Positions 1 through 64,000 of a stretch of DNA of 64,000 bases are shown in pieces (the stretch's first letter is position 1; every line of letters starts with the position of its first letter). The DNA lies in the NCBI RefSeq assembly GCF_013391105.1, contig NZ_CP058335.1, positions 620,001 to 684,000 of the forward strand. Reading direction: 5' to 3'. This stretch comes from Natronomonas salina (GTDB lineage Archaea; Halobacteriota; Halobacteria; Halobacteriales; Haloarculaceae). A program made the position numbers and the translations under genes. A model generated the notes under the pieces. It did not search any database. It was not told the DNA's origin and was given only the letters and a program-made list of their open reading frames with translations.

Positions 1-422
1 TGGCCGTCGAAGACCTCGACGTTCACGGGATGATGCAGCTCCCATCTAATAGCCAGAACAGAGCTTCCGCGGCATGGCGGACATTCATCGACTTCCTCGA
101 ATACAAGTGCGACCGCGAAGGGACTCACTTCGTGCAAGTCGAACCGAAGGGGACGACAGAGGAATGTGCAAAGTGCGAGGTTAAAGTTGCAAAGGAGTTG
201 TGGGTTCGCGAGCACTCTTGTCCGACATGCGGATTCGAGACTGATCGTGATGAGAACTCTGCCTACAACGTATTGAAACGCGGTCTTCAGGAGTTAGGTG
301 TGGGACACGCCGAAGTCACGCCTGCGGAGACTGCACTCACTACGTCCATGACTGGTGGTGATCCCGCCGTCGTGGATGCAAAGTGTGTCGTCGAAACAGG
401 AAGCCCCTCCCGGAACGAGTGA
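1..422 (+). CDS. tnpB: TnpB (IS200/IS605 OrfB), C-terminal part; 5' end outside window
   Basis: The open frame runs in from before position 1 (frame of base 3) and ends at the TGA at 420-422. It shows the end of the RuvC-like nuclease and the zinc ribbon of TnpB: a helix ending in NSQNRASAAWRTF, then VEPKGTTEECAKC, then CPTCGFETDRDENSAYN. The two CxxC pairs bind zinc, and the D of DRDENSAYN matches the last RuvC catalytic Asp. TnpB is an RNA-guided DNA nuclease carried by IS200/IS605/IS1341-type elements. The first zinc-ribbon knuckle reads CAKCE, where CxxCG is usual. No TnpA is visible, but the left part of the element is missing. The N-terminus and intactness cannot be judged from here. 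Confidence 0.9.
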   Translation, partial: AVEDLDVHGMMQLPSNSQNRASAAWRTFIDFLEYKCDREGTHFVQVEPKGTTEECAKCEVKVAKELWVREHSCPTCGFETDRDENSAYNVLKRGLQELGVGHAEVTPAETALTTSMTGGDPAVVDAKCVVETGSPSRNE

Positions 423-455
423 GCGCAAGCGAGCGAGTAAAGTGGGGTAGTTCAC
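380..455 (+). ncRNA. Right end of the TnpB element with predicted omega RNA scaffold
   Basis: The tnpB 3' end and following bases contain a GC-rich stem, with AGCCCCTCCC near 402-411 facing GTGGGGTAG near 442-450, an inner hairpin of CGAG/GCGAG repeats, and the terminal bases TTCAC at 451-455. I recall this layout from right ends of haloarchaeal IS1341-type elements. In TnpB systems the omega RNA comes from the tnpB 3' end and right end, and its guide is the first flanking DNA, here from about 456. Stem and end are read directly; the RNA identity is inferred. Confidence 0.6.
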
Positions 456-1201
456 ATCGTGTCATCCACGGGCCTGAACGAGGTTTCGCAGGGCCGCCCG
501 TCGGCGAACTCGACGACGGCGTCGTCGCCGAGGCGGACGAGCGTCGACGACCGGGTGCCGAAGCCATCGCCGTGGATGCAGACGCCGTACTCGTGGTCGC
601 CGAGGACCTCGCCGGCCCGGCGGGTCCAGTCGGCGCCCGTCTCCCCGTCCCGGGGCTGGAGCACCTCGCGGACGCGGTCGGCGTTGGCAGCCTGCTGGCG
701 TCCCGCGTCGGGGCGGGCCGGCGGGACGAACCAGTCGCCGTCGAAGCCGACGTTGACGACGACGTGGACCCCCGGGTCGAGGCGTCGTCGCTCGAAGCCG
801 GCGTCGTCGCCGCCCAACCCGCCGTTCACGACGAGTTCGCAGTCCTCCCGGTCGGCGACGAGGAGGTGGAACGGCGCGTACTCGCGGGCGCCGAGTTCGT
901 CTTCGACGCGGGCGAGGGCGGCAGTCGCCGACGGTTCCTCGAGGGCGTCAGTGACGAGGCGGCCGCGGGAGCGTTCGCCCTCGCCGCTCACCCAGCGGTT
1001 CGTGACGGCCGCGAGGACGCCGTGCTCGTTGTAACCGAGCCAGGTGCCGCCGGCCCGCTCGTCGCGGGGGGCGAGGATCCGCGGCGACGTCTCCCAGACG
1101 AAGGGCGGCGACGAGGGGCGGCCGGTCGCCTCGTCGCGGTTGGCGGCGACGCAGACGGGGGCGTCGTCGAACACCTGCCACGCGACGATGAGAGTGCACA
1201 C
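452..1201 (-). CDS. NRDE-domain protein (TANGO2-like)
   Basis: Product of 249 aa starting at a GTG so that it begins MCTLIVAW, the hallmark N-terminus of the NRDE family, with Cys2 conserved. The family motif NRDE follows near residue 25 (AANRDEATGR), then GGTWLGYNEHG and TNRW. NRDE/TANGO2 proteins have an Ntn-hydrolase-like fold; their reaction is unsettled and links to metabolism and heme handling are reported for eukaryotic relatives. A GTG at 1222 would add seven residues, but the family start favours 1201. The stop codon (TGA, 454-452) lies inside the TTCAC right-end bases of the neighbouring TnpB element, so the last residue or two may have been altered by that insertion. Confidence 0.85.
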   Translation of the reverse strand: MCTLIVAWQVFDDAPVCVAANRDEATGRPSSPPFVWETSPRILAPRDERAGGTWLGYNEHGVLAAVTNRWVSGEGERSRGRLVTDALEEPSATAALARVEDELGAREYAPFHLLVADREDCELVVNGGLGGDDAGFERRRLDPGVHVVVNVGFDGDWFVPPARPDAGRQQAANADRVREVLQPRDGETGADWTRRAGEVLGDHEYGVCIHGDGFGTRSSTLVRLGDDAVVEFADGRPCETSFRPVDDTM

Positions 1202-1287
1202 GGAGGTCCGTACGGTCGCCACGGGTTTAAATTCCGTCGGGGCCGGCTCCCGGGGAGGCTTAACGTGCTGGCGGCCCTACGGGTCGT

Positions 1288-1881
1288 ATGGACGACGAGA
1301 CGGTATTCGAGTTCGAGGGATCGGGGAGTCGAGCGGAGATCGCGGCGTCGCTGCGCGCCATCACGGCCCAGCTGTCGGGTTCGGGACCGATTTCGCTGAC
1401 CGCCGGCGACGAGACCGTCTCGGTCCAGCCGGCAGAATCGATCGACTTCGAGGTCGAGGTCGAACGAGAGGGCGAGGACGGGGAGCGTCAAATCGAACTG
1501 GAGATCGAACTCGAGTGGCCGGAGAAGGCGGACGGAGAAACGGGGTCCGCTGGCGGTGCGGTCTCCTCGGACGGTGAATCCGAAACGACCGAGCCCGTGG
1601 GGGAAGCCGACGAAGCAGAGAGCGAGGCGGACGTCGTCGACCTCGAAGCGGACCACACACCGGCAGAACCGGAGGAGGGCGTCGCCGAGGCCGTCGGCAG
1701 CCTCGGGACCTTCGAGGTGTTCGAGGACCGCGCCGGCGAGTGGCGCTGGCGGTTGGTCCACCGCAACGGGAACGTCATCGCCACTAGCGGCGAGGGGTAC
1801 ACGCGCCGAAGAAACGCCGAGAAAGGACTCCGGAGCGTCGTCGAGAACGCTCCGGGGGCCGACGTGGTCGACGACCTATAG
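1288..1881 (+). CDS. amphi-Trp domain protein with C-terminal DUF1508 (HVO_2922-like) domain
   Basis: Protein of 197 aa. The N-terminal ~75 residues ([19 protein letters not shown] onward) match the amphi-Trp pattern: short alternating strands, then [12 protein letters not shown]. An acidic linker of about 50 residues follows. The last ~55 residues ([19 protein letters not shown], then [12 protein letters not shown] and AEKGLRSV) form a DUF1508/YegP-like beta-beta-alpha unit. No catalytic function is known for either domain. The 3' end overlaps the convergent DUF1328 gene by 6 nt. The ATG at 1288 is chosen because the domain begins there. Confidence 0.75.
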
Positions 1882-2106
1882 CAACAGCGAGACGATCGCG
1901 AGGATCAGGAAGACGGCGACCAGGATCTTCGCGATCTGCATGCTGACGCCCGCGATGTCGCGGGCCCCGACGACGGCGGCGATCAGCGCCAGGACGAAGA
2001 ACAGGATCGCCAGTTCGAGGAAGTCACCTGTCAGTTGCATGGGCGTCCCGAGGAAGCCCAGCAGATTCGCTACGCCGACGTCGGCCGCGACAGTTGGTAC
2101 AGTCAT
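1876..2106 (-). CDS. DUF1328-family small membrane protein
   Basis: 76 aa with two hydrophobic segments, about residues 28-46 ([19 protein letters not shown]) and 54-76 ([19 protein letters not shown]). The short link [14 protein letters not shown] is typical of the DUF1328/UPF0391 family, small inner-membrane proteins of unknown role. Start at 2106 follows a weak TATA-like stretch near 2131; an internal Met at 2040 would remove the non-conserved N-terminus. Convergent with the amphi-Trp gene, overlapping by 6 nt. Confidence 0.75.
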
Positions 2107-2377
2107 CGTGCTTCGGTTGACACTATGCTAGTTCTGCCCTTCGTTATAGGGAGAATACCCGGACCGCCCCTGTACGGGCCCCAGCGCGGTCGTTTCGTCG
2201 CCGAGCCGTCTGCCGAAATGTCACCATATACACAAACCGGCCGGGGACAGGGTGACCGTACGAACGGGGCCACAACCATCACGCAAATATTACAATCCAC
2301 CCGACGGGTCTATCCTCGCCCGCCCCCCGAGCCGTGAGTGCAGCCGAGCGGGCGGGCACACGGAGCGTGACTCAATC

Positions 2378-2620
2378 ATGCAACACAACTTCACAGAGGA
2401 AGACGAGGGGAAGAAGGTCGTCGGAACGACGGGCGACGAGATCGGCATCGTGTCGGGCGTCCGCGGCGGCACCGCCTACGTGGACCCCGACCCGGGGCTC
2501 ACGGACAGCCTGAAGAGCCGCCTCGGCTGGGGCGACGTCGACCAGGACGACTACCCGCTCGACGACGCCCACGTCGAGTCGGTCACCGACGACGAGATCC
2601 GACTCGGAAGCGACTTCTGA
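2378..2620 (+). CDS. PRC-barrel-like haloarchaeal small protein
   Basis: 80-aa acidic protein starting MQHNFTEEDEGKKVVGTTGDE. The pattern of a short conserved opening, GKKVVGTTGDEIGIVSGV and later VTDDEIRLGSDF resembles haloarchaeal PRC-barrel-like proteins thought to bind RNA or partner proteins. The first ~35 residues readable upstream in the same frame are Pro/Arg-rich and not protein-like here, so the ATG at 2378 is preferred. Only 7 nt separate its stop from the convergent menE stop. No specific function can be given. Confidence 0.65.
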   Translation: MQHNFTEEDEGKKVVGTTGDEIGIVSGVRGGTAYVDPDPGLTDSLKSRLGWGDVDQDDYPLDDAHVESVTDDEIRLGSDF

Positions 2621-2627
2621 TCGGCCG

Positions 2628-4106
2628 CTAGTCGCGGCGGTCGAGCAGCCGGTCCCGGACGGCCGTCCGGTCGACGGTTCCGGAGGCCGTCCGGGGGAGG
2701 TCGTCAACGAACCCGATTTTTCTGGGAATTTTGTACCCGGCGATCCGGTCCCCACAGTGCTCGCGGAGTTCCTCGGCAGCGGCGCTTCGGCCGTCTGCTA
2801 GCTCGACGAGCGCCGCGACCAGTTCGCCCCACTCCTCGTCGGGCAGCCCGACCACCGCGCAGTCCGCGACCGCCGGGTGTGTTTGCAGCGCGTCGGCGAC
2901 CTCTGTCGGGTCGACGTTCTCGCCGCCAGTGACGATGCGGTCGTCCGCTCTGCCGTGGACGTACAGGCGCCCGGTCTCGTCGCGGTGACCCACGTCGCCC
3001 GTCCGGAGGCCGGCGGCGGCGAACGCCTCCGCGGTCCGGTCCGCGTCGAGGTACCCCGGCGTCACCATCGGCCCCGAAACGACGAGTTCGCCTTCCTCGC
3101 CCGGTTCGCAAACGCCGCCGGCGTCGTCGACGACGGTGACCTCGGCGAACATCACCGGGTTGCCGACCGAGGCCGGGTTCGCCCTCGCCTCGTCCGGTCG
3201 CGCCGTCGCGATCTGGGAGGCCGCCTCGGTCATCCCGTAGGTCGGCGCGACCGGGACGTCGCGCTCCTGTGCCCGCGCTAGGAGTTCCGGGGGGCAGGCG
3301 GCGCCGCCGAGCAGCACGAACCGGAGGTCGGGGAACGACCCGGCGTCGAGGAGCCGCTCCAGCATCGTCGGGACGAGCGAGACGGCCGTCGCGTCGGCCT
3401 CACGCATCGCGGCGAGCGTCGCCTCGGGCTCGAAGTCCCGCTGGAGCGACAGCGCCGTCCCGTAGAGCACCGAGCGGTACACCGGCGCGAGCCCGCCCAT
3501 GTGGTACATCGGCAGCGGGACGTGCCAGCAGTCGTGGGGGACGAGTCCGAGTCTGAACGCAGAGGCGGTCGCACTCGCCAGGACGTTCCCCAGCGTGAGC
3601 ACGACGCCGTCGGGGTCGCCGGTCGTCCCGGAGGTGAACATGACGACCAGCGGGTCGTCGAGCTCCCACTCCGGGAGGTCGAACGGCTCGGGCTGGATGG
3701 CTGAGAGTTCCTCGGCGCCCGCCGCGGGGTCGTCCAGCGAGAGCGCCGTGCCGCCCGTCGCGTCGGCGACGGCGGCTTCGGTTTCGCGCTCGCAGACGAC
3801 GGCCGCGGGGTCGACGCGCTCGAGTCGTTCCGCCAACTCCGTGCCGGTCGAGCGGGCGTTCAGCGGGACGAGGACGGCGCCGAGTCGCTGTGCGGCGTGG
3901 ACGAGCGAGACGAACGCCGGGCGCGTCCCCGCACAGACCGCCAGCCTGTCGTCGACGCCGACGCCCCTCGCGGCGAGCCGGCCGGCTAGGACCTCGACGC
4001 GTTCGTCCAGCGCGTCGTAGGTGACGGCGGACGCGACGTCGCCGGCGCCCGCCAGCGCCGTCGCTGCCGGCGTCGCGTCCGCCCGGACGGCCAGCCAGTC
4101 GCGCAT
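2628..4106 (-). CDS. menE: o-succinylbenzoate--CoA ligase
   Basis: 492-aa ANL-superfamily adenylating enzyme that would convert o-succinylbenzoate to its CoA thioester in menaquinone synthesis. Visible motifs: P-loop TSGTTGDPDG (158-167), YGMTEAASQ, TGDVGHRDETGRLYVHGR, and a C-terminal LPRTASGTVDR. Two positions that are normally Lys differ: Asp166 replaces the P-loop Lys, and Thr477 replaces the A10 Lys that usually contacts the acyl-adenylate. Identity as MenE rests on position directly after menC (15-nt gap) in a men cluster. Last gene of the menA-menC-menE run. Confidence 0.85.
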   Translation of the reverse strand: MRDWLAVRADATPAATALAGAGDVASAVTYDALDERVEVLAGRLAARGVGVDDRLAVCAGTRPAFVSLVHAAQRLGAVLVPLNARSTGTELAERLERVDPAAVVCERETEAAVADATGGTALSLDDPAAGAEELSAIQPEPFDLPEWELDDPLVVMFTSGTTGDPDGVVLTLGNVLASATASAFRLGLVPHDCWHVPLPMYHMGGLAPVYRSVLYGTALSLQRDFEPEATLAAMREADATAVSLVPTMLERLLDAGSFPDLRFVLLGGAACPPELLARAQERDVPVAPTYGMTEAASQIATARPDEARANPASVGNPVMFAEVTVVDDAGGVCEPGEEGELVVSGPMVTPGYLDADRTAEAFAAAGLRTGDVGHRDETGRLYVHGRADDRIVTGGENVDPTEVADALQTHPAVADCAVVGLPDEEWGELVAALVELADGRSAAAEELREHCGDRIAGYKIPRKIGFVDDLPRTASGTVDRTAVRDRLLDRRD

Positions 4107-4121
4107 GTTCCGGTCGACGCT

Positions 4122-5129
4122 TCACGAGGGGGGAATATTGCCTTTTCCGTGTGGGATGACCGCGCTCCCCGCCCGGACCGTCGCCACGCCCTCTCGGAGA
4201 TCCGCGGCGAGGCGGTCGCCCGTCGCCAGCCCGCAGGCCCGGACGTCCGGGACGGAGGCCGCGAGGTGGACGGCGGCCGCGCGCGCGACGGCGCCGTCGA
4301 CGGTCGTCGTGACGACGGGTTCGACGCCCGCGTCGCGGGCGCGCATCGCGACGCCCCGGGCCGCGTCGACGCCCCCCAGCGCCATCGGCTTGCAGACGAC
4401 GACGTCGGCGGCCCCCGCCTCGAGGACCGCGTCGAGCCCGTGTTCGACGACTCCCTCGTCCAGGGCGACACCAACCCCGACTGTCTCGCGTAGTGCGGCG
4501 TGACCAGCGAGGTCCGCAGCAGGCAGCGGCTGTTCGACGAACGCGACGTCGAGCGCGGCGAATCGCGAGAGCAGCTGCTCGGCGGTCGACCGGTCCCACG
4601 CGCCGTTGGCGTCCGCTCTGAGTTCGACGTCGGGACACCGCTCCCGGACGGCTTCGAGTCGCCGGAGGTCCTCATCCGGGGCGCGCGCGCCGACCTTGAC
4701 CTTCACCGCCCGGAACCCCGCGTCGACCGCGGACTCGGCGGCTGCCGCCGTCGCCTCCGCTGGGCCGTCGCCGACCGTCGCGTTCACCGGGACGCGGTCG
4801 ACCTGTGCCTCGCCGCCGAGGTACCGGTAGAGCGGTTGCTCCGACGCGCGGGCCCGTGCGTCGAGAACCGCCAGGGAGACGCCGTGGCGCGCTGCGGGGG
4901 TCTCGTCCAGCTGACCGCTATCGAGTGCGGCCGCCGGGTCCTCGACCGACCGGAGTGCGGTCTCGCAGTCCACGAGCGACTCCGTCCAGCCCGGCAGCGG
5001 TGTGGCCTCGCCCAGCCCGGTCACCCCGTCGACGTCCACCTGGACGAGGAACCCTTCCCGGCTGTCGATGGTGGCCGCGGCGGTCTCCAGCGGGCTGGAC
5101 AGCGGCAGCGAGAACGGCTCGACGTTCAT
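4122..5129 (-). CDS. menC: o-succinylbenzoate synthase
   Basis: 335-aa enolase-superfamily enzyme that dehydrates SHCHC to o-succinylbenzoate. The active-site set is complete: KxK at Lys143 and Lys145 (AVKVKVG), metal ligands Asp173 (RADANGAW), Glu199 (FVEQPL) and Asp224 (VALDEG), and the opposing Lys247 (VVCKPMALGG). The start ATG at 5129 overlaps the menA stop (ATGA), a sign of translational coupling. The frame is open far upstream, but that part is menA in another frame. Confidence 0.93.
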   Translation of the reverse strand: MNVEPFSLPLSSPLETAAATIDSREGFLVQVDVDGVTGLGEATPLPGWTESLVDCETALRSVEDPAAALDSGQLDETPAARHGVSLAVLDARARASEQPLYRYLGGEAQVDRVPVNATVGDGPAEATAAAAESAVDAGFRAVKVKVGARAPDEDLRRLEAVRERCPDVELRADANGAWDRSTAEQLLSRFAALDVAFVEQPLPAADLAGHAALRETVGVGVALDEGVVEHGLDAVLEAGAADVVVCKPMALGGVDAARGVAMRARDAGVEPVVTTTVDGAVARAAAVHLAASVPDVRACGLATGDRLAADLREGVATVRAGSAVIPHGKGNIPPS

Positions 5130-6067
5130 AGCAGCGCCGGGAGCGCGAACCCGGCGGCGAACAGCACCGAGTGGGCGAACAGAAGCTGCCCGGTCCGCTC
5201 CAGGGCGGGGTTCAGCGCCTCGCCCTCCGTGCGAGTCCAGACCGTGCGGCCGACGGTCGCCGCCAGCGGCGCGGTCAGTAACGGGAGCAACACGGCCGGG
5301 TGGAAGCCGTCGAGCCAGAGTGCGACCGGGGTGACGTAGGCCAGCCCGACCATCGCGGTCCACTCGATCCGGGACAGCCGGTAGCCGAGGACGACGGCGA
5401 GCGTCCGCTTGCCGGCCGCAGCGTCGGTCTCGCGGTCGCGGATGTTGTTGACGACGAGAATAGCCGTCGAGAGCCCGGCCGCGGGGAGGGCGGCGACGAC
5501 GGCGACGGCAGGGAGTGCCTCCGGCGGCACCCACAGCGGCAGCGGGTCCGCGACGTGGACGACTGCCTGGACGTAGTAGGTGCCGGTCACCGCGACCAGC
5601 CCGAAGAAGACGAACACGAAGAGGTCGCCCAGCCCGCGGTAGCCGTAGGGGAGGGGCCCGCCGGTGTACGTGATGCCGGCGGCGACGCTGGCGAGGCCGA
5701 CGACGAGGATGGGGACGCCGCCGACGTAGACGAGGTAGACGCCGAGGAGGATGGCGAGCGCGAAGGTGGCGTACATGGCGCGCTTGACCGCGGCGGGTTC
5801 GATGATGCCGCCGGCGGTGACGCGGGTGAACCCCTCGCGGTCCTCGGTGTCGGCGCCTCGGACGGCGTCGTAGTAGTCGTTGGCGAAGTTGGTGCCGATC
5901 TGCAGCAGGAGCGCGCCGACGAGTGCGAACAGCGCCGGCAGGGCTGCGAACACGCCCTCGTGGACCGCGAGCCCGGTGCCGACGACGACCGGCGCGGCGC
6001 CCGCGGGCAGCGTCTGCGGCCGCGCGGCCATCAGCCACGCCTTCGCCGGGGAGACCGTCTCCGTCAT
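5126..6067 (-). CDS. menA: 1,4-dihydroxy-2-naphthoate polyprenyltransferase
   Basis: 313-aa UbiA-superfamily membrane enzyme that attaches the isoprenoid tail to DHNA. It has about eight to nine hydrophobic segments. The first Asp-rich motif, NFANDYYDAVRGADTED (about 60-76), and the second, NNIRDRETDAAAGKRT (about 210), are the prenyl-diphosphate/Mg sites. N-terminal WLMAARPQTLPAGAAPV is typical of MenA. It heads a menA-menC-menE run on the minus strand; its stop overlaps the menC start. The divergent phosphoribosyltransferase gene starts 81 nt away. Confidence 0.93.
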   Translation of the reverse strand: MTETVSPAKAWLMAARPQTLPAGAAPVVVGTGLAVHEGVFAALPALFALVGALLLQIGTNFANDYYDAVRGADTEDREGFTRVTAGGIIEPAAVKRAMYATFALAILLGVYLVYVGGVPILVVGLASVAAGITYTGGPLPYGYRGLGDLFVFVFFGLVAVTGTYYVQAVVHVADPLPLWVPPEALPAVAVVAALPAAGLSTAILVVNNIRDRETDAAAGKRTLAVVLGYRLSRIEWTAMVGLAYVTPVALWLDGFHPAVLLPLLTAPLAATVGRTVWTRTEGEALNPALERTGQLLFAHSVLFAAGFALPALL

Positions 6068-6148
6068 TGTCGGGGCTCGGGGCGGCGGCGGCTTAAGCGG
6101 GCGGGATTGCCCGCGAGCTTTTCACCGCCCCGGAGCCTACTTTTTCGT

Positions 6149-6769
6149 ATGTTCGCAGACCGCGCGGACGCCGGCCGACAACTGGCCGCGGAACTGCAGG
6201 AGCGGGGCGTCGCGGCCGACCTCGTCCTCGCCGTCCCCCGGGGCGGCCTGCCGCTCGGGCGGGCCGTCGCCGACCGCCTCGGCGCGCCGCTGGACATCGT
6301 CGCCGCGAAGAAGCTCGGCGCGCCCGGAAACCCCGAGCTCGCCGTCGGCGCCGCGGCCAGCGACGGGAGCCTATACCTGAACGACGACCTCGTCGAACGC
6401 CTCGACCTGAGCGACACGTACGTCGAGAACGAGGGGGAGAAGGCGGCCGCGACCGCCCGCGAGAAGGAGGCCACGTACCGAACGGGAGCGGCTCCGGACC
6501 TGGGCGGCAAGCGCGTCGTCGTCGTCGACGACGGCCTGGCGACGGGCGCGACCGCCATCGCCTGCATCCGGAAGGCGAAGGCGGAGGGAGCGAGTCACGT
6601 CGTCCTCGCCGTCCCGGTCGGAGCCCCGGGCTCGGTCGACGAGGCCGCCGCGGAGGCGGACGAGGTGGTCGTCCTCGAGACTCCCCGTCGGTTCGGCGCC
6701 GTCGGCAGCCACTACCGCGACTTCTCGCAGGTGAGCGACGAGGCGGTGATGGCGTACCTCGAGCCGTGA
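6149..6769 (+). CDS. Phosphoribosyltransferase family protein
   Basis: 206-aa type I PRTase-fold protein. The PRPP-binding motif VVVVDDGLATGATA lies near residue 120, and an N-terminal LAVPRGGLPLGRAVA supplies the PPi loop. The C-terminus (VGSHYRDFSQVSDEAV) is typical of a prokaryotic PRTase group of uncertain substrate, not of a defined nucleobase salvage enzyme. It sits alone on the plus strand inside the men cluster, 18 nt tail-to-tail with menB. A T-rich stretch (CTACTTTTTCGT) just before the ATG may be the promoter. Substrate unknown. Confidence 0.85.
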   Translation: MFADRADAGRQLAAELQERGVAADLVLAVPRGGLPLGRAVADRLGAPLDIVAAKKLGAPGNPELAVGAAASDGSLYLNDDLVERLDLSDTYVENEGEKAAATAREKEATYRTGAAPDLGGKRVVVVDDGLATGATAIACIRKAKAEGASHVVLAVPVGAPGSVDEAAAEADEVVVLETPRRFGAVGSHYRDFSQVSDEAVMAYLEP

Positions 6770-6787
6770 TCGTCCGGGTGCGCGGAA

Positions 6788-7732
6788 TCAGTAGTACCAG
6801 TCGAACTGCTCGAAGTCGGGGTCGCGGTCCTCGTTGAAGGCGTCGCGGCCCTCCTGGGCCTCCTCGGTCATGTAGCCCAGGCGGGTCGCCTCGCCGGCGA
6901 AGACCTGCTGGCCGACGAGGCCGTCGGTGTCCATGTTGAACGCGTACTTGAGCATCCGGATGGCCATCGGGGACTTCGAGAGGATCGCCTCCGCCCACTC
7001 GTGGGCGACGTCCTCCAGTTCCTCGTGGGGGACCGCCTCGTTGGCCATCCCCATCTCGACGGCCTCCTCGGCGGAGTAGGTCTTCCCGAGGAAGAACACC
7101 TCGCGGGCCTTCTTCTGGCCGATCTGGTTGGCGAGGTACGCCGAGCCGAAGCCGGCGTCGAAGGAGGCGACGTCGGGGTCCGTCTGGAGGAACTTCGCGT
7201 GCTCCTCGGAGGCCAGCGTCATGTCGCAGACGACGTGCAGCGAGTGGCCGCCGCCGACGGCCCAGCCCGGGACGACGGCGATGACCGGCTTCGGGATGTG
7301 CCTGATGAGCCGCTGGACCTCGAGGATGTGCAGCCGTGGGGCGTCCTGCCGCTCCTCGTCGGGAGTCGCTCGCGGGTCGCTCTGCTCCCCGCTCGCGTTT
7401 TCCGAGGCGCGCCGCGCCTCGCTATCCTCGTACTCGTAGCCGGCGTCGCCCCGGATGCGCTGGTCGCCGCCGGAACAGAACGACCACCCGCCGTCCTTCG
7501 GCGACGGGCCGTTGCCGGTGAGCAGGACGCAGCCCACGTCGGTCTGGCGCTTGGCGTGGTCGAGGGCGGTGTAGAGTTCGTCGACCGTCTCCGGCCGGAA
7601 GGCGTTGCGCACCTCGGGGCGGTCGAAGGCGATGCGGACGGCGCCGGTCTCCGTCGACCTGTGGTAGGTGAGGTCCTCGAAGTCGTCGGTGACGGGCTCC
7701 CAGCGGTCCTCGTCGAACAGTTCGGATACCAT
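6788..7732 (-). CDS. menB: 1,4-dihydroxy-2-naphthoyl-CoA synthase
   Basis: 314-aa crotonase-fold enzyme that cyclises o-succinylbenzoyl-CoA to DHNA-CoA. Motifs: RPEVRNAFRPETVDELY, SFCSGGDQRIRG (CoA/oxyanion loop, with the MenB-type GGDQ), VVPGWAVGGGHSLH, and the C-terminal EGRDAFNEDRDPDFEQFDWYY. A disordered Ser/Ala/Glu-rich insert sits after GDAGYEYED. Start at ATG 7732 (MVSELFDEDRWEPV) fits the family. Separated from menD by two minus-strand genes, so it may share transcription with them. Confidence 0.95.
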   Translation of the reverse strand: MVSELFDEDRWEPVTDDFEDLTYHRSTETGAVRIAFDRPEVRNAFRPETVDELYTALDHAKRQTDVGCVLLTGNGPSPKDGGWSFCSGGDQRIRGDAGYEYEDSEARRASENASGEQSDPRATPDEERQDAPRLHILEVQRLIRHIPKPVIAVVPGWAVGGGHSLHVVCDMTLASEEHAKFLQTDPDVASFDAGFGSAYLANQIGQKKAREVFFLGKTYSAEEAVEMGMANEAVPHEELEDVAHEWAEAILSKSPMAIRMLKYAFNMDTDGLVGQQVFAGEATRLGYMTEEAQEGRDAFNEDRDPDFEQFDWYY

Positions 7733-7817
7733 TGGCGGCGATGGGACCCCTGCGAGCAAAAAGCCACCCGACCCGTCCCCGCGGCCTCGGAGGCGATTGC
7801 GGGGTCGATGCCAGGCG

Positions 7818-8078
7818 TTAGTCTTCGTCGAGCGACGTCTCGATCCGCCGGGCGGTGCCCGCCAGGTCCTCGACGGCCACGACCAGCCGGTAGAGCAGCC
7901 AGACGACGAACGCGGTGAGGACGACGCTCGCGAGCGCCACAACGAGCCAGACGAAGAGGAGGATGCTCTTGAGGACCAGTATCGAGTAGGCGAACGCGGC
8001 GACCAGGAGGACACCCAGGACGAACGCGGGTCGTAACAGGACGTCGACGAGCCATGAGTCGGCCGTACCGGAGGACAT
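7818..8078 (-). CDS. Small two-TM membrane protein
   Basis: 86 aa with hydrophobic segments at about 14-30 and 36-65 and an acidic, charged tail (RRIETSLDED). No family recognised. High GC at third positions and an ATG 89 nt downstream of the flavoprotein stop on the same strand support coding. It lies between menB and the flavoprotein gene, but nothing ties it to menaquinone beyond position. Confidence 0.6.
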   Translation of the reverse strand: MSSGTADSWLVDVLLRPAFVLGVLLVAAFAYSILVLKSILLFVWLVVALASVVLTAFVVWLLYRLVVAVEDLAGTARRIETSLDED

Positions 8079-8167
8079 GGCTGCTCGTGGTCGCCGTCGG
8101 ATTTAACCGTTGCGTCGCCCCGCGTAAGGAAGGTTACAGGCGACAGACAGGAGCGTCGCCGAGCGCG

Positions 8168-8755
8168 TTACTCGCCGCGGTCGATAGCAGCCTCGAACAC
8201 CGACTCCACCTGGTCGGGCGTGTCGAAGTCGTGGTAGTTGTCGCCGCGCTCCTTCGAGAGGATGTTCAGCGCCGCGGCGGCGCCGTCGCCGGCGGAGATG
8301 ACCGCCTGCCACTCCTCGGCCCGCCCCATCGCGCCCGTGGCGTAGACGTCGTCGACGCTCGTCTCCATCGTCACGTCCACGTCGACGACGTCGCCGTCGA
8401 AGGCACAGCCCAGCGACTCCGCGAGGTCGCGGTTCGCGCCGGTCGCGAGGACCACGTAGTCGGCGTCGTACTCGTCGTCCTCGGTCGTGACCGTGAAGCC
8501 GTCGCCGCTCTCGGCGACGTCCGTGACCGCCTCCCCCTGGCGCCGCTCGGCGCCGAAGGTGTCGACCTGTCCGCGGAGCGTCTCCAGGAACGCCGTCCCG
8601 TCCTGCGAGCCGATCCCCGGGTAGTTCAGGAGGTGGGTCTTGTGGAGCCACGTCTCGTCGGTGTCGAAGACCGTCGCCTCGAGGCCGTTCTTCGCGGCGA
8701 ACAGTGCAGCGCTCAGGCCGGCGGGGCCCCCGCCGACGACGATGACGTTCGTCAT
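8168..8755 (-). CDS. FAD-binding oxidoreductase domain protein (thioredoxin reductase-like, FAD domain only)
   Basis: 195 aa starting MTNVIVVGGGPAGLSAALFA, a Rossmann FAD-binding motif (GGGPAG). Later come YVVLATGAN and a C-terminal DDVYATGAM segment typical of thioredoxin-reductase-like flavoproteins. The family normally has ~300 residues with an inserted NAD(P)H domain and often CxxC; here both are absent and the two FAD half-domains are joined directly. The frame reads open upstream, but the FAD motif fixes the start at 8755. It lies between menD (75 nt upstream) and menB on the same strand, suggesting a redox role related to the quinone pool; that is inference. Confidence 0.8.
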   Translation of the reverse strand: MTNVIVVGGGPAGLSAALFAAKNGLEATVFDTDETWLHKTHLLNYPGIGSQDGTAFLETLRGQVDTFGAERRQGEAVTDVAESGDGFTVTTEDDEYDADYVVLATGANRDLAESLGCAFDGDVVDVDVTMETSVDDVYATGAMGRAEEWQAVISAGDGAAAALNILSKERGDNYHDFDTPDQVESVFEAAIDRGE

Positions 8756-8829
8756 GTCGGAGAGAACGGCCGTGGGACGGATAGGGATGCGCCGGTCGTG
8801 TCGCGATGGACACGACCGAGTCGCAGTTT

Positions 8830-10584
8830 TCACATCGAGTCGAGGACCCGCTCCTGCAACGCCCGCCGGTCGTCGTGGTTCCGCTGGCTGTCCGCGACGA
8901 ACTCGATGACCTGCGAGCCGTCGATCTTGACGGACTCCGCGTACAGCTCCCGGAACTCCGCGCGGTCGTCGGTGCGGGCGAACTCCAGGCCGTAGAGGTC
9001 CGCGGAGTGCTCGAAGTCCAGCCCGTGCGGCGTCCGGAACCACTCGTCGAAGGCGTCGTGCTCCTCGATGGGGAGGAGGTGGAAGATGCCGCCGCCGTCG
9101 TTGTTGACGCAGACGATCGTCGCGTCGACGTCGCACCGCGAGATGGTGAGCAGCCCGTTCATGTCGTGGTAGTAGGCCAGGTCACCGGTCACGATGACGA
9201 GCGGGTCGTCGGTGGCCGACCCGGCGCCGAGGCCCGTCGAGGTGATGCCGTCGATGCCCGAGGCGCCGCGGTTGCCGAGGACGGTGAGGTTCGCGGTCCG
9301 GGGCCGCCCGAACCGGTCGAGGTCGCGGACCGGCATCGAGTTCGAGACGAAGAGCGTCGCCGGATCCGGGGCGCCGTCGACGACCTCCGCGAGGACGGCG
9401 CCCTCTTCGGGCTCCGCGCCGGCGACGAGCTCCCAGTAGTCGCGTTCGGCCGCGCGGAGTCGGTCGGCGTAGCCACCGGGGTCGCGGTCGACCGCGCTCG
9501 CGAGTTCGGTCGCCAGCCGGGTCTCGTCGGCGACCACGAGGTCTGTCGCGGTGAACGTCGCCTCCCGCCAGCCGCCCGCCGGGTCGACGACGAACTGTCG
9601 GGCCCCGGAGTCCCGGAGGTAGTGCCGGAGGGGCTTCGAGGTCGGTGACGCGCCGAAGCGGACGACCACCTCGGGGTCGGCGTCGATCGTAGGCAGGTAG
9701 GTATCGTACCCGCCGAGGACGGTGGCCCCGTCCATCCCGACGTGGACGCCGAACCTGGCCCCCGAGAGCGGGTCGGCGGCGACCGGGAAGCCGCTCGCGC
9801 GGGCGAGGCCGAGCAGGGCGTCGCGGGCCGGCGACGGTCGGTCCGCGGGCCCGCAGACGATCAGCCCCGAGCCCGCCCCCGAGATCGCCTCGGCGAGTGC
9901 TCGACGGTCACCCTGTGCCAAAGCCGCGCGCCCGCGTGTCGTCTCCACGAAGGGGCCGTCCCGCCCCTCGACGGCCAGGGGGTACGCCTCCGGGAACCCG
10001 GCCGGAACCGAGCCGTCCGGGACGCCCTTCGGCGCGGCACCGGGGCCGGCGCCGGGTTCCAGCGGCTTGCGGAAGGGGACGTCGAGGTGGACCGGTCCCG
10101 GTTCGGTCCCCGCCGCGGTCGCGATGGCGCGACAGACTGCCGTCCGGAGCGACCTGAGCTTCCGGTCGGCGGCCTCCGGTTCCGGGAGCTTGCGGTACTG
10201 CCGGACCGAATCGCCGTAGAGCTTCTCCTGGTCGACGGTCTGGTTGGCGCCGCTGTCCTGCAGTTCCGGCGGCCGGTCGGCGGTCAACAGGAGCATCGGC
10301 ACCCTGGCGCTGTCGGCCTCGACGACCGCCGGGTGGAAGTTCGCCAGGGCGGTCCCGGAGGTCGAAACCAGCGGCGTCGGCTCCCCCGTCCGTTTGGCGC
10401 GACCCAGCGCGAAGTACGCCGCCGAGCGCTCGTCGAGCTGCGAGTACGTCTCGATATCCGGGTGGTCGGCGAGGGCGACGGTCAGCGGCGTCGAGCGGCT
10501 CCCCGGCGACAGGACGGCCGCCTCGACGCCCGCCTTCGCGAGTTCGTCGGCGATCGCCGTCCCCCACAGCTCGTTGACGGTCAT
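8830..10584 (-). CDS. menD: 2-succinyl-5-enolpyruvyl-6-hydroxy-3-cyclohexene-1-carboxylate synthase
   Basis: 584-aa thiamine-diphosphate enzyme joining isochorismate and 2-oxoglutarate (SEPHCHC synthase). The N-terminal domain has LSPGSRSTPLTVAL and QLDERSAAYFALG with the conserved Glu that activates ThDP. The C-terminal ThDP/Mg site is VTGDLAYYHDMNGLL followed by VNNDGGGIFHLLP. The start ATG at 10584 overlaps the menF stop (ATGA), so menF-menD form a coupled pair. Reading continues open upstream only as a shadow of menF. Confidence 0.95.
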   Translation of the reverse strand: MTVNELWGTAIADELAKAGVEAAVLSPGSRSTPLTVALADHPDIETYSQLDERSAAYFALGRAKRTGEPTPLVSTSGTALANFHPAVVEADSARVPMLLLTADRPPELQDSGANQTVDQEKLYGDSVRQYRKLPEPEAADRKLRSLRTAVCRAIATAAGTEPGPVHLDVPFRKPLEPGAGPGAAPKGVPDGSVPAGFPEAYPLAVEGRDGPFVETTRGRAALAQGDRRALAEAISGAGSGLIVCGPADRPSPARDALLGLARASGFPVAADPLSGARFGVHVGMDGATVLGGYDTYLPTIDADPEVVVRFGASPTSKPLRHYLRDSGARQFVVDPAGGWREATFTATDLVVADETRLATELASAVDRDPGGYADRLRAAERDYWELVAGAEPEEGAVLAEVVDGAPDPATLFVSNSMPVRDLDRFGRPRTANLTVLGNRGASGIDGITSTGLGAGSATDDPLVIVTGDLAYYHDMNGLLTISRCDVDATIVCVNNDGGGIFHLLPIEEHDAFDEWFRTPHGLDFEHSADLYGLEFARTDDRAEFRELYAESVKIDGSQVIEFVADSQRNHDDRRALQERVLDSM

Positions 10585-11918
10585 TCTAGCTCGTCGAGGA
10601 TCGGGCGGTACTTCAGTTGCACCTCGTCCCACTCGCGGTCCGGGTCCGAGTCGGCGACGATGCCGACGCCGGCGAACAGCGTGGCGACGTCGCCGCGGGC
10701 GACCGCAGACCGGATCGCGACGGCGAAGGAGCCGTAGCCCGCGGCGTCGAACCAGCCGACCGGCGCCGCGTACCAGCCGCGCTCGAAGGGTTCGGTGTCG
10801 CGGATGGTGCGGAGCGCCTCGTCCGGCGGGAGCCCGCCGACGGCGGGCGTCGGGTGCAGCGCCTCGACCAGGGTGAGGACGTGCTCGTCGGCGGCCAGTT
10901 CGGCCGTGATCGGCGTCTCGATGTGCTGGACGGTCGCGAGCCGCCGGACGTCCCGGCGCCCCGACTGGATGGACGAGGCGTACGGCGCTAGCTGCTCGCG
11001 GATGGCGTCCGCCACGAGTTCGTGCTCGTGGACGTTCTTGTCGTCGTCGAGCAGCTCGGCCGCGAGCCACTCGTCCTCCTCGGGCGTGTCGCCGCGGCCG
11101 GTCGTGCCCGCGAGCGCGCCGGTCTCGACGGTCCGGCCGCGGAGGCCGACGAGCCGCTCGGGCGTCGCACCGAAGAAGCTCGCCTCGCCGTCGCGCGGCT
11201 CGACGAGGAAGCGGAAGCAGTCCGGGTACGTCCCCGAGAGCCGGGTCAGCGCGGCGGGGACGTCCAGGGGTCGCTCCAGGCGAGCCTCCAGGGCCTGCGC
11301 GAGGACGACCTTCCGGAGTTCGCCCGCCTCGATGCGGTCGACGGCTGCCGTGACGCTCTCGCGCCACTCCGCCTTCGACGTGGTCCGCGCCCGGCTGACG
11401 ACGCCCGGCGGGTCCGCGACCGGGCCGGGGTCGGGACGGTCGAGAAGTTCCTCGCGGGCTGTCTCGAGGCGGGTCTCGACGTCGTCGGGGTCGGCGCCGA
11501 CGGCGTTGACGGAGAGCCACGCCTCGTCGTCGGTGTAGGTCACCTGGACGCGCGGCAGGACGAACTCGGCGCCCGGGTAGCCGTCCCACGGGCCGTCGGC
11601 GGCGTGCTCGTCGTGGAAGGCGAAGCCGCCGAACAGCCGGGGTCGCGCCGCGAGCGTGCCGGCGTGGACATTGCCGGTGGCGAACAGGTCGTCGGCCGCC
11701 TCGCGGACGGCCGCGAAGCGGTCGGGGCCGTCGGCCGCGATGGTCGCCGCCGCGCCGCTGCCGACGACGGTCGCCTCGGCGGGGGCGGCCCAGAGCGTCC
11801 GGGGGGCGTCGGCCGCCGAGAGCGCGGCGCGCGGGCGTGGCGGCTCACGGAGGCGTTCGGTTCGGCAGACGAGCCCCTCGCCGTCGGGGACCGCCTCCTC
11901 GCTCCGCAACGGTTCCAT
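10581..11918 (-). CDS. menF: Isochorismate synthase
   Basis: 445-aa chorismate-binding enzyme that makes isochorismate, the first committed step to menaquinone. Conserved sequences include ELRKVVLAQALE, LAGTTGRG, DDKNVHEHELV, VQHIETPITAEL, HPTPAVGGLPPDEAL and a C-terminal FAGVGIVADSDPDREW, which carry the Mg- and carboxylate-binding residues of the chorismate-binding fold. The His and Glu in QHIETP fit isochorismate/salicylate-type synthases better than anthranilate synthase. First gene of the men run. Confidence 0.93.
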   Translation of the reverse strand: MEPLRSEEAVPDGEGLVCRTERLREPPRPRAALSAADAPRTLWAAPAEATVVGSGAAATIAADGPDRFAAVREAADDLFATGNVHAGTLAARPRLFGGFAFHDEHAADGPWDGYPGAEFVLPRVQVTYTDDEAWLSVNAVGADPDDVETRLETAREELLDRPDPGPVADPPGVVSRARTTSKAEWRESVTAAVDRIEAGELRKVVLAQALEARLERPLDVPAALTRLSGTYPDCFRFLVEPRDGEASFFGATPERLVGLRGRTVETGALAGTTGRGDTPEEDEWLAAELLDDDKNVHEHELVADAIREQLAPYASSIQSGRRDVRRLATVQHIETPITAELAADEHVLTLVEALHPTPAVGGLPPDEALRTIRDTEPFERGWYAAPVGWFDAAGYGSFAVAIRSAVARGDVATLFAGVGIVADSDPDREWDEVQLKYRPILDELE

Positions 11919-11996
11919 TGCTTACCCGTTGGTACCCCACCATTTTAGGTTACGTGTTCGTCGCCGGCGGCCGGCGGCGCACAGAAGAGACCCGGT

Positions 11997-12275
11997 CTAC
12001 AGCTTGGACTCGGCGTCCTCGGCGAGCTCCGCCATCCGCTTGCCGATGCGGCCGGCGTCGGAGAACTCGTCTTCGGCCATCACGTTCGCCAGGGCGTTGC
12101 CCAGCACGAAGACGGCGTGCTTGTGCTCGCTCTTCGACTTGTGGACGTCGTCGGGCGTCACGTCGAGTTCGTCGTAGGGGTCGAAGGCCGAGGCGTCGAC
12201 GTCCTCCATCCCGCGGAAGTGCTCCATGATCGACACCATCTTCGCGTGTAGCTCCAGGAGTTCGTCTTTGTGCAT
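11997..12275 (-). CDS. UPF0058 family protein
   Basis: 92-aa acidic, mostly helical protein starting MHKDELLELHAKMVSIMEHF, the signature of the archaeal UPF0058 family (function unknown). The segment SKSEHKHAVFVLGNALA is the conserved centre. 78 nt upstream of menF on the same strand, but with no evident functional link. Confidence 0.8.
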   Translation of the reverse strand: MHKDELLELHAKMVSIMEHFRGMEDVDASAFDPYDELDVTPDDVHKSKSEHKHAVFVLGNALANVMAEDEFSDAGRIGKRMAELAEDAESKL

Positions 12276-12374
12276 GTTCTTGGGTGTTCTATCGGCAGGG
12301 ACCGCTTAGTCTTTGCGCGGCAACGTACCACACACGCATCGCTACCGACGACTGATACTGCACGAAAGAGGGAG

Positions 12375-12587
12375 TCAGAAGACGTACTCGTCGTCGTGAC
12401 CCATCATCCCGTCCTCTTCGAGTCCCGGTTCCTCGTCCTCCATCGGACCGCTTGTCTTGTAGGCACGGAGCCCCGTCGACAGCAGTTCCTCAATGGCCTC
12501 TTCCCGGTTGACGAACTCACCCTTCTCGACGAGCTGGGCGACCTGCATCTCCAGGTGCTCCGGGATCGTTAGTTGTACCTTCGGCAT
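12375..12587 (-). CDS. Ribbon-helix-helix-like small protein (haloarchaeal DUF7120-like)
   Basis: 70 aa: MPKVQLTIPEHLEMQVAQLV then GEFVNREEAIEELLSTGL, i.e. a beta strand followed by two helices as in CopG/RHH DNA-binding proteins, and an acidic tail DDEYVF. The start at 12587 is preferred over an in-frame ATG at 12722 because the added 45 residues are Arg-rich and unlike the family. Likely a small DNA-binding regulator; target unknown. The DUF number is recalled, not searched. Confidence 0.7.
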   Translation of the reverse strand: MPKVQLTIPEHLEMQVAQLVEKGEFVNREEAIEELLSTGLRAYKTSGPMEDEEPGLEEDGMMGHDDEYVF

Positions 12588-12766
12588 CGGAACGTATTGA
12601 AGTTCGGGGATGGGGTATTTAATCCTGACGGGGGATTTTCGCGCGCGGCGAACACGAGCACGCGGCTTCGAAAGTATATTTGGGGAACCGTTCACCCCGC
12701 TTAAGAGGGTGCCGAAACGCAATCCGGAGCGACAGGCCTACCAGTCCGTCCCGGCTACGATGGGGC

Positions 12767-13354
12767 ATGAAGGACGTCACGGACCTCCACGCCGAGTTCG
12801 ACGGGGAGCGCCTCCCCCCTGGACAGCGCGAGACGAGCCGCTTTCCCGTCCTCTCGAAGGGCGGGACGCCGTCGGTCCCGAACGACTGGTCCTTCGAGGT
12901 CTGGGGCGCCGTCGACGAGGAACTCTCCCTCCCGTTCGAGGAGTTCAAGGCGCTCCCGAGCGAGACCCAGCGGCAGGACTTCCACTGCGTCACCGGCTGG
13001 TCGCGCTTCGACTGCGAGTTCCGCGGCGTCACCTTCCCGACGCTCGCCGATCGGGCGGGCGTCCGCGACGACGCCGTCCACGTCATGTTCCACGCCCACG
13101 ACGGCTACACCACGAACCTCACCCTGGAGGACTGCATGCGCGAGGAGGTGCTGTTCACCTGGGAACTCGACGGCGAACCGCTCCCGGCGGACCACGGTGG
13201 CCCGCTCCGCGTCGTCACGCCCCACCGGTACGCCTACAAGGGCGCGAAGTGGGTCTCGGGCGTCGAGTTCCTCACCGAACCCGAACGGGGCTACTGGGAG
13301 AAACGGGGCTACTCGAACACCGCGAACCCCTGGAACGAGGAACGATACTCGTAG
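12767..13354 (+). CDS. Sulfite oxidase-like molybdopterin oxidoreductase (YuiH-like)
   Basis: 195-aa protein of the sulfite-oxidase catalytic fold without heme or dimerisation domains. The Mo-coordinating Cys74 lies in DFHCVTGWSRFD; later come FHAHDGYTTNL and the pterin-contacting GGPLRVVTPHRYAYKGAKWV. The protein ends GYWEKRGYSNTANPWNEERY, typical of this subfamily. The electron acceptor and substrate are unknown. No signal peptide, so probably cytoplasmic. The start at 12767 gives MKDVTDLHAEFDGERLPPGQ. Confidence 0.85.
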   Translation: MKDVTDLHAEFDGERLPPGQRETSRFPVLSKGGTPSVPNDWSFEVWGAVDEELSLPFEEFKALPSETQRQDFHCVTGWSRFDCEFRGVTFPTLADRAGVRDDAVHVMFHAHDGYTTNLTLEDCMREEVLFTWELDGEPLPADHGGPLRVVTPHRYAYKGAKWVSGVEFLTEPERGYWEKRGYSNTANPWNEERYS

Positions 13355-13405
13355 CCCGAGCAACCGCAGGTAACGGCACTTCCGGTTCCGGGACCCGAAC
13401 TGGGG

Positions 13406-13421
13406 TCCTAAACATTTAGGA
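13406..13421. promoter_or_regulatory. 16-nt palindrome upstream of HTH gene (possible operator over TATA)
   Basis: TCCTAAACATTTAGGA is a perfect inverted repeat with 7-nt arms and a CA centre. It is AT-rich in a GC-rich gap and ends 38 nt before the ATG of the tandem winged-helix gene at 13460, where a TATA box would be expected for a short-leader mRNA. It may be TATA plus an autoregulatory site; binding is inference. Confidence 0.45.
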
Positions 13422-13459
13422 GGGCCCCTCATCCTGTCGCTTCTCCAACGGGTGTCACG

Positions 13460-14221
13460 ATGAACGAGTCGCGCACGCGCCGGAGCGAGTCGACGACGGA
13501 TCGGGTACTCGGCTGTCTCGCCCACGAGACCCGGCGGGAGACCGTCGCCGTACTTCGGGACCGGACGACCGCCGTCTCCGTGGAGGAACTGGCCGCCGTC
13601 GTCGTCGCCCGCCGCGACGAGCGCCCGGTCGCCGACGTCCCGGAGGCCGACCGAACCTCGGTCGCCGTGCAACTTTCCCACGCCCACCTCCCGGCCCTCG
13701 CCGACGCCGACCTCGTCGACTGGACGCCCGGCGAGGAAACCGTCGCCCTCACGGACCACCCGGCGCTCGACGACGAGCAGTTGGCCGAACTGCTCTCCGC
13801 CGACGCAGCTATCGACGACTGGGACGCCCTCATCCGCAGCCTGGCCGACGCCCGCCGCCGGCATCTCGTCTCCACCCTCGAGAACGCCGAGGGGACGGTA
13901 GAGAGGCGCGCGCTCGCGCGTCGCGTCGCCGCACGCGAGGCTGACGAAGCCCGCTCGGCGGTCTCCGAACCGACCGTCGACACCGTCGAGACGTCGCTCT
14001 ACCACGTCCACCTCCCCGCGCTCCGCAGATGCGGCCTGGTCGAAACCGACGGCGAGACGGTGACGTACGACGGCCACTCCGAATTCGATGCATCGTGGGT
14101 CTCCATCGACCTGGCCTCGCCGGGAGAGATGGCTACCCCCGGCGCCGCCGAATCGGGGACACGCGACGAGAGCGGGACCGTCGAGCGCCCGCAGACGACG
14201 TTCGACGAGGCCGGCGACTAG
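13460..14221 (+). CDS. Tandem DUF7344-like winged-helix protein
   Basis: 253-aa protein with two copies of a haloarchaeal winged-helix unit: residues ~12-105 (LGCLAHETRRETVAVLRD then LSHAHLPALADADLVDW) and ~115-200 (DALIRSLADARRRHLVSTL then LYHVHLPALRRCGLVE). Each copy has the HxHLPxL recognition-helix pattern of DUF7344-type proteins, related to ArsR-like regulators. The C-terminal ~45 residues are low-complexity acidic. Probably a DNA-binding regulator; a palindrome lies at 13406-13421 upstream. Target unknown. Confidence 0.75.
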   Translation: MNESRTRRSESTTDRVLGCLAHETRRETVAVLRDRTTAVSVEELAAVVVARRDERPVADVPEADRTSVAVQLSHAHLPALADADLVDWTPGEETVALTDHPALDDEQLAELLSADAAIDDWDALIRSLADARRRHLVSTLENAEGTVERRALARRVAAREADEARSAVSEPTVDTVETSLYHVHLPALRRCGLVETDGETVTYDGHSEFDASWVSIDLASPGEMATPGAAESGTRDESGTVERPQTTFDEAGD

Positions 14222-14323
14222 AATCACGCCGGGTCACGGGGCGTCGAGCGGGCGACGGAACCGGGACGCTCCGTAGCGGCCGCGTCGAGCGCGCCTGCGA
14301 CTCACGAAAGACGTTGGGCGGTA

Positions 14324-14331
14324 GCTATATG
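14324..14331 (+). promoter_or_regulatory. TATA-like box for the DUF7527-like gene
   Basis: GCTATATG is centred about 28 nt before the ATG at 14356, the spacing of a leaderless haloarchaeal promoter. It argues for 14356 over an ATG at 14329, which lies inside the box. Confidence 0.5.
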
Positions 14332-14355
14332 CCGCTCCTGTGGCTTCCCGCCTGT

Positions 14356-16509
14356 ATGGACGCCCACACCCTGATGGAAGACTGGGAGGTGTCCCCCTTC
14401 GACGGCGGCTTCGATGGACTCCGCGACCTCGCGTCGCGGCGGTTCAGCGGCGCCGTCGAGGCGGGTGGCTCCTGGCTCTTCCTCCGCGACGGCGAACCGC
14501 TGGCCGCCGTCGACGACCTCGAGGTCGACCCCCGCCCGGGCGACGTCGCCGCGTTCGAGGGCGCCAGCGGACGCATCCACGAGGCCACCCACCCCGCGAC
14601 GGCCGCGCTCGCGGCGATGCTGGCCCTCGGCGGAGAGGTCAGGGGGCAGTACTTCACCGAAGATACCCCGCTCTCGACGGTCCACGACACGCTCTCCGAG
14701 GGCGGCTTCACCGGCTACGTCGAACTCTCCGAGAACGTCCTCAGCGGCGACTACTACGTCGTCTACGAGGAGGGCGACGAGGACTACCTCGGCGTGCTCG
14801 GGTCGAGCCAGCGGCTCATCACCGACGACGAGGCGCAGTCGAAGGCCGAAGGCGAGGTCGGCATCTACAGCGTCGTCGCCGTCTCCCTCCCCGATATCGA
14901 ACTCCCGGAACCGGAGTCGGCACCCGCGGACGACGCCGGCGAGACGGTCGCCGCGGGGCCGTCCGATGCCGCGGACGAACCGGCCGAGTCGTCCGGTCTG
15001 GAGGACCCGCTGGACCAGTCCGAGAGCGAATCCGAACCCGAGCCCATGCCGGCTGCGGACGACGGTGCCGCCGCAGTGACCGAGCCGGACGTCGAGACAG
15101 CGGCGACCGTCGAACCGGAAGCCGACGCCGACGAGACGGCGGAATCCAAACCGGAATCTCCCGGAGAGACCGCCGCTCCGATTCCCGAGGAGCCCGAGCA
15201 GGAGCAGGAGACGCAAGCAGAGACCGCGGTCGAGCCCGAATCGGAGCCGGCCACGACTCCCGAACGAGCCCCGGAGCCCGAACCCGAACCCGAATCGGAG
15301 CCGGAGGCTCGTTCCGGGCCGACTCCCGAGCCGGACGACGACGAATCGGAAGAACGGCTCGAGTACCCCGATGTCGAGACCAATGGCGAGTCATCCGCCG
15401 CCGGGACCGGAAGCAGTGGCTCCAGCGAACCCGAGCTAGCGGGAGTCACCACCCGGTCCGTCCCATCGCTCGACCCCGAGCGGACGGGCCGTGCGGTGTC
15501 GAACAGCCCCGATGGCTCGATGGAAGAACCCACCGCACAGCCGACGAAGAGCCAGGAAACCACCCCTCGACCCGAGTCCGCGAGCGGAACGCAGAGCGAC
15601 CCCGAGCCGGTCGACGAGGACCGCCTCGAGGAGGTCCGCGAGGAGACCCGCCGGGAGGTCAGCCGGGAGTACGAGAACCGGATCGAGGAGCTCCAGTCGG
15701 AACTCCAGTCGGTCCGCGAGGAGCGCGACAACCTGCGACAGCGGGTCTCGAACCTCGAGTCGGCCGCCTCGGACGGAACCGCCAGCGACGGGCCGATGCT
15801 GTCGCCGGCCGAGGCGCTGGCCGGGACGAGCCTCTTCGTCCGCGAGGGCACGCGCGGCGAGGCCACCCTCGAGGACGCCCACGCCGGCCGGACGGACCGC
15901 GAGACGCTCGCGAACAACCTCCGCATCGAGTACCACACCCAGTTCGACGACGCTGACGCGACCGTCGACGGCGAACCCTTCGAGTCGTGGCTCCGGTCGT
16001 CGGCGCCCCACGAGTTCGTCGAGTGGCTCATCGAGGACCTGCTGTTCGAGATCCAATCGACGGGCTCCGGGGCCGGCCTCCGGCACCTCTACGACGCCCT
16101 CCCCGAGATCGACCGCATCGGCTTCGACGACACCGTGACCGTCGGCGACGGCGAGGAGGGTCGGGAGGTCACCTTCGACGTGGTCGCGCGCAACCGGATG
16201 GGCGAACCGCTCGTCGTCGCGGACATCGACGAGAGCCGGGACCCGACACGGGCGGACTCGATCCGGCCGCTCATCGGCGACACCGAGGACGTCTGCATGG
16301 ACCACGAGACGCTCGCGGCGGCGTTCTCCGTGACCTCGAGCTTCTTCGAGCCGGACGCCCTCGACGCGGCCCGGGAGGCGACCAGCGGGAGCCTGCTCGG
16401 CCGCGACAAGTACCGCAGCTTCGTGAAGCTGGCCCGGAAGAACGGCTTCCACCTCTGTCTGGTCGAGTCCCGCGAGGAGTCGTTCCACCTCTCGGTCCCG
16501 GAGCTGTAG
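14356..16509 (+). CDS. Large acidic haloarchaeal protein (DUF7527-like), coiled-coil
   Basis: 717 aa. Residues 1-185 form a folded domain beginning MDAHTLMEDWEVSPFDGG. Residues ~190-430 are a long Glu/Pro/Ala-rich disordered stretch with EPEPEPESEPE-type repeats. A coiled coil follows near 415-470 (REYENRIEELQSELQSVREE), then a ~240-residue C-terminal domain with EFVEWLIEDLLFEIQ and a segment reading FHLCLVESREESFHLSV. I recall haloarchaeal homologues under a DUF number but no function. The disordered middle could serve as a salt-adapted linker between an N-terminal sensor-like and a C-terminal domain. Confidence 0.7.
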   Translation: MDAHTLMEDWEVSPFDGGFDGLRDLASRRFSGAVEAGGSWLFLRDGEPLAAVDDLEVDPRPGDVAAFEGASGRIHEATHPATAALAAMLALGGEVRGQYFTEDTPLSTVHDTLSEGGFTGYVELSENVLSGDYYVVYEEGDEDYLGVLGSSQRLITDDEAQSKAEGEVGIYSVVAVSLPDIELPEPESAPADDAGETVAAGPSDAADEPAESSGLEDPLDQSESESEPEPMPAADDGAAAVTEPDVETAATVEPEADADETAESKPESPGETAAPIPEEPEQEQETQAETAVEPESEPATTPERAPEPEPEPESEPEARSGPTPEPDDDESEERLEYPDVETNGESSAAGTGSSGSSEPELAGVTTRSVPSLDPERTGRAVSNSPDGSMEEPTAQPTKSQETTPRPESASGTQSDPEPVDEDRLEEVREETRREVSREYENRIEELQSELQSVREERDNLRQRVSNLESAASDGTASDGPMLSPAEALAGTSLFVREGTRGEATLEDAHAGRTDRETLANNLRIEYHTQFDDADATVDGEPFESWLRSSAPHEFVEWLIEDLLFEIQSTGSGAGLRHLYDALPEIDRIGFDDTVTVGDGEEGREVTFDVVARNRMGEPLVVADIDESRDPTRADSIRPLIGDTEDVCMDHETLAAAFSVTSSFFEPDALDAAREATSGSLLGRDKYRSFVKLARKNGFHLCLVESREESFHLSVPEL

Positions 16510-16551
16510 CCGGGGCTCGCGACCGTCGGGAAGACGAGAAGAAGAGAGCGG

Positions 16552-16857
16552 TTACCCTTCGATCTCGGGGACGTCGTCGATCTTCATCCCTTCGAGCTTG
16601 TCGATGATGTCGTCGACCTTCGAGTCCAGGTCGTCGACGAACTCGACGGTGTCCTCGGTCGTGATGGCACCCTGGCTCGACGGCTCGATGAGGTTCTCCT
16701 CCTCGAGGACTCGCAGGGAGTACCGCACCTTGTGGTGCGGGTAGCCAGTCTCGTTCGACATCTTCACGATACCGATCGGCTCGTTCTCGATGACCATCCG
16801 CAAAACCTGCAGATGGCGCTCCAGCATGTCCACTTCTTTCTCAAGCCGGTCTATCAT
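16552..16857 (-). CDS. Haloarchaeal winged-helix transcriptional regulator
   Basis: 101 aa: N-terminal coiled segment MIDRLEKEVDMLERHLQVL, then a winged helix (VKMSNETGYPHHKVRYSLR, recognition helix, then LEEENLIEPSSQGAITT) and an acidic helical tail. It matches a family of small archaeal HTH proteins. A TATA-like TTTTAAA around 16882-16888 lies about 27 nt upstream of the ATG, so the mRNA is probably leaderless. Regulon unknown. Confidence 0.75.
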   Translation of the reverse strand: MIDRLEKEVDMLERHLQVLRMVIENEPIGIVKMSNETGYPHHKVRYSLRVLEEENLIEPSSQGAITTEDTVEFVDDLDSKVDDIIDKLEGMKIDDVPEIEG

Positions 16858-17194
16858 GGCATTTGTTAACTTGTGTTTGGAGGTTTTAAAGGTTGCTGTC
16901 CGTTCGACGGCCGAGGGGGTTCGGCCGGTTCCGTACGTAGGTAATGGTTGTGAGACGCTTATAGTCCTTGTGAACCCGGCACACGTGCGAAAGGTTCAGG
17001 GGAGACGACGCCGGACGTACGCCCGGATGACGGCCGGTTCGTTCGACGGACGGGCGACTCCCCGCCGACGTGCGGGACTTCTCGTCAGCCCTTTCGAGCC
17101 CGCCTTCGGTGCCCGTTTCACCCGCTGGAACGGTCGGTCGACGCCCCCTTTCATACCGTAATCGGTTTACCACGTTGGGCGGAACTCCCGTCCG
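16858..17194. other. Intergenic region between divergent HTH and purA genes
   Basis: 337 nt without a supported gene. It holds the minus-strand TATA near 16882-16888, a TATA-like GGTTTACC near 17164-17171 about 27 nt before purA, and another TATA-like CTTATAG at 16960 whose product, if any, is unknown. No tRNA or repeat seen. Confidence 0.5.
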
Positions 17195-18565
17195 ATGACC
17201 GTAACCATCGTCGGTTCGCAACTCGGCGACGAGGGGAAGGGCGGCATCGTCGACGTCTTCGGCGATCCCGTCGACGTGGTCGCCCGCTACCAGGGCGGCG
17301 ACAACGCCGGCCACACCGTCGTCCACGAGGGCGACGAGTACAAGCTCTCCCTGGTCCCCTCCGGCGCCGTCCGCGGGAAGATCGGCGTCCTCGGCAACGG
17401 CTGCGTCGTCAATCCCGCGACCCTCTTCGAGGAACTCGACGGCCTGCGCGAGCGCGGCCTCGACCCCGACGTCCGCGTCGCCGAGCGCGCCCACGCCATC
17501 CTCCCGTACCACCGCGTCCTCGACGGCATCGAGGAGGACGTCAAGTCCGACGAAGACCTCGCGGCGGGCACCACCGGCCGCGGCATCGGCCCGACCTACG
17601 AGGACAAAGCGGGCCGCCGCGGCGTCCGGATCGGCGACCTCCTCGACCCCGAGGTCCTCCGGGACCGCCTCGAGTACGTCGTCCCCCAGAAGCGCGCGCT
17701 CCTCGAGGACGTCTACGGCATCGACGTCTCCGACCTCGACGACCCCGACGCCTTCGACGTCGACGCTCTCTTCGAACGGTACCGGACCTTCGGCGAGCGC
17801 CTCGCCGAGGAGGACATGACCGTCAACTGCGGGGAGTTCCTCGCCGGCCGTCTCGACGACGGCGAGGAGGTCATGTTCGAGGGCGCCCAGGGCACCTCCA
17901 TCGACATCGACCACGGTATCTACCCCTACGTCACCTCCTCGAACCCGACCGCGGGCGGCGCGGCGGTCGGCACCGGCGTCAGCCCGGGCGTCGTCGGCCA
18001 GGGCGAGGTGATCGGCATCGTCAAGGCCTACCTCTCCCGCGTCGGCACCGGCCCGCTCCCGACCGAACTCGGCTCCGTCGACGGCCAGACACCGCCCGAC
18101 GGCGGCCGGCCCGAGGAGGCCGACCTCGCCGAGTATATCCGCGACGAGGGCGGCGAGTACGGGACCGTGACCGGCCGGCCCCGCCGGGTCGGGTGGCTCG
18201 ACGTGCCGATGCTGCGGCACGCCGCCCGCGCCAACGGCTTCACCGGCCTCGCGGTCAACCACCTCGACGTGCTGGCCGGCCTCGACGAGGTGAAGGTCGG
18301 CCACGCCTACGAACTCGACGGCGAGGAGCTGCTGACCATGCCCCCGACGACCGAGAAGTGGGGCGACTGCGAGGCGGTGTTCCGCAGCTTCGACGGCTGG
18401 CCGGACGTCGACTGGGCCGCCGTCGCCGACGAGGGCTACGACGCCATCCCGGAGAACGCGCGCGCCTACCTGGAGTACCTCGAGGACGAACTCGACGCCC
18501 CCGTCTACGCGGTCGGCGTCGGGCCCGGCCGCGAGGAGACCATCGTCGTCGAATCTCCCTTCTGA
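17195..18565 (+). CDS. purA: Adenylosuccinate synthase
   Basis: 456-aa enzyme making adenylosuccinate from IMP, Asp and GTP in AMP synthesis. N-terminal SQLGDEGKGG carries the catalytic Asp12 and Lys15; NAGHTVV carries the catalytic His. Also present: TTGRGIGPTYEDK, VMFEGAQGTSIDIDHG, YPYVTSSNPTAGG, and the C-terminal VGVGPGREETIVV. Length fits the family. It stands alone; a T-rich tract (GTTTTTAGG, about 18600) after the stop may terminate transcription. Confidence 0.97.
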   Translation: MTVTIVGSQLGDEGKGGIVDVFGDPVDVVARYQGGDNAGHTVVHEGDEYKLSLVPSGAVRGKIGVLGNGCVVNPATLFEELDGLRERGLDPDVRVAERAHAILPYHRVLDGIEEDVKSDEDLAAGTTGRGIGPTYEDKAGRRGVRIGDLLDPEVLRDRLEYVVPQKRALLEDVYGIDVSDLDDPDAFDVDALFERYRTFGERLAEEDMTVNCGEFLAGRLDDGEEVMFEGAQGTSIDIDHGIYPYVTSSNPTAGGAAVGTGVSPGVVGQGEVIGIVKAYLSRVGTGPLPTELGSVDGQTPPDGGRPEEADLAEYIRDEGGEYGTVTGRPRRVGWLDVPMLRHAARANGFTGLAVNHLDVLAGLDEVKVGHAYELDGEELLTMPPTTEKWGDCEAVFRSFDGWPDVDWAAVADEGYDAIPENARAYLEYLEDELDAPVYAVGVGPGREETIVVESPF

Positions 18566-18631
18566 GGCCGCCCGCGTTTCGGGCCTCGAAGCGCTGCGCG
18601 GTTTTTAGGACGATTGTGGCGGTTGTCCGGT

Positions 18632-20227
18632 ATGCTTCGAACAGTACGGCGAGTCCTGAACGCCGCGGTCGGCCGCGGGGATCGACGCGTCACCGACGGC
18701 GGCACCGAGCGGGCGGCCGTCGGGGGCGGACCCGACGTCCGTCCCGACGCGGGGCCGGACCTCGAGGCGGGGCGGGACGATGAGCTCGTCGACGACCGGA
18801 TGGAGCGCTTCCTCGACGGCCTCGCACAGCCGACGTTCGTCCTCGACGCCGACGGCCGCGTCGTCGCCTGGAACGCGGCCATCGAGGAGCTGACCGGCGC
18901 GTCGGCCGAGGAGGCGGTCGGCCACGAGCACGCCAGCGAGATGTTCTACCCCGACGGCCGGCGGGCGAAGACCCTCGCCGACAAGGTACTCGAGAACCCC
19001 GAGTCGGCCCACGAGATCCACGACGTCGACCTCGAGGAGCCGGCGCTGAACCGCGTCGCCGACACCAGCACGATGGTCGACCAGTACGGCGACGAGAAGC
19101 ACATCTACTTCGCGGCGACCCCGCAGTACGAGGACGGCGAACTCGTCGGCGTCATCGAGACGGTCGTCGACCGGACCGAGGAGGTGAGCCGCCGGGTCGC
19201 CATCGAGCGGCTCGTCGACGAGCTGTCGACCACCCTGGGAGCCGTGCGGAGCGGCGACCTCGCGGCGCGCGCGTCGCTCGACGACGCCCACCGGGCGGCC
19301 CTCGCGACCGAGGACGTCGACCTCGCCATCGTCGAGGAGTTCAACGCCTTCGTCGGCGAGTTCGAGGACCTCAGCGGGCGCGTCGAGGAGAAGGTCGACC
19401 AGCTGCAGGGGACCGTCGAGAAGGTGGTCGCCAGCGCCCAGGACATCGCGACCCACGTCGACGAGCAGAACGACATGCTCGGCGAGACGGTCGGCGAGAT
19501 GCAGTCGTTCTCCGCGCGGATGGAGGAGGTCGCCGCCACCGCCAAGGAGGTCGACCAGGCCGCCTCGCAGGCCAGAGAGGTCGCCGACTCCGGGGTGGCG
19601 ACCAGCCAGGACGCCCGGGAGGCCACCGACGAGGTCACCCAGATCGGCGACGAACTCGTCGAGAGCATGACCGCCCTCGACGACCGGATGGACGACATCG
19701 AGCAGGTCGTTGAGGTCATCTCCGACGTCGCCGAGCAGACGAACCTGCTGGCGCTGAACGCCAACATCGAGGCCGCGCGGGCCGGCTCCGACGGGGACGG
19801 GTTCACCGTCGTCGCCGAGGAGGTCAAGACGCTCGCCGACGAGACCCGCCAGCACACCGAGGACATCACCGACAACATCGCCGAGCTCCGCGCCCAGACG
19901 GAGCAGACGGTCGACGCCGCCGTCGACTCCAGCGAGCGCATCGAGAACGCCAGCGACCAGATCGACGACCTCCTCCTGGCCTTCGAGGAGATCGCCGAGG
20001 CGGTCGAGGAGGCCGCCGACGGCATCGCCGAGGTCTCCCGGGCCAACGACGAGCAGGCCTCCGCCGTCGAGGAGGTCACCGCGACCCTGGAGAACGCCCG
20101 CGACCGCGCCGAGCGCGCCGAGGAGGCGACCGAGGCGGTCGTCGCGGCGGCCGACGAGCAGGACGAGGTGCTGAACGACCTCGTCTCGCACGTCCGGGCG
20201 CTCCGCGACGGGATGAAGACCGACTGA
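18632..20227 (+). CDS. Soluble PAS-containing methyl-accepting transducer (Htr-type)
   Basis: 531 aa without transmembrane segments. A PAS domain (~55-185; [20 protein letters not shown]) is followed by a short HAMP-like link and a long chemoreceptor coiled coil. The kinase-contacting tip is [24 protein letters not shown], and the C-terminal helices carry Glu-rich methylation-type patches. It should feed CheA/CheW in taxis control and sense a cytoplasmic signal through PAS (ligand or cofactor unknown). Start at 18632 gives [14 protein letters not shown]; an in-frame upstream codon at 18614 is less likely. Transcribed alone after purA. Confidence 0.88.
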
Positions 20228-20305
20228 CGCGGCTGCGGTCCCTGGTTTTTCTCTTCGCGCGCCGATTCCCGTAATTCGTCCGCGAGAAACCGTCCCGGCG
20301 GCTGC

Positions 20306-21889
20306 TTACCGCATGCCGGGGATGTGCCGCTGGATCTTCAGCGTCTTGTTCATCAGCTTCGCGTACAGCCAGTGGGGGACCCCCGGCGGGTTCGTCATGC
20401 CGAGGTGCTTCTGGACCGAGACGGTCTGTGACTCGGTGTACTTCATGATGCCCTCGTCGCCGTGGCGGCGGCCGATGCCGGAGTTCTTCATCCCGCCCAT
20501 CGGCGCGTCGAGGGAGGCCCACGCGGCGGCGTAGCCCTCGTTGACGTTGACGGTCCCGGTCTCGATCTGCGTGGCCATCTCGCGGCCGCGCTCGTGGTCC
20601 TCCGTCCAGATGGAGGCGTTGAGACCGTAGTCGGAGTCGTTGGCCCGCTCGATCACGTCGTCCTCGTCGCTCCACTCGTAGACGGCGACGACGGGACCGA
20701 ACGTCTCGTTCGCACAGAGTGTCATCGACTCGTCGACGTCCGTCAGGACGGTCGGCTCGTAGAAGTACGGCCCGAGGTCGGGCCGGGCGGTGCCGCCGGT
20801 GAGGACCGTCGCGCCCTGGGCCTTCGCCTCCTCGACGTGGTCGGTCACCTTCTCGAGTTGCTCCTCGGAGATGAGGCTCCCGACGTCCACGTCGTGGTCG
20901 TAGCCGGCGCCGACGTGGAGGCCCTCGATGGCGTCGACGAACGCCTCGACGAACTGGCCGTAGACGTCCTCGTGGACGTAGAGCCGCTCGATGGAGATGC
21001 AGAGCTGCCCCGCGTTGGTGAAGCACCCGCGGATGAGCCCCTCGACGGCGCGGTCGACGTCGGCGTCGTCGCAGACGATACCCGGGTTCTTGCCGCCCAG
21101 TTCCATCGAGCACTTCGTGAGGTGCTCGCCGGCCTGGCTGGCGACGATGCGGCCGGTCTCGGTGGAGCCGGTGAAGCAGACGAAGTCCGACTCGGCGACG
21201 AGCGGCTCCCCGATGACCTTCCCGTGACCCGTCACGACGCGGAACACGTCGCGCGGCAACCCGGCCTCACGGAGCAGCTCGATGGCCTTCAGCGCGGTGT
21301 AGGAGGTCTGCTCGGCCGGCTTGATGACGACGCTGTTGCCCGCGAGCAGCGCCGGGATAGCGTCGGAGACGGCCAGCGACAGGGGATAGTTCCACGGCGT
21401 GATCATGCCGACGACGCCGACGGGGTGGTGGTGGACCTCGGTCTCGGTCAGCCCCGGCAGCGCGCCCTCCCGTTCCTCGCTCTCGAGGTAGTCCTCGGCG
21501 CGGTAGGCGTAGTGCCGCGCGGTCATCGCGACGTCGAGGACCTCCTCGTAGGCGTGGCGACGCGCCTTCCCGCTCTCCAGCTGGACGATGTCGAGCAGCT
21601 CCTCGCAGTTCTCGATGACGAGGTCGTGGTAGCGCTTGAACACCTCGGCGCGCTCGGCGACGCTCCGGCGCTCCCAGGCCTCCTGGCCCTGCCGGGCGCG
21701 CTCGAAGGCGACCTCGACGTCGTCGGGACCGCAGGCCGGGAGGTCGCCGATCTTGGTGCCCCGGAACGGCGCCTCGACGTCGAAGCGCTCCTCGGGGGCG
21801 CCGGCGGTCGTCACGCCTGACTCCAGGCCGGCGAGCAGTTCGGCCTCCACCTCCAGTTCGGCCTCCGCAGCGGACTCTGATACTGTCAT
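20306..21889 (-). CDS. Aldehyde dehydrogenase (succinate-semialdehyde dehydrogenase-like)
   Basis: 527-aa NAD(P)-dependent ALDH. Motifs: ITPWNYPLSLAV, SFTGSTETGR-type CFTGSTETGRIVA, catalytic Glu in MELGGKNPGIV and catalytic Cys in FTNAGQLCISIERLYV, plus CANETFGPVVAVYEW and GGMKNSGIGRRHGDEG. The subfamily resembles succinate-semialdehyde dehydrogenases, but substrate is not decided by these motifs. An AT-rich ATTATCAC near 21911-21918, about 27 nt upstream of the ATG, is the likely TATA box. Confidence 0.9.
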   Translation of the reverse strand: MTVSESAAEAELEVEAELLAGLESGVTTAGAPEERFDVEAPFRGTKIGDLPACGPDDVEVAFERARQGQEAWERRSVAERAEVFKRYHDLVIENCEELLDIVQLESGKARRHAYEEVLDVAMTARHYAYRAEDYLESEEREGALPGLTETEVHHHPVGVVGMITPWNYPLSLAVSDAIPALLAGNSVVIKPAEQTSYTALKAIELLREAGLPRDVFRVVTGHGKVIGEPLVAESDFVCFTGSTETGRIVASQAGEHLTKCSMELGGKNPGIVCDDADVDRAVEGLIRGCFTNAGQLCISIERLYVHEDVYGQFVEAFVDAIEGLHVGAGYDHDVDVGSLISEEQLEKVTDHVEEAKAQGATVLTGGTARPDLGPYFYEPTVLTDVDESMTLCANETFGPVVAVYEWSDEDDVIERANDSDYGLNASIWTEDHERGREMATQIETGTVNVNEGYAAAWASLDAPMGGMKNSGIGRRHGDEGIMKYTESQTVSVQKHLGMTNPPGVPHWLYAKLMNKTLKIQRHIPGMR

Positions 21890-22014
21890 GTCCCCCCTTA
21901 GTGACTACCCGGTGATAATCGTACGGGAATGAGTAACAACGACACGGCAGTTTCGCTGGCGGCCCCGCCGCTAGGCGGCGTGGCGGCGAAGAAACGAGGT
22001 GGGTTACGGACCGA

Positions 22015-22971
22015 TCAGTGGATGCCGAGCGCTTCGATCTGCTCCTGGTAGCGGTTGCGGATGGTGACCTCGGTCACCTGCGCGACCTCGGCGACTTCGC
22101 GCTGGGTCTTCTTCTCGTTGCAGAGCAGCGACGCGGCGTAGATGGCGGCCGCGGCGTAGCCGGTCGGCGATTTCCCGGAGAGCATGCCCTTCTCGGCGGT
22201 GACCTCGATGATCTCGCGGGTCTTCTGCTCGACCTCCTCGCTGAGGCCGAGTTCGGAGCAGAACCGCGGGACGTACTGGACGGGGTCGACCGGCTCGAGG
22301 CCGAGCGACAGCTCCTGGGCGATGTAGCGGTAGGTGCGGCCGATCTCCTTCTGCTCGACGCGGGCGACCTCGGCGACCTCGTCGAGGCTGCGCGGGATGC
22401 CCTCCTGTCGGCAGGCGGCGTACAGCGCGGCGGTGGCGACGCCCTCGATGGAGCGCCCGCGGATGAGGTCCTCGTCGAGCGCGCGGCGGTAGATGACCGA
22501 GGCGACCTCACGCACCGAGCGCGGCACGCCCAGCGCGGAGGACATCCGGTCGATCTCGCTCAGCGCGAACTGGAGGTTGCGCTCGCCGGCGTCCTTCGTT
22601 CGGATCCGCTCCTGCCACTTCCGGAGCCGGTGCATCTGCGAACGCTTCTCCGAGGAGATGGAGCGACCGTAGGCGTCCTTGTCCTTCCAGTCGATCTGGG
22701 TCGTCAGCCCCTTGTCGTGCATCGTCTGCGTGGTCGGCGCCCCCACGCGGGACTTGGACTGCCGCTCCGAGTGGTTGAACGCACGCCACTCCGGCCCGCG
22801 GTCGATGTTCTCCTCCTCGATGACGAGCCCACAGTCCTCGCAGACGAGCTCACCCCCGCCGTCGGCGCTTCTGACGAGTGAGTCCGATTCGCACTCCGGA
22901 CAGCCGGTTTCCTGCTCGTTCTCCGTCTCGTCCTCGCTGGTGCGCTCTCGCTGACGGGTGGGCCCTGGCAT
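22015..22971 (-). CDS. tfb: Transcription initiation factor IIB
   Basis: 318-aa archaeal TFB that recruits RNA polymerase to TBP-bound promoters. The N-terminal zinc ribbon uses Cys24, Cys27, Cys44 and Cys47 (CPEC...CEDC). The B-reader region has [20 protein letters not shown]. Two cyclin-fold repeats follow, with the DNA-recognition helix [17 protein letters not shown] near the C-terminus. Haloarchaea carry several TFB paralogues; which one this is cannot be told. Strong promoter-like TATA upstream at 22999-23006. Confidence 0.97.
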
Positions 22972-22998
22972 TATGCTTATATGGTTTGCCTACTCAAC

Positions 22999-23006
22999 AT
23001 ATAAAT
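22999..23006 (-). promoter_or_regulatory. TATA box of tfb
   Basis: On the minus strand the sequence is ATTTATAT within AAAGCATTTATATG, a near-consensus archaeal BRE/TATA, 28-35 nt upstream of the tfb ATG. Surrounding bases are AT-rich compared with the rest of the window. Confidence 0.7.
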
Positions 23007-23114
23007 GCTTTGCACCCCTGGCTTCTTGCCCCATCTTTTCCGGTAAAAGCAACTTCTTCCGGACCCGTCTAATCAAAAACTGGCCGTTCGGGGCCGTCCA
23101 GCCGAGGGATTCGG

Positions 23115-23303
23115 TCACCGGAGCGCTCGCGCGGCGACGACGCAGACGCCGGCCGTGAACAGGCCAGAGACGACCAACATCGGCGAAGTCGCCAGGAGGA
23201 CGAGCGTCGCGAAGGCGACGCAACTGCCGACGGTGGCGGCGCCGGGCGGCGAGCGTTCGTCCGGGCGATACCGGTCGGAGGGTCGAAGGTCAGGGGGTCG
23301 CAT
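23115..23303 (-). CDS. Small membrane protein
   Basis: 62 aa, MRPPDLRPSDRYRPDERSPP followed by a hydrophobic stretch (VGSCVAFATLVLLATSPML then VSGLFTAGVCVVAARAL) that forms two short membrane segments. No family recognised. It is the last gene of the minus-strand unit that begins near 24010, 22 nt after tRNA-like element A. High GC3 and a positive N-terminus before a membrane helix support coding. Confidence 0.5.
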   Translation of the reverse strand: MRPPDLRPSDRYRPDERSPPGAATVGSCVAFATLVLLATSPMLVVSGLFTAGVCVVAARALR

Positions 23304-23311
23304 GGAATCAC

Positions 23312-23324
23312 GGGGCAGAGCCCC
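23312..23324 (-). terminator. Small GC hairpin after tRNA-like element A
   Basis: GGGGCTCTGCCCC on the minus strand forms a perfect 5-bp stem with a 3-nt loop, directly 3' of the tRNA-like element and 8 nt before the ATG at 23303. No T tract follows, so it may be an RNA stability or processing element instead of a terminator. Confidence 0.35.
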
Positions 23325-23325
23325 A

Positions 23326-23373
23326 GGGTCCCGTCAGGGGTCGAACCCGAACTGCCCCGGCTGGCACGGGACC
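23326..23373 (-). ncRNA. tRNA-like element A (acceptor stem, hairpin, T arm; no anticodon)
   Basis: Read on the minus strand. 5' GGTCCCG (23373-23367) pairs with CGGGACC (23333-23327) as a 7-bp acceptor-like stem. Next comes a 4-bp hairpin, TGCC/GGCA with a 6-nt loop (23366-23353). Then a T arm: stem TCGGG/CCTGA (one G-U) and the 7-nt loop TTCGACC, matching the tRNA T-loop consensus TTCRANN. A discriminator-like C follows; CCA is not encoded. At 48 nt it lacks D and anticodon arms. It begins 6 nt after the stop of the 87-aa gene. Pairing is directly visible; RNA function is inferred. Confidence 0.55.
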
Positions 23374-23379
23374 GGTCGA

Positions 23380-23643
23380 TCACTCGACGTCGACCTGGAG
23401 GACGCCGAATCCGTCGCCCAGGCGGACGGCGGGGTCGGTCACCGCCTCGTCGAAGGCGACGGTGGCGCGGGCTTCGACGTAGAGGTCCAGCGCGTCGGGC
23501 CGGACGCCTTCCAGATCGTGGACGTCGACGCGCGCGACGCCGTCGACGCTCGAGACGACGTCGCGGACGCCGCCCTCGACGTCGCCGGCCGCGCCGCGCG
23601 GGACGCGGACTGACAGCTTCGCTCGACAGGTCTCCGCGAGCAT
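23380..23643 (-). CDS. 87-aa conserved-looking protein between two tRNA-like elements
   Basis: MLAETCRAKLSVRVPRGAAG, then a predicted alternation of strands and helix (VRDVVSSVDGVARVDVHDL, LYVEARATVAF) and an acidic end GFGVLQVDVE. It suggests a small alpha/beta fold but I recognise no family. The ATG at 23643 is 1 nt after the discriminator-like base of element B and there is no Shine-Dalgarno sequence, so this would be a leaderless message if the RNA is cut at that point. The frame has haloarchaeal codon use. Confidence 0.6.
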   Translation of the reverse strand: MLAETCRAKLSVRVPRGAAGDVEGGVRDVVSSVDGVARVDVHDLEGVRPDALDLYVEARATVAFDEAVTDPAVRLGDGFGVLQVDVE

Positions 23644-23644
23644 A

Positions 23645-23704
23645 CGCCCCCGGCGGGAGTCGAACCCGCCTCGCGCGACCGCGAGACCGGCGGCTATCGG
23701 GGGT
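23645..23704 (-). ncRNA. tRNA-like element B (acceptor stem, hairpin, T arm) abutting an ATG
   Basis: Read on the minus strand. 5' ACCCCCG (23704-23698) pairs with CGGGGGC (23652-23646): six pairs plus an outer A-C mismatch. A 12-nt single-stranded link follows, then a perfect 6-bp hairpin CTCGCG/CGCGAG with loop GTCG (23685-23670), then a T arm with stem GCGGG/CCCGC and loop TTCGACT, and a discriminator-like G at 23645. The arrangement resembles the variable arm, T arm and acceptor of a class II tRNA without D and anticodon arms. The ATG of the 87-aa gene begins one base later. A decayed tRNA is an alternative reading. Confidence 0.55.
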
Positions 23705-23712
23705 CAGACGTC

Positions 23713-23885
23713 ACTGGTCGGCGGTTCGCGCCGCGCGGCGCCCGGCCGGGGACGGCGACGGCCGGACGTGGGACTCGCTACCTGGCTGGTCGGCGACGTA
23801 GAAGGCGGGTCGCACCCGCGGAGCCGACGTTCTCAGTGGTCGGGGTCGGGAGAACGTCGTCGCGCCGCCGAACCGGGTCAGCTCG
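23713..23885 (-). other. Hairpin-rich leader or structured RNA region
   Basis: Lies between the 36-aa ORF and tRNA-like element B. Two perfect inverted repeats stand out: GACGTTCTC/GAGAACGTC (23826-23834 with 23850-23858; 9 bp, 15-nt loop) and GCGGGT/ACCCGC (23805-23810 with 23814-23819; 6 bp, 3-nt loop). The in-frame continuation past the ORF stop stays open for about 35 codons but is Arg-rich. I recognise no SRP, RNase P or box C/D-type RNA here. Strand is assigned from the promoter upstream. Confidence 0.4.
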
Positions 23886-23996
23886 TCACGCGGCGCGGAT
23901 TGCGGATGCGAGCGGAGCGTAGGCCACCCCGTTCGCCCCCGCCACGTGCCACTGAACGCCGGCGGCGTACGTCGGGGAGCGAATGGTGGTGGTCAT
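23886..23996 (-). CDS. 36-aa ORF with strong Shine-Dalgarno (leader peptide or small protein)
   Basis: Encodes MTTTIRSPTYAAGVQWHVAG and 16 more residues ending SAIRAA. GGAGG lies 5 nt before the ATG, unusual in a window where many starts look leaderless, and a TATA-like AATAATTAATA lies about 40 nt upstream. Codons are mostly G/C at the third position. It opens the unit with the structured RNA stretch, tRNA-like elements and two small genes. It could be a leader peptide controlling downstream RNA folding or a free-standing small protein; no family is recognised. Confidence 0.5.
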   Translation of the reverse strand: MTTTIRSPTYAAGVQWHVAGANGVAYAPLASAIRAA

Positions 23997-24001
23997 GGTG
24001 T

Positions 24002-24045
24002 CCTCCGCGTCATTCTTTCGTGCAGTCGGGAGGGTATTAATTATT
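24002..24045 (-). promoter_or_regulatory. TATA box and Shine-Dalgarno of the 36-aa ORF
   Basis: AATAATTAATA at 24045-24035 on the minus strand is the most AT-rich stretch near here and has TATA-box character. A start site about 25 nt downstream would leave a short 5' leader containing GGAGG (24006-24002). Confidence 0.55.
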
Positions 24046-24113
24046 GTGCGGTATTGGTACGCACTAGCACCCGTTTGGCGGGCGTACAGAGTCGTACACC
24101 GACGGACAGGAGT

Positions 24114-25292
24114 CTACAGTTCGTCGGCGCGGACCACGGCCTCGCGGTCGACGTCCTCCACGTCGTCGTAGCCGATCAGCCCGAGCGTCAGGTCGAGGTC
24201 GGCCAGGAAGTTCTTGACGACCTCCTCGACGCCGTCCTCACCGTCGATGGCCAGCCCGTAGGCGTACGGCCGGCCGAACTGGACCGCGTCGGCGCCGAGC
24301 GCGAGCGCGACGAGCGCGTCGGCGCCGCGGCGGATGCCCGAGTCGAAGAGCACCGGGACGTCCGCGTCGAGCGCCGAGACGACGTGCGGCAGCGCCTCGA
24401 GCGCGGGGACGGCGTTGTCGACCTGCCGACCGCCGTGGTTCGAGACGACGACGCCGTCGGCGCCGCGCGCGACGCACTCTCGGGCGTCGTCGGGGTGGAG
24501 GACCCCCTTGACGACGACCGGGAGGTCGGCGAACTCGCAGAGCCACTCCAGGTCGTCGAAGGTCAGCGACGGGTCGCCGAAGACGTCGATGAACGTCCGG
24601 ATCGCCGCGAGTTCGCTGTCCTCGGGCGGCGCGTCGAGCAGGTCGCGGAACGCCGGGTCCGAGAAGTAGTTGGCGACTCCCTCGCCGTCGAGGAACGGGA
24701 GGTAGGCGTCGCCGATGTCCCGCTCGCGCCACCCGAGGATGTTGTTGTCGAGCGTGACGACCAGCGCCTCGTACCCGGCCTCGTCGGCCCGGGTGACGAA
24801 GCTCTTCGTGAGGTCGTCGTCCGACGGCCAGTAGAGCTGGAACCACCCCGGCGTGTCGCCGAGCTCCTCGGCGATGTCCTCCATCGTGTGGGAGGCCGCC
24901 GAGGAGGCCACCAGCGGGACGTCCAGGCTGTCGGCGGCCCGCGCCGTCCCGAGTTCGCCGTCGTCGTGGATGATCGACTGGACGCCGATGGGCGCCAGCA
25001 GGACCGGCACGGAGAACTCGGTGCCGAACAGCTCCGTCGAGAGGTCCCGTTCCGAGAAGTCCCGGAGCATCCGCGGCCAGAGCCGCCACTTCGCGAAGGC
25101 GTCGCGGTTGTGGCCGACGGTCCGCTCGCCGCCGGCGCCGCCGGCGACGTAGCCGTAGGCCTCGTCGTCCAGCACCTCGAGGGCGGCCTCCTCGAGCGCC
25201 TCGAACGAGGGCGGGACGTCCGGCGTGATGTCCGCCAGCCCCTCCATGTAGACCTCCACCTGCCTGTCGGAACCGCGGTTGGATCCGCTCAT
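24114..25292 (-). CDS. FMN-dependent alpha-hydroxy-acid oxidase (lactate 2-monooxygenase-like)
   Basis: 392-aa flavoenzyme of the lactate/glycolate oxidase family, oxidising an L-2-hydroxy acid. Motifs: YGYVAGGAGGERTVGHNRDAF at the start of the barrel (shortened here), VLLAPIGVQSIIH, WFQLYWPSDDD, the active-site VVSNHGGRQVDNAVPAL with catalytic His and Arg, and the FMN phosphate site FDSGIRRGADALVALALGA. The longer pre-barrel region resembles lactate 2-monooxygenases, but substrate is unproven. Stop lies 69 nt before the promoter of the small-ORF unit. Confidence 0.88.
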   Translation of the reverse strand: MSGSNRGSDRQVEVYMEGLADITPDVPPSFEALEEAALEVLDDEAYGYVAGGAGGERTVGHNRDAFAKWRLWPRMLRDFSERDLSTELFGTEFSVPVLLAPIGVQSIIHDDGELGTARAADSLDVPLVASSAASHTMEDIAEELGDTPGWFQLYWPSDDDLTKSFVTRADEAGYEALVVTLDNNILGWRERDIGDAYLPFLDGEGVANYFSDPAFRDLLDAPPEDSELAAIRTFIDVFGDPSLTFDDLEWLCEFADLPVVVKGVLHPDDARECVARGADGVVVSNHGGRQVDNAVPALEALPHVVSALDADVPVLFDSGIRRGADALVALALGADAVQFGRPYAYGLAIDGEDGVEEVVKNFLADLDLTLGLIGYDDVEDVDREAVVRADEL

Positions 25293-25368
25293 GCGCCGAC
25301 CGTGGGACGGCCGTGGTATATAGTTTCACTCGAACGGCGTCGATATCCCCGGTGGCGGTCGCCGGCGG

Positions 25369-25818
25369 TCAGCCGACGACGGACAGGCCGACCGCCAGCG
25401 CCGAGAAGACGAACGCGCTCCACAGCGTCGCGACGAACCCGACTTTCAGCGACAGCGAGACGTAGGTCTGCCGGCGGAACCACTCGCCGATGGTCTCGGC
25501 CGGCTCAACCGGGGCGCCGCTGAACCGGTCCGGGCCGTACCCCGGACGAGCGGCGTCCGGCGGCAGGTCGTCCGTCGGGGATTCCCCGCCGACTTTGCCC
25601 GCTCCGCCGTCCTCGTCCGCCGCGGCCTCCCCGGGTCGGTAACTGGTCCGGCCCATGTCGGCGGTCACGTCGCGCGACCCAGGCGGGGTCCAGTCGTCGT
25701 CGAACGTCGGGGCGCACCGGTGGTAGCCCCGGCCGTGGTGGGTCGCACAGAGGTTCGACCCACAGCGTCCGCAGGTGTAGATGAGTTCGTCGCCGCAACC
25801 GCAGACGGCGCACTCCAT
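25369..25818 (-). CDS. Zinc-ribbon membrane-anchored small protein (AN1-like)
   Basis: 149 aa. N-terminal MECAVCGCGDELIYTCGRCG and CATHHGRGYHRC hold Cys/His ligands in an AN1-type zinc-finger spacing. A ~60-residue disordered Gly/Pro/Asp-rich linker follows, then a C-terminal transmembrane segment (VGFVATLWSAFVFSALAVGL). Start at 25818 places a TATA-like CTATATCAT about 28 nt upstream; ATGs at 25830 and 25866 in the same frame sit too close to or before that box. Function unknown. Confidence 0.7.
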   Translation of the reverse strand: MECAVCGCGDELIYTCGRCGSNLCATHHGRGYHRCAPTFDDDWTPPGSRDVTADMGRTSYRPGEAAADEDGGAGKVGGESPTDDLPPDAARPGYGPDRFSGAPVEPAETIGEWFRRQTYVSLSLKVGFVATLWSAFVFSALAVGLSVVG

Positions 25819-26026
25819 GGCAGTCGACATCGTCCCAGGAATGATATAGGGGGTCGGCCGGCTCACTCGCTGAGTCGACCCCCTCGGCTATGTCTCGCTC
25901 GAACCATCGGCGGACTCTCGTCCGAGAGCCTGCCGTCGGTCGGTTCCCCGACCGGTCTGGCCGCCATCAGAACGTTATTGCGGCGGGGTGGCGAACCGCC
26001 GGCAACGCGCGGTTCGCGCGCTCCAG

Positions 26027-27313
26027 ATGGAACGAACGTACTCGAACGCGGAGGTCCGGACGGTCGCCCTGGCGATCATCGCCGGCGTCTTCTTCGGCGG
26101 GGTGGCCACCGGCGTCGCGTTCCCGACGCTGCCGCTGCTCGACGAGGCGCTGGCCATCAGCGCCGTGATGCTGAGCCTCATCCTCTCGGCGAACCGCATC
26201 GCCCGACTGGTGATGAACACGCCGGCCGGCAGCGTCATCGACCGCGTCGGCGCCCGCAAGCCGATGATCTTCGGACTGTTCACGCAGGCGCTGGCGCCGT
26301 TCGGGTACGTCCTCGGGCTGCACACGCCGCCGATACCGCTCGGGCCCGTCCCGCTGCTCGGTGAGGTGTCCCTGCCGGGCATCGTCTTCGTGCTCTCGCG
26401 GGGGTTCTGGGGGGTCGGCAGCGCATTCGTGTTCATCGGGGCGTTCGCGACGATCACCCACGTCACGACGACGGACAACCGGGGACAGTGGATCGGCTAC
26501 ATGCGCGGCGGCCAGTCGCTCGGCTTCCCCACGGGGCTCATCCTCGGCGGCGTCCTCACCGACCTCGCCGACATGCAGACGGCGTTCCTCGTCGCGGGCG
26601 TCCTGGCGCTCGCCGCCGGGACCATCGCCGCGTTCGTCCTGCCGGAGGTCCGTGAGGCCGACGGCGACGCCCGCACCGCGAAGCTCCGGGAGGTCCCCGG
26701 CATGATAGCGCAACGGCCGTGGATCCTCCCCATCGGCTTCGGCAACTTCACCCTGCGGTTCCTCTGGGGCGGCGTCATCCTCACGACGCTGGTCCGCTAC
26801 GCGGCGGTCAACGAGATGCAGCTCTCGGCGCTCAGCGCCGCCGGCATCAGCGGCGTCGTCATGGGCGTCGGCGTCGTCGTCTCCGGCGCGACGACGGTCG
26901 CCAGCGGCTGGCTGTCCGACCGCGTCCGCTCCCGCGCTATCCTCACCGTCCCGGCGTTCGTCTCCTTCGCCGCCGGCTTCGCCGTCATCGCCTACGTCCC
27001 GACCATCGAGGCGCTGTTCGGCAGCCTGGTCCTGATGGGCTTAGGGATGGGCGGGGCCGCGCCCGCGCTGCTGGCCATCCTGGGGGACATCACGCCTGGC
27101 GAGGAGCTCGGGCGCATGGGAGGCGTCTACAACGTCTTCGGGGACGTCGGGCTCAGCCTCGGACCGCTGATCGCCATCCCGGCCGTCGAGCTCTGGCTCG
27201 GCTACGAGCTCACATACGTCCTCTCGGGGCTGCTCGTCCTGGCGTGCCTGCTCGTCGTCTCGGCGCCGCTGCTGCGCCGCGACGTGGCGACGCCATCCCC
27301 CGCGGCAGACTGA
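26027..27313 (+). CDS. MFS transporter
   Basis: 428-aa major facilitator with about twelve hydrophobic segments. The cytoplasmic loop motif after TM2 is seen as AGSVIDRVGARKPMIFGL, and its second-half counterpart as SGWLSDRVRSRAILT. It lacks a recognisable substrate signature; drug or metabolite export is as likely as uptake. A GTG at 25988 would add 13 basic residues, but the TATA-like GTTATTG at 25975 is too close, so the ATG at 26027 is preferred. 56 nt before hbd, same direction. Confidence 0.85.
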   Translation: MERTYSNAEVRTVALAIIAGVFFGGVATGVAFPTLPLLDEALAISAVMLSLILSANRIARLVMNTPAGSVIDRVGARKPMIFGLFTQALAPFGYVLGLHTPPIPLGPVPLLGEVSLPGIVFVLSRGFWGVGSAFVFIGAFATITHVTTTDNRGQWIGYMRGGQSLGFPTGLILGGVLTDLADMQTAFLVAGVLALAAGTIAAFVLPEVREADGDARTAKLREVPGMIAQRPWILPIGFGNFTLRFLWGGVILTTLVRYAAVNEMQLSALSAAGISGVVMGVGVVVSGATTVASGWLSDRVRSRAILTVPAFVSFAAGFAVIAYVPTIEALFGSLVLMGLGMGGAAPALLAILGDITPGEELGRMGGVYNVFGDVGLSLGPLIAIPAVELWLGYELTYVLSGLLVLACLLVVSAPLLRRDVATPSPAAD

Positions 27314-27369
27314 CAACTCCGCTCGCGAGAACGGAAGTTTATCGTCGCCCGCCCGCGCTACATCCACAC

Positions 27370-28251
27370 ATGCAGGTGACTGTCATCGGAGCCGGGAGTA
27401 TGGGCCACGGCATCGCGCAGGTGTCGGCGATGGCCGGCCACGAGGTGCGGCTCAACGACGTCGACGAGGAGCGCGTCCAGTCGGGTCTCGACGGCATCGA
27501 GTCGAACCTGGAGGGCGGCGTCGAGCGCGGGAAGGTCTCGGAGTCGGAGCGCGACGAGGCCCTCGAACGCATCACCGGCGACGCGGACCTCGAGGCCGCG
27601 GTCTCCGACGCCGACCTCGTCGTCGAGGCGGTCCCGGAGGACATGGACCTCAAGAAGGGGATCTTCACCGACGTCGAGGCGGCCGCCCCGGGCGACGCCA
27701 TCCTCGGGTCGAACACCTCGTCGCTGTCGGTGACCGAACTGGCCAGCGCCCTGGAGTCGCCGGAGCGGGCCGTCGGTCTCCACTTCTTCAACCCGCCGCA
27801 CATCATGGACCTCGTCGAGATCGTCGTCGCCGAGCAGACGAGCGAGGCCGTCGAGGTCGCCGCCGTCGAGTACGTCGAGGGGCTCGGCAAGGAGGCGGTC
27901 GTCGTCCGGGACAGCGCCGGGTTCGCCTCCTCGCGGCTCGGCGTCGCGCTCGGCCTGGAAGCGATCCGGATGGTCGAGTCCGGCGTCGCGAGCGTCGAGG
28001 ACATCGACACCGCGATGGAGGAGGGGTACAGCCACCCGATGGGCCCCCTCGAACTCACCGACCTCGTGGGCCTGGACGTCCGCCTGGACATCGCCGAGTA
28101 CCTCCGCGAGGAACTGGGCGAGCGGTTCCGGCCGCCGCAGCTCCTGAAGAAGAAGGTCCGGGCCGGCAAGCTCGGCAAGAAGTCCGGCGAGGGCTTCTAC
28201 GTCTGGGAGGACGGTGAAGCGGTCGGCGTCAGCGGGGAGGTGGACCGATGA
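27370..28251 (+). CDS. hbd: 3-hydroxyacyl-CoA dehydrogenase
   Basis: 293-aa enzyme oxidising 3-hydroxyacyl-CoA with NAD. Dinucleotide motif VIGAGSMGHGIAQ at residues 4-16, acidic NAD selector in RLNDVDEER, catalytic-region LHFFNPPHIMDLVEIV with the His-Glu pair, and the dimerisation domain SAGFASSRLG plus HPMGPLELTDLVGLD. Stop overlaps the start of the enoyl-CoA hydratase gene by ATGA, so the two consecutive beta-oxidation steps are translationally coupled. Confidence 0.93.
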   Translation: MQVTVIGAGSMGHGIAQVSAMAGHEVRLNDVDEERVQSGLDGIESNLEGGVERGKVSESERDEALERITGDADLEAAVSDADLVVEAVPEDMDLKKGIFTDVEAAAPGDAILGSNTSSLSVTELASALESPERAVGLHFFNPPHIMDLVEIVVAEQTSEAVEVAAVEYVEGLGKEAVVVRDSAGFASSRLGVALGLEAIRMVESGVASVEDIDTAMEEGYSHPMGPLELTDLVGLDVRLDIAEYLREELGERFRPPQLLKKKVRAGKLGKKSGEGFYVWEDGEAVGVSGEVDR

Positions 28252-29087
28252 GCGACTCCTTCGCTGACGTCGGTTCGAACTTCGAGTTCGTCAGGACCGA
28301 CGTGGACGCCGACGCGAAGGTCGGCACGATCACCATCGAGCGGCCGGACGCCCGCAACGCGCTGAACGCGACGGTCCGCGAGGAGCTGCAGGCGGCCGTC
28401 GACGCCGCGGAGGCAGACGACGACGTCCGCGTGCTCGTCCTCACCGGCAGCGAGGAGGGCGGCGCCTTCATCGCCGGCGCGGACATCACGGAGTTCCGCG
28501 AGCGCGACCACGTCGAGCAGCGGGAGATCAGCCAGCGGCCCCGCGTCTACGAGGCCTTCGCCGACGCCGACCTGCCGGTGATCGCCGCGATCAACGGCCA
28601 CTGCCTCGGCGGCGGCTGCGAGGTCGCCCAGGCCTGCGACGTCCGGATCGCCAAGGACGGCGCGAAGCTCGGCCAGCCCGAGATCAACCTCGGGATCATC
28701 CCGGGCGGCGGCGGCACCCAGCGGCTCCCCGACCTCGTCGGCGAGGGCCAGGCGCTGAAGCTCATCCTCTCCGGCGAGCTGATCGACGCCGACGAGGCGA
28801 AGGAGATCGGCCTCGTCGAGGAGGTCCACGACGAGGGCGACTTCGAGGACCGCGTCTACGAGCTGGCGGGCACAATCGCCGAGAAGAGCCCGCTGGCGCT
28901 GCGGCACGCCAAGGAGGCTGTCCGCGCCGGCTCGCGGATGGGCCGCAATGAGGGACTGGACTACGAGATCGAGCTGTTCAGCTCGCTGTTCGGCACCCAC
29001 GACATGCAGGAGGGCGTCGATCGACGCGTTCTTCGAGGACCGCGACCCCGAGTTCGAGGGGAACTAGCGAGACTCCTAGCAGAGTAG
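28248..29087 (+). CDS. Enoyl-CoA hydratase with frameshifted C-terminus
   Basis: 279-aa crotonase-fold enzyme. RPDARNALNATVREELQ, the oxyanion loop GGAFIAGADITEF, the glycine-rich GHCLGGGCEVAQACD with the following catalytic Glu pair region LGQPEINLGIIPGGGGTQ are all present. The normal family end (EGVDAFFEDRDPEFEGN stop) is encoded, but a TCGA tandem duplication at 29017-29024 shifts the frame, so the last ~20 residues read DRRVLRGPRPRVRGE and the stop moves from 29067 to 29087. The lost tail helps shape the trimer and active site in crotonases. May be a real mutation or an assembly error. Confidence 0.9.
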   Translation: MSDSFADVGSNFEFVRTDVDADAKVGTITIERPDARNALNATVREELQAAVDAAEADDDVRVLVLTGSEEGGAFIAGADITEFRERDHVEQREISQRPRVYEAFADADLPVIAAINGHCLGGGCEVAQACDVRIAKDGAKLGQPEINLGIIPGGGGTQRLPDLVGEGQALKLILSGELIDADEAKEIGLVEEVHDEGDFEDRVYELAGTIAEKSPLALRHAKEAVRAGSRMGRNEGLDYEIELFSSLFGTHDMQEGVDRRVLRGPRPRVRGELARLLAE

Positions 29088-29272
29088 GGGGTTTCGAGTA
29101 GGCGAACGAGTAGCTGATCGTCCCGTGGGCAGGCGGAGCGAGGGTCGGGGCGAACCGCGGGAATCGGACAGCAAGCGTCGTCGTTCCCCCGCCAGCACCG
29201 AGTGGCCGCCCCGGCTGACCGGGAGACCACAGAACGCGGGTTTCATTCGCCCCGGCCGAGTAGCAGGGGCCC

Positions 29273-30727
29273 GTGTCGGGGACCGAGCGCAAGCGGGTCG
29301 ACATGACGAGCGGGCCGATCGTCCCGAAGCTGGCCGAGTTAGCCTGGCCGCTCGTCCTCGGGAACCTGCTGCAGACGGTCTACAACCTCGCGGACATGTT
29401 CTGGGTGGGGCGGGTGAGTCCCGACGCCGTCGCGGCGGTCTCGCTGATGTTCCCGCTGACCTACCTGTTCATCTCGACGGCGCTGGGGCTCTCGGCGGCG
29501 ACGATCGCGCTCGTCTCCCAGTACGTCGGCGCCGGCGACGACCGCCGCGCCGACCGGGTCGTGGCCCAGACGATCCTGCTGACGCTCGTCGTCTCGACGG
29601 CGCTGGCGGCCCTCGGGCTGTGGTTCCGCCGGGAGATGCTGGCGCTCATCGGCGCCGAGGGCGCGGTGTTCGACGCGTCGCTGGCGTACATCGAGGTCAT
29701 CTTCCTCGCGCTGCCGCTGACGTTCCTGTTCCTGGGGTTCCGCGCGTCGCTGCAGGGCGCGGGTGACACGAAGACTGCGATGTGGCTGATGCTGCTGTCG
29801 GCGGGGCTCAACGTCGTCGTCGACCCGTTCTTCATCCTCGGGTGGGGGCCGTTCCCGGCGATGGGGACGCGCGGTGCCGCGTGGGCGACGTTCCTCTCGC
29901 GGGCCTTCGCCACCGCCGCCGGCGTCGCCGTCCTGCTGCACGGCGGCTTCGGCGTCAAGCTCCGCGTCCGCGACCTGCGGCCGGACGTCGAACTCCTCCG
30001 GAAGCTCGTCGGCGTCGGCTACCCGGCGGCCATCGACGGCTGGGCGCGGAGCTTCGCGGCGGTGGTGATGGCGGCGTTCGTCACGCCGTTCGGGACCGCC
30101 GCCATCGCGGCCTACGGCATCGGCGTCCGGCTGATGTCGGTCACCTGGACGGTCGCCGGCGCGGTCGGGCAGGCCACCTCCACCGGCGTCGGCCAGAACC
30201 TCGGCGCCGGGACGCCGGACCGCGCGAAGTCGGTGACGTGGGTCGCGACCGCCGGGACGATGGTCGTCCTCTTCGCGGTGGGCGCGCTCTGCGTCGCGGT
30301 CCCGGAGCCCGTCATCGGCGTCTTCGTCGAGGACCCCGGCGTGATCGCCGAGGGGCAGGTCTTCCTGCGCTACATCGCGCCGTTCTGGGCGTTCTTCGGC
30401 GGGACGATGGTGATACAGGGCGCGTTCCGCGGCGCCGGCCAGACGAAGGTCGCGATGGCGCTGTCGTTCCTCTCGCGGTGGGTGTTCCGCGTCCCGGTCG
30501 CCGTCGCGCTCGCCTTCACCACGGTCACGGTCCCCCTGGTCGGCGTCACGGTCGACGTCGGCCCGTCCATCGGCGTCCAGGGGATCTGGGCGGCGTTCTC
30601 GTTCGGCGCGTTCGCGTCGTTCCTCGTCGCCGTCTTCTGGTTCCGGCTGGGCCGCTGGACCGAGGGCGTCATTGAGGGCGACCGGCCAGAGACGGAACTG
30701 GAGGAGATCGAGTCGGTCGACGACTGA
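29273..30727 (+). CDS. MATE-family efflux transporter
   Basis: 484-aa NorM/DinF-type multidrug and toxin extruder with about twelve membrane segments in two homologous halves (PLVLGNLLQTVYNLADMFWV and, in the second half, YPAAIDGWARSFAAVVM). GFRASLQGAGDTKTAM and GAFRGAGQTKVAM mark the equivalent loops. It should couple substrate export to a Na+ or H+ gradient. The GTG at 29273 starts MSGTERKRVDMTSGPIV; an ATG at residue 11 is an alternative. The 185-nt gap to the hydratase gene has no gene. Confidence 0.88.
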   Translation: MSGTERKRVDMTSGPIVPKLAELAWPLVLGNLLQTVYNLADMFWVGRVSPDAVAAVSLMFPLTYLFISTALGLSAATIALVSQYVGAGDDRRADRVVAQTILLTLVVSTALAALGLWFRREMLALIGAEGAVFDASLAYIEVIFLALPLTFLFLGFRASLQGAGDTKTAMWLMLLSAGLNVVVDPFFILGWGPFPAMGTRGAAWATFLSRAFATAAGVAVLLHGGFGVKLRVRDLRPDVELLRKLVGVGYPAAIDGWARSFAAVVMAAFVTPFGTAAIAAYGIGVRLMSVTWTVAGAVGQATSTGVGQNLGAGTPDRAKSVTWVATAGTMVVLFAVGALCVAVPEPVIGVFVEDPGVIAEGQVFLRYIAPFWAFFGGTMVIQGAFRGAGQTKVAMALSFLSRWVFRVPVAVALAFTTVTVPLVGVTVDVGPSIGVQGIWAAFSFGAFASFLVAVFWFRLGRWTEGVIEGDRPETELEEIESVDD

Positions 30728-30884
30728 CCCCTGTCCCGGATGCCGATTCTCGGGGGATGGTCGTCGGCTACCCGGCTACCGCTACCGTATCCACCGGTAC
30801 GACCGGCGCGGAGTCGGTCCGCTCGCGGATGAAGCTCCTCCACGACCACGAGCGAGCGCCGCCGCGACGGGCGAGGAGTGACAA

Positions 30885-32681
30885 TCAGGTACGGACGACG
30901 AACCGGGCGCCGCCGGCGTCGCTCTCCTCGACGTCGACGGCCCAGCCGTGGCCCTCCGCAATCCGCTCGACGATTGCCAGCCCGAAGCCGGTCCCCTCGT
31001 CGCTGGTCGTGTGACCGACGTCGAAGATGGAGTCGTGTCGCTCCGGGGGGACGCCGGGGCCGTCGTCGGCGACGTAGAACCCGCTGCCGTCCTCGAGCGG
31101 GCCGACGCGGACGGTGACGTCGGAGCCGCCGTGTTCGACCGCGTTGGCGAAGAGGTTCTCGAGCAGGCGGTGGACGTGCTCGGGGTCGGCCTCGAACCGG
31201 AGTTCGCCGTCGACGGCGAGGGTGGCGCCGCCGGTCTCGACGAGCGACCACGACCGCTCGGCCGACCGCTCGAGGGAGACCGGCTCCAGCTCGCCGACCT
31301 GGTCGCCCTCGGACGCCAGCCAGAGCACGTCGGTGATGATCTCGTCCATGTGGTCGAGGGACTCCCGGACGCGCTCGAGGTCGTCGTCTTCGCCGATGCG
31401 GTTCTCGAGGAGGTCGAGGAAGCCCATCGCGACCGACAGGGGGTTCTGGAGGTCGTGGGAGACGATGCCGGCGAACTCGTCGAGCCGCTCGTTCTGTCGC
31501 TCCAGGTCGCGGTAGTTCTCGACGCTCTCGAGGACGGCCTCGAGGTTCGCGGTGAACACCCGCCCGATGGCGAGGTCCGTGTCGTCGAAGGCGTCCGGTT
31601 CCGGGCTGGTGAGCCGAGCGACGCCGTAGTCGCCGGCCGACAGGAGGAGTTCGCTGCCGGTCTGCCCGTCCGGTTCTTCGATCGGTCGGGTCTCGGCAGC
31701 TTCGACGGCTTCGACCGGGCAGTCGCACGCCTCCAGGGACGCGGCCTCGCCCTCGGCATCGGGGCCGCTACGCGCCGCGGGGACGAGTTCGCCCTCGTCG
31801 TCGTGGCAGCAGATGCAGACGGTCTCGGCGTCGAAGAGCGCGGCGAGCTGGTCGCAGGCCCGCTCGGCGACCCCGCCGGTCGTGTCGTCCTCGAGCCACG
31901 CCCGGGTCGCGTCGTGGAGCGTCTCGAGTCGCTCCTCGCGCCTGATCCGGTCGGTGATGTCGGCGTTGACGGCGACGAAGCGTTCGATCCGGCCGTCGAC
32001 GACGATGGGGGCGATGGTCTGGTTGACGACGTAGCGGGAGCCGTCCGCGCGGTGGTTGACGAGCTCGCTCTGCCAGACGTCGCCGGCGAGGATCGTCTCC
32101 CAGAGGTTCTCGTAGAACGCCGGGCCGTGCTCGCCGGACTTGAGGATGCGCGGCGTCCGACCAATGGCCTGCTCGGCCGTGTAGCCGGTCGTCGCCTCGA
32201 AGGCCGGGTTGACATACAGGATCGTGCCGTCGGTGTCAGTGATGTAGATGGAGTGACCGGCCTGCTCGACGGCGTGCTTGAAGCTCCGCAGCTGGACGTC
32301 GCCGCCGGTCTCCCGGTCCGCGAGGATCTCCGCGACGCGGGCGGCCACTTGCTCGAAGCGGTCCTCGGCGGTCGACGGGACGTACTCGACGCCGTCCGTC
32401 CGCAGTGCCCGGACGGCAAGTGCCTCGCTACCCGACTCGGGCGCCAGGACGAATGGGATCGCCGGCGCGGTCTCCCGCAGCGCGTCGACGACCGCCACGC
32501 CCTCCCCGTCGGGCAGGGTCGCGTCGCTGACGACGCAGTCGAACGCGTCCGCCGCCAGCGCCGAGCGGGCGCCCTCGATGGAGGAACGGCCGACGACCTC
32601 GACGTCCGACTCGTCGGCGAGTGCGGCGTCGACGCTGGCGACGAAGGGCTCACGGCCCACACAGCAGACGCTCTGACCCAC
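30885..32681 (-). CDS. Hybrid sensor histidine kinase (receiver-like, PAS, GAF, HisKA, HATPase)
   Basis: 598 aa, cytoplasmic. Residues 4-120 form a receiver-like domain with Asp53 (CVVSDATLPDGEG). A PAS domain follows at ~125-245 (AGHSIYITDTDGTILYVNP), a GAF-type domain at ~255-390 with a Cys-rich patch (CICCHDDEGE, CDCPVEA), then HisKA with His409 (GIVSHDLQNPLSVAMG) and an HATPase (NLFANAVEHGG, DDGPGVPPE, GTGFGLAIVERI). GTG start at 32681. The output regulator is unknown; no response regulator gene is adjacent. The PAS may sense redox or light; no ligand-binding residue stands out. Confidence 0.88.
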   Translation of the reverse strand: MGQSVCCVGREPFVASVDAALADESDVEVVGRSSIEGARSALAADAFDCVVSDATLPDGEGVAVVDALRETAPAIPFVLAPESGSEALAVRALRTDGVEYVPSTAEDRFEQVAARVAEILADRETGGDVQLRSFKHAVEQAGHSIYITDTDGTILYVNPAFEATTGYTAEQAIGRTPRILKSGEHGPAFYENLWETILAGDVWQSELVNHRADGSRYVVNQTIAPIVVDGRIERFVAVNADITDRIRREERLETLHDATRAWLEDDTTGGVAERACDQLAALFDAETVCICCHDDEGELVPAARSGPDAEGEAASLEACDCPVEAVEAAETRPIEEPDGQTGSELLLSAGDYGVARLTSPEPDAFDDTDLAIGRVFTANLEAVLESVENYRDLERQNERLDEFAGIVSHDLQNPLSVAMGFLDLLENRIGEDDDLERVRESLDHMDEIITDVLWLASEGDQVGELEPVSLERSAERSWSLVETGGATLAVDGELRFEADPEHVHRLLENLFANAVEHGGSDVTVRVGPLEDGSGFYVADDGPGVPPERHDSIFDVGHTTSDEGTGFGLAIVERIAEGHGWAVDVEESDAGGARFVVRT

Positions 32682-32829
32682 GATGGAGGGTCCTTGCAGC
32701 TGACGGGTATAAAAAGAGTCGACTCGATGGTGTCGGCGGCCGATACGTGTCGTCGCACTGTCACCGACGCGTGTTCCGCCGATCGGTTCGACCCCGGGAC
32801 TCTTGGGAGCGGGCGGCGTCCACCCGCTC

Positions 32830-33666
32830 GTGAAGCGGTACCCGTCGGTCCCGCACGCGGAGGACTCACCGGCGCTGTTCGACGGCGGCCACCTCTGGGT
32901 GCAGGAGCTGCTCGACGGCGCGCACCTCCGGTTTCGGATGGAGCCCTCCGGCGCACTCCGGTTCGGCGACCGAGAGCGGGTGTTCAGAGACGGCGGCGTC
33001 CCGCTGGCCTACGACCACGCCGTCCGGCACGTCCGCGAGTCGCTCGACCGAGCGGCGCTCCGGGCGGCCGTCGACGACGTCGGGTCGGTCGTCTTCTTCG
33101 CCGAGGCGATGCACAGACAGGCGGTCGCCTACGACTGGCACCGGACGCCGTCGGTGCTCGGCGTCGACGTCTGGGACGAGGACAGCGGGCGGTTCCTGCC
33201 GCCCGACGCGGTCGAGCAGATCTTCGAGCGGCTCGGACTGGAGCCGGTCAACACCTTCGAGAAGGAGGTCAGGGCGGCCGACTTCCAGCCCGAGTCCGCG
33301 ACCTTCCCGCAGTCGGCGTGGCGGGAAGGCCCCGCGGCCGGACTGTTCCTGCGGAACAAGACCGGCGGGCGGGCGAGGCTCCCGAATCCAGCCGTCGAAC
33401 TGGACGCGGACCCGGAGCCGCTGACCGGGGAGGCCGAGGTGCTGGCTGCTCGCTACGCCGACGACGAGCGGCTCCGGCGGGTAGCCGAGACGGTGGACTC
33501 CCGAGAGGGCGCGGTCACCTTCGAGTCGCTGTTCGACAGAGCGTTCGAGTCGATCCTCCGGGAGACGCACGCGCGACTCGACCACGGACAGACGACACTC
33601 GACGTCGGCGAGTTCCGTTCGGCCGTGGCTGCTCGGTGTCGGGCGTGGCTGGCCGAGCAAGAGTGA
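32830..33666 (+). CDS. RNA-ligase-fold protein lacking the catalytic Lys
   Basis: 278 aa. The fold of T4 Rnl2-like nucleotidyltransferases is suggested by LWVQELLDGAHLRFR (motif I region), VVFFAEAMHRQAVAYDW (motif III/IIIa-like), VLGVDVWDEDSGRFLP, and AAGLFLRNKTGGRARL (motif IV/V-like). Motif I should be KxDG; here residues 27-30 are LLDG, so the Lys that carries AMP is Leu. The protein may therefore bind but not adenylate, or use another residue. Start at the GTG giving MKRYPSVPHAED; a TTG at 32803 is less likely. It stands alone. Confidence 0.65.
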   Translation: MKRYPSVPHAEDSPALFDGGHLWVQELLDGAHLRFRMEPSGALRFGDRERVFRDGGVPLAYDHAVRHVRESLDRAALRAAVDDVGSVVFFAEAMHRQAVAYDWHRTPSVLGVDVWDEDSGRFLPPDAVEQIFERLGLEPVNTFEKEVRAADFQPESATFPQSAWREGPAAGLFLRNKTGGRARLPNPAVELDADPEPLTGEAEVLAARYADDERLRRVAETVDSREGAVTFESLFDRAFESILRETHARLDHGQTTLDVGEFRSAVAARCRAWLAEQE

Positions 33667-33700
33667 GATCTTCGATGGTGAGGGTCGACTCGGGGTCGCG

Positions 33701-34462
33701 CTAAAGCGGGAGGACCGAGACGCCGAGGGCGTAGCTCGCGGCGATGTCGGCGGCGAACAGCAGGAAGGTCGCGGCCGCGGCGTAGTGGACCCACGCGCGG
33801 TTCAGCAGCCGCGCCGTGCGGTGGAAGACCAAGGCGACGAGCAGGCTCACCGGGACGATGGCGAGCATCTCGCCCACCCAGATGGCCGGGTGGGCGCCGT
33901 ACTGCACCGCCAGCCCGATGGTCACGAGCTGGGTCTTGTCGCCGAACTCGGCGACCCCCATCGCCGAGAGCGCCGCGGCGTACCCGCCGTCGTAATCGCC
34001 GGACGCACCGAGTTCGGCCGTCTCCTCGTCGACGCCAGCGCCGTCCGTCGTCCGACTGGCCACGGGGGACTCCCCGGGTTCGCCGGCCTGTCGTTGACCG
34101 CCGTCGCCCATCTCGCCCTCACCGGACTCGCGGTCGGTGCCGTCGTCGGGGCCGAGGATCGATCCGTCGTCGCCGCGGTACTGCGAGTACAGGATCATCG
34201 CGGCGAAGGCGACGAAGAGGGTCGCGGTCAGCGCGTCGAGGTAGACCGTGGCGACGGCGTCCGTCAGCGCCTCGCCGACGAGTATCTCGACGGCGGTCCA
34301 GGCGCCGAAGGCCGTCGCGGCGCCGGCGACGACGCGATACGGGTCGTACCGCGTCGCGAGGGCCGCGATGACGAGCTGGCCCTTCTCACCGGGCAGCGCC
34401 AGCAGCTGGAGGAGGAACGCGGTCCCGAGGACCTCGACCCACGGTGCCATCATGTCGAACAA
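33701..34462 (-). CDS. GDT1/TMEM165-family membrane protein
   Basis: 253 aa, two halves of about three membrane helices joined by a ~65-residue acidic loop (about 100-165). The second half has the family motif EFGDKT (Glu172, Asp175, Lys176, Thr177). The first half has only LPGEKGQ at 23-29 in the matching place, so one of two cation-site motifs is altered. The family is linked to Mn2+/Ca2+ transport. Convergent with the RNA-ligase-like gene, 34 nt apart; divergent from the TAT hydrolase gene (163 nt). Confidence 0.8.
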   Translation of the reverse strand: MFDMMAPWVEVLGTAFLLQLLALPGEKGQLVIAALATRYDPYRVVAGAATAFGAWTAVEILVGEALTDAVATVYLDALTATLFVAFAAMILYSQYRGDDGSILGPDDGTDRESGEGEMGDGGQRQAGEPGESPVASRTTDGAGVDEETAELGASGDYDGGYAAALSAMGVAEFGDKTQLVTIGLAVQYGAHPAIWVGEMLAIVPVSLLVALVFHRTARLLNRAWVHYAAAATFLLFAADIAASYALGVSVLPL

Positions 34463-34625
34463 CTCCGGGCCGACGGATGAAATCGTCGGGTCGTCCCGAG
34501 CGGCGCGGCGGCTTAAAGAGGCCCGGATGTACGGTGCAAGGGCTAACCCGGTCCCGGGTCATCGTATGCGTGACTATGACAGACGATCGGCGAGCGGACG
34601 GGCGTTCCTGCGACGGTGAGCGACG

Positions 34626-36392
34626 ATGACCGACCGGTTGACGCGCCGCCGGATGCTGGCGCTGTCGTCGGTCGCCGCGGGCGGCGCCGTCCTCGGCAGC
34701 GGCCCGATCGCGGCCCAGGCGAGCCACGAGAGCTACGACGAGACGATCGAGAGCCATGACGGCACCGACATCGCGACGACGGTCTACCGGCCGGCCGGCG
34801 CCTCGGCCGACGAGCCGGTGCCGATGATCCTGCACTCCCACGGGTGGTCGGGGTCGCGGACGTCCGGCGAGGGATCGTTCCAGCGCGAACTCGACCGCGG
34901 GTTCGGCGTCCTGAGCTTCGACCAGCGCGGCCACGGCGAGTCGGGCGGGCAGGCGCACGTCCAGAACCCCGAGCTCGAGGGCCGGGACGTGATCGCGGTG
35001 CTGGACTACGTCGAGGCCCTCGAGTGGGTCGCCCGGGACGTCGGTCGCTCGGGGTCGACGTCTGATGGAGCGGCGAGCGACCCGACCGTGTTCGCGATCG
35101 GTGGCAGCTACGGCGGCGCCTACCAGTTCGTCGGCGCGCTCACCGAGATCGCTCGGCGGGGCTCGACCCGTTTCGACGCGCTGGCCCCCCAGATCACCTG
35201 GCACGACCTAAGCCAGTCGCTGGCGCCGCAAGGCGTCGTTCGCACGGCGTGGATCGCGGCCCTCTACGCGCTGGGCGCGGGAAACGTCCCCGAGCACATC
35301 CACCGCGGGTTCGTCTACGGACTCACGACCGGGCAGTGGCCGAACGGCGACACGCCGGGGGAGCCGGACCTCGATAATCGGTTCGCCCGGAACGGCCCGA
35401 GCGGGTTCGTCGACGACGGCGTCCACCTCGACGTCCCGGTGCTCATGGGCCAGGGGATCAGCGACAACCTGTTCAACCTCAACCAGGCCTGGCGGAACTT
35501 CGAGGAGACCCTGACCGACGAGGCCCGCGAGCGGAGCGCCGTCGTCGGCTACAACGGCGGTCACGCGCTGCCGAACCTCCTGCCGGCGGGTGGAACGTGG
35601 AACTTCCAGGACGCCTGTACGTCGGGTGGGTCGGACGGAATCGCCGGCGGCGACGTCATCTCGAGTGCCGGCTTCGAGGAACTCCGGCTGCGGTTCTTCG
35701 AGTCGGTCTGCGACGGCGAGGGCGACGCGAGGGACATCGTCGGGTCGCCGTACTCGTTGACGACCGCCGACGGCGAGCGGTGCCTGCAACTCGACGTGCT
35801 CGACGACCGGACGTCGCTCGCGGCCGGCGTCGACCTCAGCGTGCGGAACGACGGAGCCGGCAACCTCGAGCTCCAGCGGGCGGACGGCGTCGACGACTCG
35901 GCGGTGGCGAACCCCGACGAGTTCCCCGCGGCGTTCGATCCCGACGCCGTCGCCGAGGCGTTCGAGGGCACAGGATTCGAGAGCGACGTCGAGGGCGGGA
36001 CCGCGGGGACGACCACGGGCGTCGGCGCGCCGGTCCATCTCGAACTCGCCGCGGGGCCGCTGACGGTCGGCGGCGTGCCGGAGCTGTCGGCCGCGGTGAC
36101 GTCCGTCGGCGTCGACCAGCGGGTGTTCTTCGCGCTGTCGGTCGGGGAGACGCCGGCGACGGCGCGGGTCGTCCAGAACAACATGCTGCCGCTCCGGGAG
36201 CCGGAACCGGTCGTCGGCGCCGACCGAACCGTGGAGCTGCCGGGCGTGGCCGTCGACGTCGCCGAGGGCGAGACGCTGTACCTCACGCTCTCGGCGATCT
36301 CGGACATGTCGTTCGCCCACGGGTCGATTCGGACGCCCGGAGCCGTTTTGCTGGAGGACTTGACGGTGGACGTCCCGCTGGTCGACGAGTGA
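34626..36392 (+). CDS. Secreted CocE/NonD-type alpha/beta hydrolase with TAT signal
   Basis: 588 aa. Twin-arginine signal TRRRMLALSSVAAGGAVLG, cleaved near GPIAAQAS. A Xaa-Pro dipeptidyl-peptidase/CocE-type alpha/beta hydrolase follows: LHSHGWSGSR, FDQRGHGESGG, nucleophile elbow IGGSYGGAYQ, acid in GQGISDNLFN, His in YNGGHALPN. A C-terminal ~200-residue beta-rich region (VHLELAAGPLTVGGVPELSA and onward) resembles the jelly-roll of CocE/X-Pro enzymes. Probably exported folded; substrate (peptide or ester) unknown. The stop abuts the sfsA stop directly. Confidence 0.85.
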   Translation: MTDRLTRRRMLALSSVAAGGAVLGSGPIAAQASHESYDETIESHDGTDIATTVYRPAGASADEPVPMILHSHGWSGSRTSGEGSFQRELDRGFGVLSFDQRGHGESGGQAHVQNPELEGRDVIAVLDYVEALEWVARDVGRSGSTSDGAASDPTVFAIGGSYGGAYQFVGALTEIARRGSTRFDALAPQITWHDLSQSLAPQGVVRTAWIAALYALGAGNVPEHIHRGFVYGLTTGQWPNGDTPGEPDLDNRFARNGPSGFVDDGVHLDVPVLMGQGISDNLFNLNQAWRNFEETLTDEARERSAVVGYNGGHALPNLLPAGGTWNFQDACTSGGSDGIAGGDVISSAGFEELRLRFFESVCDGEGDARDIVGSPYSLTTADGERCLQLDVLDDRTSLAAGVDLSVRNDGAGNLELQRADGVDDSAVANPDEFPAAFDPDAVAEAFEGTGFESDVEGGTAGTTTGVGAPVHLELAAGPLTVGGVPELSAAVTSVGVDQRVFFALSVGETPATARVVQNNMLPLREPEPVVGADRTVELPGVAVDVAEGETLYLTLSAISDMSFAHGSIRTPGAVLLEDLTVDVPLVDE

Positions 36393-37106
36393 TCAGACGA
36401 ACTCGACGGGGACGTCGGGGTCGTGCAGGTTGACCGCCGGCGGGTCGAACCGCGTCGAGACGGCGCCGACCTCGACGCCGGCCTCAGCGGCAGTCCCGAG
36501 CAGGTCCGCGAACTCCGGGTCCACCTCGCGGAACGGGTGGAGTCGGTCGGCGTCCGGCCGCTGGATCACGAAGACGACGTGGCACTCGGTGACGTCGCGG
36601 GCGAGGTCGGTCAGGCTGCGGAGGTGCCGGCGGCCGCGCTCGGTCGGCCGGTCGGGGAACTTCGAGACGCCGTCGACGACGTAGGTGTTGGACTTCACCT
36701 CGACGTAGGCGTCGCCGTCCGGGCCATCGAGCAGGAAGTCGGACCGGCCCGCGTCGGGCAGCGCCGGTTCGGCGCGGACGACGTCGTACCCGTCGAACTG
36801 CGGGAGGCGACCGCCGGCGACGCAGGCCTCGAAGACCGCGTTCGGCAGCGTCGAGTCCAGCGTGACCCACGTGCCGTCGACGTCGACCGCGATGGCGTCG
36901 AAGTCGGTCTTGCGGTCGGCGTCGTCCACTCGCCGGAGGAGCATCTCGCGGCCGGGCCGGAGGACTGTCTCCAGCCCGCCGGAGTTCCGGAGGTAGACCG
37001 GGCGATTCTCGCCGTCGACGGACGCCGCGAGGCTGAACCGGTTGCGACGCTCCCGGAACGTGCCGGACTCCAGCGGCTCGTCGTAGGTCACCAGCGGCTC
37101 GGGCAT
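36393..37106 (-). CDS. sfsA: DNA/RNA nuclease SfsA family protein
   Basis: 237-aa PD-(D/E)XK-type protein named for sugar fermentation stimulation in E. coli. The nuclease core shows RSDFLLDGPDGDAYVEVKS (acidic Asp plus ExK) and preceding RRNRFSLAASVDG. C-terminal FVIQRPDADRLHPFREVDPEF is typical. Start at 37106 gives MPEPLVTYDEPLESG; an ATG at 37151 adds an Arg-rich piece. Physiological role in archaea unknown. Confidence 0.9.
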   Translation of the reverse strand: MPEPLVTYDEPLESGTFRERRNRFSLAASVDGENRPVYLRNSGGLETVLRPGREMLLRRVDDADRKTDFDAIAVDVDGTWVTLDSTLPNAVFEACVAGGRLPQFDGYDVVRAEPALPDAGRSDFLLDGPDGDAYVEVKSNTYVVDGVSKFPDRPTERGRRHLRSLTDLARDVTECHVVFVIQRPDADRLHPFREVDPEFADLLGTAAEAGVEVGAVSTRFDPPAVNLHDPDVPVEFV

Positions 37107-37262
37107 CGTCACCCTGCGGTACCGGGCGGCCCGACATAGGCGCGTCGGCACGCGGCGAGTGTCGGCACGCAGCGGACGTCGGAAGGCCGCGTGGCCGGGG
37201 TCGCGAGCCGTCGAAACATTGTCGGAACTATGCTTTTCCGCCTCTCGGACGAAACGTGGAGC

Positions 37263-38198
37263 ATGAGCTTCGAGACTGTCTGGCGGGACCTGCGGACGGA
37301 GGCGACGGACCTCGATTCCGGGACGGTGCTCGTGACGCCGGCGAGCGACCGGCCGTTCGTCGTGACGTCGTCGGCCGACGACCGCATCGTCGTCGAGTTC
37401 CGCGAGCGCAACGAGGAGCGCATCCTCTGGCGCGACCAGTTCGAGGTGCTCTACGAGCGCCTCGCCGTGGAGGGCGAGGAGCTGTCGGCCTCGGAGCTAC
37501 CGCCGGGAGTCGAACCGTACGTGGTCGTGCTGAGCCTCGGGATGGAGTTCGACGTGGACGGGGACACGCTGCGGGCCTCCGACGACGGCGTCGCCGGCGA
37601 GAGCCCGTTCCGCCACCCGGAGTGGGAGGTCCGGACGACGCCCGAGCGCGCCCACGACGACGCGCTGCTGCTGGCCGACGCGCTGGAGCGCTACGACGTT
37701 GCGGACCTCGATTCGCTGTCCAGCGAGGACCTCGTGAACCTCTACGTGCTGCTGTCGGACGTCCAGCGCGAGGCCGACCGGTTCCGCCGCGCGACGAGCG
37801 ACCTGCTGCTCGACCGCATCGGTCCCGAGGGGCGGTTGCACGGCCAGTTCGGGTCCGTCACGCGGACCAGCCGTAGGCGCCGGCGCCTCAAGCCGACCGA
37901 GGAGATCCTCGACGCCCTCGAGGCGGAGGGCATCCCGGAGGACTGGGTCCTCGGCATCGACCAGGACAAGCTCGACGTCGTGCTGTCGGTGACCGACCTC
38001 GTGGAGTCCGCGGTCTACGACGTCGACGAGCAGGTGTACGTCCAGAAGACCGGCGTCGAGGAGGGCGAGAAACACTCCAGGCTGGAAGGGCTGAAGGACC
38101 GGCTCGCCGAGGCCGAGGACGACGAGGCGGCCGCGGACCTCCACCAGGAGATCGAGGTGCTGGAGGAGCGGATCGACGAGGTGCTCGCCGCCGGCTGA
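37263..38198 (+). CDS. Conserved haloarchaeal hypothetical protein with C-terminal coiled coil
   Basis: 311-aa acidic cytoplasmic protein, MSFETVWRDLRTEATDLDSG. The N-terminal ~110 residues look like a beta-rich domain; residues ~135-195 are helical (LLLADALERYDVADLDSLSS); the tail ~265-311 is a coiled coil (RLEGLKDRLAEAEDDEAAAD). No family recognised. The start at 37263 has an ATGCTTTT TATA-like stretch ~27 nt upstream. The P-loop kinase gene begins 3 nt after its stop, suggesting co-transcription. Confidence 0.7.
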   Translation: MSFETVWRDLRTEATDLDSGTVLVTPASDRPFVVTSSADDRIVVEFRERNEERILWRDQFEVLYERLAVEGEELSASELPPGVEPYVVVLSLGMEFDVDGDTLRASDDGVAGESPFRHPEWEVRTTPERAHDDALLLADALERYDVADLDSLSSEDLVNLYVLLSDVQREADRFRRATSDLLLDRIGPEGRLHGQFGSVTRTSRRRRRLKPTEEILDALEAEGIPEDWVLGIDQDKLDVVLSVTDLVESAVYDVDEQVYVQKTGVEEGEKHSRLEGLKDRLAEAEDDEAAADLHQEIEVLEERIDEVLAAG

Positions 38199-38201
38199 CG
38201 G

Positions 38202-38657
38202 ATGGTCGTGGTGCTCGTCTGCGGACCGGCCGGCGTCGGGAAGACGACCGTCGCGACGGCACTCCGGGAGCGGCTGGCCGACCGCGGTCTCTCGTTCGAT
38301 GCACTACACTCGGACGACTTCAGCCGCGACACCTACCGCCGGATGTTCGAGCGGGTCGCCGACTCCGGGGCCGACTGGATCGTCGACGGGACGTTCTACC
38401 GGCGGGAGTGGCAGGCGCTGTTCCAGCGGCTCGACGACGAGGTTCTCGTGGTCTACCTCCGGGCCGACCTCGAGACCTGCCTGGCGCGCAACCGCGAGCG
38501 GGAGGACCAGATCTCGGAGCGGGGCGTCCGGGTGGTCTGGCACGAGTTCGACCCGCCGCGGGCCGACGTGACGGTCGAGGTCGACGAACTCGGCGCCGGA
38601 GAGACTGTCGACCGGGTTCTCGAAGGGTTGGTGCCGCTGCTCGAGGACGTGACGTGA
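38202..38657 (+). CDS. P-loop kinase (adenylylsulfate/zeta-toxin-like AAA)
   Basis: 151-aa NMP/APS-kinase-like protein. Walker A is CGPAGVGKTT (residues 7-16). HSDDFSRDTYRRMFERVA and WIVDGTFYRREWQALF form the acceptor side and VYLRADLETCLARNREREDQ the lid-type region. The phosphate acceptor is unknown. It directly follows the coiled-coil hypothetical gene and is tail-to-tail with the TraB-like gene (1-nt gap). Confidence 0.8.
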   Translation: MVVVLVCGPAGVGKTTVATALRERLADRGLSFDALHSDDFSRDTYRRMFERVADSGADWIVDGTFYRREWQALFQRLDDEVLVVYLRADLETCLARNREREDQISERGVRVVWHEFDPPRADVTVEVDELGAGETVDRVLEGLVPLLEDVT

Positions 38658-38658
38658 G

Positions 38659-39612
38659 TCACTCGACCAGTTCGAACCCGGAGACGTCGCGGTGGCCGTC
38701 GCGGTGCCGCTCGAGGTAGTAGCGGACGCCCGGCTGGTGGGCGGCGCCGACGACGAGGTGGACCGTCTCGACGTCCTCGGCGTGGTGGACGACGTAGTCG
38801 GCCATCCGCTCGTTGCGGGCGTGGGAGACGGCCTCGAGGTCGGGGTCGTGGCGGCGCAGCCACTCCCGCTCGACGGGCTGTGGGAGGAACGTCGTCTTGT
38901 AGTACCGCTGTAGTTCGCCCAGGCGGGTCGGGTCCTCGGCGGCGCGCCGGGAGGTGGCGAACGCCTCGAAGTCTTTGCCGGTCGCTGCGTCCTCGTGGTC
39001 GGTGAGGAACGACGAGGCGACGTCGCCGAGGGCCTCGGCGAACGCCTCGCCGTAGACGTCCTCGCCGGAGTGGATGAGCGAGAACGCGGCCTCGCGGAAC
39101 TTGCTCGCGGCGTCGTCGACGTCCTCGCGGAGGCCCTCGAACTCGGCGGCCGCCTGGGCCAGCGGCGAGTCGGGGTCGCGGTCGTCGGCCCGCAAGAGCG
39201 CCCAGCGGTAGTCGTCCATCGCGCAGACGTCGGGCATGTCGGCGAAGTACATCGGCCGGACGCCCTGCTCGCAGTAGACCTCGTGGCCGTCGTCGACGAA
39301 CCGCGAGACGTGCTCTCTGAGGAACTCGCGTTCGGCGTCGGTGTCGGCGTGGGTAACGCCGTGGACGACGTACCGGCGGCCGTCGAATCGGACCTCGTCG
39401 CCGGGCAACTCCTGGGAGGGCGTCGCCGGCGGGAGTTCGCGGTCGCGGAGGGTCGCCCACTCCTCCTTCGCCGCGAAGTAGGCCGCCTCCACGTCGTCGG
39501 CGTCCGTGAGTTCGACCAGGTCGGAGAGCCGGGTTGCGGCCCGGAGTGCCTCGAGACGCTCCCGCTCGGCGTCGGATAGCGACGTCTCGACGTCGGATGC
39601 CATCGTCGGCAC
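38659..39612 (-). CDS. TraB/TIKI-superfamily-like protein
   Basis: 317 aa. The pattern GxxH is visible in VVHGVTHADT and again as LVVGAAHQPGVRYYLERH near the C-terminus, with a conserved EQGV after VYCEQGVRPMYF. These are the features used to link TraB, TIKI, ChaN and EreA-type proteins. The mid-region is helical. No signal peptide. Substrate and whether it is a protease are unknown. The match is by motif only. Confidence 0.55.
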   Translation of the reverse strand: MPTMASDVETSLSDAERERLEALRAATRLSDLVELTDADDVEAAYFAAKEEWATLRDRELPPATPSQELPGDEVRFDGRRYVVHGVTHADTDAEREFLREHVSRFVDDGHEVYCEQGVRPMYFADMPDVCAMDDYRWALLRADDRDPDSPLAQAAAEFEGLREDVDDAASKFREAAFSLIHSGEDVYGEAFAEALGDVASSFLTDHEDAATGKDFEAFATSRRAAEDPTRLGELQRYYKTTFLPQPVEREWLRRHDPDLEAVSHARNERMADYVVHHAEDVETVHLVVGAAHQPGVRYYLERHRDGHRDVSGFELVE

Positions 39613-39669
39613 TAGAACGCTGACGCCGTTAACGGTTGCGTGACGGCGTCGGACGGGCGGGTCGGTCTG

Positions 39670-40890
39670 TCACTCGCCGAATCGCACGACGGGGTCGAGT
39701 TCCGACTCGTCGACGTCGGCGAACGCCTCGCGGGCGACGGTGCGGCGGTGGACCTCGTCGGCGCCGTCGACGATGCGGAACTGCCGGACGCTCTCGTAGA
39801 AGTCGCCGATCGGGAGGTCCTTCCCGATGCCGTTGCCGCCGCAGAACTGCAGGGCGGTGTCGATGGCCTCCTGGGTGACGTTCGCGGTGAACACCTTCGC
39901 CATCGACACCTCGACGCGCGCGTCGTCGCCGGCGTCGACCGCGTCGGCGGCCTGTCGGATGAGCGATCGCGCGGCGGCCAGCCGGATGTGCTGGTCGGCG
40001 ATCTCGTGGCGCGGCACCTGCTTGTCGGCGAGTCTCGTCCCGAAGGCCTCCCGCTCCAAGGTGTAGGCCTTCGCGACCTCGAGGGACCGCTCGGCCATCC
40101 CGGAGAACCGCATGCAGTGGGTGAGCCGCGCGGGGCCGAGTCGCTCCTGGACGTGCGCGAAGCCCTCGCCCTCCTCGCCGAGGAGGTGCTCCTCGGGGAC
40201 GCGGACGTCGTCGTACTTGACCTCGGCGTGGCCGACGCCGTGGACGTCGCTGCCGACGTGGGGGATGTCGCGGACGATCTCGACGCCGTCGGCGTCCTTC
40301 GGGACGAGGAAGACCGAGCAGCCGGCGTAGGGGTGGGCCTCCTGGTCTGTGCGGGCGAACACGAGCAGGACGTCCGCCTGGATGCCCTTCGACGTCCACC
40401 ACTTGTGGCCGTTGATCACCCACTCGTCGCCGTCCTTCTCGGCGGTCGTCTGCAGCATCTTCGGGTCGGAGCCGCCGCCCTGCATCGGCTCGGTCATCGA
40501 GAAGCCGGAGGCCATCTTCCCCTCGACGAGCGGTTCGAGGTACTGCTCCTTCTGGAGTTCGGTGCCGTGCAGCTCCAGCAGGTGCATGTTCCCCTCGTCG
40601 GGGGCGTCGACGCGCATCGCGGGCGCGCCGAGCGTACTGCGGCCGGCCTGCTCGAACGTCGGCAGGACGTCCCGGAAGTCGTAGCCCATGCCGCCGTGCT
40701 CCTCGGCGATCTGCGGGGCGTACACGCCGTAGTCGCGGGCGGCCTCCTGGAGTTCCCTGATCGTGCTGTCGGAGACGGCCATCCCGCCCTTGAGTTCGCG
40801 CTCCTTCGGGATGACGACCTCGTCCATCAGCTTCCGGGCGCGCTCGGCGAGTTCCGTCGCGGCCTCCGAATCGTTGTACGAGAGCATCAC
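39670..40890 (-). CDS. Acyl-CoA dehydrogenase
   Basis: 406-aa FAD enzyme. FAD/substrate loop FSMTEPMQGGGSDP, then KWWTSKG, CGGNGIGKDLPIGDFYESVR in the C-terminal helical domain, and RIVDGADEVHRRTVARE. It would make enoyl-CoA for the crotonase/hbd pair at 27-29 kb, but lies 11 kb away and the acyl chain preference is unknown. ATG at 40890 gives MMLSYNDSEAATELAERAR. Confidence 0.92.
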   Translation of the reverse strand: MMLSYNDSEAATELAERARKLMDEVVIPKERELKGGMAVSDSTIRELQEAARDYGVYAPQIAEEHGGMGYDFRDVLPTFEQAGRSTLGAPAMRVDAPDEGNMHLLELHGTELQKEQYLEPLVEGKMASGFSMTEPMQGGGSDPKMLQTTAEKDGDEWVINGHKWWTSKGIQADVLLVFARTDQEAHPYAGCSVFLVPKDADGVEIVRDIPHVGSDVHGVGHAEVKYDDVRVPEEHLLGEEGEGFAHVQERLGPARLTHCMRFSGMAERSLEVAKAYTLEREAFGTRLADKQVPRHEIADQHIRLAAARSLIRQAADAVDAGDDARVEVSMAKVFTANVTQEAIDTALQFCGGNGIGKDLPIGDFYESVRQFRIVDGADEVHRRTVAREAFADVDESELDPVVRFGE

Positions 40891-41062
40891 TCACGTTTCC
40901 GCCGACGAGAGTATAAAAGGCGGGCGAGAGTCCCACGATTCTGGACAGCCGGCGGCGCGGGGTCGATCGAATCGCCGTCGCGCGATACGTCCAGTGGCGA
41001 GGGGTCGTTCTCGGATTGAGTTCGGGCCCACGTTGATAACGTGGGGTCGGAAAGAACTCGAG

Positions 41063-42184
41063 GTGAACCCGGCGACACGCTACAGGCTCGGAGGCGTCGT
41101 CATCGGCGGTGGAATCGTCCTCTCCTTCGCCCACCACCTCCAGTTCGCAGGCGTCTTCAGCGAGTCGCCCGCCGAGACGGCAGCAGCCTTCATACCGTCG
41201 GTCCTCGCCGCGGGCGCGGCACTCTGGCTCGGGTCCGTGATCCGCTCTGGCGGGATTCCGAAGACCGCGCTCGACCGGGCCGCGATGTGGTACCTCGGCG
41301 GTGCACTCCTGCTCGCGCTGGCGCTGTACGTCTCGTTCTCGGCAACGTTCGGCAGCGACGCCCTCCCGCCCGACCTCTGGTTCAGTATCAGGAACTGGGC
41401 CATCGCCGGGTCCGCGCTCGGTCTGGTCGTGGCGAACTACGACCTTCGACGCACGGCGGCGCTGCGGCGGGCGACCGCGAACGAACGGACCGCGACGCAC
41501 GTCTCCCAACGCCTGTCGGTGGTCGATCGCGTCCTCCGGCACGACATCCGGAACAAACTCAACATCATCCTCGGTTACGCCAGTTCCACAGAAGGGGACG
41601 GTATTCGCGAGGACGACGCCCTCGCCGTCGTGGCCGCCGCCGAATCGCTCATGGTGATCGTCGAGCGGGCCAGATACTTCCGGAACGTCCTCGAGAAGGA
41701 ATCCCCGAAGCCGCTGGACCTGACGGAACTCGTGACTGAAGTCATCGCCGGCTTCCGGGAGGAGTACCCTGAAGCGCAGGTCACCATCGTTCGGCAGGAG
41801 GAGGTCACCGCCCGGACGTACCCGGAGTTCCGCAACGTACTGGAGGAGCTCTGCGAGAACGCGGTCGTCCACAATCCGCGCCCCGACGCCGAGTGCCGCC
41901 TGGCAGTGACGCTCCGGCGGGTCAGGACGGAGGAGGGTGCGGTGGCGGAGATCGTACTCGAGGACAACGGTCCCGGCATCCCCGAGCGAGAACAGTTGGT
42001 GCAGACGGACGACGTCGAGACGCAACTCGACCACAGCAGCGGGACGAGTCTTTGGCTGGCTCGCTGGGTCCTCGACGCGTCCGGCGGCGACTTCGCTATC
42101 GAGTCGGCGAATCCAGACGGCACCCGGCTCGTGCTCAGGTTACCGATAGCGGAATCGGACGCTGGGCCCGCGTCCCCGGATTGA
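41063..42184 (+). CDS. Membrane-bound sensor histidine kinase
   Basis: 373 aa. About four membrane helices lie in residues 8-125 (LGGVVIGGGIVLSFAHHL, SVLAAGAALWLGSVI, AMWYLGGALLLALALYV, AIAGSALGLVVANY). HisKA has His160 in VLRHDIRNKLNIILG; HATPase shows VLEELCENAVVHN, EDNGPGIP and a G-rich end, though the G2 loop is weakly conserved (HSSGTSLWLARWVLD). GTG at 41063 lies about 28 nt after a TTGATAAC TATA-like box, so the message is probably leaderless. It converges with the response regulator gene (3-nt gap). Confidence 0.85.
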   Translation: MNPATRYRLGGVVIGGGIVLSFAHHLQFAGVFSESPAETAAAFIPSVLAAGAALWLGSVIRSGGIPKTALDRAAMWYLGGALLLALALYVSFSATFGSDALPPDLWFSIRNWAIAGSALGLVVANYDLRRTAALRRATANERTATHVSQRLSVVDRVLRHDIRNKLNIILGYASSTEGDGIREDDALAVVAAAESLMVIVERARYFRNVLEKESPKPLDLTELVTEVIAGFREEYPEAQVTIVRQEEVTARTYPEFRNVLEELCENAVVHNPRPDAECRLAVTLRRVRTEEGAVAEIVLEDNGPGIPEREQLVQTDDVETQLDHSSGTSLWLARWVLDASGGDFAIESANPDGTRLVLRLPIAESDAGPASPD

Positions 42185-42187
42185 ACG

Positions 42188-42643
42188 CTACTTCGGGGGT
42201 AGCTGCACCTGTACCAACCAGAAGTCCTCGATGGACTGAGCGAGTCGCCTGAAGTCGTCCTCGGTGGTCGGCTTGTGCAGGTAGGCGTTGGCGTTGAGTT
42301 CGTACGATCTCGCGACGTCCTCGTCGGCGTCGGAGGAGGTGAAGACGAGGACGGGGATCCGGGAGAGTTCCGGTTGGGCGTCGAGTTCCTCGAGGATCTC
42401 CTCGCCGCTCGGGCCCGCGACGTGGAGGTCGAGGAGGATGAGGTCCGGCTGTGGGACGGCGGCGTACTCGCCTCGCTGGTGGACGAAGTCGAGGGCTTCG
42501 TCGCCGTCCGAGACGACGTGGACGTCGTTCGTCCGGTCGGTCTCCTCGAAGGAGTCGATGAACGGGGCGATATCGTCGGGCTGTGACTCGACCAGGAGGA
42601 GGTCGTAGGCACGGCCCTGACCAGCAGAAGAACGTCTACTCAT
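42188..42643 (-). CDS. Stand-alone receiver (response regulator) protein
   Basis: 151-aa CheY-like receiver without an output domain. Acidic pocket VESQPDD, phospho-acceptor Asp72 in LILLDLHVAGPSGEE, Thr/Ser in VFTSSDAD and Lys in YLHKPTTEDD. Lies 171 nt downstream of the multi-PAS kinase gene on the same strand and tail-to-tail with the membrane kinase. Either kinase could be the partner. Many haloarchaeal receivers act as phospho-relays. Confidence 0.9.
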   Translation of the reverse strand: MSRRSSAGQGRAYDLLLVESQPDDIAPFIDSFEETDRTNDVHVVSDGDEALDFVHQRGEYAAVPQPDLILLDLHVAGPSGEEILEELDAQPELSRIPVLVFTSSDADEDVARSYELNANAYLHKPTTEDDFRRLAQSIEDFWLVQVQLPPK

Positions 42644-42716
42644 ACATGGCTACTCTACTGGAGCATACTCACCGGGGGACAAGGAACCACGCCCTAATCT
42701 GTTTGGGCCAGTCGGT

Positions 42717-42736
42717 TCTACTTATCTAGAAGTAGA
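42717..42736. repeat. 20-nt inverted repeat between kinase and receiver genes
   Basis: TCTACTT/AAGTAGA arms of 7 nt around ATCTAG, AT-rich in the intergenic gap. It could be a processing hairpin after the kinase gene or an operator for the receiver gene. Confidence 0.4.
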
Positions 42737-42814
42737 TACCAGGTTCGTCCTGTTCCGATCGGCATCCGAGACCTCCCAGGGGCCTCGATTGGCAGGAAAT
42801 CGGGGGAGACGCCC

Positions 42815-45094
42815 TCAATCGTCGACTGCCGGGAGCGTGAACGAGAACGTCGATCCCTCGCCTGGCTCGGATTCGACCCAGATCTCGCCGCCGTGGTTCT
42901 CGACGATGCGTTCACAGAGCGCCAGCCCGATCCCCGTCCCGTCGAACTCGTCGCCACCGTGCAACCGGTTGAACACGGTGAAGACGTCGTCCTGATCGTC
43001 GGGGTCGATACCCATGCCGTCGTCGCTGACCGAGACGACACACTCCTCGCCCCGTCGTTCCGCCGCGACGTGGATCTCCGGCGGGTCGTCGCCGCTGTAG
43101 GTGATCGCGTTGTCGAGCAGGTTCTGCAGCACCTGGAGCAACTGGTTCTCGTCGCCCAGCACCCGCGGTAGCTCTTCGCTGGTGATCTCGACGTCTGAGC
43201 GCTGGATCTGCATCTGGAGGACGTCGGTCGCGTCGGTGAGCACCGAATCGAGGTCGACCGGGCGGGTGTCGCCGCTCCGCGTCTCGACGCGGGAGTACGC
43301 GAGGAGTCCCTCGACCATCTCGCGCATCCGGTCGGCGCCGTCGACGGCGAACTCGAGGTACTCCCCGCCCTCCTCGTCGAGTGCGTCCCCGCAGCGGTGT
43401 TCGAGCAACTGGAGGTAGCTCGAGACCATGCGGAGGGGCTCCTGCAGATCGTGGGAGGCGGCGTAGGCGAACCGCTCCAGGCGAGCGTTGGACGCTTCGA
43501 GCTCCTCGACGGTCTCCTCGAGGTCGCGTTCCCGCTCCTTCCGCTCGGTGATGTCCTGGGCCATCGTCATCCCGGCGAAGACGTCCCCGTCGTCGTCCGA
43601 GATCGGGACGGCGTGGAGGATCCACTCCCGGTCGGCGTAGGAGAGTTCGACCGTCCGCTCGCTTCCGTCGAGGGCCGCCCGGAACGCGGGCTCCAGGGCC
43701 GCCCAGGTCTCCGCGGGCCAGACCTCGTCGACCCGGTTCCCCTCGAGGTCCTCGGGTTCGACCGGGATGCGGTCGAACCCCAGCCCGGCCGCCAGCGTAT
43801 ACTCGAGGTCGTCGTCGAACAGCGTCACGAGGCCGTTCGGGAAGTACTCCGCGAGCGTCCGATAGCGCTGCTCGGACCGCTCGAGTTCCCGTTCGCGCTC
43901 CCGGTGTTCGGTGACGTCGCGGAAGTAGACGGACAGCCCCGTCTCCGAGGGGTAGACGTGCTCTTCGAACCAGGCGTCGTACGGTTCGTAGTACGCCTCG
44001 AACGAGACCGTCTCCTGGGTCGCCATCGCCTGACGGTACCGTCGTTCGAACTCGGTGTCGACGAGTTCCGGGAAGAAGCTCCAGATCTCCTCGCCGAGGA
44101 GGTCCTCGTCGCTGACGTCGAGTATCGATTCCGCGCTCTCGTTGAGGTGGGTGAACGTCCAGTCCTCGTCGAGCGCGATGACGCCGTCCCTGATCCGACC
44201 GTAGATCTCCTCGAGTTCCGTCGCGAGTTCGTCCCGGCGTCGCTCGAGGGTACGCTCGCGCTCCTTGAGTTCGGTGACGTCCTCGCCCGTCGTGACGACG
44301 CGGTCGATGTCGCCTTCGTCGTCGAGCAGCGGCGCCGCGTTCACCGAGAGCCAGTGGCGGTCGCCGCTCGGGAGTTCGACCTGAAGGGTGCGGTCGTACA
44401 CCGGTTCGCCGGTCCGGAGCGTCTCCCCGAAGGGGTGCCGATCCGGCGGGAGTTCCGCGCCGGTCTCGTCGTAGACGGTCCGGTCGGAGGGGTCGTACGA
44501 CCGCGCTTCGTCGTCGGAGATCTCGAGGATCTCCCGGAGTCGTTCGTTCATCCGCGTGACGTCGCCGTCCGCGTCGAGGACCTGGATGCCGACGGGGCTC
44601 GTCTCGAGTATCTGGCTGGTCAGGTCCCGTTCGCGCTGGAGTTGTTCCTCGCGCTCGACCAGTCGCCGCTCGGTCCGTACTCGGTCCGAGATATCACGGA
44701 CGATGCCGACGGTCCCGTCGAAGGTGTCGCCGTCGAAGAGGAGACTCACCTGGAGTTCGCAGGGGATCGAATCGCCGTCGCTCGTCCGGGCGTCGAGTTC
44801 GTACGTCTCGTCGAGTTCCTGCCCGGTGGAGAGGCTCTGGTAGATCGCTTGACTGATACGTTCGACGAGGTCGTCGTCGAGGAGGATCGAGACGTGCTCT
44901 CCGAGGAGGTCGTCTCGTCCGTAGCCGGTCATCTCGGCGATGACGTCGTTGACGGCGACGAACCGGCCTCCCGCATCGAGCTGGTAGATCCCGTCGTCGA
45001 CGGTGTTGACGAGCGTCTTGAACCGCTGGAGGGCGGCCTCCGCGTCGGTGTCGGCCCAGAACCCTCCGTCCGACGTGTCCACTCGTCGACTCAT
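42815..45094 (-). CDS. Multi-PAS cytoplasmic sensor histidine kinase
   Basis: 759 aa without membrane segments. About four PAS domains in a row: ~22-145 (TVDDGIYQLDAGGRFVAVND), ~165-285 (ILETSPVGIQVLDADGDV), ~295-410 and ~420-520 (RYRTLAEYFPNGLVTLFDDD). HisKA follows with His548 (YAASHDLQEPLRMVSSY), then HATPase motifs NLLDNAITYSGDD, DDGMGIDPDD and GTGIGLALCERI. A minus-strand TATA GCTTTATTGA lies about 27 nt before the ATG. Likely phosphorylates the receiver at 42188. Confidence 0.92.
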   Translation of the reverse strand: MSRRVDTSDGGFWADTDAEAALQRFKTLVNTVDDGIYQLDAGGRFVAVNDVIAEMTGYGRDDLLGEHVSILLDDDLVERISQAIYQSLSTGQELDETYELDARTSDGDSIPCELQVSLLFDGDTFDGTVGIVRDISDRVRTERRLVEREEQLQRERDLTSQILETSPVGIQVLDADGDVTRMNERLREILEISDDEARSYDPSDRTVYDETGAELPPDRHPFGETLRTGEPVYDRTLQVELPSGDRHWLSVNAAPLLDDEGDIDRVVTTGEDVTELKERERTLERRRDELATELEEIYGRIRDGVIALDEDWTFTHLNESAESILDVSDEDLLGEEIWSFFPELVDTEFERRYRQAMATQETVSFEAYYEPYDAWFEEHVYPSETGLSVYFRDVTEHRERERELERSEQRYRTLAEYFPNGLVTLFDDDLEYTLAAGLGFDRIPVEPEDLEGNRVDEVWPAETWAALEPAFRAALDGSERTVELSYADREWILHAVPISDDDGDVFAGMTMAQDITERKERERDLEETVEELEASNARLERFAYAASHDLQEPLRMVSSYLQLLEHRCGDALDEEGGEYLEFAVDGADRMREMVEGLLAYSRVETRSGDTRPVDLDSVLTDATDVLQMQIQRSDVEITSEELPRVLGDENQLLQVLQNLLDNAITYSGDDPPEIHVAAERRGEECVVSVSDDGMGIDPDDQDDVFTVFNRLHGGDEFDGTGIGLALCERIVENHGGEIWVESEPGEGSTFSFTLPAVDD

Positions 45095-45274
45095 ACCACA
45101 CTACAGGCGAGTGACATCAATAAAGCCCCCGTGCCGTGGTCGCAGTAAGGCCGGATTTCCGCCCCCGCCCGCATCGAGAGAGGTGTGACGGGCACGGACC
45201 GGTGACGGACGTCCAGGGACGCTATCGAGGGACGAAAGCCCATAGCTGGGACCCGAAGAGCCCCGTCGGGACAG

Positions 45275-45619
45275 TCAGCACTCGCAGTCGGGTTTTACAT
45301 GCTCCACGTCCGAATCTATCGCAGTCTGAGTCGGCGCTACGGTCCGCGTCGTGAAATCGAACTCCACCAGCCCGACGTAATCGAGCTTCGGGAGGTGCCG
45401 GTGGTGAAGGGTGACGCGCAGTTCCCGGGCTCGCTCCCAATCCGGCTCGTCCCGGTTGTCGTTCGGCTGTTGGGCTAGCTGCATCGCCAGGTCGGCGATC
45501 GATACCGGACGGTCGGCTGTCCGTAGTATCTCGATGATCTGTCGACGCACCGGGTTCGAAACCACTGATATCCACACGTCTCTATCGATCTCGTCGCCGG
45601 GGTATTCGAGCGGATTCAT
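45275..45619 (-). CDS. DUF7344-like winged-helix protein
   Basis: 114 aa. Winged-helix pattern: SNPVRRQIIEILRTADRPVS, ADLAMQLAQQ, and the recognition segment ELRVTLHHRHLPKLDYVGLV followed by a strand (VEFDFTTRTVAP). The H-x-HLPxL motif is as in the tandem protein at 13460 and the protein at 63653. Ends in CEC. Likely a DNA-binding regulator upstream of the kinase gene's promoter but on the same strand. Target unknown. Confidence 0.8.
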   Translation of the reverse strand: MNPLEYPGDEIDRDVWISVVSNPVRRQIIEILRTADRPVSIADLAMQLAQQPNDNRDEPDWERARELRVTLHHRHLPKLDYVGLVEFDFTTRTVAPTQTAIDSDVEHVKPDCEC

Positions 45620-45788
45620 GGATTGTTTGTCTCGAGCGCGCGAGCGCCGAGACGCTCCGTTCGGTCGGTCACGCTGTTCGACCGATCGACGTCCGCACGG
45701 TCATCTGACGGTCGGTTCGCATGATCCGCCGTCATGTTATATTGGTACTGCGAGTGGACGGCCGGGTCCGGCCGTCGAGCGGCGGTCG

Positions 45789-45953
45789 TCAGTCGAGTTC
45801 TCCACAACTGCTGCAGCGGGACGCCTCGACCTCGTGATCGTAGACGAGGTTCCCCTCTTCGCAGTGACGGCAACCCATGTAACTGGCACAGCGGGGGACG
45901 TTCGGCGAGTCGGTGGTCGGTACGGACGGCGCGTCCGGGTCTTGAACGCTCAT
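45789..45953 (-). CDS. 54-aa small zinc-ribbon protein
   Basis: MSVQDPDAPSVPTTDSPNVP then CASYMGCRHCEEGN and SRCSSCGEL: at least four Cys in paired CxxC-type spacing, typical of haloarchaeal micro-zinc-finger proteins. The ATG at 45953 lies about 31 nt from a TTTAG TATA-like stretch; an ATG at 45971 in frame is closer to it and less likely. Function unknown; several such proteins influence swarming and biofilm in other haloarchaea. Confidence 0.6.
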   Translation of the reverse strand: MSVQDPDAPSVPTTDSPNVPRCASYMGCRHCEEGNLVYDHEVEASRCSSCGELD

Positions 45954-46319
45954 CGTAGTAGCAGCATCCACCCATCGCTACTAAAGCGTTGTGGACAAAT
46001 GAACTAGTATTCCTAGAATAGACTAACGTGCAGAGTTCTATATCCTCTATAGATTGAAATACACTTATCCATTGGCGTATATTCTGAATGTTTGACTATC
46101 ATGTCCCATCGTACTGTCCCATTGATGGACAGTCACACACGTTCCGACCAGCGGTCCGATAGAACGTCTCCACTGGTGGTATCCCACGTAACGCCCGCTC
46201 TGCAGAATCGAACGGTCGTGATGAACGACCGGTCCGTGTCGACCATCCTTCCGAAAGCGGGTTTCACCCTTAACATCATAGGGGGAACCACCATATCGAA
46301 GTACCCGAAATCCGTTGGT
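45954..46319. other. AT-rich intergenic region
   Basis: About 365 nt with AT content well above neighbours, including AATAGACTAACG and CTATATCCTCTATAG. It carries the promoter of the 54-aa protein at one side and the TATA-like CATATCG (46292-46298) of the 51-aa protein at the other. A frame opening at 46092 runs into the 51-aa gene but the added residues have poor codon use. It contains the inverted repeat at 46113-46133. Confidence 0.5.
46113..46133. repeat. Inverted repeat ACTGTCC / GGACAGT
   Basis: Perfect 7-nt arms with a 7-nt centre (CATTGAT) in the AT-rich gap. Possible operator or small hairpin; no protein partner identified. Confidence 0.35.
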
Positions 46320-46475
46320 ATGTCGAAAACGGAATCTGAGGTGAGGGGAATCGCGGAGTGCAGCTACTGCGGGAATGTGTTCCCGGCGAAGGTGGGCCCG
46401 GACGGGTCGGCAAGGCCGATCGGCGTCGCGAAGTGCACCTGCGGAGCGGATACCTTCCACCAGATAGGCGACTGA
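46320..46475 (+). CDS. 51-aa zinc-ribbon protein
   Basis: MSKTESEVRGIAECSYCGNVF then a loop and KCTCGADTFHQIGD. Two Cys pairs (CSYC, CTC) make a compact zinc ribbon. The ATG at 46320 has a TATA-like CATATCG 22-28 nt upstream, so it is probably leaderless. It is too short for usual gene callers. Function unknown. Confidence 0.6.
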   Translation: MSKTESEVRGIAECSYCGNVFPAKVGPDGSARPIGVAKCTCGADTFHQIGD

Positions 46476-46969
46476 GTATCCGAGTGTTTCTCGGTTCGGA
46501 TACCCGCCGAGTCACTTCTGGGGGTCTCTAACATTTGACTCGTCCACCTCGCCACTGAGAACCTGAGACCGCCCGACCATGGATGGGCGGTCCAGTCGCT
46601 GTCAGCGACCGAAACCGGGCCGGCCAGGTCTTCCTGGAACCGAGTCGTACTTGTGGTCCTGAGTCGGTCAGAAAGCTTATACGAAACTCCCACCCCGATA
46701 GCGATAACCGCGCCGAGGAAATCCGTCCCGTGGACCACCACGGCGGCGGGCCGGGTAGGGGTACTCGGCGGCGCGGAGCGATTACGATTTTTCACGACCG
46801 ACCAGCCCCGGCAACGCTCGGTTGCAGGAAACGCGCATCTTGTATACGGCAATTAGAGTCCCTGAACGTCCCACACACCAGTCTCGCAGGCCAGAGCGAC
46901 TCGTCTATGGAGATATTATTCAGGTCGAAAGCTGCTATTACTTAACACGGTTCCTCCGGTCGATCGAAT
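46476..46969. other. Intergenic region containing a 145-bp dispersed repeat
   Basis: 494 nt between the zinc-ribbon gene and the secreted nuclease-like gene. It holds repeat copy 1 (46647-46791). The last ~70 nt are AT-rich (TATTATTCAGG, CTATTACTTAACAC) and likely hold the promoter of the gene at 46970. Several frames are open on both strands, but none has convincing codon use. Confidence 0.5.
46647..46791. repeat. 145-bp dispersed repeat, copy 1
   Basis: Matches 59488-59632 without gaps; the first ~130 nt differ at only two positions (46651 and 46717), and the last ~15 are more divergent. It contains GAAAGCTTATACGAAACTCC, which resembles a BRE/TATA, and the GC-rich CACGGCGGCGGGCCGGG. On the minus strand one frame stays open in both copies and would encode a membrane-like GAVIAIGVGVSYKLSDRLR, but no start or stop is shared. 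Could be a small RNA, a mobile remnant or a gene fragment. Confidence 0.75.
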
Positions 46970-48241
46970 ATGGACAGGCCTGGTGGGGTGACTTCAACGC
47001 CGACCCGTCGAACGGTCCTCGGTGGCGTCGCGGGGACTGCCGCGCTGGGGAGCGTACCAATCGCAACTGCAGACGGACAGGACCTCCGAGTCTCGACCCG
47101 GAACCTCTACGTCGGCGTCGACCTATTCCTCCTCGGTCTCGCCGAGGACCTCGACGACGTCCGGGAGATCGCCGGGCAGTTACTCGCCGATGCCAGGCGC
47201 CATCCGTACGAGGCCCGGATGGAGGCCCTCGCGGCCGAGGTCGGAGCGACGGAACCGGCCGTCCTCGGACTCCAGGAAGCGGCGTGGATTCGGACCCGCA
47301 GCCCCAGCGAGTTCGACGGCGACCACGACCCGGGGGCGACGGACGTACTCGTCGACCTCCTGTCGGAATTCCAGGCCGCACTGTCGGCACGGGGCCTCGA
47401 GTACGAGGTGGCTGCCTCGACGACGACGAGCGACATCGAGGTGCCGGCGGCGACGGACGACGGCGACGTCGACGTGCGGATCACGGACCGGACGGCGATC
47501 CTCGTTCGAAAGGACGTGACCGTCGAATCTTCGGCGGCCGACCGTTTCGAGGCCACGGTCCCGATTCCGCTGGGGGAGACCGATCTCGAACTCGGACGTG
47601 GCTATTCCACCGCTGAGATATCCGCTGGCGGGGAGACCGCGACGGTGGCAACCACGCACCTCGAGTCGTTCGACGGGACCACGCGGCAGTCCCAGGCCGA
47701 GGAGTTGCTCGGGCATCTCCCGGCGGACCGACCGGTGATCCTCACCGGCGATATCAACAGTGGACCGGGCGGGCAGACAGCCACGTACGACCTACTTCGG
47801 ACGGAGTTCGCCGACGCGGTGGAGACGGACCGATCAGATGCCCCGTCCCACACGTGCTGCTACGGGAGCGACCTCCGAAGCGACGTCGGCGCGCTCTCGA
47901 GGCGGATCGACGTCGTCCTCTACAGGGGCGCGCTCGAACCCACGGCCGTCGAACTCGTCGGCGTCGATCCAGACGAGCGCATCCCGGTCGAACGAGGCGG
48001 AGAGACGATCCAGATATGGCCCTCCGACCACGCTGGCGTCGTCGCGAGCTTCCAGTTCGGAGCGCAAACGGGGGCTGGAGGAGGAACGTCTGGCCCGGAT
48101 TCTGAACGGACGTCCCCCCAGACGTCAGCCGGACCAGACGGGGGGGACCGCCAGTCCGAGTCGCAATCGGGCTTCGGGTTCGTGGCGACGCTGGTCGGAG
48201 CGGTGCTCGCGGCGATAGGGCGGCGGCGAGGCAGCGATTAG
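46970..48241 (+). CDS. Secreted endonuclease/exonuclease/phosphatase-fold protein with CTERM-like anchor
   Basis: 423 aa. N-terminal twin-arginine signal PTRRTVLGGVAGTAALG. EEP-fold signs: VSTRNLYVGVDL, GLQEAAWI (metal Glu), TTHLESF, ILTGDINSGPGG (Asp/Asn pair) and a C-terminal WPSDHAGVVASF. The tail after a Ser/Gly/Asp-rich linker is QSGFGFVATLVGAVLAAIGR then RR, like the tripartite PGF-CTERM signal processed by archaeosortase, but with SGF for PGF. Probably an extracellular nuclease or lipid phosphodiesterase anchored at the cell surface; substrate unknown. Confidence 0.8.
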   Translation: MDRPGGVTSTPTRRTVLGGVAGTAALGSVPIATADGQDLRVSTRNLYVGVDLFLLGLAEDLDDVREIAGQLLADARRHPYEARMEALAAEVGATEPAVLGLQEAAWIRTRSPSEFDGDHDPGATDVLVDLLSEFQAALSARGLEYEVAASTTTSDIEVPAATDDGDVDVRITDRTAILVRKDVTVESSAADRFEATVPIPLGETDLELGRGYSTAEISAGGETATVATTHLESFDGTTRQSQAEELLGHLPADRPVILTGDINSGPGGQTATYDLLRTEFADAVETDRSDAPSHTCCYGSDLRSDVGALSRRIDVVLYRGALEPTAVELVGVDPDERIPVERGGETIQIWPSDHAGVVASFQFGAQTGAGGGTSGPDSERTSPQTSAGPDGGDRQSESQSGFGFVATLVGAVLAAIGRRRGSD

Positions 48242-48366
48242 ATAGCCGCACGAGGCTGGACGGGCGTGGAACCGAGTTCAACTGTCCAGGGAACTGATAC
48301 CCGGCCAAATCTCCTTTCTACGCTGACATTTATGTCCGCACAGGAGCAATTGACGGGTATCTTCGA

Positions 48367-49944
48367 ATGGTCGAGGGAGACCCCCGGCTCGATCGACGAA
48401 CCGTCCTGACGGCCCTCGGAGCCGGCGTGGCGTCACTCGCCGGTTGCGCGACGATCTCCGGGGGTTCGTCGGAGAGCGAACTCCGCGTCGGAACGATCCG
48501 TCCACCGATGGAACTGGACCCCGTCGTCGCCACGGACGTCGGCTCCCAGCAGGCGATCGCCCGCGTCTTCGACGGGCTCTACACGTACGGCGACGGCACG
48601 GACGTCGTCCCGCAGATAGCGGCCGGCTCCCCTTCGGTAGCCGACGGCGGCCGCCGGGTGACCGTCGAACTCGACGAGGACGCCAGGTTCCAGAACGGCG
48701 AACCGGTCACGGCGACCGACGTGCAGTACACCTTCGAGGCGCCAGAGAAGGAGGACGCGGCGAGCCAGTGGGCGGTGAGCCCGGTCGAGACCGTCGAGAC
48801 GGTCGACGATCGGACCGTCCGCTTCCGCCTCGAGCAGCCGTATCCCGCCATCGAGCACACCCTGACGAACCCGATCGTCCCGAAGGACGTCCGGGAGGCA
48901 GATCGGAAGGCGTTCGCTCGCGATCCCATCGGCGCCGGTCCCTACCGCGTCCGGTCGTTCAGCGAGGAGAAGAAGACCCAGCTCGCTCGCTGGGAGAACT
49001 ACTGGGGGGAGCCGGCGCCCGCCATCGACCGGGTGACGTTCGCCTACGTCGAGTCGCCGATCACCCAGCTAATGGGACTCGTCACCGGGCAGTCGGACGT
49101 CGTCGAGCCGATCTCGCCACGGTACCGTCGGGAGATCACCACCATCACGGACACGACGGTCGCCGAGGAACCGGGCTTCCGCTCGTTCTTCTTCGGGTTC
49201 AACTGCAACGACGGACCGACGGTCGAGCGGGCTGTCCGGGAGGGGATCGCCCGCTGCGTCGACGTCGAGAAGCTCGTCGAGCAGTTCGTCGCCCCCGTCG
49301 GGTCGCGGCAGTACAGTACGCTGCCGCGCGAAATCGCCGAGGGATGGGACCTCCCGGTCGAGGAGTGGGCATCAGCCGTCCCCCCGAAGGACACCCGGGA
49401 AGCGAAGCGGCGCTTCGAGGAGGCACCCGTCTCCGTCGGCAAGCTCACCATCCTGACCTCGAAGCATCCGGTCTGGAAGGAGCTGGCCCACGCGCTGGCG
49501 TCCGGCCTCCGCGACGCCGGACAGTCCGCGCTCGTCGAGGCGGTCAGCTGGAAGCAGTACCTCGAACGCTCCGTCAGTGGGTCGGCCAGGGACTACGCGG
49601 TGTTCGTCGGTGAGGTCGCCGGCAACGGCGACCCCGACTCGTTCCTCTATCCGGTCTTCCACGAGAACGCCCAGGGCGGGACCAACGGGATCTTCTACAA
49701 CGAGGAGACGGTGATGAACCACCTCCTCGAAGCCCGACGGACCACGAATCGTCAGCGGCGGCGGTCGCACTACGAAGCGGCGATATCGCGGCTCAACGAA
49801 GACCAGGTCTACGTGCCCATCTGCTCGTTCAAGAACAGCTTCGCCCACCGGTCGGACCTCCAGCACTTCGACGTGCACCCCATCGCCGGGCTGAATCCGA
49901 GAGTGACGAGTCCCGACGGGGCGGTCAGCGTGGAGGGACGATGA
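48367..49944 (+). CDS. Oligopeptide/nickel-type ABC substrate-binding lipoprotein
   Basis: 525-aa family 5 extracellular binding protein. TAT-type signal with lipobox (DRRTVL then ASLAGC, Cys27). Conserved order: LDPVVATDVGSQQAIARVFD, YTYGDGTDVVPQIAAGSPSV, VKPQ-like VTATDVQYTFEAP, RDPIGAGPYRVRSF. It should capture peptides or similar solutes. The stop overlaps the start of an APC permease gene (ATGA); no ABC permease or ATPase gene is nearby. Confidence 0.88.
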   Translation: MVEGDPRLDRRTVLTALGAGVASLAGCATISGGSSESELRVGTIRPPMELDPVVATDVGSQQAIARVFDGLYTYGDGTDVVPQIAAGSPSVADGGRRVTVELDEDARFQNGEPVTATDVQYTFEAPEKEDAASQWAVSPVETVETVDDRTVRFRLEQPYPAIEHTLTNPIVPKDVREADRKAFARDPIGAGPYRVRSFSEEKKTQLARWENYWGEPAPAIDRVTFAYVESPITQLMGLVTGQSDVVEPISPRYRREITTITDTTVAEEPGFRSFFFGFNCNDGPTVERAVREGIARCVDVEKLVEQFVAPVGSRQYSTLPREIAEGWDLPVEEWASAVPPKDTREAKRRFEEAPVSVGKLTILTSKHPVWKELAHALASGLRDAGQSALVEAVSWKQYLERSVSGSARDYAVFVGEVAGNGDPDSFLYPVFHENAQGGTNGIFYNEETVMNHLLEARRTTNRQRRRSHYEAAISRLNEDQVYVPICSFKNSFAHRSDLQHFDVHPIAGLNPRVTSPDGAVSVEGR

Positions 49945-51248
49945 GCGAGGAGTTCGGCCTCCCGACGGGCGTCGCATTGGGCGTCGGCGGCATCGTCGGC
50001 GGCGGCATCTACGCCGCCATCGGGATCGTCGTGATGGCCGCCGGGGTGCTGACGTGGTTCGCCTACTCCCTGGCGACCGTCGTCGTCCTCTGCTGTGCGT
50101 ACTCGTACGTGAAGGTCAACGAGATAACCGACTCCGCCGGGGGGTCGGTCTCCTACATCGAGGAGCTGACCGGCCGCGGGACCGTCGCCGGCGTGGTCGG
50201 CTGGACGCTGGTCGTCGGCTACATCGGGACGATGGCGATGTACGCCTACGCCTTCGGCGCGTACGGGCAGATGCTGCTCGGCGTCCAGTACGTCTGGGGG
50301 CTGCCGTTCCGCCCGTTCCTCTCGGTAGCGATCATCGCGCTGTTCGTCGGCCTGAACGTCCTCGGCGCGTCGGCGTCGGGGGCGACCGAGCGGTACCTCG
50401 TCTTCGTGCAGGCGGGCATCATCGCCGTCTTCGGCCTCGTCGGCCTCTGGTTCGGGTTCTCGGTGGGCGCCCTCCGGCTCGGGCTCTCGGAGTTCGCGAC
50501 GGGGCCGATCATCGCGGCGTCGGTCGGCTTCGTCTCCTTCGAGGGCTGGCAGCTCCTGTTCTACGACCAAGAGCAGTTCGAGGACCCCCAGGAGACGCTC
50601 GCGAAGGCAATCTTCATCTCCATCCCGATCGCCGCCGCGATCTACATCCTCGTCGGCTTCGTCATCACGAGTCTCCTCCCTCCGGAGGTCGTCTCCGCGC
50701 AACCAGAAGCGGCGCTGCTGTACGGTGCCCTCCGGATCAACCAGTGGCTCGCGCTCGCAGTCGGACTCGCGGGGCTGGTCTCCACGGCCAGCGCGATCAA
50801 TTCGACGATGTTCTCGGAGGCGATCTTCGCGAAGAACCTCATCGACGACGACATCCTCCCGTCGGAGATGGGCGACCCCGACGACGACGCGGCGCCGACG
50901 CGGACGGTGCTCGTCATCGGCTTTTTCACCGCCGCCTTCGCCGTCCTCGGGAGCCTGGAGGCGGTCGTCGAGTTCGCGTCGCTGGCGTTCATCGTCGTCT
51001 TCGGGACGGTCAGCGCCCTGGCGTTCACCAACCGCGACGGCACCGACATCAGGACGCTCCCGCCGGTCGTCGGGATGGTCGGCTCGGCGGCGTTCTTCGT
51101 GATGCTGCTGTACTTCCTCTTCACGCGACTCCCGCACGTGTTCTACCTCGTCGTCGTCATCGCCGCGGCCGTCTTCACGGTCGAGGCAGCCTACTTCAAG
51201 CGTGATTCGATCAAGGAAGGGATCCGCGAGGTCGAGAAGGAGATATAG
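49941..51248 (+). CDS. APC-superfamily amino acid permease
   Basis: 435 aa with about twelve membrane helices. TM1 signature GVALGVGGIVGGGIYAAIG fits the APC/LeuT-type substrate site. FVSFEGWQLLFYDQEQFEDP is the TM6-loop region usual in the family. N-terminus MSEEFGLPTG overlaps the binding-protein stop by 4 nt, so the two are translationally coupled. APC permeases normally work without a binding protein. Confidence 0.88.
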   Translation: MSEEFGLPTGVALGVGGIVGGGIYAAIGIVVMAAGVLTWFAYSLATVVVLCCAYSYVKVNEITDSAGGSVSYIEELTGRGTVAGVVGWTLVVGYIGTMAMYAYAFGAYGQMLLGVQYVWGLPFRPFLSVAIIALFVGLNVLGASASGATERYLVFVQAGIIAVFGLVGLWFGFSVGALRLGLSEFATGPIIAASVGFVSFEGWQLLFYDQEQFEDPQETLAKAIFISIPIAAAIYILVGFVITSLLPPEVVSAQPEAALLYGALRINQWLALAVGLAGLVSTASAINSTMFSEAIFAKNLIDDDILPSEMGDPDDDAAPTRTVLVIGFFTAAFAVLGSLEAVVEFASLAFIVVFGTVSALAFTNRDGTDIRTLPPVVGMVGSAAFFVMLLYFLFTRLPHVFYLVVVIAAAVFTVEAAYFKRDSIKEGIREVEKEI

Positions 51249-51417
51249 AGGTGGTGCGATCCGGTCGTCGACGATCTACGACGTCCTCGGACAGGAATCG
51301 TCTAACATCGGGGTGCACGGATCGTCGGTTCTGGAATAGCGCTGTCAGGGACTACCGACGTCGGCCGGTAGACTCAAGCCGTCGTAGCCCGCGCGTCCTT
51401 GGACGAGGACCCCATTC

Positions 51418-51828
51418 ATGGAAATCGCCGATCGCTTGCGCTGTCTGTTCTCCGGGACGATCGAAGAGCGGGACGGCTCGTATCAGATCGAGATACCGAA
51501 GTCGGAACTCGAACTCGGCGGAGTCGACGAGGGCGCCACGTACCAGGTCGCGCTCCTGCGGTCACCGGGAAAGACATCCGAATCGACGGACGAAGGTAGC
51601 TCGAGGTCGCGTGACTCGCAGGCCCCGCCGGTGGAGGAAGGAGAGTCCCGGCAGGTCGAGATCGAGGGGATCGGCGAGCAGGGTGACGGCATCACGCGAG
51701 TCGAGCGCGGCTTCGTCGTGATCGTGCCGGATACCGAGAAGGGTGAACGGGTCCGAATCACGATCACCGACGTCCGGGACAGCGTCGCGTTCGCCGAGGT
51801 CGACGAGCGCATCGATTACTACGAGTGA
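51418..51828 (+). CDS. TRAM-domain protein
   Basis: 136 aa. The C-terminal ~55 residues (VEIEGIGEQGDGITRVERGF then VVIVPDTEKGERVRITIT) are a TRAM beta-barrel, an RNA-binding domain common in haloarchaea. The N-terminal ~40 residues (MEIADRLRCLFSGTIEERDG) form a short strand-rich segment, with a Ser-rich linker between. Haloarchaeal single-TRAM proteins are candidates for cold-shock-like RNA chaperones. The gap of 169 nt upstream has no gene. Confidence 0.85.
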   Translation: MEIADRLRCLFSGTIEERDGSYQIEIPKSELELGGVDEGATYQVALLRSPGKTSESTDEGSSRSRDSQAPPVEEGESRQVEIEGIGEQGDGITRVERGFVVIVPDTEKGERVRITITDVRDSVAFAEVDERIDYYE

Positions 51829-51967
51829 GGACACCGCGGACGCTTACCGCCGGTTCCTGTGCGATACTCGATGCCTGATACGGCGTGTTAACGAGTGACT
51901 CATATTTCCTAACAACGGAACCCGAATTTCGTTGGGTTTATGATATTGTGTCACAAGGTCTCCTGCT

Positions 51968-52231
51968 ATGCGAACATCGGTGGACTCGGGGCAGTCAACC
52001 ACGCAATCCCTCACAGTTGCGGTCGTAGAACGAGTCGCCAATCGAGAGAACGTCGAGCCGCTGGACGTTCCACCGTTGAACGATGTCATCGATCCGGACG
52101 CACTGGAGGCGCTGTTCGACGACCCGGAGACCGCTGCTGACCGCGTCACGTTCAATTTCCACGGGTACGAGGTTGTCGTCGAGGGACCCGAGCAGGTACG
52201 GGCCACACCGCTCGAAGACCCATCCAAGTGA
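51968..52231 (+). CDS. HalOD1 output-domain protein
   Basis: 87 aa. VAVVERVANRENVEPLDVPP, then LNDVIDPDALEALFDD and VTFNFHGYEVVVEGPEQVRA: the HalOD1 domain found at the C-terminus of haloarchaeal receiver proteins or alone. Stand-alone copies may partner with receivers. A second copy lies at 63052. An AT-rich TTTATGATATTG stretch near 51937-51949 may be its promoter. Confidence 0.85.
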   Translation: MRTSVDSGQSTTQSLTVAVVERVANRENVEPLDVPPLNDVIDPDALEALFDDPETAADRVTFNFHGYEVVVEGPEQVRATPLEDPSK

Positions 52232-52301
52232 CGCGTAAGGCGTCGACGCATCGGAGAGTAGTACCGCACGATTGACGGGTTCTCGGAACCGTACCTCGCG
52301 T

Positions 52302-52814
52302 ATGGGATCTCGTCACTGGCTCTATTTCGGCGGCTTCGTCGTCAGCGTCATTCTCGCGGTGGCCACCGCTCTACTGGGGCTCCTCGAGGGACTCGCTGCA
52401 CTCTCCGGCGGCGTACCAGCCGGCGAGGGGTTCGTCCTCGCGACGGTGCTCGGCGCCGCCGCCGAGTGGGTGGTGCTCACGCTCGTCCTCGGAGTGGTCG
52501 CCATCCTGTTTCTCGCTGGAACCGTCGTCTCCGTCCTTCGGACCGCGTCGCTGCCCCGCGACGATCGCCTGGTCTCGCTCGTCGAATGGCTGGAACGCCA
52601 GTATCCCTTGCTACGGAAGTTCGACGTCTCCGGGAAGGTCGAGCCGACGACCGAAGACCGGAAACGGCAGCTCAAAGAGCAGTACGTGGACGGGGAGATC
52701 AGCGAAGCGGAGTTCGAGCGACGATTGGCGCAGCTGATGGACGACCGGCCGGAGGGAGCATCGCGGTCGGAATCCGGCTCGAAGCTCGAACGGAACGACC
52801 GACCACGGCGGTGA
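52302..52814 (+). CDS. Membrane protein with SHOCT domain
   Basis: 170 aa. Two to three membrane helices in residues 1-80 (FGGFVVSVILAVATALLGLL, LVLGVVAILFLAGTVVSVL), then a cytoplasmic tail with a SHOCT motif (KRQLKEQYVDGEISEAEFER). SHOCT is a short C-terminal oligomerisation helix hairpin. ATG at 52302 is preferred over TTG at 52272. Function unknown; convergent with the SDR gene (35 nt). Confidence 0.75.
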   Translation: MGSRHWLYFGGFVVSVILAVATALLGLLEGLAALSGGVPAGEGFVLATVLGAAAEWVVLTLVLGVVAILFLAGTVVSVLRTASLPRDDRLVSLVEWLERQYPLLRKFDVSGKVEPTTEDRKRQLKEQYVDGEISEAEFERRLAQLMDDRPEGASRSESGSKLERNDRPRR

Positions 52815-52849
52815 GCGAGGGTAGGGAACAGTCGTCCGATCCGTCTGCC

Positions 52850-53680
52850 TCAATCGGCGGCCTGGCCGCCGTCGACGGGGATCGTATGGCCAGTGATGTA
52901 GGAGGCATCTGATGAACAGAGGAACGCTACGACGCCGGCCATCTCCTCCGGTTCAGCGATCCGGTCCATCGGGACGTCGCGCATGGCGGACGTATCGAAA
53001 TCGGCGCGAACCGCCCGGATCGCGGTCCGGATCAACTTGACGGCCATCTTGACCCGGTCCAGGAGGGACGACCCGTCGATGCCGCCGAGCAGGCCGGACT
53101 GGATGTTCGTCTTCGTCGGTCCGGGTGCGATCGCGTTGACCCGGATGCCACGCTCGGCGTACTCGAGTGCGACGGATTTCGTCAGTCCGACGACGCCGTG
53201 TTTGCTGGCCGAATAGCTGGAGAGCCCACCCATCCCGACGAGGCCGGCTTCCGAGGCGGTGTTCACGATCGCGCCGCTTCCTTGAGCCTCCATGACGGGG
53301 AGTTCGGCCTTCATACACGCCCAGATCCCCTTCAGATTGATATCGAGGAGTTTGTCCCACTGTATCTCCTCGATGCCAGTCACCTCTACGAAGTCGGTGA
53401 GGATCCCCGCGTTGTTGTGGGCGAAGTCCAGGCTCCCGTAGGTCTCGACAGCCAGATCGACCATGCGTTCGACCGACGACAGGTCGGAGACGTCCACGTT
53501 CACGAAGGTCGCCTCGCCACCTTCGTCTTCGATGAGTTCGACCGTTTCACGCCCCGTCTCTTCGACGATGTCGGCAACGACGACGTCGGCGCCCTCGTCG
53601 GCGAAGCGACGCGCAGACGCCCGCCCGATACCCGACCCAGCGCCGGTGACGAGCGCCGTCTTCCCGGAAAATCTGTTCAT
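52850..53680 (-). CDS. Short-chain dehydrogenase/reductase
   Basis: 276-aa classical SDR. Cofactor motif [14 protein letters not shown] with Asp in VVVADIVEE favouring NAD(H), NNAGI, catalytic Ser and Tyr-x-x-x-Lys in SASEAGL-type and [10 protein letters not shown], and GPTKTNI/IPVDGG at the end. A ~40-residue insert ([20 protein letters not shown]) lies after NIQSGL, where substrate loops vary. Substrate unknown. Start at 53680 gives [15 protein letters not shown]. Confidence 0.9.
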
Positions 53681-53912
53681 GTGATGTACTCGCAGAACCA
53701 CCTGCGGGAACTGTATAGGCCTTTGGGACCCTTCGTCCAATGGTCCGACCACCGCTCTGAACGTTCCTCCCGACCCGATGGGACGGCGACCGTTTCAGGA
53801 CCTGCTGGACGCCACCTCGAGAACAGCGGTGAATGAGCACTGCAGAGATACGTCTGCGCGGACTGACGACGCTTTCAGAACGACTTACTGGGATGCGGTC
53901 AAACCCGGGCGT

Positions 53913-54104
53913 ATGGAGTTCGACCTCCCGAAAGCTGCCGGATTGCTGGTCGCAATCGTGGCCCTCTCGATCGCCGGCCTGGCCGCGAGCGGCGTGATGA
54001 CGCTGCAGACCGTCCTGATGATGGTCCTCCCGTCGATGGCGGTCTTCGCCGCCGTCGCGTTCTGGCTCGGCGTGAAGCACGGCGAGTTTCGCGCTACCCC
54101 GTGA
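53913..54104 (+). CDS. Small two-TM protein (haloarchaeal DUF7333-like)
   Basis: 63 aa: MEFDLPKAAGLLVAIVALSI then GLAASGVMTLQTVLMMVLPS and AFWLGVKHGEFRATP. Two membrane helices with a short loop; recalled as a conserved haloarchaeal family of unknown role. The frame is open upstream to 53778, but that part has mixed codon use. The start at the ATG is supported by the protein pattern. Confidence 0.75.
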   Translation: MEFDLPKAAGLLVAIVALSIAGLAASGVMTLQTVLMMVLPSMAVFAAVAFWLGVKHGEFRATP

Positions 54105-54277
54105 TAACGATCGAGATCGTGAGGCGCTGGTACCGTTGGCAGGGTCCGTCTCGGTAGGCTCGGGCGCTCACGCCCGTCAGAACCCGGATACCGTCTCTCA
54201 GAAGGCGGTGTTGAATCCACCCGTTCAACGCAGTCACAAAGGCTATACCCCAGGTGTTCACAGGTTGGTTAGCATCG

Positions 54278-54982
54278 ATGGTCCCCAACACGCGACGACG
54301 CTTCCTCCACGTAGCGACGGCCGTCGCCGGCGGTCTGGCAGGGTGTAGCCAGTTTACCGGCGGTGAGACACGATCTTCCGGATCGGCCTCCGAGAACGGT
54401 GCGTCGAACTTCTCGAACGACACTACCGATACGGATCCGCCGACGGTGCTCCTCCGGTCCGAGTCGGACGTTCCACCGATCTACCTTGAGGGAACCGGCG
54501 ACAACTACTGGAATGCAGCCCGAGATCGCCGGGTCATCGGAATCCGGAACGAAGTGATCGGTTCGCCGTCGAGTGCTGAGGCACTCACAGTCGCCGCTGA
54601 GGCCGACGCCGAGTCGGTCGATCGGTTCGTCTCCGAGACGGATTTCGAGAGCGAGACACTGTATCTCGAGGTGAATCAGGTACGGTCTTGCTTCCGATTG
54701 GATCTCTGTCGGATCACGTGGCGGTCCGACGAGGTCCAGACGTACTACGTCAGGAACCTCCGGTCGTACGACGAGCGCTGCTCGACCGATAGCCACGCGT
54801 ACGAGTCGCGGCTCGTCCGCCTGCCGGTCGCACTCGACGAGGGGTCCGTGACCGGCTCCGGTTCGTCGATCAGCGGCGGCGGCGAGTGCGGCGGTTCGGG
54901 TCCGAGAGGAGCCGAGGGCGGTCGGGAGAGCGGTACCACGACCCCGACCCCGGAAGCGTCGACAGACGGGGGTGACGAGTGA
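54278..54982 (+). CDS. Secreted TAT lipoprotein, function unknown (1)
   Basis: 234 aa starting MVPNTRRRFLHVATAVAGGL then AGC with lipidated Cys23. The mature part has a Ser/Thr/Asp-rich spacer, then a compact domain with two nearby Cys (VRSCFRLDLCRI) and a disordered tail rich in Gly and Thr-Pro. Exported folded and anchored by lipid. The 8 bases around its stop overlap the next gene's start (TGATG). No family recognised. Confidence 0.7.
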   Translation: MVPNTRRRFLHVATAVAGGLAGCSQFTGGETRSSGSASENGASNFSNDTTDTDPPTVLLRSESDVPPIYLEGTGDNYWNAARDRRVIGIRNEVIGSPSSAEALTVAAEADAESVDRFVSETDFESETLYLEVNQVRSCFRLDLCRITWRSDEVQTYYVRNLRSYDERCSTDSHAYESRLVRLPVALDEGSVTGSGSSISGGGECGGSGPRGAEGGRESGTTTPTPEASTDGGDE

Positions 54983-56268
54983 TGCGGGAGACGTCAGCGA
55001 CTCGGCGCGGCGTGCTGGCGGCTGCTGGCGGCGCGCTGCTCGCTGGCTGTAGCGGCCTCGACGAGTTCGGAGAATCGTCCGACGAGGAGATTCGGTCCTC
55101 GCGACTCCCGGACCTCACCGACGACGGCGAGTCCCAGCCGGTCGTCGTCGAGACGATGCCGATCGAGATCGAACGGACGGTACTCGCCGAGCGAGTCCAG
55201 CGCACGACGGACCTGCTGGCGACGCTCCCGATGTCGTTCGGCGCCGACGACGTCCCCAACGGCTACGTCCGGAAGCAGCTGATCGAGGCCGCCGAGGACG
55301 CATCCGAATATATCCAGGACGCCCGCACCGCACAGAGCCGGCTCACAGCCATGCGTTCGCTCCAGCGGGCTCGCTCGGAGGCCCGGTTCGCTGCTGCCGG
55401 CTGGGGGTTCGTCGAAGACGGCACCACCGAGACAGCCCGCCAGAGCGAACACGAAGCGGTGATTGAGGACGCCAACGCGCTCCGCTCCGACCACGCGTAT
55501 CTCGGCGAGGATCCGGTCGAAGCCGTCCTGTTCCACGCCGAGGTCGAGCAACACCTCGCGTTCGTCGCCGAGAACCGATATCCCTCCGGGTCGGTGAACA
55601 CGGACGAACTGCTGACGGTCGCCGAGTGGGGCGAACACACCGAGTACGCCCGGGCACGGGTCGACGACGGTCGCTACCTGTACGACCGGTTCAGGGAGTC
55701 GCTTCCCGCCGACGCCGGGTCTATCGAGGAGACGCTTACGACGGCGGGAGAGTCACTGGTCGACGAACTCCAGCGGCGGAGGTCCGACCTGCCCGCAGAG
55801 CCGACCGAGGGCGACCACGAGCTGGTGTGGCGGCTTCGCTACCGTGTCCGCGACGCTGCAGAGTCGAGTGCCAGGTACGCCGGAGACGAGCCGGGTGCAG
55901 CGAGTACGGTGTTGCGGGGTGCCGAGGGGCTCGCGGACTTCCTGGCCTACGAGCGAATCCGCGATCGGATCGACGACGGCGAGCAGTTCGGCGTCGAGGA
56001 GGCGGCCGACGTCCACGACGCGAGAGACCAGGCCGTCGAATCCGTCCGGACCGCGCTCGACGAGAGCCCACGGGCTGGGCTCGCTCGCCCGGTCCTCGCC
56101 GACGCAGCCCAGCAGATCGTCGCAGCGGACGAGGAGCTGGCCCGGTTACGCGGGACCGTCCGCCCGGCCCGACTCGACGACCCGATTCGCCGCTACGTCA
56201 CCGCGACGGCCCGCGCTCGGAGCGTCCCGGCGGCCTGCCAGGAAGTGCTCGATACGCTGACGCAGTGA
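54982..56268 (+). CDS. Secreted TAT lipoprotein, function unknown (2), helical
   Basis: 428 aa. MRETSATRRGVLAAAGGALL then AGC with Cys23 as the lipobox Cys. The mature protein is almost fully helical (QRTTDLLATLPMSFGAD, AAEDASEYIQDARTAQSRLT), with repeats suggesting a TPR-like or bundle structure. It overlaps the preceding lipoprotein gene by 1 nt, so both should be co-expressed. Tail-to-tail with the ABC permease gene (47 nt). Confidence 0.7.
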   Translation: MRETSATRRGVLAAAGGALLAGCSGLDEFGESSDEEIRSSRLPDLTDDGESQPVVVETMPIEIERTVLAERVQRTTDLLATLPMSFGADDVPNGYVRKQLIEAAEDASEYIQDARTAQSRLTAMRSLQRARSEARFAAAGWGFVEDGTTETARQSEHEAVIEDANALRSDHAYLGEDPVEAVLFHAEVEQHLAFVAENRYPSGSVNTDELLTVAEWGEHTEYARARVDDGRYLYDRFRESLPADAGSIEETLTTAGESLVDELQRRRSDLPAEPTEGDHELVWRLRYRVRDAAESSARYAGDEPGAASTVLRGAEGLADFLAYERIRDRIDDGEQFGVEEAADVHDARDQAVESVRTALDESPRAGLARPVLADAAQQIVAADEELARLRGTVRPARLDDPIRRYVTATARARSVPAACQEVLDTLTQ

Positions 56269-56315
56269 GAACGGGCCAGGTCTGCGACCGGAGGGAGAAT
56301 CGGATTCGGCGAGTC

Positions 56316-57578
56316 TCACTCGTACCGAAGGGCGTCGATCGGGTCGATTCGGGCAGCGCGCCACGCCGGGTAGAGGCCAGAGACGACCCCGACGACGATT
56401 CCGACCGCGATCGCCAGGACGACGTACTCGACTGGATAGACCAGGGGCAGGTCGACGTACCAGGCGCCGAGGTAACCAGCCGCCAGCCCGAGCACCGTCC
56501 CGAAGACGGCGCCGATCAGTCCCAGGATGACCGATTCCATGAGGAAGAGGCCGAGGACGTCGCGGTTCTGTGCGCCGACGGCCTTCATGATCCCGATCTC
56601 GCGAGTCCGCTCCGTCACCGAGACGAGCATGATGTTCGCGATCCCGATCGAGGCGACCAGCAGGGAGATGGCGGCGATGCTGACGATGAAGTTCTGCAGG
56701 AGTTCGAAGATGTCCTGGAGCTGCTGGAGGAGCTCTCGGCTCGTCTGCATCGAAATCTCGAGGTCCTCGTCGAGGTACTCGCTCGCGTCCGACTCCTCGC
56801 TCTCTAGATACGTGATCGCGGCGTCACGGGCGCGGGATACCGCCGCGTCGTCGGCCGACTCGGCCTCGACGACGATCGCGTTGAACCGGACGTCGGCGTC
56901 TTCGACATCGCCGTCGGAGGCGGCCCCGATCTGCTCGTTGTAGTACGGATCGGTCGGGACGTACAGCCGCGGGGCCTGGTCGAAGCCCTCGAAGGGACTC
57001 ATCCCCTCGGACGTCTCGGTGATGCCGACCACTTCGACGCGCGTCTCCTGACCGCCGAGCAGCACCAGCGTGAGTTCGTCGCCCACCTGGATCTCCTCCT
57101 CGAACTGTCCGGCCGCAGCCGGGTTCAGCACGGCTTCTCGGTCGCCCATCTCGAACTGACGGCCCTCAGCGAGGCTGTCCGAGCGGACGTACGACGGCCC
57201 CGTCGAGATGACGCCGTCGCCGAGGACTACCCGCTCGCCCCCGGACCGGATCGCCTGGGTTCGGAGTGGCGCGTAGCCGTACGCCGCTTCGACGTCCTGC
57301 AGTTCGCCGACCGCGTTCAGGTCGCGCGCGCTGAAAACGGGCTGGGAGCCAGCGCCGGGCCCGCCCTCGGTGTCGGGGTCCGCGGCCCACCCGTAGAGGT
57401 TCCGCTGGTCGTCGGGGCTGATCTCGCCGATGACGCCGGCCTGGAGACTCGCGCCGAGCGTGACGAACGTGATCACGGCTGCGACACCGATGACGATACC
57501 GAGGACCGTCAGTCCCGACCTGAGCTTGTGGCCTCGTATCGAGCGCCACGCGAGACGGAGCGATTCGAGCGGATTCAC
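56316..57578 (-). CDS. MacB/FtsX-type ABC transporter permease
   Basis: 420 aa. One N-terminal membrane helix (RSGLTVLGIVIGVAAVITFV), an extracytoplasmic MacB-like domain of ~230 residues, then three C-terminal helices (FIVSIAAISLLVASIGIANI and onward). ITETSEGMSPFEG and LRTQAIRSGGERV lie in the outer domain. Such permeases work mechanically with the LolD-like ATPase to export or remodel lipoproteins, peptides or other cargo. Start overlaps the ATPase stop (ATGA). Confidence 0.9.
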   Translation of the reverse strand: MNPLESLRLAWRSIRGHKLRSGLTVLGIVIGVAAVITFVTLGASLQAGVIGEISPDDQRNLYGWAADPDTEGGPGAGSQPVFSARDLNAVGELQDVEAAYGYAPLRTQAIRSGGERVVLGDGVISTGPSYVRSDSLAEGRQFEMGDREAVLNPAAAGQFEEEIQVGDELTLVLLGGQETRVEVVGITETSEGMSPFEGFDQAPRLYVPTDPYYNEQIGAASDGDVEDADVRFNAIVVEAESADDAAVSRARDAAITYLESEESDASEYLDEDLEISMQTSRELLQQLQDIFELLQNFIVSIAAISLLVASIGIANIMLVSVTERTREIGIMKAVGAQNRDVLGLFLMESVILGLIGAVFGTVLGLAAGYLGAWYVDLPLVYPVEYVVLAIAVGIVVGVVSGLYPAWRAARIDPIDALRYE

Positions 57579-58339
57579 GACGCGCCACCCGCCCCGGTTC
57601 CGTCCCCGGGCCGGTGTGTGTCATCCTGGCTCCGGACTCGGTTCGCAGCGTCGCCGGTTTCGATGCGTTCGATCTTCCCGTCGAGGAGGTGGACGACCCG
57701 TTCGGCGCGTTCGGCGACGTGCGGTTCGTGGGTCACGACGACCATCGTGGTGCCGGCCGCGTGGAACTCCCCGAAGAGGTCGAGGACCTGGGCCTCCGTC
57801 TCCGTGTCGAGGTTGCCGGAGGGTTCGTCGGCCAGCACGAGCGCCGGGTCGTTGACGAGCGCTCTCGCGAGGGCGACGCGCTGGCGCTGGCCGCCCGAGA
57901 GTTCGTTCGGCCGGTGGTCCGCCCGGTCGGCGATGCCGACCCGATCCAGTAGCGCTTCGGCCCGGTCGCGACGCGCTCGTCGCCCGACGCCCTGGAACAA
58001 CTGAGGCATGGCGACGTTCTCGAGGGCCGTCAATCGGGGCATGAGATTGAACGACTGGAAGACGAAGCCGACTTCCGTCCCTCGAAGACGAGTCCGCTCG
58101 CGTCCCGAGAGCCGGCCGACGTCCTGGCCGTCGACGACGACGTCGCCTGCCGTCGGCGTGTCCAGGCATCCGACGAGGTTCATCAGCGTGGACTTTCCCG
58201 ACCCGCTCGGCCCCATGATCGCGGTGTAGGACCCCCGTGGAATCTCGAGTGTCACACCATCGAGTGCGTGGACTGGTTCACCCCGCTGGTAGGTCTTCCG
58301 GACGTCCGTCAGCGCGACGGCCAGGTCCTGACTCGGCAT
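57575..58339 (-). CDS. LolD/MacB-type ABC ATPase
   Basis: 254 aa. Walker A GPSGSGKST, Q-loop VFQSFNLMPRLTALEN, signature ELSGGQRQRVALARAL, Walker B LVLADEPSGNLD, H-loop VVTHEPHVA. MacB-like. First gene of the pair on the minus strand, overlapping the permease start. The cargo may include the two lipoproteins encoded opposite. Confidence 0.95.
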   Translation of the reverse strand: MPSQDLAVALTDVRKTYQRGEPVHALDGVTLEIPRGSYTAIMGPSGSGKSTLMNLVGCLDTPTAGDVVVDGQDVGRLSGRERTRLRGTEVGFVFQSFNLMPRLTALENVAMPQLFQGVGRRARRDRAEALLDRVGIADRADHRPNELSGGQRQRVALARALVNDPALVLADEPSGNLDTETEAQVLDLFGEFHAAGTTMVVVTHEPHVAERAERVVHLLDGKIERIETGDAANRVRSQDDTHRPGDGTGAGGAS

Positions 58340-58512
58340 GGAGCGGATACGACAGCGACGGCGAAAAGGGTTGATGCGAATTACCTCGGCGAGAGTCCCC
58401 TAAGAAGCCGTACCGGTACGCCTAACGGGGCCTGTTCTCGTCGGTTACTCCCGACGGCTGGACTGTCAATATTGGGTGCTCGTGAACTAGATTCCCGAAG
58501 TGTGACCGTCGA

Positions 58513-58764
58513 TTAGCTGTCGCCTCGATTCCCGTCGACGTGTTCGACGAAATCGCGCTCCCGTTCGGCTCGTTCGAGGGTCCGCAACCCCACGATATCG
58601 ATCGCTTCGTCGCGAGAGCGCTCGCCGTCGAGGTACTCCTCGATGACGACCTCCTGCCAGAGTGCCTCGAGCCCTCGATCCAGTGCCGCTTCGCGGATCT
58701 CCGATTCTGGGACGTCGCGCGCATCCGCGATGGCCTGGAGCCGGTCGGAAGTCTCGAGTCCCAT
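58513..58764 (-). CDS. VapB-like/RHH antitoxin-like protein without visible toxin
   Basis: 83 aa: MGLETSDRLQAIADARDVPE then a helical stretch (REAALDRGLEALWQEVVIEE) and a charged end (RAERERDFVEHVDGNRGDS). It resembles antitoxins of haloarchaeal type II systems. No toxin-sized gene follows on the strand (next ~170 nt are non-coding), so it may be a solitary antitoxin or small regulator. A TATA GATTTATAG at 58796-58788 lies about 28 nt before the ATG. Confidence 0.55.
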   Translation of the reverse strand: MGLETSDRLQAIADARDVPESEIREAALDRGLEALWQEVVIEEYLDGERSRDEAIDIVGLRTLERAERERDFVEHVDGNRGDS

Positions 58765-59004
58765 AACGTTCGATAGGTGACGCTTAGCTATAAATCCATG
58801 TCCGGGAGCCCCCTACCACAGAACCGCCTTCCGTATTCGTGTCTCCCGTAGGCTGTTGTTCCCCGAGGAACACACACGATGTTGTCCCTCACGTGGTGTC
58901 AGTTAGCTTATCTGTCTCTCCCCGGTATACTGGATATCCGATCTGTCGGGCCGGTCGTCTGCCGACACTAGCATCCGACGTTATCGGACTCCCGGAAACT
59001 CGAC

Positions 59005-59238
59005 ATGAGATACTCGATACGACCCCCTGCCGGAGACGAGTTTGGCCTCGATACGGTTCGACCGTGTCCAGACGACCCCCAACACCACGACGACTTCGTC
59101 GGACGTTCGGTAGAATTGTCGGCGCTCACCCTCGAGGAACCCCTCGCCGATATCACCCCTACAGCGGAAGACCCAAATCCGGGATACCGGACGGACGGTA
59201 GCGAGTCGCGCACCGAGTCCCGAGGAGGCTCACTATAG
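59005..59238 (+). CDS. Small acidic protein of unknown function
   Basis: 77 aa, MRYSIRPPAGDEFGLDTVRP and on, with no recognised family. ACGTTATCGG lies about 25 nt before the ATG, TATA-like. It ends TAG directly before the ATG of the next small protein. Codon use is weaker than in neighbours, so coding is uncertain. Confidence 0.4.
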   Translation: MRYSIRPPAGDEFGLDTVRPCPDDPQHHDDFVGRSVELSALTLEEPLADITPTAEDPNPGYRTDGSESRTESRGGSL

Positions 59239-59400
59239 ATGTCGGAGGAACAACGTCGGCCAAACGTCGAGGTCGTCTGTCTCGAATGTCACTTCTCGGA
59301 GGTCGTCGAGAAGTGCGGCGGGCGGCCGGCGAATCTGATCATCGAACACGGTCGGGACACCGGACATAAACTGACGACCGAAGAGGTGGGCCTCGAATAG
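59239..59400 (+). CDS. 53-aa Cys-containing small protein
   Basis: MSEEQRRPNVEVVCLECHFS then EVVEKCGGRPANLIIEHG and TGHKLTTEEVGLE. CLEC with a further Cys and two His suggest a metal site like haloarchaeal micro-zinc proteins. GGAGG lies 10 nt upstream. It begins immediately after the previous stop, so the two could be co-transcribed. Shorter than common gene-calling limits. Confidence 0.55.
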   Translation: MSEEQRRPNVEVVCLECHFSEVVEKCGGRPANLIIEHGRDTGHKLTTEEVGLE

Positions 59401-59952
59401 TCGACCTCTCGGCGTTAGGGGCGGAAATTGAACTGGCCCGGGTGTTCAGTTCGTTCCCTCTATCGTCGGTCTGGGAAGAGCCGGGGTGTACCTGTGGTCC
59501 TGAGTCGGTCAGAAAGCTTATACGAAACTCCCACCCCGATAGCGATAACCGCGCCGAAGAAATCCGTCCCGTGGACCACCACGGCGGCGGGCCGGGTAGG
59601 GGTACTCGGCGGCGCGGGCCGAATCCGATTTCTTCGCCAGCGGGAAGCAAACAACACAAATCGAACTAGCGACGGGTGGAGGTTGATAGTCGCTGGATTC
59701 GACGGGGGCACCGGCAGGTAGGCTATCGGTCCGGGCCGGCGTGATAAACACCCACACATCCGATGCCGTACGCTGATTGGAGTCGCGGTAGTCCCGTGAG
59801 TACGGTCGCACAGTCGAGGGTCGAGTGAAGATACCCAGCCGGTGTTGACGGACGGGACCCAGACGGGAAGACCCGGCCGTAGGACACCCCCTGCACGTCC
59901 CTCGAGCGCCAGTCGCCCAGTAACCGAATTCCACGACCGAAACCGACCCACG
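59401..59952. other. Intergenic region containing repeat copy 2
   Basis: 552 nt between the 53-aa gene and the P450 gene. Repeat copy 2 lies at 59488-59632. The remaining ~320 nt toward the P450 gene have no clear TATA box and no convincing frame. A longer in-frame N-terminus for the P450 starting at 59842 is Arg/Pro-rich and not accepted. Confidence 0.45.
59488..59632. repeat. 145-bp dispersed repeat, copy 2
   Basis: Second copy of the repeat at 46647-46791, same orientation, 12,841 nt downstream, no insertions or deletions between the two. Flanks do not match beyond a few bases, and no target-site duplication is visible at the ends. Confidence 0.75.
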
Positions 59953-61344
59953 ATGTCACGACAACACGGTCCGCCGGCCGACTCGTCTTCGATCCCCACC
60001 CCGAGCAACGCCGGACTGCTCAAGCACGTCGCTCGAATCGTCAGTACCGACACGGCGCCGATGCTAGAGGAGCTCCGCGAACAGTACGGGCGGATCGTCC
60101 GGATCCAGATGCCGACCGACGATGCCGCCACGTACCTGCTCGCCGACCCGACCTACGTGCAGCAGGTCCTCGAGTCGAACCAGGCCAACTACCGCAAGGC
60201 CGAGATCTACCGTGACGAACTGGGGAAGATCTTCGGGCGCGGACTCCTCACGAGCGAGGGCGACCACTGGAGCCGACAACACCGCCTCATCCGCCCGATG
60301 TTCACCTCGGACAGCGTGCAGTCGTTCACGGAACTCATCGCCGAGCAGACCGACGCGATGTGCGACCGCTGGCAGGAGCACGCCGACCGGGGTGAGCCGA
60401 TCCAGCTGCTCCCGGAGATGGAGCGCGTGACGCTCCGCATCATCGGGAAGGCGATGTTCAGCACGGACATGGAGGGCCACGCCGAGGACATCGCCGAGTC
60501 GCTCCAGGTGCTACGGCGGGAGTTCCAGCGACAGACGAACCGGATCCGACCGACCGTGCCGGAGTGGGTTCCCACACCCCACAACCAGCAGGTGAAGGCC
60601 GCTCGTGACCAGTTGAACACGGTCGTCTACGGGTTGATCGAGGACCGCCGTGGACAGGCCGACGAGTACGACGATCTCCTCTCCGCGCTCATGGCTGCGC
60701 GCGAGGACGAGACGGGCGAGCGGATGGACGACGAGCAGATCCGCGACGAACTCATGACGTTCCTGCTCGCCGGCCACGAAACCACTGCGGCGGCGCTCAC
60801 GTGGACGTGGTACCTGCTGGTTCGCAACCCCGAGATACACGAATCGCTCCACGCCAGCGTCGACGGACACGCCGGGAGCGAACAGGGATCACCCGCGTTG
60901 GGCGGGGACGACCCGTCGTACGCCAAGCAATGCGTCCAGGAGGCGATGCGCATCTACCCACCGGTTCCGGTCTTCGTCCGGGAAGCCCGCAAACCCGACA
61001 TCATCGGCGGATACGAGATTCCGTCCGGAAGCGAGGTGCTCCTGAGTCAATACGTCGTCCACCGCGACCCCGAGTACTGGGAGGCACCGACGGAATACCG
61101 ACCGGAACGATTCACACCCGGAGCTGCAGCCGACCGGCCCGCCTACAGTTACTTCCCGTTCGGCGGCGGCCCTCGCATGTGCATCGGGCGGCAGTTCGCG
61201 CTGCTGGAAGCCCAGATGGTCCTCTCCCGCGCGGTCGAGCAGTACCGCCTCGAACTCGATTCACCCGCCGTCGAGCCGGGCGTCGATTCCGCCGTGACGA
61301 TGGTTCCCGACGAGCCGCTGGAGATGCAGGTCGACGAGTGGTGA
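59953..61344 (+). CDS. Cytochrome P450
   Basis: 463-aa heme-thiolate monooxygenase. I-helix AGHETT (273-278) with the oxygen-activating Thr, ExxR at Glu330/Arg333 (QEAMRIYPP), and the Cys-ligand loop FGGGPRMCIG with Cys410. Soluble: no membrane helix at the N-terminus. It resembles the CYP110/BM3-like long-chain group by motif layout, but substrate is not known. A START-like gene starts 89 nt downstream on the same strand. Start at 59953 gives MSRQHGPPADSSSIP. Confidence 0.94.
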   Translation: MSRQHGPPADSSSIPTPSNAGLLKHVARIVSTDTAPMLEELREQYGRIVRIQMPTDDAATYLLADPTYVQQVLESNQANYRKAEIYRDELGKIFGRGLLTSEGDHWSRQHRLIRPMFTSDSVQSFTELIAEQTDAMCDRWQEHADRGEPIQLLPEMERVTLRIIGKAMFSTDMEGHAEDIAESLQVLRREFQRQTNRIRPTVPEWVPTPHNQQVKAARDQLNTVVYGLIEDRRGQADEYDDLLSALMAAREDETGERMDDEQIRDELMTFLLAGHETTAAALTWTWYLLVRNPEIHESLHASVDGHAGSEQGSPALGGDDPSYAKQCVQEAMRIYPPVPVFVREARKPDIIGGYEIPSGSEVLLSQYVVHRDPEYWEAPTEYRPERFTPGAAADRPAYSYFPFGGGPRMCIGRQFALLEAQMVLSRAVEQYRLELDSPAVEPGVDSAVTMVPDEPLEMQVDEW

Positions 61345-61433
61345 CCTTTCACGATTGACCCGCTAGGTGTCTGCGTCGGAGCGGTTCGAGGCCGAATCCT
61401 GATACGTGTCCCAGTCGATTCGTCTAGTGATTG

Positions 61434-61994
61434 ATGGAACGGCTCAAGCTCAGCACGATCGTCTACGCGCCGCCGCAGGACGTCTACGACGTCCTCATCG
61501 ACTTCGAGGACTACCCGAAGTACACCGAGTACGTCAACGACGTCGAGCGTCGAGGTGACGGTGGCGAGGGAACCGAGTTCGGCATCTCGTTCGGCTGGTG
61601 GAAACTCACCTACACCGCCTGGTCGAAGGTCACCGAGCTGGACGAGCCACACAAGATCGCCTGGAAACTCACGAAGGACATCGATGCGGAAGGCAGCTGG
61701 CTCATCGAGGACGTCACGGACGACGTCGACGAGGATGCCGAGGCGGCGACGCGGGTCACGATCGACGTCCAGTTCCAGGTCTCGAAGTCCGGCTCGAAGA
61801 TCCTCGACCTCCCGAAGTTCGTGAGTTTCGGGTGGGTCGTGGACCGGGTGAAGCCGTTGATCTTCAAGGAAGCGCGCTCGGTCCTCCGGAACCTCGTGTA
61901 CGAACTCGAGGGGGAACGCAGGACACCCGAACTGACGATTCACGAGACGCCTCGACACGTCACCGCCGCCGAACTGAGAGAGATATCCGGTTAG
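61434..61994 (+). CDS. SRPBCC/START-like (Coq10/polyketide cyclase-type) protein
   Basis: 186 aa. STIVYAPPQDVYDVLIDFED then YPKYTEYVNDVE, with later WKLTKDIDAEGSWLIEDVTD: helix-grip fold of the SRPBCC superfamily, which binds lipids or hydrophobic ligands. The downstream position to P450 suggests ligand delivery or product handling. A TTG one codon earlier is possible; ATG at 61434 is used. Confidence 0.8.
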   Translation: MERLKLSTIVYAPPQDVYDVLIDFEDYPKYTEYVNDVERRGDGGEGTEFGISFGWWKLTYTAWSKVTELDEPHKIAWKLTKDIDAEGSWLIEDVTDDVDEDAEAATRVTIDVQFQVSKSGSKILDLPKFVSFGWVVDRVKPLIFKEARSVLRNLVYELEGERRTPELTIHETPRHVTAAELREISG

Positions 61995-62092
61995 GGCGAT
62001 TCGACGGCGAGCGTTCGACAGACGGTCCATCGGACCGAGAGGTGCAGGGAGATCTTCAATCGAGGGTACTCGGTCGCCTCACCGAGCCTCCA

Positions 62093-62353
62093 TCACTCGG
62101 AGGGCTGGTACTTGATATCTCCTCGGCTGACGGCTGCTCGGACGAGGAGTATCGTCGCTACCGCGGCGACCACGATCGACGGCCAGTACGGGATCACCAT
62201 CCCCGAGAGGTGGTTCACGAGATAGGTCAGGAGAACCAGGAGTCCACCGATGCAGATGAAGGTGATAGTGGAAGCGACCACGATTCCTCCCCACCAGACA
62301 CCTTTGCTCTCGCCTTCGAACGGGAATAGATCGGTCGAATCGTCAGGTGCCAT
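62093..62353 (-). CDS. Small two-TM membrane protein
   Basis: 86 aa starting MAPDDSTDLFPFEGESKGVW. Membrane helices at ~22-46 (IVVASTITFICIGGLLVLLT) and ~55-74 (WPSIVVAAVATILLVRAAV). The end KYQPSE is charged. No family recognised. The frame is open upstream in an Arg-rich stretch, but the ATG at 62353 fits best. Convergent with the START-like gene. Confidence 0.6.
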   Translation of the reverse strand: MAPDDSTDLFPFEGESKGVWWGGIVVASTITFICIGGLLVLLTYLVNHLSGMVIPYWPSIVVAAVATILLVRAAVSRGDIKYQPSE

Positions 62354-62592
62354 CGTTCTGCTCGACCGGGTTCTCTCCCGGCAGGGGCATCGGTATTGCG
62401 GTCGTTCGAACCGTCGCAATGCAAGCCTCGTGACACTCTTCGAACAGGCCGGACGTCGTTCAGATCGCCACCGTCCTCTGTGCCCTTCTTTCGTGAAACC
62501 GCCGTGCGTAGAACGGAGATAACTACCAGACGCCATCTCGCGTTCTCGTGAACACTCGCTATCTTTAACACGGACTAGTCAGACCACCAAGC

Positions 62593-62868
62593 ATGCACGA
62601 CCTGACAGGATTCCAGCGTGATCTGCTCTACGTCGTCGCGGGACTTGACGAACCCCACGGATTAGCGATCAAAGACGAACTCGAGGACTACTACGAGAAG
62701 GAGATCCACCACGGCCGCCTCTACCCCAACCTCGACACGCTCGTCGAGAAGGGGCTCGTCGAGAAGAGCCAGCGTGACCGCCGGACGAACCAGTACACCA
62801 CCACCCGCCGAGGCAAGCGGGAACTCGATGCCCGTACCGAGTGGGAAGCCCAGTACATCGACCGCTGA
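62593..62868 (+). CDS. PadR-family transcriptional regulator
   Basis: 91 aa. MHDLTGFQRDLLYVVAGLDE, the winged helix GLAIKDELEDYYEKEIHHGR (then LYPNLDTLVEKGLVEKSQRD) and a C-terminal wing YTTTRRGKRELDAR. PadR proteins of this small class repress nearby or unlinked genes. TATCTTTAAC about 29 nt before the ATG is a TATA-like box, so the mRNA is probably leaderless. Target unknown. Confidence 0.9.
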   Translation: MHDLTGFQRDLLYVVAGLDEPHGLAIKDELEDYYEKEIHHGRLYPNLDTLVEKGLVEKSQRDRRTNQYTTTRRGKRELDARTEWEAQYIDR

Positions 62869-63051
62869 TTCCCCTCCACGAACGGTCCTCCCGCTTCGGT
62901 TCAAGACCTATCGAGCGTCTCTTCGGTCTATTACTGTCGCTCGTCGTGCTGTCTAGAGCTACCTCTGTCGACATGTTACGTTGGCGTTCACACCGCAAGG
63001 AGAACAGTCGAGGGTGGACCCGGTGGAATCGCTAATTTCGATGGCGCGTTC

Positions 63052-63333
63052 TCAGTTCGATCCATCCGTCTGTTTCACTCTGACGTAGACTTCGTCGTCG
63101 GATTCGATGGTGACCTGATAGCCCTGATACTCGAATTCGACGCTGATCGTCCCTTCCGGACGATCGTCCGCTGCAGACGCAAAGAGGCCTTCTACAGCGT
63201 CGATATCGATGATGGAGTAGAGGGGCGGCTGTAGTTCGAGCGGATCGACGCCCTCCATGATCGCTATCCGCTTCACGACCCGAGTGGTTATCGAGTCTAC
63301 ATTTATCGACTGTGAGTCGTCGTCGTTCGGCAT
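63052..63333 (-). CDS. HalOD1 output-domain protein
   Basis: 93 aa. RVVKRIAIMEGVDPLELQPP then LYSIIDIDAVEGLFASA and ISVEFEYQGYQVTIESDDEV: the same domain as at 51968, diverged. Stand-alone HalOD1. A strong TATA (63357-63364) on the minus strand lies 24-31 nt upstream, so it is probably leaderless. Confidence 0.85.
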   Translation of the reverse strand: MPNDDDSQSINVDSITTRVVKRIAIMEGVDPLELQPPLYSIIDIDAVEGLFASAADDRPEGTISVEFEYQGYQVTIESDDEVYVRVKQTDGSN

Positions 63334-63652
63334 CTACTCCAAGGGTGACGAGGCAGTATAAATACTTCGTGGAAATAATCCTAAGTTATCTCCAGTAAAT
63401 ATAATCAATCGAAGGACCCGACCAGTTTCAGGACGACGTTCTCTTGCGGGGCGTCGGTTATTGAGCCGGGAGCCAGCAGCTGACAGCCCCCTTCGCGACC
63501 CTGCGGTGATTCCATTCGAAGCTTCCTCACGGTGGCTTTCAGATATTCCGGAAGGAAGAGATATACTCGCAGATTATTTCAGGAAATATATCGGCAGTTG
63601 GACCAAAACAAAAATGGTCCCTCCAGTCCACTGGTTCAGCAACCTCAACTAG
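63334..63652. other. AT-rich intergenic region between divergent HalOD1 and winged-helix genes
   Basis: 319 nt, AT-rich (GTAAATATAATC, CAGATTATTTCAGG, AAATATATCGG). It holds the HalOD1 TATA and may hold a promoter for the gene at 63653. A 63-codon frame starting at a TTG at 63461 is open but has poor codon use and is not called. Confidence 0.5.
63357..63364 (-). promoter_or_regulatory. TATA box of the HalOD1 gene at 63333
   Basis: TATAAATA on the plus strand, TATTTATA on the minus strand, centred about 27 nt before the ATG at 63333. Confidence 0.65.
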
Positions 63653-63997
63653 ATGGCTAGAGTCGATTATCTGGACGAAATCCTGCACGCTCTCGCCGAC
63701 CAGCAGCGCCGCTACGCCCTCTACTATCTCCAGGAAGCGGACGACGAGGTAGATGTAGAATCGCTCGTCCGGCAGGTCGACGCCTGGACCACCGGGAAAC
63801 CCGTCGCTGACCTCACCGACGACGAACTCCAGCCATTGCTCGTCGAATTCCGCCACAACCACCTCGAGGCGCTGCGAGAGGCCGGCTGTATCGAGTACGA
63901 CGAACGTAGTGGCGTGGTCCGGTACCGGGACCCTCCACGGATTCTCGAAGCAGTCTTGAACGTACTCGCTCCCATCGAACACCCCGAGCGGAACTGA
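63653..63997 (+). CDS. DUF7344-like winged-helix protein
   Basis: 114 aa. DEILHALADQQRRYALYYLQ then a helical region and LLVEFRHNHLEALREAGCIE followed by YDERSGVVRYRDPPRIL, i.e. the HNHL recognition pattern with a beta-wing, as in the DUF7344-type proteins at 13460 and 45275. A divergent HalOD1 gene lies upstream. Role unknown. Confidence 0.8.
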   Translation: MARVDYLDEILHALADQQRRYALYYLQEADDEVDVESLVRQVDAWTTGKPVADLTDDELQPLLVEFRHNHLEALREAGCIEYDERSGVVRYRDPPRILEAVLNVLAPIEHPERN

Positions 63998-64000
63998 ACC

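Follow-up and report, generated by a model that had tools for sequence, protein, structure and literature searches.

A tRNA-like element one nucleotide before the start codon of a small haloarchaeal gene, a probable tRNase Z signal within an mRNA

An 87-aa gene on the minus strand of the window, the 64-kb stretch of DNA analysed here (bases 620001–684000 of a 3.75-Mb haloarchaeal genome that has Natronomonas among its genus-mates), is preceded by a tRNA-like element, t1, and comparison of homologous loci makes it probable (we would put it at about 75%) that this element is a t-element built into the mRNA, i.e., a tRNA-like signal that tRNase Z would cut. In the course of events that we infer, transcription would start at a promoter some 400 nt before the gene and continue across a short upstream ORF and a structured leader; the folded acceptor and T arm would mimic in vivo the upper half of a tRNA, and tRNase Z would cut 3′ of the discriminator base at 23645, RNase P possibly cutting as well on the 5′ side of t1. 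Such a cut would free a near-leaderless mRNA beginning U-AUG, which haloarchaeal ribosomes would translate without a Shine-Dalgarno (SD) sequence. A second element, t2, past the stop codon would separate the next small cistron likewise, and the operon would then be punctuated after the manner of an animal mitochondrial transcript.

The element before the start codon

Element t1 (23645–23704, minus strand) was identified by reading of the sequence, by its predicted fold, by a scan for T arms and by covariation in homologues, and we regard the tRNA-like anatomy of such elements as virtually certain. On the minus strand it reads ACCCCCG-AUAGCCGCCGGU-CUCGCGGUCGCGCGAG-GCGGG-UUCGACU-CCCGC-CGGGGGC-G-U-AUG, that is, an acceptor strand, a reduced D-like arm, a hairpin, a T arm, the other acceptor strand, a discriminator, one U and the start codon. 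The acceptor strands are ACCCCCG (23704–23698) and CGGGGGC (23652–23646), the T stem is GCGGG (23669–23665) with CCCGC (23657–23653), and the T loop is TTCGACT (23664–23658); the discriminator G 23645 is followed by U 23644 and the AUG (23643–23641), which places the predicted tRNase Z cut between 23645 and 23644. The first-pass annotation had described a minus-strand acceptor, hairpin and T arm with loop TTCGACT, and its coordinates proved exact to the base, as did its placing of a discriminator-like base one nucleotide before the ATG at 23643. Six acceptor pairs are certain, since A23704 and C23646, at the outer end of the stem, do not match. The structure is present in the minimum free energy fold, with a folding energy of the usual order for GC-rich DNA (z −0.33 and −0.93) and is by itself uninformative because the DNA is 74% GC. 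Neither ARAGORN nor Rfam called t1 when the window was scanned, and the D arm and the anticodon arm with a 7-nt loop that would accompany such calls in a functional tRNA gene were likewise not found there.

Directly before the start codon of orthologues, an element of this type occurs in 109 distinct sequences drawn from 45 genera and 9 families (genus and family totals counted from tables of locus labels), all picked by their T loop and distance to the ATG only, without use of pairing. The ATG follows T54 at 21 nt in 64 of them, 22 nt in 26, 23 nt in 10 and 24 nt in 9, and, since a 7-nt acceptor strand and a discriminator follow the T arm, the predicted cut would leave leaders of 1, 2, 3 and 4 nt, respectively. 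All 109 predicted leaders fall within the definition of leaderless as a leader of ≤5 nt (PMC7531240). The T54–ATG spacing is thus held at 21–24 nt, and lengths 5′ of the T arm vary throughout; a held spacing is what coupling of a cut site to the start codon would require.

The G53–C61 pair is present in 109 of 109 elements; with a single exception the loop reads TTCGANY; the T stem has five pairs in 88 and four in 21. As in t-elements, the acceptor is stacked on a T arm with a tRNA T loop, and the discriminator is unpaired without an encoded CCA, which occurs at bases 74–76 in none of the 109. Base 74 is T in 100 elements, C in 3, G in 6 and never A, and in 30 real tRNAs from the window genome it is always T or C. 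This similar bias would fit a shared 3′-processing constraint, and such a constraint would account for the gap that always separates the AUG from the discriminator; alternatively, T may be preferred at −1 of leaderless genes.

Covariation in homologues had been named as a check on the structure in the first-pass annotation, and it was found. In an alignment of 66 rows, comprising most of the distinct cores among the 109, T-stem cells were paired in 96.1% of cases versus 72.1 ± 1.7 when shuffled and 62.4 at the best slide, and T-stem covariation was 0.540 versus 0.114; this measure is unbiased and non-circular, since the 109 sequences were chosen without reference to pairing. The acceptor and T stem together scored 0.603 versus 0.155 in shuffles of the same 66 rows, a value whose acceptor share leans upward because the alignment left out about 20 of 89 cores, mostly ones with a poorly paired acceptor. 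The fair test of the acceptor is therefore a swap test on all 109 elements, and acceptor evidence has to rest on such controls in any case, since the 5′ strand was selected by best pairing in a GC-rich background. In its final form, with tight gap limits, this test gave a mean of 6.04 Watson-Crick pairs of 7 for each element's own strands versus 5.15 ± 0.07 for swapped strands; the highest of 2000 permutations was 5.38, so the mean of the true pairs was never reached, and 33% of own pairs were fully Watson-Crick (7/7) versus 1.4% of swapped ones. The outer acceptor pair is open in 27 of the 66 rows, as it is in the window. Base-pair counts with controls were used in place of a covariance model because the variable middle of the elements defeats a contiguous model.

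A scan of both strands of the 64-kb window for T arms (a GTTCGANYC-type loop with a 5-bp stem) found exactly two, both on the minus strand and one on each side of the 87-aa ORF. The pattern GTTCGANYCN{11,16}ATG occurs at 33 sites in the whole 3.75-Mb genome, and a 5-bp T stem is present at 2 of the 30 with readable flanks, namely t1 and one genuine tRNA gene. T arms at gene borders are common remnants of att sites, and a few copies of the element look like recent tRNAs; both facts speak for t1 being a tRNA remnant, an integration (att) scar or a set of chance GC-rich hairpins. Compensatory changes and invariant spacing across 45 genera, together with the flanking position of the only two T arms in 64 kb, argue the other way, and we consider such an origin very improbable. 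The att-site remnant in particular was rejected because of the covariation.

The gene, its leader and the second element

The 87-aa gene (23380–23643, minus strand) was characterized by profile search and Foldseek as a member of a haloarchaea-specific family with a ferredoxin-like fold. With a protein profile the family is found in 235 of 391 sampled haloarchaeal genomes and 64 of 86 genera, and among 247 genomes drawn from the phylum it is confined to haloarchaea; with a narrower protein alignment, the scan of named genomes yielded 11 loci. Searches of Pfam and NCBIfam with the protein gave no family match and a plasmid search gave no match. The Foldseek matches are weak and ferredoxin-like only (best E 0.008), and include DUF211-type archaeal proteins, NikR and EF-1 beta.

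The 60 nt before the ATG average 74% GC in 122 loci, and none of these loci has an A/T run of ≥6 at −45 to −16 of the ATG, nor an SD match of more than 4 nt before it. The gene is thus without a leaderless promoter, which would lie about 26 nt upstream of the start codon, and without a normal ribosome site, and a leaderless end would have to arise by processing. Natronomonas-genus loci have a conserved TATA-like box some 400 nt before the gene, and a short ORF with an SD comes after the box. In the window this box, the putative operon promoter, is ATTAATAC (24034–24041, minus strand; conserved and aligned in 8 Natronomonas-genus loci), and the ORF, read from the sequence and the alignment of the same genus, encodes 36 aa, MTTTIRSPTYAAGVQWHVAGANGVAYAPLASAIRAA, with GGAGG ahead of it (23886–23996, minus strand); from its end a structured GC-rich leader, delimited by sequence and alignment, extends to t1 (23705–23885, minus strand). 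The 36-aa ORF ends in AA-stop in a CGCCGCGT context, and among 84 representative loci 48 have an upstream ORF that closes with AA-stop in a (T)CGCCGCGT(AA/GA/AG) context, although the peptides diverge elsewhere.

Many genera conserve the leader together with the upstream ORF and its AA-stop motif, as they might if t1 were the 3′-end processing signal of a functional leader RNA (the upstream ORF plus hairpins) with the 87-aa ORF merely next to it; tRNase Z would make that 3′ end too. However, the leader varies far more than either the element or the ORF, the element keeps to a distance of 1–4 nt from the AUG, and a further element lies behind the ORF, so that we think this reading quite unlikely; it is compatible with processing of the mRNA, and the two are not mutually exclusive.

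An upstream ORF ending in AA-stop together with a tRNA-like domain also recalls a tmRNA. That candidate was rejected because the order of parts does not fit, both acceptor strands lying after the upstream ORF, and ARAGORN called no tmRNA in the window. Candidate roles for the AA-stop motif are a leader peptide, a C-degron or an RNA motif. A motif near GAGAGGCATCRCTG recurs in the leader about 60–160 nt upstream of the ATG in loci L014, L085, L070, L016, L064 and L061.

The second element, t2 (23326–23373, minus strand), was identified by the T-arm scan and by pairing in homologues, and begins 6 nt past the stop codon of the 87-aa gene. It reads GGTCCCG-TGCCAGCCGGGGCAGT-TCGGG-TTCGACC-CCTGA-CGGGACC-C (23373–23326), with acceptor strands GGTCCCG at 23367–23373 and CGGGACC at 23327–23333, a T stem at 23346–23350/23334–23338 and the loop TTCGACC at 23339–23345. 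Among T arms in 115 loci (259 kb), 88 are just before the ATG of the gene and 23 are within 150 nt after its stop codon, the remainder being 12 elsewhere on the sense strand and 2 antisense. Elements of the t2 type recur in about 10 genera; their acceptors pair specifically (6.14 versus 5.12 ± 0.14) and covary (0.580 versus 0.216), and in many loci another short ORF begins a few nt past the element (in L014 likewise with 1-nt spacing). The side that tRNase Z would cut is the conserved one in t2-type elements. In two Natronomonas relatives (L005 and L006) the 5′ acceptor strand of t2 and the stop codon overlap; RNase P would harm the message by cutting there, which argues against 5′ RNase P cleavage at these two loci.

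A hairpin, GGGGC-tct-GCCCC (23312–23324, minus strand), read from the sequence and the same in Natronomonas-genus homologues, separates t2 from the second small gene of the presumed operon. This gene (23115–23303, minus strand) encodes 62 aa with a hydrophobic C-terminal half, by inspection a membrane protein, and has no Pfam match; in other genera similar small hydrophobic ORFs occupy the same place after the 87-aa-type gene. A terminator-like GGCC stem followed by TTTTT (23075–23100, minus strand) was recognized by inspection. The first-pass annotation included neither t2 nor the long leader with its promoter and upstream ORF. The overlap of t2 with the stop codon in L005 and L006 recalls the incomplete stop codons that border mitochondrial tRNAs.

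Known parallels

According to PMC3296008 and PMC4326828, and to Holzle et al. 2008 and 2012 as cited there, Haloferax tRNase Z forms the 5′ end of 5S rRNA at a natural t-element, and Haloferax RNase P and tRNase Z together excise RNAs flanked by two t-elements from engineered transcripts in vivo (PMC4326828, PMC4946936); the processing by these enzymes that the first-pass annotation had named for the element before 5S rRNA agrees with all three papers. Like t1, the Haloferax volcanii 5S element is a tRNA-like structure within a haloarchaeal transcript, and the RNA that follows has its 5′ end at the 3′ side of the structure. The tRNase Z cut is established there and predicted at the 87-aa gene, and that natural case is an rRNA, whereas here the downstream RNA is a protein-coding mRNA with a predicted cut 1–4 nt before the AUG. 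The Haloferax t-element/crRNA/t-element constructs are artificial (PMC4326828, PMC4946936), and the natural operon shares their layout, with an ORF in the middle.

In animal mitochondria tRNAs flank ORFs, and RNase P and RNase Z release mRNAs that end near start and stop codons (PMC4493943). The layout here is alike, an ORF flanked by tRNA structures with minimal spacers, t1 ending 1 nt before the AUG and t2 beginning 6 nt after the stop; the punctuating units of mitochondria are real tRNAs, whereas those of this one small archaeal operon are mostly anticodon-less tRNA-like elements. In plant mitochondria t-elements are tRNA-like structures that set mRNA ends; they are organellar and lineage-specific and, unlike the haloarchaeal element, are not known to be tied to a start codon. 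We found no report of a t-element fused to the start of an mRNA in the open literature; the list in the Haloferax t-element survey of Holzle et al. 2012, considered here through its citation, may overlap with the present case.

Graded copies, variants and loss

Copies of the upstream element grade from a near-complete tRNA to the form seen in the window, an acceptor with one hairpin and a T arm. The copy in L085 is a near-complete tRNA with anticodon TTC (59.4 bits with the Rfam tRNA model) and is the only upstream element among those of 39 loci scanned to reach the Rfam tRNA cut-off; that in L203 is called by ARAGORN as tRNA-Glu, also with anticodon TTC. Three others (L084, L093 and L101) lack an anticodon and have a D arm, GGACCCG-TA-GCTC-AAGCGGCA-GAGC...CGGGTCC-G-T-ATG. 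The middle part, including the D and anticodon arms, is not conserved among the elements. An acceptor and a T arm are what tRNase Z needs, and these are retained where the decoding parts are not.

The same copies bear on whether t1 might act uncut, as a translational control element at which a tRNA-binding protein (a synthetase, a modification enzyme or the protein encoded by the gene) blocks the neighbouring AUG or makes it accessible. The t1 structure does abut the AUG, some copies resemble tRNA-Glu with anticodon TTC (L085 and L203), and in one genus (L055) a gene for Pus10, an enzyme that modifies the T loop, is found downstream, although this last may be coincidence because neighbours differ between genera. 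General recognition by synthetases is made unlikely by the lack of conservation of the D and anticodon arms, a strong uncut stem would stay 1–4 nt before an AUG without an SD, and the fixed distance to the AUG would be left unexplained; on balance we consider control without cleavage unlikely.

Loss of the element bears on the tRNase Z reading itself. In one genus (g33; L189, L191, L106, L073, L023 and L190) the T loop is either degenerate (e.g., TTCGTCG) or missing, and in the three clearest cases (L189, L191 and L106) the ATG lies about 9–18 nt beyond the acceptor remnant. A GGAGG is present in L106, no SD was seen in L190 or L023, and a paralogue without the element, L022, has GAGGTGA. In this small sample, loss of the element appears to accompany a longer leader, as the cleavage model predicts.

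The window genome encodes an RNase Z (341 bits). For the wider proposition we see about even odds: that this is a tRNA-punctuated mRNA operon in free-living cells, in which the tRNase Z cut of a tRNA mimic turns an untranslatable leadered transcript leaderless and so licenses translation, that expression could report on tRNA-processing capacity, and that the arrangement is old in haloarchaea, at least one genus having since given it up and gone over to leadered initiation. In haloarchaea most mRNAs are leaderless since their transcription begins at the AUG itself. If the tRNase Z reading is right, the elements would represent a conserved second route to leaderless mRNA, with an end made by a tRNA-maturation enzyme; tRNA punctuation would extend from mitochondria to an archaeal operon, and expression of the 87-aa gene would be coupled to tRNA processing, the element perhaps having a regulatory use. 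The reading predicts exactly a tRNase Z-dependent RNA end at 23644–23645, and such elements may give a reusable means of making defined mRNA 5′ ends in haloarchaea.

Some further features of individual loci were observed. A variant with a canonical D arm, an altered T loop (ATCGACT) and A-C at 53:61 sits before the 87-aa-type gene or its second copy in L084, L093, L101, L204–L207 and L223. The Pus10 gene, whose product modifies the tRNA T loop, is downstream of the small gene in L055 and, by reading, probably in L102 too. A third tRNA-like element or tRNA lies about 240–340 nt upstream of the ATG in L203, L064, L066, L070, L071 and L085, and is tRNA-Gln-like in L203 and L064.
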